DNA of 35,160 bases from Planococcus sp. A6 (lineage in GTDB: Bacteria > Bacillota > Bacilli > Bacillales_A > Planococcaceae), in the NCBI RefSeq assembly GCF_028823615.1, contig NZ_JAPEHT010000021.1:1-35160 (forward strand), given 5' to 3'. Of the stretch, positions 1 through 35,160 are shown piece after piece. Each line of letters opens with the position of its first letter. The stretch's first letter is position 1. Position numbers and translations under genes: made by a program. The notes under the pieces were generated by a model. That model was given only the letters and a program-made list of their open reading frames with translations, was not told the origin of the DNA and did not search any database.

Positions 1-8
1 GGTTTTGC

Positions 9-572
9 TTATTTTAGGATTTTAACTTTTACGTTTTTGCGTCCCCATTTAAGCGCTTGGCTTTGAGTCGGGATGAAGACGTCGATTTTCTTGCCTTTGA
101 TTGCGCCGCCAGTGTCTCCAGCGATTGCGGTGCCGTAGCCTTCCACCCATACTTTAGAACCGAGCGGGATGACTTTCGGATCGACCGCGATGACTTTAAG
201 CCCTGGGTTCTTTTTCAGGTTAATGCCTGTTCTCGTGATTCCAGAACACCCTCTGCAATACGCCGTGTAGGCTGTTGATGAAACAGTGAATTCCTTCACC
301 ACTTTATCTTTGCTTGAAGATGATGTCGATGGTTTGGAGATAGTTTGCGCTGTTGTTTTTTTCAACTTCAATTTTTGTTTCGGGTAGATTAAATTCGATT
401 TCAAACCGTTATATGATTTCAAGTTAGTTACAGATACTTTTGTCTGTTGGGAAATTTTATAAAGCGTGTCGCCGCTTTTGACTGTGTAAACATTCGATGC
501 TGCAGAAGTCGTGAGTGAAGTGCCGAGCAATAAAAGCATTGCCATTGTTAAAGCCGCCAATAATTTTTTCAA
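9..572 (-). CDS. Secreted LysM-3D domain cell-wall protein (YocH-like)
   Basis: This 187-aa protein is probably exported and acts on peptidoglycan. A signal peptide covers about residues 1-25 (Lys-Lys, then a Leu-rich core ending TSAA-S). A single LysM peptidoglycan-binding module follows at about 27-70 (YTVKSGDTLYKIS), then a Ser/Thr/Lys linker and a C-terminal 3D domain at about 95-187. The three aspartates that name the 3D fold are visible at D131 (VDP), D153 (GDTG) and D164 (IDVF). 3D domains resemble the catalytic core of MltA-type lytic transglycosylases. The B. subtilis relative YocH is an autolysin under WalRK control, and a WalR-like box lies upstream. The start is a TTG preceded by AAAGGGGA at 7 nt. 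A CRGC motif (C106, C109) in the 3D domain could form a disulfide. The order LysM then 3D is certain; the exact enzymatic activity is inferred. Confidence 0.9.
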   Translation of the reverse strand: MKKLLAALTMAMLLLLGTSLTTSAASNVYTVKSGDTLYKISQQTKVSVTNLKSYNGLKSNLIYPKQKLKLKKTTAQTISKPSTSSSSKDKVVKEFTVSSTAYTAYCRGCSGITRTGINLKKNPGLKVIAVDPKVIPLGSKVWVEGYGTAIAGDTGGAIKGKKIDVFIPTQSQALKWGRKNVKVKILK

Positions 573-658
573 GTTCCTATCCCCTTTGCGTATCGGATGA
601 TTGTGCCTTGCGTAAATCGGTTGAAAGCTTTTCAGTAAAATTAAAATAGCACGGGAAG

Positions 659-675
659 GTTACAATCATGTGACA
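659..675 (-). promoter_or_regulatory. WalR-type direct repeat upstream of the LysM-3D gene
   Basis: On the minus strand TGTCAC-ATGAT-TGTAAC forms two hexamers spaced by 5 nt. The WalR (YycF) consensus is TGTWAH-N5-TGTWAH: the second half-site matches fully and the first has one mismatch. A further TGTAAT lies about 25 nt upstream of it. The box is 87 nt upstream of the TTG start of a YocH-like gene, the family known to belong to the WalR regulon. Binding itself is inferred. Confidence 0.55.
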
Positions 676-757
676 GCATTAGGCATATTTGATTACAATT
701 GCGCTTTTTTTCGTGACAAAAGAACCCGCTCCATTAAAATTCTGTATCCAACAATAG

Positions 758-799
758 AAAAAAGCCCTTTCCAAAGCTTTCACAGCTCGGAAAAGGCCT
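758..799 (-). terminator. Intrinsic terminator of dbpA
   Basis: Directly after the dbpA stop, the minus strand folds GCCTTTTCC against GGAAAGGGC (one G-T pair) around a 16-nt loop and runs into six T residues. Confidence 0.75.
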
Positions 800-803
800 A
801 AAT

Positions 804-2249
804 TCATTTTTTCGCTTTATGGACTTTTAAGGTTTTGCCTTTAATGGTTTTGTCTTTCATCGCCTTCAAGACATGCAGCCCTTTGCCGTTCAAAATATCG
901 ATGTACGTGACCGTATCTTGGATTTTGATGATGCCGATATCTTCTGCCGTGATGCCCGGTATGCTGGTCAGCGTCCCGACAAAATCGACAGCACGCAGCT
1001 TTTTCTTCTTGCCCCCGTTGAAATAGAGCTTCATGATGTCTTGATTGAGTGCAGCCGCTTTGTGTCTTTTCGGCTTCTGGCGGCTCTCGATCTTGTCTTC
1101 AAATGCCGGCTTTGCCAAGGCGACTTGCTCTCTCGACGGCCGTTCGACACGCGTGATTTCAAACCCTAAATAATCTTCCGTCTCTTTCAGGAATTTATCC
1201 TCGAACGGCGTGACGAACGAAATCGCCTTACCGCTTTTGCCGGCACGCCCTGTGCGGCCGGCACGGTGGACATAACTTTCTTTTTCGAGAGGAAAATCAT
1301 AATTGATGACATGGGTGATGCCATCGATATCGATGCCGCGCGCCGCGACATCGGTTGCGACCAAGTAACGGAACTCGCCGCGGCGGAAATCATCCATGAC
1401 GCCGAAACGGTCTTCCTGGGTCATGCCCCCGTGCAATTGGTCACTTGTATAGAACAGGCGTTCAAGCCCTTCCGAAACAGCATCAACCTGGTCTTTCGTA
1501 CGGCAGAAAATGATGCAGCTATCCGGATTCTCGACTACGGTGACGTCGCGCAGCAATTGGAATTTATCCTGCTCTTTCACGATGATGAGCGAATGCTCGA
1601 TGCGCTCTTCCAAGGTATCGGCTGCTTGGATTCCAATATAGCGCGGAGAGCGCATGAAATCACGCTGCAGTTTTTCCAGATGCACCGGGAATGTCGCTGA
1701 AAACAGCATCGTCGTCCGTTCTTTCGGAAGCTGCTTGATGATTGATTCGACTTGTTCGATAAAGCCCATATTGAGCATTTCGTCTGCTTCGTCGAGCACC
1801 AAATACTCGATTTTCTCGAGCTTCAACGTGCCTTTTTCAATATGGTCGAGCACGCGTCCCGGTGTTCCGACGACGATATGGCATTTTTGCTTTAGCTCTT
1901 CCTTTTGATACGCAAACGGGTGCTTGCCGTAGATTGCCGCAGCTTTGATGCGTTTGAAGCGGCCGATATGGGTGATGTCTTCTTTCACTTGGTCGGCAAG
2001 TTCTCGTGTCGGGGTCAAGACCAGCGCCTGGGGCTTGTTTTCATCCCAATCGACGAGTTCGCACAGCGGAATGCCGAATGCAGCTGTCTTCCCGCTACCG
2101 GTTTGCGATTTGACGGTCAAATCGTTTTTTTCAAGAGCGGCCGGGATGACTTGCTGCTGTACTTCGGTCGGTTCTTGGTAGCCAAGGCCTTCTAGCGCTT
2201 TTACGATCGGCTCGCTGATGCCGTAATCTTTAAATTGGTTCGTGTTCAT
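804..2249 (-). CDS. dbpA: ATP-dependent RNA helicase DbpA (YxiN-type)
   Basis: This 481-aa DEAD-box helicase uses ATP to remodel 23S rRNA during large-subunit assembly. The helicase motifs appear in order: Q motif ([11 protein letters not shown] and a downstream Gln), motif I SQTGSGKT, Ia [37 protein letters not shown] and [12 protein letters not shown]. The last ~75 residues (from about [13 protein letters not shown]) match the DbpA/YxiN RNA-binding domain, which recognises hairpin 92 of 23S rRNA; this separates it from the CshA and CshB helicases. An ATG seven codons further upstream is in frame, but AAGGAG sits about 6 nt before the ATG at 2249, so that start is preferred. It appears to be a single-gene unit ending in its own terminator. 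Confidence 0.95.
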
Positions 2250-2360
2250 ATGTTCTCCTTCTCCGTTCATCTGTCTTATCTCTTCATTATGGCACGGATC
2301 GGGCAGTTTTGCAGTTAAACGATTATTGGCATTATTGGTCGAGCAGGCTCACGGAGACTT

Positions 2361-4193
2361 TCACATCAGGCCGCCTCTGTAAACGCCTTGCACCGGGCTG
2401 ACATCGTTGTAATCGCGGCCGACGCCGACGCGGATGTGGTTTTCCAGCGCTTCGACATTATTGGTCGGATCGAGCCCGACCCAGCCGATGCCTGGCACCA
2501 TGAATTCCACCCACGCATGGCTTGCCGCATCGCCGACAAGTGCGGAATCCTCCCCTACATACAAATAACCGCTGACATAACGTGCCGGAATATGCTTGCT
2601 GCGCAAGATGCCAAGCATGACGTGTGTGATATCCTGGCAGACGCCTTTTTTCAGGCCGAATGATTCGCTTGCTTTGGTCGTTACGGTCGTCGACTCCCCG
2701 TCGTATGTGAAATGGTCAAATACGTATTCGGTGACATCGATGGCGTATTGCACCGGGTTGGTCATCGTCCCGAGCTCGCGATCGACCAACTCCATCTGTT
2801 CCGGGGTGATGTACGTATAAGCCGTATTGCTCAAGTACGCCATATAATGCTCCTTAAACAATTGGGAGTGGAAAATGACGTTCATTTCCGGCGAATAATC
2901 GATGCGGTGGATGAACGGGCTTTTCTGGATGCTGACGATGGACGTCGATTTCACTTCCAGGTGCTGATGATGTTCGGCAATGAAAAACGTCTCGACGTTA
3001 TTGCCGAAAATGTCGACATGTTCTTTCGTCAAGGTAGCCGGCGTAATATCCGCACGGTAGGACAGGAGGCGCTGGCATTCATCCGTTCTTGGTTTCAGGC
3101 GGATGGTGTTCATGCTTTGGTCGACGATTGTTTCATAATCGAAGATATTTGTATGCTCGATTTTGTATTTCATAGAAGTTATTCCTTTCATGTCCATCCC
3201 TTGGGATTGGAACGCCATTGCTGTCTCGGCTTCGGGATCGGTTAAATAATAAGTGCTGGAAAAAATTCGGCTAATTTCATTGCAGCCATCCTGGAAACGA
3301 TTCAGGAAATGCATCAATTCATCCGAATCCAAAGATTCAATATCCGTCTCACTGAAGGAAGTCCGGACTTCATCGAGTTTTGCGTACAACTCCCATGAAT
3401 AATGGGACACTTTGCCTTCTTCAAGTTCTTCGACCGCATCCCGCACATGGTCGAGGCAATAGCGGATCGATCTCGGGAAAGTTTTGTCCGAGATCAAAAA
3501 GCCCAGTACTTTCCTTGGCTCCATGCGTGGTGGATTGCTCTTCAAGAACGCGTTATAGCCGTTCGTCATCCTGAGCGCCGCCAGCCAGAAATAATAATCA
3601 TCGGTCTTTTCTTTCCTGACACGTTCACGCGTCCTCTCGCAGACGACATTCAAGATGCGTGCCGTCTTTTCTGCGCGTTCAAGCCATTTGGCGATTTTAA
3701 TCATTTGATACGCCACACCACGGGACATCGAAGACTCGACAATTCCCTGAGAAATAAGCGAAGTCGTTTTGATGTTTTCCAGGAACGCTCTCATCTCACG
3801 GACCGAACTGTTCTTCAAGTCCATGTCATTGAGCGCCAAATACGAACGGTTCCAGGTTTCCCAGTAATCATCCGGGATGTGGTCGCGGCTGATGCGGGCA
3901 TTTTCCCGGACGACCATCGCGCAGCTGGCGACTGAATTGGAATTTTCCTGCGCCATCGCCAAATATTGCACCAGCTCTGATTCCTCATACGTCGGGTTGG
4001 CTTTGATCCGGCGCATCGTTTCCGTCGAATCGCAGATTTCAAAAATCAACCGCCAATCTGAGTCACGCACCAGCTCTTCGTCGGCCGCTTCGATCATCTG
4101 CAGCAATTGCACGTCGAGGATGCGCGCATTGTTCTCCGCCCGCTCGACATTCCGGGACATCCAATACAATGAATTTGCAACACGGCTCAACAT
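2361..4193 (-). CDS. Alpha-E domain / transglutaminase-like fusion protein
   Basis: This 610-aa protein joins two domains usually found as separate neighbouring proteins of about 310 and 290 aa. Residues 1-315 are an alpha-E domain (DUF403; starts MLSRVANSLYWMSRNVERAEN, all-helical). From about residue 340 there is a bacterial transglutaminase-like N-terminal region (MKYKIEHTN) and a transglutaminase core with the catalytic triad visible: Cys near 518 (GVCQDITH), His near 559 (SHAWVEF) and Asp near 575 (LDPTNN). Such genes co-occur with circularly permuted ATP-grasp genes and are predicted to make or trim an unknown peptide or amide product; the actual product is unknown. The start codon follows the upstream gene's stop directly (TAAATG), with GGGGAGG 8 nt before it, so translation is probably coupled. 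An internal ribosome-site-plus-ATG at 3173 precedes the transglutaminase half. Confidence 0.88.
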   Translation of the reverse strand: MLSRVANSLYWMSRNVERAENNARILDVQLLQMIEAADEELVRDSDWRLIFEICDSTETMRRIKANPTYEESELVQYLAMAQENSNSVASCAMVVRENARISRDHIPDDYWETWNRSYLALNDMDLKNSSVREMRAFLENIKTTSLISQGIVESSMSRGVAYQMIKIAKWLERAEKTARILNVVCERTRERVRKEKTDDYYFWLAALRMTNGYNAFLKSNPPRMEPRKVLGFLISDKTFPRSIRYCLDHVRDAVEELEEGKVSHYSWELYAKLDEVRTSFSETDIESLDSDELMHFLNRFQDGCNEISRIFSSTYYLTDPEAETAMAFQSQGMDMKGITSMKYKIEHTNIFDYETIVDQSMNTIRLKPRTDECQRLLSYRADITPATLTKEHVDIFGNNVETFFIAEHHQHLEVKSTSIVSIQKSPFIHRIDYSPEMNVIFHSQLFKEHYMAYLSNTAYTYITPEQMELVDRELGTMTNPVQYAIDVTEYVFDHFTYDGESTTVTTKASESFGLKKGVCQDITHVMLGILRSKHIPARYVSGYLYVGEDSALVGDAASHAWVEFMVPGIGWVGLDPTNNVEALENHIRVGVGRDYNDVSPVQGVYRGGLM

Positions 4194-5651
4194 TTACGCA
4201 TCCTCCCCTTCTTCTTTCTTTTTGAATACCCAAGTATCTTTTCCGCCGCCGCCCTGTGAAGAATTGACGACAAGCGACCCTTCTTTCAGCGCGACACGGG
4301 ATAATCCGCCAGGCAGGACATGGGTCGTCTCCCCCCTCATGACGAATACCCTCAAATCCACATGGCAAGGGTAAAACTTGTCTCCTTGATAAGCCGGTGC
4401 GCGGGACAGCTTGATCGTCGGCTGTGCTATATACTGATGAGGCGTTTCAATAATTTTCTCCCTGAACTTTTCGATCAGCTCCTTCGAGGCATGCGGGCCG
4501 ACGAGCATATCGTATCCGCCGGATGCCCCTACGTTTTTGACGACGAGCTCTTCAAGATGCTCGAGTACCCATTCCCGATCTTCGGGCTTATCAAGCAAAT
4601 ACGTTTTCACATTGTCGATGATCGGTTCTTCCTCCAAATAATAGCGGATCATCTCCGGCACATATGCATAGATCGCCTTGTCATCCGCGACGCCGTTGCC
4701 GACCGCATTCAAAATCGCGACATTGCCTTTTTGGTAAGCTTCCATCACGCCGCGGACCCCGAGCGCAGAATCTGAACGGAATGATTCCGGATCCAAAAAA
4801 TCGTCATCGATGCGGCGGTAGATGATATCGACACGCTTCAGCCCGCGGATGGATTTCATGTAGACGATATTATTGCGGACGACCAGATCGCGGCCTTCAA
4901 CTAAATCCATGCCCATCTGCTGGGCCAGGAAGACGTGATCGTAATAAGCGGAGTTGTACATGCCGGGCGTCAATAGCACCGCAAACGGTTTGTCTTTTCT
5001 TCCTTTTGTAGCATGGTCCAGAATCGAATCGTGCAGGAAGCTCATTTGATGCTCGAGCGTCCTTACCGAATGATTAACGAAAAACTCGGGATACACTTGC
5101 CGCATGACGTAACGGTTCTGATATACATAAGACAATCCGGACGGGTTGCGTAAATTGTCTTCAAGCACATGATATTTGCCGTTCTCATCTCGTATCAAGT
5201 CAATCCCCGCCAGGAAAATGTGGTTGTTGAGCGGGATATCGACGCCTTTCATCTGCTTTTCGTAATAATAAGGATTGTCTTCGACTAGATGGCGCGGCAC
5301 GATACCCGCTTCGATAATCTTTTGGTCGTGGTAGACATCGTCCAAGAAACGGTTCAGCGCTTCTGCACGCTGCGTCATTCCTTTTTCGACCACTTCCCAC
5401 TCTTCCTGCGGGATGATGATCGGCACAAAGTCGAACGGCATCGTTCGCTCCGTCCCTACATTATTGTGATAGACGGTGAAAGTGATGCCTTGGCGGAGAA
5501 ACGACAACTGCGCCGTTTCATGCTTTTCCCTTAGTTCATCTTCTGAAAATCGCTTGATCACTTCATGGAAGGTTTCGTAATGGGCTTTCGGTTTTCCATC
5601 GGGCGTAAACATTTCATCAAAAAATGGACTGGTTTTGTAGTTGTTAAACAC
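4194..5651 (-). CDS. Circularly permuted type 2 ATP-grasp protein
   Basis: This 485-aa protein belongs to the circularly permuted ATP-grasp type 2 family (DUF404/DUF407). Recognisable stretches are the N-terminal DEMF and KAHYETFHEV region, the central LEDNLRNPSGLSYVYQNR block that carries ATP-grasp metal and nucleotide residues, and the C-terminal VKNVGASGGYDMLVGP glycine-rich block. ATP-grasp enzymes join a carboxylate to an amine through an acyl-phosphate. Comparative genomics predicts that this family, with alpha-E and transglutaminase partners, forms a peptide or amide synthesis and cleavage system; the substrate is unknown. The start is a GTG with AGAGGGGG 9 nt upstream. It is the first gene of a two-gene operon with the alpha-E/transglutaminase fusion. 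Confidence 0.9.
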   Translation of the reverse strand: MFNNYKTSPFFDEMFTPDGKPKAHYETFHEVIKRFSEDELREKHETAQLSFLRQGITFTVYHNNVGTERTMPFDFVPIIIPQEEWEVVEKGMTQRAEALNRFLDDVYHDQKIIEAGIVPRHLVEDNPYYYEKQMKGVDIPLNNHIFLAGIDLIRDENGKYHVLEDNLRNPSGLSYVYQNRYVMRQVYPEFFVNHSVRTLEHQMSFLHDSILDHATKGRKDKPFAVLLTPGMYNSAYYDHVFLAQQMGMDLVEGRDLVVRNNIVYMKSIRGLKRVDIIYRRIDDDFLDPESFRSDSALGVRGVMEAYQKGNVAILNAVGNGVADDKAIYAYVPEMIRYYLEEEPIIDNVKTYLLDKPEDREWVLEHLEELVVKNVGASGGYDMLVGPHASKELIEKFREKIIETPHQYIAQPTIKLSRAPAYQGDKFYPCHVDLRVFVMRGETTHVLPGGLSRVALKEGSLVVNSSQGGGGKDTWVFKKKEEGEDA

Positions 5652-5737
5652 GTGGCCGAACCCCCTCTGTTAGAATACCGCCAGTAACTGCCGCTGATTT
5701 TTAAAAGATATGAATTTTCTGTCTACTGGAGGGAAAG

Positions 5738-5765
5738 AAAAAGCCATGCCCATGCTCGGCATAGC
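5738..5765 (-). terminator. Intrinsic terminator of the YtxH-like gene
   Basis: On the minus strand GCTATGCC pairs with GGCATGGC (one T-G pair) around a short loop, followed by TTTTTCTTT. It lies 27-54 nt after the stop of the gene ending at 5792. Confidence 0.65.
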
Positions 5766-5791
5766 AGTTCTTTGTTCTATTATAACCGAAG

Positions 5792-6334
5792 TTATTTTTT
5801 CGTTGTGCCATCATTTGAAGAATTGTCGGAAGATGAATCGGTTTCCGGATGCTTTTTCAGCGATTCAGCATAAGGAGTGCTGCCGCCGAATGCGCCGCCG
5901 CTCGGTTTATCGGCTTCCGTAGAGGAACCAGTAGACGAGAACGAATCTTTATTCGCCGAAGATGTCGATTGGTCCGTTGAAGAATCAGAGCCTTTTGTCT
6001 CGCCGACATTATCCTGGACGGTCTTGTTCGCTTTATCGAGCGCGTCTTTTTCCTTATCCATCATTTGCTGCTGCTTTTCGATTGTCGTTTTGACCGTTTC
6101 GACCGCTTTGTTGATATGAGGCTTCACTTTGTCGACCATGCCTCCCGATTGCTCGTTGAAGCGGTCCAAATTCTTTTTGATATTTTCTTTCATGTCGGCT
6201 GTACTTGTCGAAGAGCTGCCTGTATTTTGCGTGCTGCCAGTTTCCGATTTTTTCTGTGTCATCGCTGCCCCGATTGCCGCACCTACCCCGAGCAATACGA
6301 GCTTGCTGAAAAATCCACCTGATCTTCTTGCCAT
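5792..6334 (-). CDS. Small YtxH-like membrane-anchored protein
   Basis: This 180-aa protein has a short hydrophobic N-terminal segment (about residues 10-26, KLVLLGVGAAIGAAMT) that resembles YtxH-type proteins. A helical, charged middle part follows (about 48-105), then a low-complexity tail rich in Ser, Thr, Asp and Gly. No enzymatic motif is present. The ribosome site AAGGAGG lies 7 nt before the ATG, which makes the start secure. It has its own terminator. Function is unknown; a cell-surface or stress role is only a guess from the domain type. Confidence 0.75.
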   Translation of the reverse strand: MARRSGGFFSKLVLLGVGAAIGAAMTQKKSETGSTQNTGSSSTSTADMKENIKKNLDRFNEQSGGMVDKVKPHINKAVETVKTTIEKQQQMMDKEKDALDKANKTVQDNVGETKGSDSSTDQSTSSANKDSFSSTGSSTEADKPSGGAFGGSTPYAESLKKHPETDSSSDNSSNDGTTKK

Positions 6335-6418
6335 TTTATGACCTCCTTCTCCATTTGATAAAGCTTAGTGTAGTAAGTATAGACGGAATTGCCTATTTTT
6401 AAACATCTCTTCCCAATT

Positions 6419-6450
6419 GAAAAGGACCCTCTTATGGAAGAGCGCCCTTT
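6419..6450 (-). terminator. Probable terminator after the HD-GYP gene
   Basis: A minus-strand imperfect hairpin (AAAGG..CTCTT against AAGAG..CCTTT) overlaps the stop codon of the HD-GYP gene and is followed by a short TTTTC run. Confidence 0.5.
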
Positions 6451-7417
6451 ACGGTGTATCTATTAACTTGCCTTCTTCTAACAATACTTCCTTGAATGCT
6501 TTCACGACAGCTTCTTCATATTGGATGCCGATCAGCCGCTCGATCTCGTCCATCGCATACTGGGCAGTAAAAGCAGAACGATAAGCGCGGTCCTCCGTCA
6601 TCGCATCGAACGTATCGCATACGCCAATGATTTTCGCCTCGAGCAAAATCTCATCACCTTTCAAGCCGAACGGGTAACCACGCCCGTTCACCCGCTCGTG
6701 GTGCTGCTCGACGATGTCAGCGATATCTTTATAAGGGGTATCCCGAATCATATCAGCACCGTCTCCCGGATGTTTTTTCACCAGGTCGAATTCTTCGTCA
6801 GTCAGTTTGGAAGGCTTTTTCAACACTTCTTCAGGAATATTGATTTTGCCGATATCGTGAAGGATAGATGCCAGGAATAAAGACTCCATATGCTCTCTAG
6901 TTAATTTCAACTTGGCTGCAGTCTTAACAGCATAATTAGCTACTCGGGCGCTATGGTTAAAAGTATAACGGTCCTTTTGTTCAACTCGTTCGCCAATTTT
7001 TCTTAATTCTTCGATAATTTTACTTAAATAATGAAATACAGGAGCAGTTGATACAGAAAAAAGCGTCACTGTGTCAATAACCCTAAAAGAAACTGGTACT
7101 TCCAACTCATTACATGAAAAGAAGCCATCTTTGTTTAATGTAATGATGTTCCCTTCAACTTCCGCCTGAATTTCTCCCTCTAATATGTAATAAAATTCGT
7201 GAGCATCGGCAACTTCACTTGGAAAAAGGATAAAGCTATTATCTTTAAGAATTGTTTGTTTTAGAAGTTCTAGACCGCCCCCTCTTCCCAATAGAGACAG
7301 AGTGGTTGTATCATTTTCAATTTTTTCCAGATAGTTCCCCTTTAATATATCCAAGCCTCTCACAAATTCACTTCCCTTATATAAAAAAAATGAGAGCAAA
7401 GTTTCCTCTACTCTCAT
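6449..7417 (-). CDS. Cupin-like sensor with HD-GYP phosphodiesterase domain
   Basis: This 322-aa protein has an N-terminal cupin-like beta-barrel (about residues 50-125, with EFYYILEGEIQAEVEGN) and a C-terminal HD-GYP domain (about 140-310). HD-GYP signatures are present: SARVANYAV, HDIGK near residue 187, KKHPGDGADMI, HHERVNGRGYP near 237 and CDTFDAMTEDRAYR. HD-GYP domains hydrolyse cyclic di-GMP or related nucleotides, but activity varies within the family. The ATG at 7417 has a weak ribosome site; an in-frame GTG 18 codons later has AGGGAAG nearby, so the N-terminus is uncertain. The half encoding the sensor is visibly AT-richer than the HD-GYP half. It lies 32 nt after the secreted helical protein and is probably co-transcribed with it. 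Confidence 0.85.
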   Translation of the reverse strand: MRVEETLLSFFLYKGSEFVRGLDILKGNYLEKIENDTTTLSLLGRGGGLELLKQTILKDNSFILFPSEVADAHEFYYILEGEIQAEVEGNIITLNKDGFFSCNELEVPVSFRVIDTVTLFSVSTAPVFHYLSKIIEELRKIGERVEQKDRYTFNHSARVANYAVKTAAKLKLTREHMESLFLASILHDIGKINIPEEVLKKPSKLTDEEFDLVKKHPGDGADMIRDTPYKDIADIVEQHHERVNGRGYPFGLKGDEILLEAKIIGVCDTFDAMTEDRAYRSAFTAQYAMDEIERLIGIQYEEAVVKAFKEVLLEEGKLIDTP

Positions 7418-7449
7418 ACTACTCTTTTTAACTGATATCTACAATATAC

Positions 7450-7920
7450 TCACCAAGAAACTACTACGATAGGGTCAATTTTAGCAGTTTTATCTGCAAA
7501 ATCTTCCTCAACCAAAACAATATCAGCTTCGATTCCTGATTCAGTCGCATCTTTAATTCCTTCTAACGTAATTTCTTCAGCTTTTTTCTGTAATGCTTTG
7601 ATTAAGTGCGAAATTTCTTCTTCGTAATTTGCTGTAAGCTCTGCTTGTTTTGCTTCGTCTTCTTCAGAAGCTAATTTGCTGATATATTCTGCATGCAATT
7701 CAGACGCTTTTTCTTGGTTCTTGACGATTTCAGCTTCGATTCTTGCGTTGACGCTATTGATTTCTCTGATCGCCTCCTGAACTTCCGCACTCATGCCTTC
7801 TTCAATTTCATAGTACGGGACTTCTGATACCACTAATAACTCTTCTGCAGAAACTCCTGGGACTAGCGATAAAATCATTAGGAATGAAAAAGTGACAGCT
7901 GCAATACTCTTCTTAAACAT
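7450..7920 (-). CDS. Secreted helical protein of unknown function
   Basis: This 156-aa protein starts with a clear signal peptide (MFKKSIAAVTFSFLMILSL, cleavage near VSA-EE at about residue 26). The mature part is highly charged and mostly helical, with heptad-like Glu/Lys/Ala/Leu patterning from about residue 45 to 125 (SVNARIEAEIVKNQEKA, EEEISHLIKALQKKAEEI), and ends in a beta-like PIVVVSW tail. The ATG at 7920 is chosen because AGGGGG lies 7 nt upstream; an ATG six codons earlier would put the ribosome site inside the gene. I do not recognise a family. The gene leads a two-gene unit with the cupin/HD-GYP protein, suggesting an exported partner of that sensor, which is inference. Its AT-rich composition differs from the flanking genes. 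Confidence 0.7.
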   Translation of the reverse strand: MFKKSIAAVTFSFLMILSLVPGVSAEELLVVSEVPYYEIEEGMSAEVQEAIREINSVNARIEAEIVKNQEKASELHAEYISKLASEEDEAKQAELTANYEEEISHLIKALQKKAEEITLEGIKDATESGIEADIVLVEEDFADKTAKIDPIVVVSW

Positions 7921-8009
7921 TGAATTTCCCCCTGACATTTAGTTGAGTTCGTAGGTTATGAATACCTGTTATGACTATTTACGAGTTTAACCATAGTCCT
8001 ACACTGACT

Positions 8010-8038
8010 AGTATATATAAACCAGGACTTTGGCACAA
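8010..8038 (-). promoter_or_regulatory. Sigma-A-type promoter of the secreted-protein/HD-GYP unit
   Basis: On the minus strand TTGTGC, a 17-nt spacer and TATACT lie 90 nt upstream of the ATG at 7920. Five of six bases match at -10 and four of six at -35. Confidence 0.5.
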
Positions 8039-8073
8039 CACGAATGTAAAAATTAACAAAAAATAAATATTTG

Positions 8074-8088
8074 TATTTTCTGAAAAGA
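8074..8088. promoter_or_regulatory. CodY-like box
   Basis: The motif ATTTTCTGAAAA is embedded in a 15-mer that matches 12 of 15 positions of the CodY consensus (AATTTTCWGAAAATT). It lies 36 nt upstream of the -35 element of the secreted-protein promoter. Confidence 0.35.
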
Positions 8089-8213
8089 TATTTATTTGTC
8101 AAGTATCAGGTCTAAAACATTGGATTTATAAGCCTTTATGTCGATAAACTCAGGTAAATGCAATTGTCTTTACATTCATTTAATTCGTTAAAGCAATTAC
8201 TTTCTACTTACAA

Positions 8214-8248
8214 GAAAGAGACCGTAACTGTAAATTACGATCTCTTTC
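8214..8248 (-). terminator. Intrinsic terminator of gltD
   Basis: GAAAGAGA..CGTAA pairs with TTACG..TCTCTTTC with one internal mismatch, 12 nt after the gltD stop. On the minus strand it runs into TTCTTGT. Confidence 0.65.
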
Positions 8249-8260
8249 ACTAACATTTAG

Positions 8261-9748
8261 TTATGGCAATACCGTACTGCCCATCAAATAACGGTCGCAT
8301 TCCCGGGCAGCTTCACGGCCTTCGTTGATCGCCCAGACGATCAAGCTTTGGCCTCTGCGCATATCGCCAGCCGCAAAGATGCCTTCGACATTCGTGCGGT
8401 AATCGCCGTATTCGGCTTTAACGCGTGAATTGGCGTGCGTTTCCACATTCAATTGGTCAATCAGCAGCTGTTCCGGCCCGCTGAAACCGATAGCGATCAG
8501 GATCAGGTCCGCTTTCCACACTTTTTCCGTACCGGGAATTTCTTCGCGGATGCGGTTGCCCTGCTCATCGATTTTCAGCTTTACGTTGACGGTATGGACT
8601 TCTTTTACATGTCCGTTTTCATCGCCGACAAATTTCTTCGTCATGACCGCGTAAGCACGCGGATCGTCACCGAACGTTGCGGCTGCTTCTTTATGGCCGT
8701 ATTCTACGCGGTGGATTTTTGGGTATTGCGGCCATGGATTGCCTTTTTCGTCACGAATCGCGCCTTTTTGGTCGTACACATCGAATTGCACAAGGCTCTC
8801 GCAGCCGTGGCGTACGGAAGTTGCGAGACAGTCTGTCCCCGTGTCCCCGCCGCCGATGACGATGACGTTTTTTCCTTTTGCCGAAATATAATTGCCGTCT
8901 TCCAAATCGGAATCGAGCAAGCTTTTCGTGCTGGCATGCAGGAAGTCCATTGCGAAATGCACGCCTTCTAAGTCACGCCCTTCGACATCGATGTTGCGGT
9001 GCACAGTCGCGCCGGTCGCCATGATGACCGAATCGAAATCATCACGCAATTTCGTTGCAGGATAGTTTTTGCCGACTTCAACATTCGTCACGAACGTGAT
9101 GCCTTCCTGCTCAAGGATTTTAACGCGGCGCATGACCATATCATACGGCAATTTCATTTCAGGGATCCCGTAAGTCAGCAAGCCGCCGATGCGGTCGCTT
9201 TTTTCGAACACTGTCACAGTATGACCCGCTTTGTTCAATTGGGCTGCCGATGCAAGCCCGGCAGGACCAGAACCGACCACAGCCACTTTTTTGCCAGTGC
9301 GGTGTTTCGGCGGTTCTGGAACGACCCAGCCTTCCGCAAACCCACGCTCAATGATCGAGCGTTCGACTGTGCGGATGGCGACAGGCGGTTCGTTGATGCC
9401 AAGAACACAAGCCCCTTCACATGGAGCCGGACAAGCAACGCCGGTGAATTCCGGGAAATTATTCTTCAAATGTTCACGGTGAAGCGCTTCTTTCCATTGG
9501 CCGCGATACACAAGATCATTCCACTCCGGAATCAAGTGATTGACCGGGCAGCCGGTCGTGCCGTTGTCGAGATCCATGCCGGTCTGGCAGGTCGGGACGC
9601 CACAATCCATGCAGCGCGCCCCTTGCTTTTGTACTTCCTGTTCAGATAGCGGAATCGTATAATCTTTCCAGTCTTTCGTCCGCTGTGCCGGGTCGCGTTC
9701 TTTTACAGTCTGACGGTCATATTCCATAAATCCGGTTATCTTCCCCAT
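8261..9748 (-). CDS. gltD: Glutamate synthase small subunit (NADPH-dependent)
   Basis: This 495-aa protein is the beta subunit of NADPH glutamate synthase. It passes electrons from NADPH through FAD and iron-sulfur clusters to the large subunit GltB, which makes two glutamates from glutamine and 2-oxoglutarate. The N-terminal cysteine-rich region (about residues 46-115) shows [20 protein letters not shown] and [12 protein letters not shown], the ligands of the two [4Fe-4S] clusters. An FAD-binding [14 protein letters not shown] follows near residue 155, then the NADPH-site GGGDTGTDC near 300 and a C-terminal [21 protein letters not shown] contact. GGAGG sits 7 nt before the ATG. It is 65 nt downstream of the gltB 3' fragment and surely in the same operon. 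Confidence 0.96.
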
Positions 9749-9813
9749 CGTTTCCCTCCAGTTCGCATATTTTCCAAGCTTTTCTCTATGAAAGACAGCT
9801 ATTGCCGGTGTTG

Positions 9814-10125
9814 TTACTTACCAGCCGAAGCCATTTTGCTTTCTTCGAATGCGGCCATTTCGGCATCGAATTTCTCCATACCACTGTCTTGAAGCTTGCT
9901 GATGCGTTCGTTGATCTTCAAATAGGCTTTCGGAATGACGCGGACGAATTTGGCAGAAAGAATCTCCCAATGATCTAACACGCGTTTGCCGTTCAAGCTT
10001 CCTGTGTAGCGGACGTGGTTTTCGACCATCTCTTTCAATTCCGCAATTTCAACAGGATCTGCGAGCGGCTGCATATGCACCATTTCAGGGTTGCAGCGTG
10101 CGCTGAAAGTTTCCTCTTCATCCAA
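9814..10125 (-). pseudogene. gltB: Detached C-terminal segment of GltB (frameshifted)
   Basis: This 103-codon frame encodes the usual C-terminus of GltB: the ARCNPEMVHMQPL stretch, then a helical region ending in KFVRVIPKAYLKINERI. The larger GltB frame stops at 10118, and this frame begins only with a TTG at 10125 and an 8-nt overlap, without a ribosome site. The two frames together give about 1525 residues, the normal GltB length. The break lies right after the GMSGG motif: family members read on as two residues and then YVLDE, and [10 protein letters not shown] appears here in the +1 frame. About 5 nt appear to be missing relative to the expected reading (or one base is extra). It is a real disruption, a strain-specific mutation or a sequence error. 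Confidence 0.85.
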
Positions 10126-13100
10126 GACATAACCCGCCTGACATGCCGGCTGCGAAGTTTTTCCCAGTATCCCCGAGAATGACGACGCGCCCGCCGGTCA
10201 TGTATTCACAGCCATGGTCGCCGACGCCTTCGACGACGATCTTGGCACCCGAGTTGCGGACGGCGAAACGCTCGCCAGCCATACCGTGGATATACGCTTC
10301 CCCAGCCGAAGCACCATAAAACGACACGTTGCCGATGATGATGTTCTTCTCAGGAAGGAATGTCGAATCTGCGGCCGGCTTGACGATAATTTTTCCGCCG
10401 GATAATCCTTTGCCGACAAAGTCATTGGAGTCGCCGATCAGTTTCAGTGTCATGCCTTTCGGGATGAACGCACCGAAACTTTGACCTGCAGAGCCTTGGA
10501 AATTGAAAGTGATTGTATCTTCGGGCAAGCCTTCTGCCCCGTACTTGCGAGAGATAGCGCTGCCGATGATCGTCCCGGTCGCACGGTGGATATTACGGAT
10601 CGCCGTCGATACTTCGACTGGCTCTCCCGTTTCAATCGCATTGCGGCAGCGAGGCAAGAGCTCCTGTACATCGAGCGTATGCTTCAACCCGTGGTCTTGC
10701 TTGATCGTTGCATAGCGGCCGACTTTTTCCGGCAGGTCAGGCTGATAGAGAAGCTGCGTCAAATCCAGCCCTTCCGCTTTCCAATGCTTGATCGCTTTAT
10801 TCGTTTCCAGCACATCGGTGCGGCCGATCATTTCATTGATTGTGCGGAATCCAAGTTCCGCCATCAATTCGCGTGCTTCCATGGCGATAAAGCGCATGAA
10901 GTTCGCCACGTGATCTGCTTCGCCAGTGTACTTTTTGCGCAGTTCCGGGTTTTGCGTCGCAATCCCGACTGGGCATGTATCCAAATGGCAGACGCGCATC
11001 ATAACACATCCAAGGACGACGAGCGGTGCTGTCGAGAAGCCATATTCTTCGGCACCCAAGAGCGCTGCAGTAACGACGTCGCGGCCGGTCATCATCTTGC
11101 CGTCTGTTTCGACGACGATGCGGTCGCGCAGGCCATTCAACAAAAGCGTCTGATGCGTTTCCGCAAGGCCGATTTCCCATGGCAAGCCGGTATGCTTCAA
11201 GCTCGTTTTCGGCGCAGCGCCCGTGCCGCCGTCGTAGCCGCTGATCAAGACAAGATCTGCACGGCCTTTGGCAACGCCAGCTGCGATTGTGCCGACACCG
11301 ACTGCAGACACCAACTTAACGCTGATGCGTGCACGCGGGTTGGCGTTTTTCAAGTTGAAGATCAATTCCGCTAGATCTTCGATCGAATAAATATCGTGAT
11401 GAGGAGGCGGGGAAATCAATTCGACGCCAGTCGTCGAACCGCGCACTTCCGCAATCCACGGATATACTTTCTTGCCTGGCAAGTGCCCTCCTTCTCCAGG
11501 TTTAGCCCCTTGTGCCACTTTAATCTGGATTTCGTCAGCATTGACCAAATAATGGCTTGTGACGCCGAAGCGGCCGGATGCAACTTGCTTGATGGCACTT
11601 CTGCGGCTGTCGCCGTTATCGTCCGGGATAAAGCGCGACACTTCTTCGCCGCCTTCTCCTGAGTTGCTGCGTCCGCCAATTTTATTCATGGCAATCGCCA
11701 GCGCTTCATGGGCTTCTTTACTGATCGAGCCGTAGGACATGGCACCGGTTTTGAAGCGTGCGCAAATCTCTTCGACCGTTTCGACTTCTTCGATCGGGAT
11801 CGGCGTGCGATCTTTGAATTTCAATAAACCGCGCAATGATTGGAGATTGGCTTTTTCATCCGTCAAGAGTTTCGAATACTTGCGGAATGTATCGTAATTA
11901 TTCGTCCGGCACGCTTGTTGAAGCGTGTGGATCGTCATTGGATTGTATTGATGATCTTCTCCGTTTTCACGGTACTGATACTCATCGCCTGATTCCAGCG
12001 CCGGGTTCGACCCTTCACGCTCTGGGTAAGCAGACGCGTGACGAAGCAGGACTTCCTTGGCGATAATATCGAGCCCAATGCCCCCAAGGCGAGAAGATGT
12101 ACGCGTGAAGTATTTGTCGATGACGTCCATATGGATCCCGATCGCTTCAAAAATCTGTGCGCCTCGGTAACTTTGAATAGTTGAGATTCCCATTTTAGAC
12201 AATATTTTGATAATTCCGTCCGTTACGGCTTGTACATAGCTCGCTTCGGCTTGTTCGACATTCATGCCGTGGATATCGTCTTTTGCCACCAGGTCTTCAA
12301 TCGATTCGAATGCCAGGTAGGGATTGATTCCTTCTGCACCGTAGCCGATCAGCATGGCGAAATGATGGACTTCGCGCGGTTCCGCAGACTCCAGCAGAAT
12401 GCTCATGCGCGTCCGTGTGCCTTGTCGGATTAAATGGTGGTGAAGCCCGGACACTGCAAGAAGCGCTGGAATCGCTGCATGTGTGCTGTCGACGCCACGG
12501 TCAGTCAAAATGACCAGAGTTGCGCCTTTTTTAATGGCATCGTCCGCTTCTGCAAACACTGCTTCCAAGCGTGCTTCCATCGCATCTGCGCCTCCGTCCG
12601 CTTCAAACAGGATTGGCAAGGTGACGGCCTTGAACTCCGGCAAGTTTTGCTGGCGCAGCCTTTCAAGCTCTGAATTCAGCAATACCGGTGTTTCAAGACG
12701 GATATGGCGTGCGCTTTCCGGTTTCGGATCCACCAGATTGCCTTCTGCCCCGATGGTCGTCCGGGCTGCCGTGATGATTTGCTCGCGGATGGCGTCAATC
12801 GGCGGGTTGGTAACTTGTGCAAACAATTGCTTAAAGTAGTTGTACAAAAGCTGAGGTTTTTTCGACAATACTGCAAGCGGTGAATCGTACCCCATCGAAC
12901 CGACCGGATCTTTTCCGTCGGATGCCAGCGGTTTGATGATTTTCTGCACTTCTTCCTGCGTATAGCCGAAAGCCAGCTGTTGTTTCAATAGCCCTTCGCC
13001 GTTTGGATGCACCACTTCTTTCGGTTCCGGCAAATCGTCCAAATCGAACAGATTGTTTTCAACCCAATCTTTATAAGGGAGCTCGGATGCAATCTGCGTT

Positions 13101-14392
13101 TTGATTTCGTCATCCGGGATGATTTTGCCGGCTTCAAGGTCGACCAAAAGCATCTTCCCTGGGCGCAGGCGGTCTTTATAGATGATGTCATCGGAAAAGA
13201 TATCGAGCGCACCGACTTCTGAGCCGAGTACGATCATGCCGCTTTTCGTAATATAATAACGCGCCGGGCGCAAGCCGTTGCGGTCGAGGCACGCTGCAAT
13301 CTGGCGCCCATCTGTAAATACCAGTGCCGCCGGGCCGTCCCATGGCTCCATGAGCGTGCTGTGGTATTCGTAGAAATCGCGTTTTTTCTTGTCGATCGAT
13401 TTGTCGTTGACCCATGGCTCCGGGACCATCATCATCGCCGTATGCGCGAGCGAACGGCCTGATAGATGGAGGAATTCGAAGCAATTGTCGAACATCGACG
13501 AATCGCTTCCTGTCTCATCAATGACCGGCAGTACTTTTTGCAAATCTTGGTCATTGAAATAAGGGGAGTTGCAAGCGAGCTGACGGGCTCTCATCCAATT
13601 GACGTTTCCGCGAAGCGTATTGAATTCGCCGTTATGGATGGAGTAGCGGTTCGGGTGGGAACGCTGCCAGCTCGGGAAGGTATTCGTACTGAACCGTGAG
13701 TGGACGAGTGCCAACGCCGATTTGAATTCGGGATGGTTGAGGTCGATATAGAATGAATCCAGTTGTTCCGGGATGAGCATGCCTTTATAGACAATCGTGC
13801 CGGCAGACAAGCTGCTGAAATAGACGTCTTTGAATTCTTCCACGCCGCCCATTTCCTGCTCGATACGTTTGCGGATAATGTACAAACGGCGCTCCAAGTC
13901 CATGCGCGTCTCTAGCTCCGCTGATGCGCCGATGAAGATTTGGCGGATGACCGGCTTGGTTTTCGCCGCGACATTCCCGACAAATGAATCGTTGACCGGC
14001 ACAGGGCGCCAGCCGAGTGATTCCTGGCCTTCTTCTTCGACGATGCGCTGGATGATGTCTTTTGCTTTCATGCGTAGATCGTAATCCTGTGGCATGAAAA
14101 TCATGCCGATGCCGTATTTTCCTTCATCCGGAAGGACGATCCCTTCTTTTTCACATTGCTTCAGGAAAAAGCGGTGTGGAATCTGCGTCAAAATGCCGGC
14201 GCCGTCCCCTGTGCTCGTATCGGATGATTGGCCGCCGCGGTGCTCCAAGTTACACAGGATGTTCACTGCGTTCTGGACAATGCTGTGCGATTTTCTGCCG
14301 TCTATATTAGCGATCATCCCAATGCCGCAAGCTTCATGTTCCTGGTCGGGATGATACAGTCCTTGTGCGATCGGATACTCTTTCTTACTCAA
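10118..14392 (-). CDS. gltB: Glutamate synthase large subunit, frameshifted near its end
   Basis: This frame encodes the first 1424 residues of the glutamate synthase alpha subunit. After a short propeptide, Cys22 (EACGIGM) is the N-terminal nucleophile of the glutaminase domain, which also shows GDGAGILTQ and [12 protein letters not shown]. The central domain and the FMN-binding synthase domain follow ([39 protein letters not shown]). [15 protein letters not shown] near residues 1128-1139 ligates the [3Fe-4S] cluster. The C-terminal GXGXG helix domain begins near 1250 and is cut short after GMSGG by a frameshift; the missing end is at 9814-10125. The start is TTG with AAAGGAGG 8 nt upstream. 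Unlike B. subtilis, no divergent gltC regulator gene adjoins it. Glutamate synthesis depends on whether the truncated protein still works or the shift is an artefact. Confidence 0.93.
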
Positions 14393-14422
14393 TAAAACCG
14401 CCTCCTTTTACACGCTAATTTG

Positions 14423-14447
14423 TCATAATATTATGATAGTATATCAT
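14423..14447. promoter_or_regulatory. Overlapping palindromes at the gltB promoter (candidate operator)
   Basis: TCATAATATTATGA (14423-14436) is a perfect 14-bp palindrome. ATGATA-GTA-TATCAT (14433-14447) is a second inverted repeat sharing four bases with it and covering the -10 element. A repressor binding here would block gltB transcription; the protein is not identified. Confidence 0.4.
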
Positions 14448-14467
14448 ATAACTGAATATATATACAA
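14438..14467 (-). promoter_or_regulatory. Sigma-A-type promoter of gltBD
   Basis: On the minus strand TTGTAT, an 18-nt spacer and TATACT precede the TTG start of gltB by 45 nt. Confidence 0.55.
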
Positions 14468-14529
14468 TTGCATTTTGTGAAAAATTTATCAAGTGCATGA
14501 AGATTCATTACAAATCCTAGGATTCCAAG

Positions 14530-14543
14530 TGAAACCGCTTTCA
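14530..14543. promoter_or_regulatory. CcpA cre site upstream of gltBD
   Basis: TGAAACCGCTTTCA fits the cre consensus TGWNANCGNTNWCA at every position except the W-class third base context and is almost palindromic. Its centre lies about 105 nt upstream of the inferred transcription start, the kind of position from which CcpA activates (as at ilv-leu of B. subtilis) rather than represses. Confidence 0.55.
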
Positions 14544-14738
14544 AATAAAGGCGTGTAGCGATTCTTCTTTATTCGCTATTTGTGTATATTGATACAGTAA
14601 TTTTTTCGCCCGCTTTTCCCGGCCCCCCCTTTTCCCAGTAATTATACAATTCGCATCGGAATCTTTTGATAGATTAATCGGAAAAGCTAAGATCACAAGC
14701 TGGTTTTCCGGCTACGCTAGCATAAAATTTTCTATACA

Positions 14739-14777
14739 AAAAGAGCGCAGAAAATGATTCATTTTCTGCGCTCTTTT
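14739..14777 (-). terminator. Strong terminator of recQ (bidirectional hairpin)
   Basis: A perfect 19-bp inverted repeat (arms 14739-14757 and 14759-14777, AAAAGAGCGCAG... against ...CTGCGCTCTTTT) gives a long hairpin followed on the minus strand by a T-rich tract. It ends recQ and insulates the gltB promoter region. Confidence 0.85.
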
Positions 14778-14861
14778 CAACTAGCTATAATTTTTTCTTG
14801 ATTTATCCATTTTTTCATACGGGTACGTAAGGCAAATGACACTGCCAAGGCAACTGAATTA

Positions 14862-16637
14862 TTACGAATTATTCACAGTTTCATACATCCGGATTGCTTC
14901 AAGAAAGTATTCTCCGTATTTCTCCAGCTTATTCGCGCCGACGCCGCTGACTTCAAGGAACGCCTCTTCATCTTTCGGTTTGCGTGCAACCATGTCTTGC
15001 AGGCTCTTATCCGAGAAGATGACAAACGGCGGAACTCCCGCCTCATCTGCCAGTTTCTTGCGCACCGTACGCAATTCCTCGAACAACGGATCGTTGGTGG
15101 CGATCCGCTTCGAGACGACGGCGCCTTTTCTCATGACGCGGCGTTTTCCGAGCAGGACATCGCGCCCACCGTCTGGGACGAAAATCGTCGGGAAGCTGCC
15201 TTGCTCAACTGCCAGCAGTTCCTGGGAAATCATGAATTCGATGAGGTTTGAGACTTCTTTTGAATTCATGTGTTTCAACACACCGTAGGTCGATAATTGA
15301 TCGAATCGGAAGTCGAGCACTTTCTTATTGCGGGAGCCAGTCAATACTTGGGCAGTCATCGTCTTGCCGAATTTCTGGCCCATGCGGATGACGCACGACA
15401 ACACTTTTTGGACATCTTCCGTAACATCTTGGCCTTCCCTTTCGTCGACGCAGTTTCCGCAATGGCCGCACGGTGCCGCACTTCCATCGCCGAAATAATG
15501 GACGATAAATTGTTGGAGGCAATTTTCCGTATGGCAATAGTCGACCATCCCCTGGAGTTTTTTCAACTCACCTGGGATACGCGAAGGATCCTGCGCCTGG
15601 TCGATCAAAAAACGCTGCGTTTGGACATCCTGAGAAGCGTACAGGACGATGCACTCACTCGGCAGTCCATCTCGGCCTGCGCGCCCAGCTTCCTGATAAT
15701 AGCTTTCCATATTTTTCGGCAGTTGGTAATGGATCACGTACCGTATATTGGATTTATCGATGCCCATTCCGAATGCGTTGGTCGCCACCATCACGGTCAC
15801 TTCATCGTTCAAGAAGCGCTCTTGCCCGAGGCGGCGTTCGTCGTCCGGCATGCCGGCGTGGTATTTTGCCGCCTTGACGCCGCGTTTGACGAGCGATTCA
15901 TAGACCGAATCCACCGTTTTGCGCGTCGCTGCGTAAATGATGCCTGCTTCATTGTCATTTTTCTGGACGTAATCGCGGATAAAGCGTTCGCGATCCTGCC
16001 CCTGGATGACCGAAAAGCTCAAGTTTGCCCGCTCGAAACCTGTGATGACGGTATTTTGTTCTTCAATATCCAAGATGCGGCAAATATCTTCTCGTACTTG
16101 CGGCGTCGCTGTCGCTGTCAACGCAAGCACCGTTGGATTGTCCGGGAAAATTTCCAGCATACGGCTGATCAAGCGGTAGCTCGGCCGGAAATCATGCCCC
16201 CATTGCGAGATGCAATGCGCTTCATCGACGGCAATAAGCGGAACTTTGACGCCTTGCAAGCCATCCAAAAACATTTCCGAATCGAGGCGCTCTGGCGCGA
16301 TGTACAATAATTTGATGATGCCCATCTGCACTTCATGAAGGATTTCACGGACTTCATAGACATCGAGTGAACTATTAATAGAAGCAGCTGGAATTCCGGC
16401 TGCCTGTAAAGAGTCGACTTGATCTTTCATCAGGGAGATCAGCGGCGAGACGACGATGGTCGTTCCTTCCATGGCCAGCGCAGGAATCTGGTAGCACATC
16501 GATTTCCCGCCACCTGTCGGCATGACGCAAATCGTATTTTGGCCATCGAAAACTTGTGTGATTGCCTGCTCTTGGCCAGTCCGGAAGCTATCATACCCGA
16601 AATGCGACTGCAGTAATTTTCTTGCTTGTTCCAACAC
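14862..16637 (-). CDS. recQ: ATP-dependent DNA helicase RecQ
   Basis: This 591-aa protein is a 3'-5' DNA helicase for recombination and replication repair. The N-terminal helicase core shows FRTGQEQAI, the Walker A MPTGGGKSMCYQIPA, the DEAH-type box VDEAHCISQWGHDFRPSY, TATATPQV and QEAGRAGRDG. The RQC zinc site is formed by cysteines at about residues 365-395 (CHTENC and CGHCGNC). A C-terminal HRDC domain occupies about 510-585 (LFEELRTVRKKLADE, VSGVGANKLEKYG). Length and domain order match bacterial RecQ. The start is taken as the GTG at 16637 with GGGGAG 9 nt upstream. It is followed by its own strong terminator. Confidence 0.95.
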   Translation of the reverse strand: MLEQARKLLQSHFGYDSFRTGQEQAITQVFDGQNTICVMPTGGGKSMCYQIPALAMEGTTIVVSPLISLMKDQVDSLQAAGIPAASINSSLDVYEVREILHEVQMGIIKLLYIAPERLDSEMFLDGLQGVKVPLIAVDEAHCISQWGHDFRPSYRLISRMLEIFPDNPTVLALTATATPQVREDICRILDIEEQNTVITGFERANLSFSVIQGQDRERFIRDYVQKNDNEAGIIYAATRKTVDSVYESLVKRGVKAAKYHAGMPDDERRLGQERFLNDEVTVMVATNAFGMGIDKSNIRYVIHYQLPKNMESYYQEAGRAGRDGLPSECIVLYASQDVQTQRFLIDQAQDPSRIPGELKKLQGMVDYCHTENCLQQFIVHYFGDGSAAPCGHCGNCVDEREGQDVTEDVQKVLSCVIRMGQKFGKTMTAQVLTGSRNKKVLDFRFDQLSTYGVLKHMNSKEVSNLIEFMISQELLAVEQGSFPTIFVPDGGRDVLLGKRRVMRKGAVVSKRIATNDPLFEELRTVRKKLADEAGVPPFVIFSDKSLQDMVARKPKDEEAFLEVSGVGANKLEKYGEYFLEAIRMYETVNNS

Positions 16638-16717
16638 CTTTGAACACTCCCCATACTGTTTTACTATGAACGTAGCTTACCATATTTAGAGGGCTATTTC
16701 TTTTTTGGCATACGAAA

Positions 16718-16754
16718 AGCCACCCCAGAAAATCGATTGGTTTCCAGGGTGGCT
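16718..16754 (-). terminator. Probable terminator of the DUF4334 gene
   Basis: AGCCACCC pairs with GGGTGGCT around a partly paired interior. On the minus strand a TTTTCG run follows, 42 nt after the stop at 16796. Confidence 0.6.
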
Positions 16755-16795
16755 GAAAAGGCCTTTTTATTCGAATCATGCCAGTGAGAATAATC

Positions 16796-17281
16796 TCAGG
16801 CGTATACTCTGGCTAACAGGAAGAAATACGGCCGCTTCATGCCTTTCCAATCCATCATGCCCAATAATACATCCTCATTCACTTTGCGGAAATGGTCTTG
16901 GATCGGCAATTGATCGTAAATCATCACCGCACTCGTTTTCCCGCGCCACTCCATCTTGCGGAGCCGCGCTGCACCTTTCGCGCCACTCAACAGATTAGCG
17001 ATTAGCGCGGGTGGAAACGGATGCAGTGGGAACGGTTTTCCAAAAGGGGTGTTAAACAATAAAGGGTCGACATGCTCGGTGCTGTGGAAAGCTTTGCCGT
17101 ACCAGCCCGATTTTTCAAGCCAGCCGTCCAGTGGGTGTCCTGACGGCAATTCGCGCCCTTTCCACGTACCGAACATTTCGTACGGGTCGACTGGCTCAAG
17201 CGCATCGAACAAGCGGCAAACTTCGCCCGCGCTGTCCGCACCGTGCTCCATCATTTCCCAAGCCCAGCGTTCCGGCTTCAT
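16796..17281 (-). CDS. GXWXG / DUF4334 domain protein
   Basis: This 161-aa protein carries an N-terminal GXWXG motif (G38-T-W40-K-G42, continuing RELPSGHPLDGWL) and a C-terminal DUF4334 part (TEHVDPLLF, KMEWRGKTSAVMIYDQLPIQDHFRKV). Both domains normally occur together in small proteins of this length. A lipocalin-like beta fold binding a small hydrophobic ligand has been suggested for the family, but no reaction is established to my knowledge. The ATG has AAGGAAGAGG close upstream. It lies 18 nt downstream of the short-chain dehydrogenase stop, so the two are very probably one transcript, which hints at a shared role in small-molecule redox metabolism (inference). Confidence 0.85.
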   Translation of the reverse strand: MKPERWAWEMMEHGADSAGEVCRLFDALEPVDPYEMFGTWKGRELPSGHPLDGWLEKSGWYGKAFHSTEHVDPLLFNTPFGKPFPLHPFPPALIANLLSGAKGAARLRKMEWRGKTSAVMIYDQLPIQDHFRKVNEDVLLGMMDWKGMKRPYFFLLARVYA

Positions 17282-17299
17282 GGCCCTCTTCCTTTCAAC

Positions 17300-18085
17300 T
17301 TAAATTTCGATCTCCCACTGTTTAGCTTCTTCGTCTTTCATCTGTTGTTCGGTCTCTTCTGGATACGCTGTGCGGAATTTGTGAGAATCCTGCGGGATGA
17401 TTTCCACCATTTTATCGATCATGTCCTGCGGATCGAATTGGTCTTCCAAGCCCTTCTCCATTTCCTTCATGTCTTCAGGACGTGTGAAGTGGATTTTCTC
17501 ATCGAACCATTTCCACTTGGCTTCTGCACTGCGATCGTTAAATCCTGTAGCGAAGGCTCCCGGGTTGATCGTCGCCACTTGTACGCCAAACTCTGCCATT
17601 TCTTTGCGCAGTGTTTTTGCAATTGCTTCAATAGCGTGCTTCGTCGCTGTATACGGTCCGACATAAGGTGTCGACATGATTCCTGCCATGGAAGATAGGA
17701 AAATAATCTTGCCTTTGCCCTTCTCGACGAATTTACGTGCAGCGATTTGAGCCGTTTCAAGCGTTTGGAAGACGTTCACTTCAAATAATTCACGGAAGTT
17801 TGCCATTGGCACTTCCCCGAGTGGGCCGCCTTCGTTGATGGCAGCATTTGCTACAAAGATATCGAAATCGTATTCAAGCATCTGTGCCAGATCCTGTGGA
17901 TTTTTAATGTCCATTTTAAACGTTGTCAATTCCACCCCGGCTTCAGATGCCGCTTCACGGAGTGATGTTACTTGAGGGGCTGTTTCAACTGGCGCGATGA
18001 CTTTATGGCCTTTCGCCGCCAGTCCAAGTGCCGTACCTTTTGCGAGCCCGCTTCCGGCTCCTGTAATGAAAATCGTTTTACTCAT
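17300..18085 (-). CDS. Short-chain dehydrogenase/reductase
   Basis: This 261-aa protein is a classical SDR oxidoreductase. The cofactor-binding TGxxxGxG-type motif is seen at residues 8-15 (TGAGSGLA), a variant NNAG motif as ANAA near 79-82, and the catalytic Ser near 131-132 with Tyr145 and Lys149 (YTATK). D59-I60 after the third strand is typical for adenine contacts. The substrate cannot be told from sequence. The ATG at 18085 has AGGAGGAG upstream; an in-frame extension to 18169 has no support and would overlap the upstream gene. It is followed at 18 nt by the GXWXG/DUF4334 gene. Confidence 0.9.
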   Translation of the reverse strand: MSKTIFITGAGSGLAKGTALGLAAKGHKVIAPVETAPQVTSLREAASEAGVELTTFKMDIKNPQDLAQMLEYDFDIFVANAAINEGGPLGEVPMANFRELFEVNVFQTLETAQIAARKFVEKGKGKIIFLSSMAGIMSTPYVGPYTATKHAIEAIAKTLRKEMAEFGVQVATINPGAFATGFNDRSAEAKWKWFDEKIHFTRPEDMKEMEKGLEDQFDPQDMIDKMVEIIPQDSHKFRTAYPEETEQQMKDEEAKQWEIEI

Positions 18086-18153
18086 AATTGTCTCCTCCTG
18101 ATTCTGTAAGTTGCTATAATTTGTCTTCCCCATAGCAAGCAGAATAAACAGGT

Positions 18154-18654
18154 TTAATTGAGCCACCATTCTTTGCGGTCCATTTCCTCCGCAAAATGGG
18201 CATATTCAGAGAGTGTCTCCTCCAATACTTTTTCGCTGCGGGCAAGCATTCGCTCCCTCGCTTTTTTCCGTTTAAAGCGCCGCCCATAGACAGCTTGCAA
18301 TTCGTCGTAGGAGGATTTCAATTCACGGAAACTTGTCGCGAGTTCATCGTCTTCATCCGATAACAGCGAAGCCAGCATACCGATTTTTCCGTAAAGCTCT
18401 TCCACTGTATAACGGTCGCGCTCCTTGTAAAGGATACCGGCTACAATCGATGCGGGCAGCTCTTCGTCGACACCCCGCGCCAAATCCGTCAGCAGTTCAA
18501 TCATGATGCGGCGGTTGCTCGCCAGCGACAGGACATAAAAGATATGGGGAATCTGGTCAACTGGCGTTTCTTCAATATACTCATCGATTTGCCTGATCAA
18601 ATCCTCCGCTTTTAGATGGTCGATGAGAATCCCCAGCCGGTATGTTTCGTACAT
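18154..18654 (-). CDS. Unrecognised 166-aa helical protein
   Basis: I do not recognise this family. The predicted protein (MYETYRLGILIDHLKAEDL...) is acidic and mainly helical in its first 120 residues and ends in a basic stretch (RRFKRKKARERM) followed by a charged tail ending EWWLN. No signal peptide, membrane segment or catalytic motif is visible. The ATG at 18654 is preferred; the frame stays open to a TTG at 18729, but that extension would include the -35/operator palindrome. The ribosome site is weak (GAGAAGA). Its stop lies 68 nt upstream of the SDR start, so it could be the first gene of a three-gene unit. A large palindrome overlaps its promoter. Confidence 0.65.
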   Translation of the reverse strand: MYETYRLGILIDHLKAEDLIRQIDEYIEETPVDQIPHIFYVLSLASNRRIMIELLTDLARGVDEELPASIVAGILYKERDRYTVEELYGKIGMLASLLSDEDDELATSFRELKSSYDELQAVYGRRFKRKKARERMLARSEKVLEETLSEYAHFAEEMDRKEWWLN

Positions 18655-18695
18655 TATGTATCTTCTCAAATCCTCACCGCCATTCCTTAAGTCTC

Positions 18696-18725
18696 TTTTT
18701 ATTTTGACAGATAATTCTGTCAAAA
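18696..18725 (-). promoter_or_regulatory. Promoter with a 24-bp palindromic operator
   Basis: The arms TTTTGACAGA (18702-18711) and TCTGTCAAAA (18716-18725) are perfect inverted repeats around TAAT. On the minus strand the second arm supplies a consensus TTGACA -35 (18718-18723), with TAAAAA 16 nt downstream as a weak -10. A dimeric repressor bound here would mask the -35. The neighbouring XRE-family gene is one candidate for the binding protein, without direct evidence. Confidence 0.5.
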
Positions 18726-18752
18726 ACAATTCATCAATTGTTGTACCGAACG

Positions 18753-18788
18753 AAAAAACCTGTCCTCCTTATTACAGGAGAACAGGCT
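18753..18788 (-). terminator. Intrinsic terminator of the XRE regulator gene
   Basis: On the minus strand CCTGTTCTCCT pairs with AGGAGGACAGG (one mismatch) and is followed by TTTTTT, 23-58 nt after the stop of the gene ending at 18811. Confidence 0.75.
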
Positions 18789-18810
18789 CATGAGTTCACA
18801 CATATATTCA

Positions 18811-19164
18811 TCAAGTCGCCAAGCCATAGCTGCCCATGCGGCGTTTCACTTGGATAAAAGAAGCCGCCTCAGCAAGTTCCGCTTCATTCAATGGCTGGTC
18901 ATCAAGCATTACTGTATATTCGTTCAGGAAATTCGCATTTTGGAGATTAACATTAATCGTGCGGTCGTTGCGGTCCAAAAGACTATCCACAGAAATCTCA
19001 AAGAAATCGGCGAGGCGTTCCAGATGTACAACTGACACTTGTTTCTTTCCGCTTTCATATGCCCATACCGTACTTTTCGCAAAGCCCAAACAGTCTGCAA
19101 GTTCCTCCGGGGAAAGGCCTTTCGCTTCTCTCAAGTCTTTTATTTTTTTGCTTAGTTGCTTCAT
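18811..19164 (-). CDS. XRE-family transcriptional regulator
   Basis: This 117-aa protein has an N-terminal helix-turn-helix of the Cro/CI (XRE) family at about residues 5-62 (KIKDLREAKGLSPEELADCLGFAKSTVWAYESGKK, then LERLADFFEISVDSLL). The C-terminal half (about 65-117) is a short tail with no recognised sensor. It ends near RRMGSYGLAT. AAGGAG lies 12 nt before the ATG. A good promoter precedes it and its own terminator follows, so it is monocistronic. Such small regulators commonly repress their own or neighbouring genes; targets are unknown. Confidence 0.9.
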   Translation of the reverse strand: MKQLSKKIKDLREAKGLSPEELADCLGFAKSTVWAYESGKKQVSVVHLERLADFFEISVDSLLDRNDRTINVNLQNANFLNEYTVMLDDQPLNEAELAEAASFIQVKRRMGSYGLAT

Positions 19165-19205
19165 AGTTGATTCCTGCTCCTTTTAGTAAATTTCTAATTA
19201 TTTTA

Positions 19206-19234
19206 AATATACTGCAATTAAAGTGAATGAGCAA
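19206..19234 (-). promoter_or_regulatory. Sigma-A-type promoter of the XRE gene
   Basis: On the minus strand TTGCTC, a 17-nt spacer and TATATT end 41 nt upstream of the ATG. Confidence 0.55.
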
Positions 19235-19346
19235 TCATTTTATGGATAATTTTTTAAAATAGAATGAATATTTAGTGAACAGTATCTATTTAATATAATA
19301 ATTGGAAATAAAGCAGGTCATAAAGCATTTAAAAACTAAAAAAATC

Positions 19347-19976
19347 TTATTCTTTGATAATTAATCCCAGTTTCCGGGCAAACAACAACGCTTGACCTGT
19401 AGATACTTTGCACCCCGACACCAATTCCATTGTCAATTGTAGTTCTTCGAAGCGGCTTGAACTGAAATCGATTCCTTTCAGGGAAGTTCCTGTGAAGTTC
19501 GCTTCATTTAACTCACTGTCAAGAAACTGCGTGTTTTTCAAATCCACTTCGTAGAAATCTCCCTGCCTGAGAGCACTTTGTTCAAAAATTACATCACTGA
19601 TATGGGAGAAACCAAAAACCGTATAATCAAGCCGGCAGCCTTTAAAGTGCGTATAGCGAATTGTACTTTCAGTGAAATCCGTGCCCAGCAATCTGCAATT
19701 CTCGAACTTCACACGATGGAACACCGCACGGCCTAAATCAGCATTCGATAAATCACAATTGATGAACACAATATCTGCAAACTCACTGCGCTCCCATTCA
19801 CCACCCAAAAAGCGGACATTCTCGAACACCACCCGGTCGAAATGAATTTTTCCTGCCGGCAATTCTTCAGAAACGATTCGGCAGTCATGGACATATCCAT
19901 CATCTAATGCTTCAATAAAAGAAATTGTTTCTAATTCCTTGGGAAGCATCGGTTCCGTTTTCTTGTTCTTCTTCAT
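19347..19976 (-). CDS. Pentapeptide-repeat protein
   Basis: This 209-aa protein is built largely of A(D/N)LXX-like pentapeptide repeats from about residue 45 to 180 (for example VVFENVRF, CDLSNADLGRAVF, CRLLGTDF, CRLDYTVF, SELNEANFTGTSLKGIDFSSSRF), which fold as a right-handed quadrilateral beta-helix. Some relatives (Qnr, MfpA, McbG) mimic DNA and shield gyrase; others have no known role, so this function should not be assumed. AGGAGG at 7-8 nt before the ATG at 19976 fixes the start; the frame continues 64 codons further upstream but would run into the divergent operon's leader. It is transcribed divergently from the DUF1538 operon with 114 nt between the starts. Confidence 0.85.
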   Translation of the reverse strand: MKKNKKTEPMLPKELETISFIEALDDGYVHDCRIVSEELPAGKIHFDRVVFENVRFLGGEWERSEFADIVFINCDLSNADLGRAVFHRVKFENCRLLGTDFTESTIRYTHFKGCRLDYTVFGFSHISDVIFEQSALRQGDFYEVDLKNTQFLDSELNEANFTGTSLKGIDFSSSRFEELQLTMELVSGCKVSTGQALLFARKLGLIIKE

Positions 19977-20090
19977 TATAATTCCTCCTATTCGCTTATG
20001 TTCTTTCTTTAACTTAACGCCTGCAAAGTTCCTTGTCCCATCCGCCGCGAGATATGCAATATCCCAAATCCGCTGCAAAGGAGATGCTGC

Positions 20091-20786
20091 ATGGAAAATG
20101 TCAAAAGTACTTTTAAGGAAGTCGCCTCTGCCATTCTGCCTGTCACGATTGTCGTCGTCTTGCTTCAAGTGTTGATCATCCGCCTGCCGCTCGAAGCGTT
20201 GCTGCAGTTTTTAATCGGGGTCATTTTTGTAGGAACCGGTTTTTTCCTGTTCCTGCTGGGGGTCAATGCAGGGCTGCTCCCGATCGGTGAATTGATCGGC
20301 AAGAAGCTGCCTTTGACCCGCAAGCCATGGCTCATCATCGGGACAGGCCTTGTGCTTGGTCTTGCCGTCACGATTGCCGAACCGGATGTTCGCGTTTTGG
20401 CTAATCAAATCGATGATGTTTCAGGAGGAGATATTTCAAGAAACATCCTCATTCTATCCGTTTCCGTGGGATTGGCGATCTTCGTTGCTTTGGCGATGGT
20501 CCGGACGCTGTTCAGCATCCCAATCCATTATATGCTGATCGGGGGATATACTTTGGTTTTCCTTCTTTCCTTTTTTGTCCCTGAAGCATTCATCCCCATT
20601 TCATTCGATGCAGGCGGCGTTACGACCGGCCCAATGGCAGTGCCTTTCATCTTAGCACTGGGCATCGGCGTCGCTTCCGTGCTGCGATCCGATAAGCCAA
20701 GCAGCGGCGAAGGCTTCGGCTTGATCGGGCTTGCCTCGATCGGGCCCATCATCGCAGTCATGCTCTTGGGGGTGCTGTACCGGTGA
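20091..20786 (+). CDS. DUF1538 membrane protein (first copy)
   Basis: This 231-aa polytopic membrane protein belongs to DUF1538. About seven hydrophobic segments are visible. The family's conserved charged or polar motifs are EPDVRVLANQI near residue 97 and FDAGGVTTGPM near 172-181, both next to membrane segments and good candidates for substrate or ion contacts. AAGGAG lies 7 nt before the ATG. Its stop overlaps the start of the second copy as GTGA, so the two are translationally coupled. Together with the downstream double PII-like protein this suggests a regulated membrane transporter or channel. The substrate is unknown. Confidence 0.85.
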   Translation: MENVKSTFKEVASAILPVTIVVVLLQVLIIRLPLEALLQFLIGVIFVGTGFFLFLLGVNAGLLPIGELIGKKLPLTRKPWLIIGTGLVLGLAVTIAEPDVRVLANQIDDVSGGDISRNILILSVSVGLAIFVALAMVRTLFSIPIHYMLIGGYTLVFLLSFFVPEAFIPISFDAGGVTTGPMAVPFILALGIGVASVLRSDKPSSGEGFGLIGLASIGPIIAVMLLGVLYR

Positions 20787-21526
20787 ACTTGCATATCTTC
20801 CAGGGTTTTGGGGAAGTGCTGATTGAAGTCAGCATGGCTCTCCTCCCACTTGTCGTGTTTTTCAGCGTATTTCAATTGTTCATGCTCAAATTGCCGAAAG
20901 AACGCGTTCTGCAAACTGGTCTCGGTTTTATTTTGACATTTTTCGGATTGGCTTTTTTCCTTCAAGGCGTCCATATCGGCTTCATGCCCTTCGGTGAATT
21001 GATGGGGGCGGAACTTGGGGAGTGGCAGTATCGCTGGGCAATCATTCCGATTGGCTTCATGCTTGGCTTTGTGGCAACATTCGCCGAACCCGCTGTCCGC
21101 ATCATGAATGAGGAAGTCGACCGTGAAACGGGCGGTTATATTTCCTCGCAGATCATGCTCTACACCTTATCGACGGGGGTCGGCTTATCCATCGCTTTGT
21201 CGATGCTGCGGATATTGACAGGCTGGTCGATCTGGTATTTCATCCTGCCAGGTTATATTCTCGCACTGATCCTGATTTTCTTCTCCACCCGGACATTTAT
21301 CGCAATCGCCTTTGATTCAGGCGGTGTCGCTACCGGCCCAATGACCGTCACGTTTATCGTCTCAGTAGCAGTCGGCATCGCTTCTGTAACAGAAGGAAGA
21401 GATCCACTTGTCGATGGCTTCGGGATGATCGCCCTTGTGGCATTGACGCCGATTATCGCCGTTCTCGTTGTCGGCTTACTCTTTAACCGAAAGGCAGGGA
21501 ATCAAAACCATGAATCTGAATCATAG
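20783..21526 (+). CDS. DUF1538 membrane protein (second copy)
   Basis: This 247-aa protein is a paralogue of the upstream gene, with the same layout of about seven membrane segments and the same motifs: EPAVRIMNEEVDRETGG near residue 101 and FDSGGVATGPM near 177-187. It starts with GTG inside the stop of the first copy (4-nt overlap), and its own end overlaps the PII-like gene start by 17 nt. The tandem, coupled arrangement suggests that the two form a hetero-oligomer (inference). The loop between the membrane segments near residues 75-85 (ELGEWQYRW) and the motif region differ from the first copy, so the two halves are not interchangeable. Confidence 0.85.
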   Translation: MNLHIFQGFGEVLIEVSMALLPLVVFFSVFQLFMLKLPKERVLQTGLGFILTFFGLAFFLQGVHIGFMPFGELMGAELGEWQYRWAIIPIGFMLGFVATFAEPAVRIMNEEVDRETGGYISSQIMLYTLSTGVGLSIALSMLRILTGWSIWYFILPGYILALILIFFSTRTFIAIAFDSGGVATGPMTVTFIVSVAVGIASVTEGRDPLVDGFGMIALVALTPIIAVLVVGLLFNRKAGNQNHESES

Positions 21527-22199
21527 ACTGATGATTGCCATTGTAAAACGCGGCGCTTCAAGGGAGGTCATCGCAGCAGCGAAAGAAGCCGGCGCTGATG
21601 GGGCGACGGTGCTGTATGCAGAAGGGATCGGAAGAAACGAAAAACCTACGTTCCTCGGGCTCCCCGCTACACACGAAAAAGATGTCATCTTTATCGCCGT
21701 CGACGGTGAAATTGAATTTGCCGTCGCCGAAGCGATCAGCCATGCCGGAAAGCTGGGGAAATCCGGTTACGGTCTCGGCTTTACTATCCACCTCAGCCAA
21801 TTGCTGGGGGTTCCCCACCTAAACGACCGCGAAGACGATCGAAAAAAGATGCGAGGAGTGGAAAAAATGCCAGAACCGAAAGATTTTCAGTTGATTGTGA
21901 CCATCGTCAATTCCGGGGATTCCGGGCAAGTCGTCAAAGCAGCTGCAAACGCCGGCGCTGAAGGCGGGACCATCCTGGAAGGGCGAGGCACCGGAGTCAA
22001 CGAACAGAAGAAATTCATGAACTTTACGATTGACCCGGAAAAAGATGTCGTCCTGACATTGGTGCCGGCCGTGTTTGCCGAAAAAGTTGTTGCAAGCATC
22101 GAACAAGCCGTCGACCTCGACGCTCCAGGAAAAGGCATCGCCTTCTTGATCGACGTGGAAAACGTGTTTGGGGTCAATCATTCCTCTTTGAATCCATAA
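21510..22199 (+). CDS. Tandem PII-like signalling protein
   Basis: This 229-aa protein contains two PII-family domains in one chain. Domain 1 covers about residues 1-105 (LMIAIVKRGASREVIAAAKEAGADGATVLYAEGIG) and domain 2 about 122-225 (QLIVTIVNSGDSGQVVKAAANAGAEGGTILEGRGTG), joined by a charged linker (REDDRKKMRGVEKM). Both have the PII beta-alpha-beta pattern. Domain 2 ends with APGKGIAFLIDV, close to the nucleotide-binding GxGKIFV strand of classical PII. The T-loops are short and lack the uridylylated Tyr of GlnB/GlnK. PII proteins are trimers that read ATP/ADP and often 2-oxoglutarate and gate partner proteins. The ATG at 21510 with AGGGA at 9 nt is preferred over an earlier in-frame start inside the second DUF1538 gene. 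The partners are probably the two DUF1538 proteins. Confidence 0.85.
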   Translation: MNLNHRLMIAIVKRGASREVIAAAKEAGADGATVLYAEGIGRNEKPTFLGLPATHEKDVIFIAVDGEIEFAVAEAISHAGKLGKSGYGLGFTIHLSQLLGVPHLNDREDDRKKMRGVEKMPEPKDFQLIVTIVNSGDSGQVVKAAANAGAEGGTILEGRGTGVNEQKKFMNFTIDPEKDVVLTLVPAVFAEKVVASIEQAVDLDAPGKGIAFLIDVENVFGVNHSSLNP

Positions 22200-22200
22200 G

Positions 22201-22233
22201 AAAAACCGGTGAGCTCAAGACTCACCGGTTTTT
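22201..22233 (+). terminator. Bidirectional terminator after the PII-like gene
   Basis: AAAAACCGGTGAG and CTCACCGGTTTTT are perfect inverted arms around a 7-nt loop, starting 2 nt after the stop. The same hairpin has a T run on the minus strand and directly follows the stop of a small minus-strand frame. Confidence 0.9.
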
Positions 22234-22326
22234 CTATTTAATCACGTTCTGCGCCGTGCCCTTTGGAGTTGGCGGCTTTCCGTAGAGCTTCGTTTCAGCG
22301 TTTTCGTTATCTTTCATTTCGTTCAT
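22234..22326 (-). CDS. Possible 30-aa small protein
   Basis: A short frame encodes MNEMKDNENAETKLYGK followed by PPTPKGTAQNVIK, a hydrophilic 30-residue peptide. Its stop codon directly adjoins the bidirectional hairpin at 22201-22233, the arrangement expected for a real convergent gene. Two ATGs (22326 and 22317) are possible, both with weak ribosome sites. It resembles in style the tiny soluble proteins of Bacillales (spore or stress related), but I recognise no family. Confidence 0.3.
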   Translation of the reverse strand: MNEMKDNENAETKLYGKPPTPKGTAQNVIK

Positions 22327-22416
22327 TCATTTCCATGCCATCATTTCCCTCTTCACACCCTTACTTTTAAATAAAGCTATTTTCTGCCAATTCATCCCAT
22401 CTAAGCACGCTCATTG

Positions 22417-22445
22417 TTTATAGAAAGCTCTCTTCACCATGTGAA
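22417..22445 (-). promoter_or_regulatory. Possible promoter for the 30-aa frame
   Basis: On the minus strand TTCACA, a 17-nt spacer and TATAAA lie about 90 nt upstream of the small frame. Confidence 0.25.
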
Positions 22446-22532
22446 AATCAAACCCACCTTCCTTGGAATAGACAAATCCCGCTGGATATGGAAAACTAGA
22501 ATGGAATCGACTAACAGAAAGCAGGGCTAGAA

Positions 22533-23720
22533 ATGAGCGTTACCTTGAAAGAGAAAGGGAGATGGGACCCTTTGAAAGTTTTTTTGAAAGTATCAGCGGC
22601 CTATATTCTCTCACGGTTTTACCGAAATGCAAAAGGCCCGAAAATCGCCCTGGTAGGAGGAAACCTCGGAGAAAAATACGAAGACAATGCTTCCGTATTC
22701 CATAAATATTTGGTGAATAACCATGCCGAACAAGTCACGGCTTATTGGATGTATGACCCGTCGACCGATTATGCGAAAAACGGGCAGATCCCGAATGCCG
22801 TACCGCTTGGCAGCTTCCGCAATTACTTGCTGTTTTTCCGCGCTGATTACACGTTTCATGGGCATTCCTTGCTTTATGATATCGTGCCATCCGCCGATAA
22901 ATTCTTGAACTTAAACAGCCGGACGATCATCACGCACGTCAGCCACGGCATCGAAGGCTTCAAGAAAATCCTCATCCAAAAAGAGGATATTCCCCTCCTC
23001 AAGCGGACAGATTACTTTAACTGCGCTTCGCGCTATGAATACGAGTTGAAACGCGACAAATGGAAAATCCCTGAAGAAAAACTCATCATCACCGGATTCC
23101 CCCGTTTTGATCGCTACTTGCCAAACCAGCCGCCAAAAGAGATGAAGCGCATCTTGATGATGATGACTTGGCGCGAATGGCTGTTTGACCTCTCAAGGGA
23201 AGAATTTCTCGAAAGCAATTACTTCCGCAGCACGATCGGCTTATTGGAGCACGAAGGAATACGAAATCTCCTGAAATCCAACGGCATCCATCTCCAAATC
23301 GCCTTGCACCCGTTCATGAAGCGATTTGAAGAACATTTCTTTCCGCTTGCCGACCAGGATTACGGCATCGAATTCCTGGATTTCAATCACGCATCCATCG
23401 AGCGCTCGATCGAAGAAAACGATATGCTGCTGACGGACATCACCAGCGTCTCCTGGGACTTCCTGTATTTGAATAAACCGATCATCTTCTTTATGTTCGA
23501 CCAACAGGAATATACGGAAAAGCGCGGTTCCTATCTCGACCTCGATAAAGATTTATATGGATATAGGTCTCCGACAGTAGAAGATGTCTACAACACGCTC
23601 ACCTATATGGTCGAAAATAATATTACACATAACGAATGGTACGGGAAAGCCGATGAGTATATCGACTATTTCGACCAAAATAATTGCAAACGCTTGGCAC
23701 AACGCGTCATGAACGTTTGA
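22533..23720 (+). CDS. CDP-glycerol glycerophosphotransferase family protein (TagB/TagF-like)
   Basis: This 395-aa protein matches the glycerophosphotransferase family that transfers glycerol-phosphate (or ribitol-phosphate) from the CDP-activated form to a growing teichoic acid or related glycopolymer at the inner membrane face. Family landmarks are THVSHGIEGFKK (His138-Gly139), GFPRFDRYL, IALHPF and the C-terminal LLTDITSVSWDFLYLNKPIIFFMFD block, which corresponds to the (T)DYSS.xFD CDP-glycerol contact. It is shorter than two-domain polymerases such as TagF, so a primase-like or single-addition role is more likely. The ATG follows AGCAGGG. It stands alone, with a parS-like site and a terminator immediately after it; no other teichoic acid gene is adjacent. 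Confidence 0.85.
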   Translation: MSVTLKEKGRWDPLKVFLKVSAAYILSRFYRNAKGPKIALVGGNLGEKYEDNASVFHKYLVNNHAEQVTAYWMYDPSTDYAKNGQIPNAVPLGSFRNYLLFFRADYTFHGHSLLYDIVPSADKFLNLNSRTIITHVSHGIEGFKKILIQKEDIPLLKRTDYFNCASRYEYELKRDKWKIPEEKLIITGFPRFDRYLPNQPPKEMKRILMMMTWREWLFDLSREEFLESNYFRSTIGLLEHEGIRNLLKSNGIHLQIALHPFMKRFEEHFFPLADQDYGIEFLDFNHASIERSIEENDMLLTDITSVSWDFLYLNKPIIFFMFDQQEYTEKRGSYLDLDKDLYGYRSPTVEDVYNTLTYMVENNITHNEWYGKADEYIDYFDQNNCKRLAQRVMNV

Positions 23721-23721
23721 A

Positions 23722-23737
23722 TGTTTCACGTGGAACT
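23722..23737. other. parS: parS-like ParB/Spo0J binding site
   Basis: TGTTTCACGTGGAACT matches 15 of 16 positions of the reverse complement of the B. subtilis parS form TGTTCCACGTGAAACA; only the last base differs. The central CACGTG is intact. It lies one base after the stop codon of the glycerophosphotransferase gene, outside any reading frame. Function as a ParB loading site is inferred. Confidence 0.6.
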
Positions 23738-23749
23738 CTATTTTGAGAC

Positions 23750-23794
23750 AAAAACCGGCAAACCTGAGATCGTTTCAGGCTTGCCGGTTTTTTT
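23750..23794. terminator. Bidirectional terminator between the glycerophosphotransferase gene and exoA
   Basis: AAAAACCGGCAA..CCTGA pairs with TCAGG..TTGCCGGTTTTT and has T runs on both strands. It serves the plus-strand gene ending at 23720 and exoA, which ends at 23828. Confidence 0.9.
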
Positions 23795-23827
23795 ACCGTT
23801 TAACGGATGAATAACATGAATAATCCT

Positions 23828-24592
23828 TTAAGACGATAGATCGCCCAGTTGCAGTTCCACAGGGCAATGATCCGAGCCGTGTACACCTGTATGAATCGAC
23901 GCGCTCTTCATTTTTCCGACGAGACGGTTGGAAGCGATGAAGTAATCGATGCGCCAGCCGACATTCTTCTCCCGGCAATTCGAACGATACGACCACCATG
24001 AATAATGTCCGCCTTCATCCGGGTGGAAATGGCGGAACGTATCCACGAAACCGGTGCCGAGGAAATCGTTGATCTTGCCTCGCTCTTCTGGCGTGAATCC
24101 CGAATTCTTTTTATTGGCTTTCGGATTTTTCAAATCGATTTCCTGATGCGCCACGTTCAGGTCCCCGCATAAAATAACAGGCTTTTCGAGGTCCAATTGC
24201 TGGATATACGAAAGCAGCTTGTCTTCCCATAAGAGCCGGTACGAGAGGCGAAGCAGCCCATGCTGGGAGTTCGGCGTGTAGCTATTGACCAAATAAAATT
24301 CAGGGAACTCCAATGTGATCAGCCTGCCTTCTGTATCATGCTCCTCGAGACCGACCCCATAATGGACATTCAATGGGCGCTGTTTGGTGAAAACCGCAGT
24401 TCCTGAATAGCCTTTCTTCTGTGCATAATTCCAATATGTATGATAACCCGGAAGCTCCAAATCAATCTGGCCTTCCTGCAATTTAATTTCCTGGACGCAC
24501 AAGATATCCGCATCCACTGTCTCGAAGAAATCCATAAACCCTTTTTTCATCACGGCCCGCAGGCCATTTACATTCCATGATACCAACTTCAT
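23828..24592 (-). CDS. exoA: Exodeoxyribonuclease III (AP endonuclease ExoA)
   Basis: This 254-aa protein cleaves DNA at abasic sites and removes 3' blocking groups in base excision repair. It has the exonuclease-endonuclease-phosphatase fold with all expected motifs: the N-terminal LVSWNVNGLRA, the metal-binding Glu in CVQEIKLQ, NSYTPNSQ, the GDLNVAHQEIDLKNP block, RIDYFIAS and the catalytic Asp-His pair in GSDHCPVEL. Its length matches the family. The ATG at 24592 gives the family's usual MKLVSWN start; a GTG three codons earlier is also possible and neither has a strong ribosome site. Confidence 0.94.
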   Translation of the reverse strand: MKLVSWNVNGLRAVMKKGFMDFFETVDADILCVQEIKLQEGQIDLELPGYHTYWNYAQKKGYSGTAVFTKQRPLNVHYGVGLEEHDTEGRLITLEFPEFYLVNSYTPNSQHGLLRLSYRLLWEDKLLSYIQQLDLEKPVILCGDLNVAHQEIDLKNPKANKKNSGFTPEERGKINDFLGTGFVDTFRHFHPDEGGHYSWWSYRSNCREKNVGWRIDYFIASNRLVGKMKSASIHTGVHGSDHCPVELQLGDLSS

Positions 24593-24767
24593 CCCACTCA
24601 CTCACTTTCTGTCATCAGTGTAGCGGAATAAAGGCTTCGCCTCAAATACGGAGGTCTCGATTTCTTCGGACTTAGATTGTAAAATTTCAGCAAATATTCA
24701 GTCAAAACTGTCTTTTTTTAGAGTCTGTCTTGTACAATAGACTTAATGAAAAAGGGGGCCTTCGGCT

Positions 24768-26072
24768 ATGGCGAAGTTCACAAAACCGGAAAAAAGCTGG
24801 GCGTTATATGATTGGGGCAGCTCCGCTTATTCCATTATCATCACGACCGCAGTATTTCCGCTTTTCTATAAAGCCGCCGCAACAGACGCCGGTGTGGAAC
24901 TTGCGGATTCCACTGCTTATTTAAGCTACACGATCGCTATCTTCACGTTTATTTTGGCAATGCTCGGCCCATTACTCGGCACCATTGCCGATTATGAAGG
25001 AATGAAAAAGAAATTTTTCACAGTGTTTTTTGTGCTCGGCACGGTTTCGACGGCGATGCTCGCCTTCGTTCCGGAAGGCCAGTGGCTCTGGCTCTTGATC
25101 TGTTATGTGTTCGCTGCACTTGGTGCGACCGGTGCCAACCTGTTCTATGATGCTTTCATTGTCGATGTTACGACTGAAAAACGCATGAACCGTGTATCGG
25201 CATTTGGCTATGGGCTTGGCTATATCGGTTCGACCATTCCATTTGCTCTCGCCATTCTTATCATCCTGCTCGCCCAAAATGAAGTCCTGCCGCTATCTGT
25301 CACAAATGCCAGCCGGCTTGCCTTTTTGATCACCGCCGCTTGGTGGATCCTGTTCTCGATTCCGTTGTTCCGTCATGTAAAACAAAAGCATTTCATCAAA
25401 CGCGAAGCAAATCCCGTCGTCCAAAGCTTTCGCCGACTCAATAAAACGATCCGGGAAATCCGCCAGTACCGCGCCTTATTCCTGTTCCTGATTGCGTACT
25501 TCTTCTATATCGACGGCGTTGGCACGATTATCTCGCTGTCCACCGCATACGGAACTGACCTCGGATTGAGTGCCACCAGCCTATTGATCGTCTTGTTCGT
25601 CACTCAAGTGGTGGCCGCACCTTTTGCGATTCTCTACGGGAAGCTTGCCGATCGCTTTACTGGAAAGAAAATGCTGTATGTCGGCATCTTTGTCTATATC
25701 ATCGTCTGCGTTTATGCGGTCTTTATCGAAACCATTATGGATTTCTGGATTCTTGCGATGCTGGTCGCCACTAGCCAGGGCGGCATCCAAGCCTTGAGCC
25801 GGTCTTATTTCGGTAAATTGGTGCCGAAGCAAAACGCCAATGAGTTTTTCGGATTCTATAATATTTTCGGCAAGTTCGCCGCAATTACCGGGCCTTTGCT
25901 TGTTGGCGTCACTTCCCAGATTACCGGCAATTCCAGTTTAGGGGTTTTGAGTTTGGTCGTGCTTTTCATCATCGGCCTGGTCGTCCTCATCTTCGTTCCG
26001 GAGCCTGTGCCGCATGAGCCAGTCGACGAAGTCGAAAAGCCTCCCACAGCTGCGGGAGGCCTTTATTCATGA
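24768..26072 (+). CDS. MFS transporter of the UMF1 (Atg22-like) family
   Basis: This 434-aa protein is a 12-helix major facilitator of the UMF1/Atg22 type. The N-terminal KSWALYDWGSSAYSIIITTAVFP is the family's hallmark, and LGTIADYEGMKKK and YGKLADRFTGKK are the two inter-helix motif-A loops. NLFYDAFIVDVTT and GGIQALSRSYFGKLVP are further family stretches. Fungal Atg22 exports amino acids from vacuoles; the bacterial substrates are not established. AAAAAGGGGG precedes the ATG, and a TACAAT -10-like hexamer lies at 24733-24738 without a clear -35. The coding end overlaps a hairpin and meets the convergent YkuS-YtxH gene with no gap. Confidence 0.88.
   Translation: MAKFTKPEKSWALYDWGSSAYSIIITTAVFPLFYKAAATDAGVELADSTAYLSYTIAIFTFILAMLGPLLGTIADYEGMKKKFFTVFFVLGTVSTAMLAFVPEGQWLWLLICYVFAALGATGANLFYDAFIVDVTTEKRMNRVSAFGYGLGYIGSTIPFALAILIILLAQNEVLPLSVTNASRLAFLITAAWWILFSIPLFRHVKQKHFIKREANPVVQSFRRLNKTIREIRQYRALFLFLIAYFFYIDGVGTIISLSTAYGTDLGLSATSLLIVLFVTQVVAAPFAILYGKLADRFTGKKMLYVGIFVYIIVCVYAVFIETIMDFWILAMLVATSQGGIQALSRSYFGKLVPKQNANEFFGFYNIFGKFAAITGPLLVGVTSQITGNSSLGVLSLVVLFIIGLVVLIFVPEPVPHEPVDEVEKPPTAAGGLYS
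26035..26065. terminator. Hairpin inside the 3' end of the UMF1 transporter gene
   Basis: GCCTCCC and GGGAGGC flank a short self-complementary centre, with A and T runs outside (AAAA before, CTTTATT after). It overlaps the last codons of the transporter, suggesting a compact bidirectional terminator for two convergent genes whose stops are adjacent. Confidence 0.55.
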
Positions 26073-26831
26073 TTAATTATTCTTTTTCGCGTCAGTTGGC
26101 TCGACTTTAATCTCGCCGTCTGAGTTTTTGCCGAGTGATGATTCGCCAAATTCCACGACATCTACGCCGCCAGCGTCTTTCTCAGCTTTCTTGATTTCTT
26201 TTTCTACTTTCTTTTCAGCCTTGTCGTGCTCTTTTTGGGCTTTTTCTTCTTTTTTCTCTTCTTTTTCTTCAGCTTTTTCTTGCTGCTTCACTTCTTTTTC
26301 AATCGCTTTTTCTTGTTTCTTCACTTCTTTTTCTTCTTTTTTCTCTTCGCGCTTCGCTTTCAGTTCATCAGCTTTCACTTTCGCCTGTTCGATGGAAGTG
26401 TTCACTTTTTCACTGGAATCCGAAGTTTTCGCTTTTACTTGCTCCTGTAATTCCTTGCCGCTTTTAGGGGCAAGCAACAGGCCTGCTGCAGCGCCGATTA
26501 AAGCGCCTGTCACAGCGCCGGCTACGAAGCTTCCGCCGCCTCCGCCTGACTCAGAACCGTTTTCCGGTGCCATCGGTGCAGGAGACTGGATTTTGCCTTG
26601 GCGCACAAGGCGCTCTTCGACTTCTTCCACAATTTCAAACAACGTGCGCCCTCTTGCTTCAACTAATGAAACGCTCATGTGGAAATCCGTTAAATCGTCC
26701 TGGTCACGGACGACCACTACGTCATAATCGGGTGCATCTGTTTTCTTTTCAAGCATATCTGCACGATACCCTCTTTGTACTAACGCATCGCGTACGGATG
26801 TAAATGGATGTTCGACTGCAATTTTTACCAT
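26073..26831 (-). CDS. YkuS-like / YtxH-like fusion stress protein
   Basis: This 252-aa protein combines three parts. Residues 1-78 resemble the small YkuS (UPF0180) proteins (VKIAVEHPFTSVRDALVQRGY, then DYDVVVVRDQDD). A Gly-rich hydrophobic segment at about 100-122 (AGAVTGALIGAAAGLLLAP) with the following KSGKELQE is typical of YtxH proteins. From about 135 to 215 there is a long, extremely charged Lys/Glu coiled coil with KEEKK-type repeats. The acidic tail ends DAKKNN. AAAGGAG lies 10 nt before the ATG. A SigB-type promoter lies upstream, in line with a general stress role; the biochemical function is unknown. Its stop directly abuts that of the convergent UMF1 gene. Confidence 0.82.
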   Translation of the reverse strand: MVKIAVEHPFTSVRDALVQRGYRADMLEKKTDAPDYDVVVVRDQDDLTDFHMSVSLVEARGRTLFEIVEEVEERLVRQGKIQSPAPMAPENGSESGGGGGSFVAGAVTGALIGAAAGLLLAPKSGKELQEQVKAKTSDSSEKVNTSIEQAKVKADELKAKREEKKEEKEVKKQEKAIEKEVKQQEKAEEKEEKKEEKAQKEHDKAEKKVEKEIKKAEKDAGGVDVVEFGESSLGKNSDGEIKVEPTDAKKNN

Positions 26832-26873
26832 TCTGTGTCCACTCCTTTTTTTGAAAACTCTATGTTAAGATGT

Positions 26874-26898
26874 TTTCCCCTAATCCACCGCTCTAAAC
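26874..26898 (-). promoter_or_regulatory. SigB-type promoter of the YkuS-YtxH gene
   Basis: On the minus strand GTTTAG, a 13-nt spacer and GGGAAA match the SigB consensus GTTTAA-N12-15-GGGWAW closely. The -10 element ends 42 nt upstream of the ATG. Confidence 0.6.
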
Positions 26899-27290
26899 TT
26901 ATCCTTTGCGAACTCCTCCATTTTTTTCAAATTTTCACGCTTTGAATAGCTTTGTGAATACGCTTATTCATAATGAAGTGTTTTAAGATCGGTTTTAGCA
27001 TCAGGTGGAGAGTCGCCGCCTTGCTTTGGGTTGGCCCCTTGCTATAAGCCAGAAAGAACGCCTGACTTACAGCCTCGGCTCACCCTTGGCGCCAGTCGCC
27101 TCTAAGATTTCGTTGAGATATGTGAGTTTCCATGGTTTTGCTTCCCGGTTATTCATCCAGCGGCAGGGGAATCGCTTCCTGCTCCGGGACAGATGGTGGA
27201 CCTTAGCGAGTGAAATGAATTTAAATTGGTTCAGGCTTGAGCTTGTTATTCATTGCCCTGATTCTCGGCTATTTATCGGTCAGATATACA

Positions 27291-27323
27291 AAAACCCCGG
27301 CCCGGCATTTGAGCCGGTCGGGG
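27291..27323 (-). terminator. Intrinsic terminator of the msmX-like gene
   Basis: CCCCG..CCGGC pairs with GCCGG..CGGGG around ATTTGA with a small internal bulge. On the minus strand it runs into TTTTTG, starting about 10 nt after the stop. Confidence 0.8.
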
Positions 27324-27333
27324 CCAATGGATT

Positions 27334-28458
27334 TTATACGGTTACTTCTGCGCGTTCTAAGGCTTTGATGCGTGTTCCGGTTTCTGCATCGAAGAAATGG
27401 ACGTGCGCCATGTCGAATGCGAGGGTTGCTTGGTGCCCTGCTTCAATTGAAGTTGCCGCATCAACGCGGGCGATGAATTCTTGGTCTTCATAGACCGCAT
27501 GGAGAATCGTCTCGGCACCTGTTAATTCGGATACGGTGATCGTTGCATCGAATTCACTTGCCGGTATTCCCGACAGGTCTTCATTGTTGACGTGGATATG
27601 TTCCGGGCGGATGCCGAGCGTGACTGGCTTGTTGTCATAGCCTTCTGCTTTCAACATATCCAATAGTTTTGAAGGGATTGCCATCTTTTTAGCGCCTACA
27701 GCGAAAGTGCCGTCAATTAGCTTGCCTTCAAAAAAGTTCATCGCCGGTGAACCGATAAAGCCGCCGACAAAACGATTTTCCGGGAAATCGTAGACTTCTT
27801 TCGGCGTGCCCACTTGCTGGATCAACCCGTCTTTCATAACGACAATGCGGGAAGCCATCGTCATCGCTTCCGTTTGGTCATGGGTCACATAAATCGTCGT
27901 CGTTTTCAGGCGGTTATGCAATTTGGAGATCTCAGCGCGCATCTGCACACGCAATTTCGCGTCCAAGTTCGACAAGGGCTCATCCATCAAGAAAACTTTT
28001 GCATCGCGGACAATGGCGCGTCCAAGAGCCACACGCTGACGCTGTCCTCCTGAGAGTGCTTTCGGTTTTCTGTTCAAGTATTCTTCCAAGCCAAGAATCG
28101 CAGCAGCTTCATCTACACGTTGCTTGATTTCCGCCTTTTTGAACTTTCTCAGTTTTAAGCCGAACGCCATGTTTTCATAAACGGTCATATGTGGATATAG
28201 GGCATAGTTTTGAAATACCATGGCAATGTCGCGTTCTTTTGGCTCAACATCATTCATGCGTTTTCCATCAATGAAGAATTCGCCTTCCGAGATTTCCTCC
28301 AAGCCCGCAATCATCCGCAATGTAGTCGATTTCCCACACCCCGAAGGACCAACAAACACGATAAACTCTTCATCTTTTATATGTAAATTGAAATCGCTGA
28401 CGGCCAGCGCCCCTTTATCATACCTTTTGCCTAATTGCTCAATTTTAATTTCTGCCAT
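27334..28458 (-). CDS. msmX: Multi-sugar ABC transporter ATPase (MsmX/UgpC type)
   Basis: This 374-aa ATPase powers CUT1-type carbohydrate ABC importers. It shows Walker A GPSGCGKST (about 37-45), the Q-loop VFQNYALYPHMTV, the signature LSGGQRQRVALGRAI, Walker B VFLMDEPLSNLD and the switch His in YVTHDQTEA. The C-terminal OB-fold regulatory region (about 240-374, with GIRPEHI and the AHVHFFDAETGTRI end) marks the MalK/MsmX/UgpC group. AGAGGAG lies 7-8 nt before the ATG. No permease or binding-protein gene is near, as expected for an ATPase shared by several importers like MsmX of B. subtilis. The exact sugars are not deducible. A small inverted repeat (GTTTA-CTT-TAAAC at 28484-28496) lies just upstream. 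Confidence 0.9.
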   Translation of the reverse strand: MAEIKIEQLGKRYDKGALAVSDFNLHIKDEEFIVFVGPSGCGKSTTLRMIAGLEEISEGEFFIDGKRMNDVEPKERDIAMVFQNYALYPHMTVYENMAFGLKLRKFKKAEIKQRVDEAAAILGLEEYLNRKPKALSGGQRQRVALGRAIVRDAKVFLMDEPLSNLDAKLRVQMRAEISKLHNRLKTTTIYVTHDQTEAMTMASRIVVMKDGLIQQVGTPKEVYDFPENRFVGGFIGSPAMNFFEGKLIDGTFAVGAKKMAIPSKLLDMLKAEGYDNKPVTLGIRPEHIHVNNEDLSGIPASEFDATITVSELTGAETILHAVYEDQEFIARVDAATSIEAGHQATLAFDMAHVHFFDAETGTRIKALERAEVTV

Positions 28459-28678
28459 TTCCCATTCTCCTCTAAAGCGTGTTGTTTACTTTAAACGTCC
28501 ACTAAATTACGAATCAGCAATACATTCACAGATTGGCTTCTCTCTAAATTTGTACATTTGACGAAGGTCCCGACTCTTTGAACAATTTTAAAAGCTTTAA
28601 AGGTTCCTATGCCTGCGTTTATATCAACTTCACCACTATACTTCAGTAAGATTCGTGTCCTATTTTCCCCAATACAAA

Positions 28679-28703
28679 AAGCTCCCGAAAAATTCGGGAG
28701 CTT
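28679..28703 (-). terminator. Intrinsic terminator of rlmN
   Basis: AAGCTCCCGAA and TTCGGGAGCTT pair perfectly around an AAA loop, followed by TTTTT on the minus strand, 17 nt after the rlmN stop. Confidence 0.9.
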
Positions 28704-28719
28704 GCTGCCTGTCACGCGA

Positions 28720-29793
28720 TTAGACCGTTGCCGGTTTTTTCTCTTTTTTGATCTGCTTGCTGCGAAGTTGTCCGCAGGCAGCATCGATGTCTGCGCCTTG
28801 TTCGTGGCGTACACCACAATTGATGCCTTTTTTCTTCAATGCATCGTAGAATGCACTGATAGCTTCAGGCGTGCTTTGCTGGTATTGGTCGTGCTCATCA
28901 ACCGAGTTGTAAGGAATCAAGTTAACGTAAGATAAGTGACGCTTGTTTTCAAGCAATTTCGCCAGCTTGTTCGCTTCTTCGACATGGTCGTTGACATCGC
29001 GCAGCATGATGTATTCGAACGTGATGCGACGGTTCGATTTTTCCAAGTAATAATCGATGGACTCCATCAATTTTTCAACTGGATAAGCTTTGTTGATCTT
29101 CATAATGCGTGAACGCAATTCGTTCGTCGGCGCGTGGATAGAAATTGCCAAGTTGACCTGCAAACCTTCATCCGCATAATCGTAGATCTTCGGCACGATA
29201 CCGCTCGTTGAAACCGTGATGTGGCGTGCTCCGATCGCAAGCCCTTTTTGAGAGTTCACGACGTGGAGGAAATCCATCAAGTTTGTGTAGTTATCGAACG
29301 GTTCACCGATGCCCATAACGACAATATGGCTGACGCGCTCTTCTTTTTGCTCCGCATCGAAATGCGCCTGCACTTGCATGATCTGCTCGACGATTTCGCC
29401 AGCGTTCAAGTCACGGCTCTTCTTCAATAGGCCACTTGCGCAGAAACTGCAGCCGATGTTGCAGCCGACTTGCGTCGTCACACATACCGAGTTGCCGTAT
29501 TTAAAGCGCATGAGAACCGTTTCGATCAAGTTGCCATCCTGCAAACGGAAAAGGAATTTGATTGTGCCATCAGACGATTCCTGCTTGACTGCCTGGTCCA
29601 ATGTACGGATCGCAAAATTGTTTTCCAAGAGCTCGATGCAATCCTTCGATAAGTTCTTCATCTCCGAGAATTCAGTGACACGTTTAATATAAAGCCAATC
29701 CCACACTTGCTCCGCGCGGTATTTCTTTTGGCCATTTTCTACAAACCAATCTTTTAATTGTTCTATCGTCAATCCATAGATGGAATTTTTCAT
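28720..29793 (-). CDS. rlmN: Dual-specificity RNA methyltransferase RlmN
   Basis: This 357-aa radical-SAM enzyme methylates C2 of A2503 in 23S rRNA and of A37 in some tRNAs. The [4Fe-4S] cluster motif CNIGCSFC is near residues 114-121. Also seen are the [16 protein letters not shown] stretch, [17 protein letters not shown] and the C-terminal Cys near 339 ([10 protein letters not shown]), which forms the transient methyl adduct with the protein. The N-terminal helical part ([30 protein letters not shown]) is the usual substrate-binding domain. Its length matches the family. GAGGG lies 7 nt before the ATG. It has its own strong promoter and terminator. Confidence 0.96.
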
Positions 29794-29828
29794 ATTAGGA
29801 CCCTCATTTCAGAATTTCACAATTGCTT

Positions 29829-29857
29829 ATTATAATACTAAAAATCCAGTCTGGCAA
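29829..29857 (-). promoter_or_regulatory. Sigma-A-type promoter of rlmN
   Basis: On the minus strand TTGCCA, a 17-nt spacer and a consensus TATAAT lie 35 nt upstream of the ATG. Confidence 0.7.
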
Positions 29858-29958
29858 CAACTATTTTCGACTAATTCCTTTGGTACCTGCTGTATTTCTG
29901 CATATTCCCGCCCTTAGAAGGGTACAGAATCAATACAGCAAAAAGGAGGAGAATCATC

Positions 29959-30426
29959 ATGGCAGCAATTACGCACGTGGGGCTGGCGGTCCCTAACTTA
30001 GATAAAGCAATTACATGGTACCGAAAAGTATTCGATTTTCATATTTTGGCGGGGCCATTTGATTTTGATGCCGATACGGAAGGGCCAGAATCCATGACGA
30101 ACGATCTGCAAGGGCCGGAAATCCGTAAGATGCGCAACGTCCACCTCATGTCTTCCGACGGCTTCGGCATTGAACTCTTCGAATTCCAAGACCCTTCTTT
30201 TTCTGAAGAGCCGCCGCGGCGTGCAGGATTTTTCCATATTGCCTTGGTGGTCGATGATATCGTCGAAACGATTGAACGAATCGTCCAGCATGGCGGACGC
30301 CAGCGCAGCAAAATGTGGAACATCAATAAAGGCAAACCGCATTACCTCGTCTACACCGAAGACCCGTTCGGCAACATCATCGAATTGTATTCACGCAACA
30401 CTTCAGAAATGTACGGCAATCGTTGA
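29959..30426 (+). CDS. VOC-fold (glyoxalase/dioxygenase-like) protein
   Basis: This 155-aa protein has two beta-alpha-beta-beta-beta modules of the vicinal oxygen chelate fold. Candidate metal ligands are visible at the usual places: His6 (ITHVGLAV), Glu72 (GFGIELFEF), His93 (FFHIALVV) and Glu142 (GNIIELYSR). Lactoylglutathione-lyase-like, epimerase or ring-cleavage activity cannot be told apart from sequence. AAGGAGGAG precedes the ATG. It is a single-gene unit between rlmN (divergent) and a CoA-transferase gene (convergent), ending in a hairpin shared with the latter. Confidence 0.88.
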   Translation: MAAITHVGLAVPNLDKAITWYRKVFDFHILAGPFDFDADTEGPESMTNDLQGPEIRKMRNVHLMSSDGFGIELFEFQDPSFSEEPPRRAGFFHIALVVDDIVETIERIVQHGGRQRSKMWNINKGKPHYLVYTEDPFGNIIELYSRNTSEMYGNR

Positions 30427-30433
30427 ACAGAAG

Positions 30434-30465
30434 AAACCGGACAGCCTATGCGGCTGTCCGGTTTT
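30434..30465. terminator. Bidirectional terminator between the VOC gene and the CoA-transferase gene
   Basis: AAACCGGACAGCC and GGCTGTCCGGTTT are perfect arms around a 5-nt loop, 8 nt after the VOC stop and 7 nt from the stop of the convergent gene. Confidence 0.88.
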
Positions 30466-30471
30466 ATTTGT

Positions 30472-31986
30472 TTAGACCAATTGCTCTTTTTTCGCGAGCA
30501 TGGTGCCGTTTTTGGCTAATGATTCATGCCAAGACAAAGCTTTCTCTAAGACGTGCGGCGTCTGGCCACCGCGTGTCAGCGCTTCTTCGTAATACTCGCG
30601 CATTTGTGGGCGGTAGTCCGGGTGCACGCAGTTTTCGATGATGACTTCAACGCGCTGGCGCGGCGCCAGTCCGCGAAGGTCGGCATAGCCTTGCTCGGTG
30701 ACGACTACATCGACGTCGTGCTCGGTATGGTCGATATGTGAGGCGAACGGTACTACGCTTGAAATCTTACCGTCTTTTGCAGTTGATTTCGTAACGAAGA
30801 TAGCCAGGCGCGCGTTGCGGGCGAAGTCTCCTGAACCGCCGATGCCGTTCATCATTTTCGTGCCGGAGACATGCGTCGAGTTGACGTTTCCATACATATC
30901 GAACTCAAGTGCCGTATTAATCGAGATCAAGCCGAGTCGGCGCACGACTTCGGGATGGTTCGAGATTTCCTGCGGGCGCATGATGATCTTGTCGCGGTAC
31001 TGGTCGAACTCGCTGAATACTTGCTTCATCTTCGGCTCTGATAATGTAATCGAACAGCACGAAGCGAAATCTACTTTGCCGGCATCGATCAAATCGAAGA
31101 CCGCGTCTTGTAGCACTTCCGAATAGACTTCCAGGTTTTTGAATTCTGAATCGATCATGCCGTGAAGCACGGCGTTGGCAACGGAGCCGATTCCGGATTG
31201 AAGCGGAGCCAATTTTTCCGTCAAACGGCCGGCTGCAATTTCGCTGCGGAAAAAGTTCAGCAGATGGTCAGCCATGATTTTCGTGTCTTCATCCGGCGCC
31301 ACGATGTTCGACGGAGAATCTTCCTGATGCGTAAAGACGATGCCGCGCACACGCTCCATGTCGACCGGGATGCCTTTTGTTCCGATGCGCTGATCCACGG
31401 AAGTTAACGGAATCGGGTCCCGCTCGCCTTGTTTGCCGGTGTCGTAAATATCATGGATGCCTTCAAACAGTTCAGGCTGGGCCGCATTGATTTCCACGAT
31501 GATATTTTTCGCGTGTTTGACGAAAACGGACGAGTTGCCGACAGAAGTCGTCGGGATGATCATGCCATCTTCGGTGATCGACAAAGCTTCGACAATCGCG
31601 AAATCGATCGGCTCGATGATCCCTGAACGGATCCATTCCGCTGTATGGGACAAATGATGGTCAACGAAATACATGTCGCCGGCGTTGATCGCTTTGCGCA
31701 TTGCCGGTTCTGCTTGGAACGGCAACCGTTTGTTAACGATGCCTGCTTCTGCGAACAATCGGTCGATATCGGATCCGAGTGATGCCCCGGTGAAGACATT
31801 GACTTTGAAGCTTTCCGTTTCAGCACGCTCAACCAGCGCATAAGGAACCGCTTTCACATCTCCCGCTCTTGTAAATCCGCTAAGTCCGAGTGTCATGCCA
31901 TCTTGAATCCACGCTGCCGCTTCCTGCGCTGTAACAACCCGATCCTGCAATTCTGCCGCTTTGATTCGCTCAAGTTTCTTTTCCAT
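30472..31986 (-). CDS. Acetyl-CoA hydrolase/succinate CoA-transferase family protein (copy 1)
   Basis: This 504-aa protein belongs to the class I CoA-transferase family of AarC/Cat1-type succinyl-CoA:acetate CoA-transferases and acetyl-CoA hydrolases. The probable catalytic Glu is near residue 291 (LEVYSEVLQDAVFDL), where AarC has Glu294. The oxyanion glycine motif is MMNGIGGSGDFARNA. SGFTRAGDVKAVP and SITEDGMIIPTTSVGNS are further family stretches. It would move CoA between acetate and succinate or another acid. The ATG at 31986 has AGAGAG 10 nt upstream; a GTG three codons earlier is less likely. A paralogue of nearly equal length, about two-thirds identical by eye, lies 1 kb away with a LytTR regulator gene between them. 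Confidence 0.92.
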   Translation of the reverse strand: MEKKLERIKAAELQDRVVTAQEAAAWIQDGMTLGLSGFTRAGDVKAVPYALVERAETESFKVNVFTGASLGSDIDRLFAEAGIVNKRLPFQAEPAMRKAINAGDMYFVDHHLSHTAEWIRSGIIEPIDFAIVEALSITEDGMIIPTTSVGNSSVFVKHAKNIIVEINAAQPELFEGIHDIYDTGKQGERDPIPLTSVDQRIGTKGIPVDMERVRGIVFTHQEDSPSNIVAPDEDTKIMADHLLNFFRSEIAAGRLTEKLAPLQSGIGSVANAVLHGMIDSEFKNLEVYSEVLQDAVFDLIDAGKVDFASCCSITLSEPKMKQVFSEFDQYRDKIIMRPQEISNHPEVVRRLGLISINTALEFDMYGNVNSTHVSGTKMMNGIGGSGDFARNARLAIFVTKSTAKDGKISSVVPFASHIDHTEHDVDVVVTEQGYADLRGLAPRQRVEVIIENCVHPDYRPQMREYYEEALTRGGQTPHVLEKALSWHESLAKNGTMLAKKEQLV

Positions 31987-32034
31987 TCCATCCACGCTCT
32001 CTTTCTGTAAGTTTTATCTAATATATGTTATTTT

Positions 32035-32048
32035 TTGAAGCGTTTTCA
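32035..32048. promoter_or_regulatory. Possible cre site before CoA-transferase copy 1
   Basis: TTGAAGCGTTTTCA matches 12 of 14 positions of the cre consensus; the right half is perfect and the left is off by one base. It lies 49-62 nt upstream of the ATG, next to a TATATT -10-like hexamer, a position compatible with CcpA repression. Confidence 0.35.
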
Positions 32049-32079
32049 TATTAACGGGTAGCATAATTTTTCTTCCATT

Positions 32080-32118
32080 AAAAAAGACAGGATGCAAGAC
32101 ACCCAATCTATTTGTCTG
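32080..32118 (-). terminator. Probable terminator of the LytTR regulator gene
   Basis: On the minus strand AGACA..GGGTG folds against CATCC..TGTCT and is followed by TTTTTT. The outer and inner stems are separated by an unpaired bulge. Confidence 0.5.
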
Positions 32119-32233
32119 ATTATTAGCTAATATTAACTTGTGGCGATGCGAAAAAGGGAATATCCGAACGGAAGAGTGCATCCCTTGGGTCAAACAGAAA
32201 ATCGGCTGTCCGAGGCAGCATTTTCATGCGTTC

Positions 32234-32878
32234 TCAGAAGCCGAGTAATTTACGGAAATAGCTGGAATACGATTGGCTGACGGGCAAACGGTCCCCATTA
32301 TCCATCGCTAGCACGAATGTGGAATGGGTATCGGGATGAATTTCTTCAATGTGGTGGACGTTGACGATAAACGACCGATGGCAGCGGATGAACGAATCTC
32401 TCGGCAGCAAATATTCGAATTCCTGCAGGGAGTTTTTATTAGTTCCGGAAAAATCCGCAGCGTGGACATGAGTTTTTCGGTCCTTCACTTCGAGGTAGCG
32501 CACATCGGTGAACGGAATCGGTTTCCAGCCATCCGGGCTTTTCACCGTCACGACCGACTTCCCTTCTGTATAAGCCGGATAGATCGCCATGACACAGCCC
32601 GCGAGCACGCCATCTTCTTCAAACGGTACCGCCATGCCATGATAAGGCACCCCGAACACTTCACGGTTGATGAATTCCGAAGCTTTTTGGCCGGTCGTCA
32701 GTGCTTTATGGGCGATGGTGCCTTCACGCACTTTATCCCCTGCCTTGATCTTCAAATCAATGCGTTTGCTCGGGCGATAATAGGTGTATTCTTCCATATT
32801 AGAGACCGCTATCGAGACTTCATCGGAGAATAGCTCCCCCATCACATCCAATAGCGGGCCGGGTGTAATTTTTTCCAT
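32234..32878 (-). CDS. LytTR-family regulator with N-terminal sensor domain
   Basis: This 214-aa protein has a C-terminal LytTR DNA-binding domain at about residues 112-212 (IPFTDVRYLEVKDRKTHVH, the SFIRCHRSFIVNVHHIEEIHP block and LPVSQSYSSYFRKLLGF). The N-terminal ~105 residues form a PAS/GAF-like sensor (SIAVSNMEEYTYYRPSKRIDLKI up to YHGMAVPFEEDGVLAGCVMAIYP) in place of a response-regulator receiver, so it is not a two-component regulator. GGAGG lies 10 nt before the ATG at 32878. The gene sits 100 nt after one CoA-transferase and before its paralogue, all on one strand, so it probably controls one or both of them; the ligand is unknown. Confidence 0.87.
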   Translation of the reverse strand: MEKITPGPLLDVMGELFSDEVSIAVSNMEEYTYYRPSKRIDLKIKAGDKVREGTIAHKALTTGQKASEFINREVFGVPYHGMAVPFEEDGVLAGCVMAIYPAYTEGKSVVTVKSPDGWKPIPFTDVRYLEVKDRKTHVHAADFSGTNKNSLQEFEYLLPRDSFIRCHRSFIVNVHHIEEIHPDTHSTFVLAMDNGDRLPVSQSYSSYFRKLLGF

Positions 32879-32978
32879 CACGCACGTGCCTCCAGTAACA
32901 TTCAAGTGGTATTAGTATACCTGACTTTGCACGAACAGAAAAGATGGGCTCAAGGCCGCCGCCTCAGTTTCCTCCCAA

Positions 32979-34490
32979 TTATGGCGATTTTTTTAACATC
33001 GTTCCGTCGCGCATGTATTTCGCATGCCAAGATAAAGCTTCGTCGAGAACATGCGGTGTATGCCCGCCTTGAGCAATCGCCCTATCGAAATAATCCTGCA
33101 GTTGCGGACGATAATCCGGGTGGACGCAGTTTGCAAGGATCCGCTCCGCCCGTTCACGGGGCGCTAGATTGCGGATATCGGCAAAGCCGTGTTCCGTGAC
33201 CAACACGTCTACATCATGTTCGGTGTGGTCGATATGGGAAGCGAACGGCACGACACAGGAAATCCGCCCATTCTTGGCGGTCGATTTGGTGACGAAAATG
33301 GCGAGCTGCGCATTGCGCCCGAAATCGCCGGATCCGCCGATGCCATTCATCATTTTGATTCCGGCGACATGGGTCGAATTGACATTGCCATATAAATCGA
33401 ATTCCAAGGCGGTGTTGATCGAAATGAGGCCAAGGCGCCGGATGATTTCTGGGTGATTGGAGATTTCCTGCGGCCTCAGCACCAAACGGTCCAGGTAACG
33501 TCCGAAGTCTTGATAGATTCTTTCCATATAAGGCTGCGATAAAGTGATCGCCGAAGCAGAAGCGAATAGCGCCTTGCCCGAATCGAGCAAATCGAACACA
33601 GCATCTTGCAGCACTTCGGAATACAGCTCCAGCCCTTCAAATTCCGAATCGAGGAGGCCATGCAACACCGCATTTGCAACGGATCCGACACCTGATTGAA
33701 GCGGCGGCAGGTTTTTGTCCAAGCGTCCAGCCTGTACTTCGCGGCGCAGGAACGCAAGCAAATGACCTGCCATAACATCCGTTTCCGCATCAGGCGGCTC
33801 GATTGGAGAGGGCGAATCCGCTTGATTGGTCCAGACGATGCCTTTGACTTTCGAAGGATCGACTGGGATACCTTTCGTGCCGATACGGTCCCGCGGCGAG
33901 ACGAGCGGAATCGGCTGTCTCGATCCGATCGCTTGCGGTTCGTAGCAATCGTGTAGCCCTTCCAATTCCAGTGGCTGTGCAGTATTGATCTCAATGATGA
34001 TCTGTTTCGCATGGTGGGCGAATACCATCGAGTTGCCGACGGAAGTGGTCGGGATTAACAAGCCTTCCCGCGTGATGCCAAGCGCTTCGATGATAGCAAA
34101 ATCAAGCGGGCCCGCAACTCCCCCTCTGACCCATTCAGCTGTTTGGGATAAATGATGATCGACAAACTGCACTTTTCCCGAATTGATCGCAGAACGCATG
34201 CCCGGATCGGATTGATACGGCGCGCGTTTCCGAACGATCCCTGTCTGTGCAAAGCGCCCGTCGATTCCGGAACCGAGTGAAGCGCCTGTGTAGACATCGA
34301 TTTGAAATGGCTCTTGCTCTCCACGCTTCACCAAGGCATTTGGCACGGCCTTGGCATCGCCTGCGCGCGTGAATCCGCTGAGCCCGACCGCCATGCCATC
34401 CTTTATCCAGGAGGCTGCCTGTTCAGCACTAACTATCCGTTCTTGCAGAGCTGTTAACTTGATTCGTTCGAGTCGTTGGTCCATCGCCAT
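32979..34490 (-). CDS. Acetyl-CoA hydrolase/succinate CoA-transferase family protein (copy 2)
   Basis: This 503-aa protein is a paralogue of the gene at 30472-31986 and has the same motifs: SGFTRAGDAKAVP, LLIPTTSVGNS, the probable catalytic Glu in LELYSEVLQDAVFDLL near residue 290, and MMNGIGGSGDFGRNA. The reaction is CoA transfer between small carboxylates such as acetate and succinate. The sequence differs from copy 1 at many positions (for instance QSDPGMRSAI against QAEPAMRKAI), so the two may have different substrates or regulation. Two ATGs (34490 and two codons later) each have an AAGGGG at 6 nt. An inverted repeat TTGAAG-ACACC-CTTCAA (34530-34546) lies next to a TATAAA -10-like hexamer upstream. 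Confidence 0.92.
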   Translation of the reverse strand: MAMDQRLERIKLTALQERIVSAEQAASWIKDGMAVGLSGFTRAGDAKAVPNALVKRGEQEPFQIDVYTGASLGSGIDGRFAQTGIVRKRAPYQSDPGMRSAINSGKVQFVDHHLSQTAEWVRGGVAGPLDFAIIEALGITREGLLIPTTSVGNSMVFAHHAKQIIIEINTAQPLELEGLHDCYEPQAIGSRQPIPLVSPRDRIGTKGIPVDPSKVKGIVWTNQADSPSPIEPPDAETDVMAGHLLAFLRREVQAGRLDKNLPPLQSGVGSVANAVLHGLLDSEFEGLELYSEVLQDAVFDLLDSGKALFASASAITLSQPYMERIYQDFGRYLDRLVLRPQEISNHPEIIRRLGLISINTALEFDLYGNVNSTHVAGIKMMNGIGGSGDFGRNAQLAIFVTKSTAKNGRISCVVPFASHIDHTEHDVDVLVTEHGFADIRNLAPRERAERILANCVHPDYRPQLQDYFDRAIAQGGHTPHVLDEALSWHAKYMRDGTMLKKSP

Positions 34491-34529
34491 CCCCTTCCCC
34501 TTGTCGGTCTTGGATATTACTTTATACCC

Positions 34530-34546
34530 TTGAAGACACCCTTCAA
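34530..34546. promoter_or_regulatory. Inverted repeat upstream of CoA-transferase copy 2
   Basis: TTGAAG and CTTCAA arms are separated by 5 nt and lie 3 nt upstream of a minus-strand TATAAA hexamer (34521-34526). It may be an operator; the binding protein is unknown. Confidence 0.3.
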
Positions 34547-34621
34547 CCCGTTTCGATTTTCAGCCGACAAAAAAGCTTTCAGCCCACGGAAAAGAAAATG
34601 CGCATGGCGATTGCAAAGTGA

Positions 34622-34650
34622 TTGACAAGCTTTGGAAGTATCCATAATAT
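34622..34650 (+). promoter_or_regulatory. Sigma-A-type promoter of the MFS efflux gene
   Basis: A consensus TTGACA, a 17-nt spacer and TAATAT lie 56 nt upstream of the ATG at 34706. Confidence 0.75.
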
Positions 34651-34705
34651 GGGGAAGTCAATATAACCGTCATGTGTACATATATATAAGAAAGAAGGCA
34701 CTCCA

Positions 34706-35160
34706 ATGTCCAAAGACCAGCGCAAAAAAATCCTGATTTTAATGATCAATATGTTCATCGCCATCGCCAGTTTCGGCATCATCATCCCAATTCTGCCGTC
34801 ATATCTTGTTTCCATCAATCAAGGCGGCATGGCAGCCGGCTTGATGATCGCCATCTTCGCTGCTGCCCAGTTTCTCTTCTCGCCAATCGCCGGCAAATGG
34901 GCGGATCAATACGGGCGCCGCATCATGATCATCTGGGGACTTGCGGGGCTGACCTTATCGATGTTCATTTTCTATGCTTCCGACTTTATTTGGGTGCTAT
35001 ATTTCTCACGCGTCATCGGGGGAATCGGCGCCGCCATGTTGGTACCGGCCATTTTTGCATACATCGCTGACATCACCACTTTCGACCAGCGCGCAAAAGG
35101 CACGAGCCTGGTATCTGCTGCGATGTCACTCGGCATCGTCATCGGACCGGGAATCGGCGG
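34706..35160 (+). CDS. MFS drug-efflux transporter, partial (N-terminus only)
   Basis: The first 151 residues of a major facilitator are present; the gene runs off the window. Visible are helix 1 (ILILMINMFIAIASFGIIIPILPSYL), the motif-A loop between helices 2 and 3 (GKWADQYGRRIMII), a helix-4 region with FSRVIGGIGAAMLVPA and the drug:H+ antiporter motif C (SLGIVIGPGIGG) in helix 5. This pattern fits the 12-helix DHA1 family that includes Bmr and NorA. AAGG lies 7-9 nt before the ATG. Substrates cannot be predicted from this part. Confidence 0.85.
   Translation, partial: MSKDQRKKILILMINMFIAIASFGIIIPILPSYLVSINQGGMAAGLMIAIFAAAQFLFSPIAGKWADQYGRRIMIIWGLAGLTLSMFIFYASDFIWVLYFSRVIGGIGAAMLVPAIFAYIADITTFDQRAKGTSLVSAAMSLGIVIGPGIG

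Follow-up and report, generated by a model that had tools for sequence, protein, structure and literature searches.

A short-looped PII-like protein as the putative metabolite switch of a probable DUF1538 antiporter with paired, antiparallel subunits

A three-gene operon of Planococcus sp. A6, contained in the 35,160-nucleotide stretch analysed here (contig NZ_JAPEHT010000021.1, hereafter the window), encodes two DUF1538 membrane proteins and a protein with two PII-like domains. We consider it likely that this operon specifies an antiparallel monovalent-cation/proton antiporter together with a PII-like protein that would dock on its cytosolic side and turn it on or off when a metabolite binds. 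We also lean, with slightly less assurance, towards the broader proposal that DUF1538 forms a dual-topology transporter family so far unrecognised as such, comprising single genes, opposite pairs and inverted-repeat fusions that arose through at least two independent duplications, and that it stands under a dedicated, deeply separate PII clade in nearly every sampled genome with DUF1538. These proposals build on results computed here: the family assignments, the fixed partnership of the genes, the opposed charge biases of the subunits, the PII fold and the disappearance of canonical ligand residues. Neither the antiparallel topology that the charge bias implies nor the generality of the pairing was recognised in the earlier note on this DNA.

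The operon and its DUF1538 subunits

The arrangement described earlier, three genes overlapping by 4 and 17 nt with a strong hairpin at the end, is confirmed by the coordinates and by folding. The features are as follows:

20091..20786, + strand: UmpA-like DUF1538 subunit; 231 aa, predicted 7 TM, predicted N-in; PF07556, 247.8 bits
20783..21526, + strand: UmpB-like DUF1538 subunit; 247 aa, predicted 7 TM, N-out and C-in; PF07556, 255.6 bits
20783..20786, + strand: 4-nt overlap (GTGA) of the UmpA-like and UmpB-like genes, from the sequence
21510..22199, + strand: double PII-like protein; 229 aa; PF00543, 57.7 bits in two stretches, AlphaFold model, PDB match
21510..21526, + strand: 17-nt overlap of the UmpB-like gene end and the PII start, from the sequence
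21528..21800, + strand: PII domain 1, fast-evolving copy; profile search, GlnK alignment, tree
21888..22169, + strand: PII domain 2, conserved copy, whose clade includes single-PII versions; profile search, GlnK alignment, tree
22199..22235, + strand: intrinsic-terminator-like hairpin, followed by CTATTT; fold -23.7 kcal/mol, z -7.8

The GTGA overlap suggests translational coupling of the two DUF1538 genes. The start of the PII gene was taken as the ATG at 21510, a TTG 42 nt upstream, which is the start in the ORF list, being also open. A terminator consensus scan did not list the hairpin at 22199-22235 and returned four terminator-like sites against 3.3 expected, which is about chance, and a promoter scan returned three sites against 2.5 expected. 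The genome carries a single DUF1538 pair and, in all, three PII domains, of which one is a canonical PII located elsewhere, and the nearest named relatives share 96% identity in UmpB.

Both membrane proteins match the Pfam DUF1538 model over nearly its full length, at scores far above the cut-off of 22.6 bits. They are 39% identical to each other and both carry the EPxVRxxxxxxD and FDxGGVxTGPM motifs, which bears out their earlier description as paralogues with shared motifs. The EP and D-G-TGP residues of these motifs are invariant in 16/16 aligned DUF1538 proteins. The pair fits the UmpAB layout of overlapping homologous genes with seven predicted transmembrane helices each. On the NCBIfam UmpAB models (NF041627/NF041628, with equivalog cut-offs), the UmpA-like and UmpB-like proteins score 121.9 and 124.5 bits with the UmpA model (cut-off 490) and 113.7 and 117.5 bits with the UmpB model (cut-off 500), so that each protein does better with the UmpA model than with the UmpB one and, being below the cut-offs, are filed as DUF1538 relatives and not as UmpA/UmpB equivalogs.

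For one DUF1538 pair, UmpAB of Halomonas zhaodongensis, Na+(Li+,K+)/H+ antiport has been published: co-expression of umpAB confers salt and alkali tolerance on the antiporter-deficient strain E. coli KNabc, vesicles exchange Na+, Li+ and K+ for H+, and UmpB co-precipitates with UmpA as a heterodimer (PMC5484666). The substrate, which the earlier note had taken to be undescribed, is therefore described at the level of the family. The window pair resembles UmpAB in being a DUF1538 pair with overlapping genes, about 40% identity between partners and seven predicted transmembrane helices each; it differs in that its proteins fall below the equivalog cut-offs and in that neither a PII partner nor an antiparallel topology is mentioned in the available part of the UmpAB paper (PMC5484666). 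Of the four ORFs on the active 4.2-kb umpAB clone, three are intact and one is cut; none is described there as PII, and the exchanger thus functions in E. coli without PII (PMC5484666).

That the window clade transports the same ions is plausible. This clade might instead carry ammonium, bicarbonate, an organic acid or some other solute than Na+/K+, with the PII gating it by nitrogen or carbon state in the manner of AmtB-GlnK or SbtA-SbtB. To our knowledge only one member of the DUF1538 family has been assayed and none from the window clade, and such a departure in substrate would agree with the scores below the UmpA/UmpB cut-offs. It would also agree with a Foldseek search initiated from the predicted model of a fused DUF1538 homologue (L186), which gave no solved relative at E<=0.001 (best 0.017, TM 0.11) and on account of which no fold class is claimed for DUF1538. 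We nevertheless regard another substrate as unlikely, given the invariance of the motif residues across the 16 proteins and the loss from the PII clade of most canonical ligand residues besides Lys58. The literature on pH and salinity points the same way (PMC5484666, PMC13255231, PMC10030654): in the parts of these sources available, DUF1538 ranks within the first 20 Pfam families as a predictor of growth pH (PMC13255231, Table 1), and UmpAB is linked to salinity in cable-bacteria papers (PMC10030654, PMC12093952).

Association of DUF1538 with a PII clade

The partnership of DUF1538 with a PII-like protein is near-obligate, a result new in the present analysis. A check for the PII gene being rarely next to DUF1538, proposed in the earlier note as grounds for abandoning its reading, gave the opposite result. 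DUF1538 is present in 18/151 genomes of the window's own family and a double PII lies directly downstream at 18/18 loci. In a sample of 398 genomes of the phylum, DUF1538 is found in 139, the PII clade (E<1e-20) in 139 and both in 137, leaving two genomes with DUF1538 only, two with PII only and 257 with neither (Fisher p 1e-102, uncorrected for relatedness); that is, the PII clade occurs in 137/139 genomes with DUF1538 versus 2/259 without it. The double-PII profile matched 158 genomes of the phylum at E<=0.001 and 139 at E<1e-20, the strict cut having been chosen after inspection of the list; the looser cut gives 21 PII-only genomes, 19 of them weak. The DUF1538-only genomes are one with a decayed, stop-containing fragment and no PII (G206) and one cut by a contig edge (G453). 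The PII-only genomes hold a short, apparently decayed piece (G199) and a PII that adjoins a CitMHS/ArsB-type permease (G516).

The phylum sample has 138 other DUF1538 genomes, and adjacency was assessed in 95 regions drawn from 93 of them, these being the better-scoring matches with the remaining 45 left out; PII adjoins 95 of the 100 DUF1538 runs in these regions. The five runs without an adjacent PII comprise two at contig ends (L043, L216), one whose genome, G367, carries the PII on another contig (L088), a fragmentary contig of a MAG, in which part of a PII precedes the DUF1538 gene (L039), and a stray fragment (L041). Among the named loci, some of which coincide with unnamed ones so that the counts overlap, PII is next door in 76/80; two of the others are at contig edges and two, both in Bacilli (L128, L138), are genuinely without it, each of these genomes having one PII with a canonical-type score. 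DUF1538 occurs in 12/247 genomes of the phylum of Pseudodesulfovibrio, where the profile found PII in 11/11 fetched regions, the twelfth case being the named locus L147, also with PII. Among these regions, L207 holds 56 aa of PII at the end of its contig, and no Pfam family is matched by the partners in L208 and L209.

The archaeal phylum of Methanoculleus has DUF1538 in 44/294 genomes, PII (E<=1e-12) in 43 and both in 43, the one DUF1538 genome without PII having its locus cut at a contig end. All 46 of the archaeal PII places are downstream on the same strand, 41 of them within 150 nt. Four are at 472-492 nt; the two that were read are double PIIs in which the second half was hit, and the other two are presumed to be likewise. 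In one archaeal genome (G952) the PII is 2.7 kb away, behind what by eye resembles a TnpB-type insertion. In tblastn searches (E<=1e-5) of 72,556 plasmid records, PII and DUF1538 hit the same 9 records, adjacent by coordinates in 9/9; three of the nine loci were read in detail, and the trio on a Methylocystis rosea plasmid (two DUF1538 genes and a single PII) lies between IS66 elements. No relatives were found on viral contigs among 28 pattern matches. DUF1538 matches occur in 0/14 well-known control genomes, which may explain why the family is little studied.

The PII gene is genetically linked with the transporter gene, and its frame overlaps the last DUF1538 gene at 18/18 family loci and 74/95 in the phylum sample, both counts being upper bounds since the first in-frame start codon was used. 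An accidental gene order of neutral or phylogenetic origin, devoid of functional link, would draw on the statistics being uncorrected for relatedness, but the same order is common to Bacillota, Balneolota, the Desulfovibrio phylum, an Aminicenantes genome, alphaproteobacterial plasmids and methanogenic archaea, and the order is retained on plasmids. Co-occurrence and adjacency in the phylum and archaeal samples led us to reject a chance neighbourhood, and we give an accident hardly any credence.

The numbers of DUF1538 modules (D) and PII domains (P) are matched across loci, which is likewise new in the present analysis. With fused modules written together, the architectures seen are D D PP (the window), D D P P, DD PP, DD P P, D D P and D P. 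Each of eight complete single-D loci has a single P, and no intact fused DD with a single P was found, the sole case, L207, ending at a contig edge. No gene fusion of DUF1538 with PII was seen among the loci tabulated. Locus L020 reads "D PP" but starts at a contig edge, the first D is split at L110, and by profile L208 and L209 are DDD with PP or PPP, holding inserts.

The pairing was not found in the open-access literature among the titles listed, subscription papers and preprints being outside this scope. In the available portions, PII/P-II is absent from the DUF1538 papers PMC5484666, PMC5996927 and PMC6055358, the sole "pii" of PMC7221264 is inside a sequence motif, "nitrogen regulatory" does not occur in PMC13255231, and P-II is absent from the UmpAB-citing PMC10030654 and PMC12093952.

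Charge bias and duplication history

Loop borders were set on the window UmpA-like protein from its hydropathy and the predicted structure of the fused homologue L186 (pLDDT 86.5, pTM 0.84); they were drawn after inspection of the two window proteins, and Lys and Arg (K+R) were then counted in all sequences. In the window, the UmpA-like loops have 9 K+R in even and 3 in odd positions, and the UmpB-like loops 3 and 7, respectively. Of 105 separate-pair loci, 102 were kept, three with a short partner having been dropped. UmpA has more K+R in even than in odd loops in 102/102 (means 7.18 vs 1.71), and UmpB has more in odd loops in 100/102 (means 8.19 odd and 3.52 even; exceptions L093 and L219). 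The first halves of fused DUF1538 proteins are even-biased in 74/74 cases and the second halves odd-biased in 74/74. This alternating bias fits seven crossings and suggests that UmpA and UmpB are antiparallel; that the opposite bias implies antiparallel subunits is a new element of the present analysis. Eight single-D genes are near neutral, with even minus odd counts of 0, +4, +1, -1, -1, -1, +1 and +2 (mean +0.6); L143 and L168 were excluded from this set because their partner is cut off by the contig start. The singles are thus unbiased, and the pairs and fusions oppositely biased in K+R.

In a first tree, UmpA with the fused first halves, UmpB with the fused second halves, and the single-D genes form three separate clusters, and in a second, six single-D genes lie outside the UmpA plus UmpB group and two adjoin it; the trees were midpoint-rooted for drawing, and the sequences are related and not independent samples. 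The pairs of four loci, L202-L205, branch among the single-D genes as two sister clades (support 100/99), the first copy having an N-in bias (even/odd counts of 7/3, 10/1, 9/2 and 10/3) and the second the opposite one (4/6, 5/6, 3/6 and 6/7). Judged by branching and charge, this is an independent duplication that appears to have re-evolved the opposite bias. In the fusions L207-L209, the first halves have 7/5, 7/4 and 6/2 and the second half of L207 has 3/9; the second halves of L208 and L209 run against the pattern (17/9, 12/10) and carry a long charged insert in loop 2. Taken together, the charge and tree patterns are what would be expected from a dual-topology ancestor. The SMR/EmrE and DUF606 dual-topology families likewise have unbiased singles, oppositely biased pairs and fused inverted repeats, but DUF1538 differs from them in that each unit has seven predicted transmembrane helices and that all architecture classes seen here include a soluble PII partner. 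The antiparallel DUF1538 series would be a natural record of how inverted-repeat transporters originate, with the cytosolic partner marking the inside face.

The PII-like protein and the proposed switch

The earlier claim of two PII-like domains in one chain is upheld by Pfam, AlphaFold and Foldseek. The P-II family (cut-off 25) matches the whole protein as well as each half, the first at 25.8 bits, barely over the cut-off, and the second at 38.1 bits. The AlphaFold model (pLDDT 81.6) shows the predicted PII strand and helix order twice, and PII proteins rank first in a Foldseek search with it (3lf0, E 4e-6), in alignments of about 95 columns that cover one half each. The T-loops of both domains are six residues shorter than that of E. 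coli GlnK, in keeping with the short loops noted earlier. The "GKGIAF" strand of domain 2, on the other hand, had been read as a canonical nucleotide strand, which is not supported as the corresponding GlnK strand is GDGKIF; both domains fit a family pattern, PGxGI(A/G)F, with I/L/V at the position of GlnK Lys90 and SGYGLGF in window domain 1.

We compared 141 first domains (P1), 141 second domains (P2) and 38 single PIIs with E. coli GlnK, in which we take Lys90, Arg101 and Arg103 to be ATP contacts, Tyr51 the uridylylated T-loop site, and Lys58 and Gln39 the 2-oxoglutarate contacts. Position 41 is absent in 96-100% and positions 46-50 are absent in all three classes, so that the clade lacks the full T-loop and Tyr51; position 51 is mostly L/F/M. 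Position 90 is I/L/V, 101 is Gly in 84-100% and 103 is variable. Lys58 is kept in 83% of P1, 96% of P2 and 89% of single P, Gln39 is mostly replaced by N/S/H, and, Lys58 apart, most canonical ligand residues have been replaced or lost. The clade has thus lost the canonical ATP-contact residues and Tyr51, a further new result, and has its own conserved set instead, namely Arg34 (91% of P2, 95% of single P, 30% of P1), Gly37 (96%, 100% and 32%), Glu40 (80%, 84% and 52%), Glu57 (99%, 84% and 57%), Lys58 and the further clade-specific Gly101. These possible ligand residues are conserved at 80-100% in P2 and single P. At position 34 the window has Glu in domain 1 and Arg in domain 2. Single PIIs group with P2 in the PII tree (97/92) and P1 sits on longer branches, in a tree of few columns, weak forks and long branches. 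Domain 2 therefore has the look of the ancestral sensor, with domain 1 as an altered copy of it, and the earlier suggestion of one conserved and one altered domain holds at the level of the family. Two canonical PIIs sit on a branch of 5.8 changes/site inside P1, a placement that is not trusted.

Instead of acting as a metabolite switch, the PII could be a permanent part of the complex that serves its structure or assembly by keeping the antiparallel subunits together, as the near-obligate pairing, the matched module numbers and the loss of canonical ATP-contact residues in every PII class would allow. Yet the conservation of R34, G37, E40, E57, K58 and G101 seemingly exceeds the needs of a scaffold. 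In addition, the activity of UmpAB in E. coli without PII (PMC5484666) and the two natural UmpAB loci of Bacilli that lack the clade indicate that PII is not needed for transport, and a purely structural role appears improbable to us. A search for a docking site among residues differing in both of these PII-less loci and conserved in >=85% of 17 PII-bearing loci was uninformative (two UmpA and four UmpB positions).

We therefore return to the metabolite switch. Its transport unit would be an antiparallel DUF1538 pair, UmpA N-in and UmpB N-out, that exchanges monovalent cations for protons; the PII-like sensor would bind the transporter directly by docking on its cytosolic face, and a small metabolite bound to PII would turn the antiporter on or off, gating and not stabilising it. 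Weighing against this reading are the transport by UmpAB when PII is missing, the two PII-less loci of Bacilli, the lack of a DUF1538-PII fusion among the tabulated loci, the low scores on the NCBIfam models, the charge exceptions (L093, L219 and the second halves of L208 and L209) and the absence of a Na+ or c-di-AMP riboswitch from the window and 26 loci. Domain 2 is plausibly the main ligand site and domain 1 its altered partner. Of the earlier proposal of a two-subunit transporter with a dedicated PII, the partnership stands, and the gating, the ligand and the substrate in the window clade are retained here as conjecture.

GlnK gates AmtB and SbtB gates SbtA, and if our reading is true, DUF1538 would join AmtB and SbtA as another class of transporter under PII gating, one in which monovalent cation/proton exchange is coupled to a metabolite in bacteria and methanogens. 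Nitrogen and carbon control is what PII proteins are known for; a clade joined to a cation/proton antiporter would provide Bacilli, gut Clostridia and methanogens with a direct connection between their metabolic state and the homeostasis of pH and salt, and the recurrence of the pairing in bacteria and methanogens suggests a little-studied tie of salt and pH control to metabolism. PstA/DarA, a c-di-AMP-binding PII-like protein, is similar by description in having a PII fold in Firmicutes and signalling unlike classic PII. An Rfam gathering search found no matches in the window and six in 26 other loci, none of them a Na+ or c-di-AMP riboswitch; a riboswitch link to either was rejected, and no link of DUF1538-PII to c-di-AMP was found in these loci. 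As in GlnK-AmtB, whose gene order was observed in the E. coli genome, and in SbtB-SbtA, a PII-fold gene lies beside its own transporter gene; the transporter here belongs to another family, and the PII is short-looped, often double, and devoid of the canonical ATP-contact residues and Tyr51.

UmpAB pairs and clade PII proteins found apart

In Sutcliffiella deserti (locus L128, 4300-5711) and Metabacillus lacus (L138, 4276-5744), the UmpAB pair is retained and the clade-specific PII was not found in the genome, and these pairs offer natural test cases for unregulated transport. Among the DUF1538-less genomes of the 398 sampled from the phylum, G516 is the only one with an intact-looking PII of the clade. 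A CitMHS/ArsB-type permease is encoded 175 nt downstream of this PII (both within L234, 5658-7592), and the top NCBIfam model for the permease is MamN, with a score under the cut-off. It is possible that the clade PII has swapped its transporter partner here.

Unusual architectures of the module

Two loci encode DUF1538 fusions with long inserts, in each case with a PII-side neighbour that matched no Pfam family:

L208, 4324-7590: fusion of 713 aa; neighbour of 369 aa
L209, 4388-7650: fusion of 706 aa; neighbour of 381 aa

Tandem systems are seen in genome G524 (L094, 4691-7924), where a unit of single DUF1538 and single PII genes lies immediately 5' of a unit made up of a fused double DUF1538 and a double PII. 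Two small archaeal genomes carry a single-gene DUF1538 with a single PII (L237, 1978-3838; L238, 2132-3992), and in both the gene that follows resembles, on inspection by eye, one for NAD synthase.

Mobile elements and the neighbouring gene

On the Methylocystis rosea plasmid pGW6_2, IS66 elements lie on both sides of a DUF1538-DUF1538-PII trio (L195, 4297-6088), as if the trio had been transferred as a single unit. In one archaeon (genome G952; L239, 3681-5802), the DUF1538 pair is separated from its PII by an insertion, read by eye as a TnpB-type-looking gene and two small genes. In the window, the operon has a divergent neighbour, assigned by Pfam:

19350-19976, minus strand: pentapeptide-repeat protein gene
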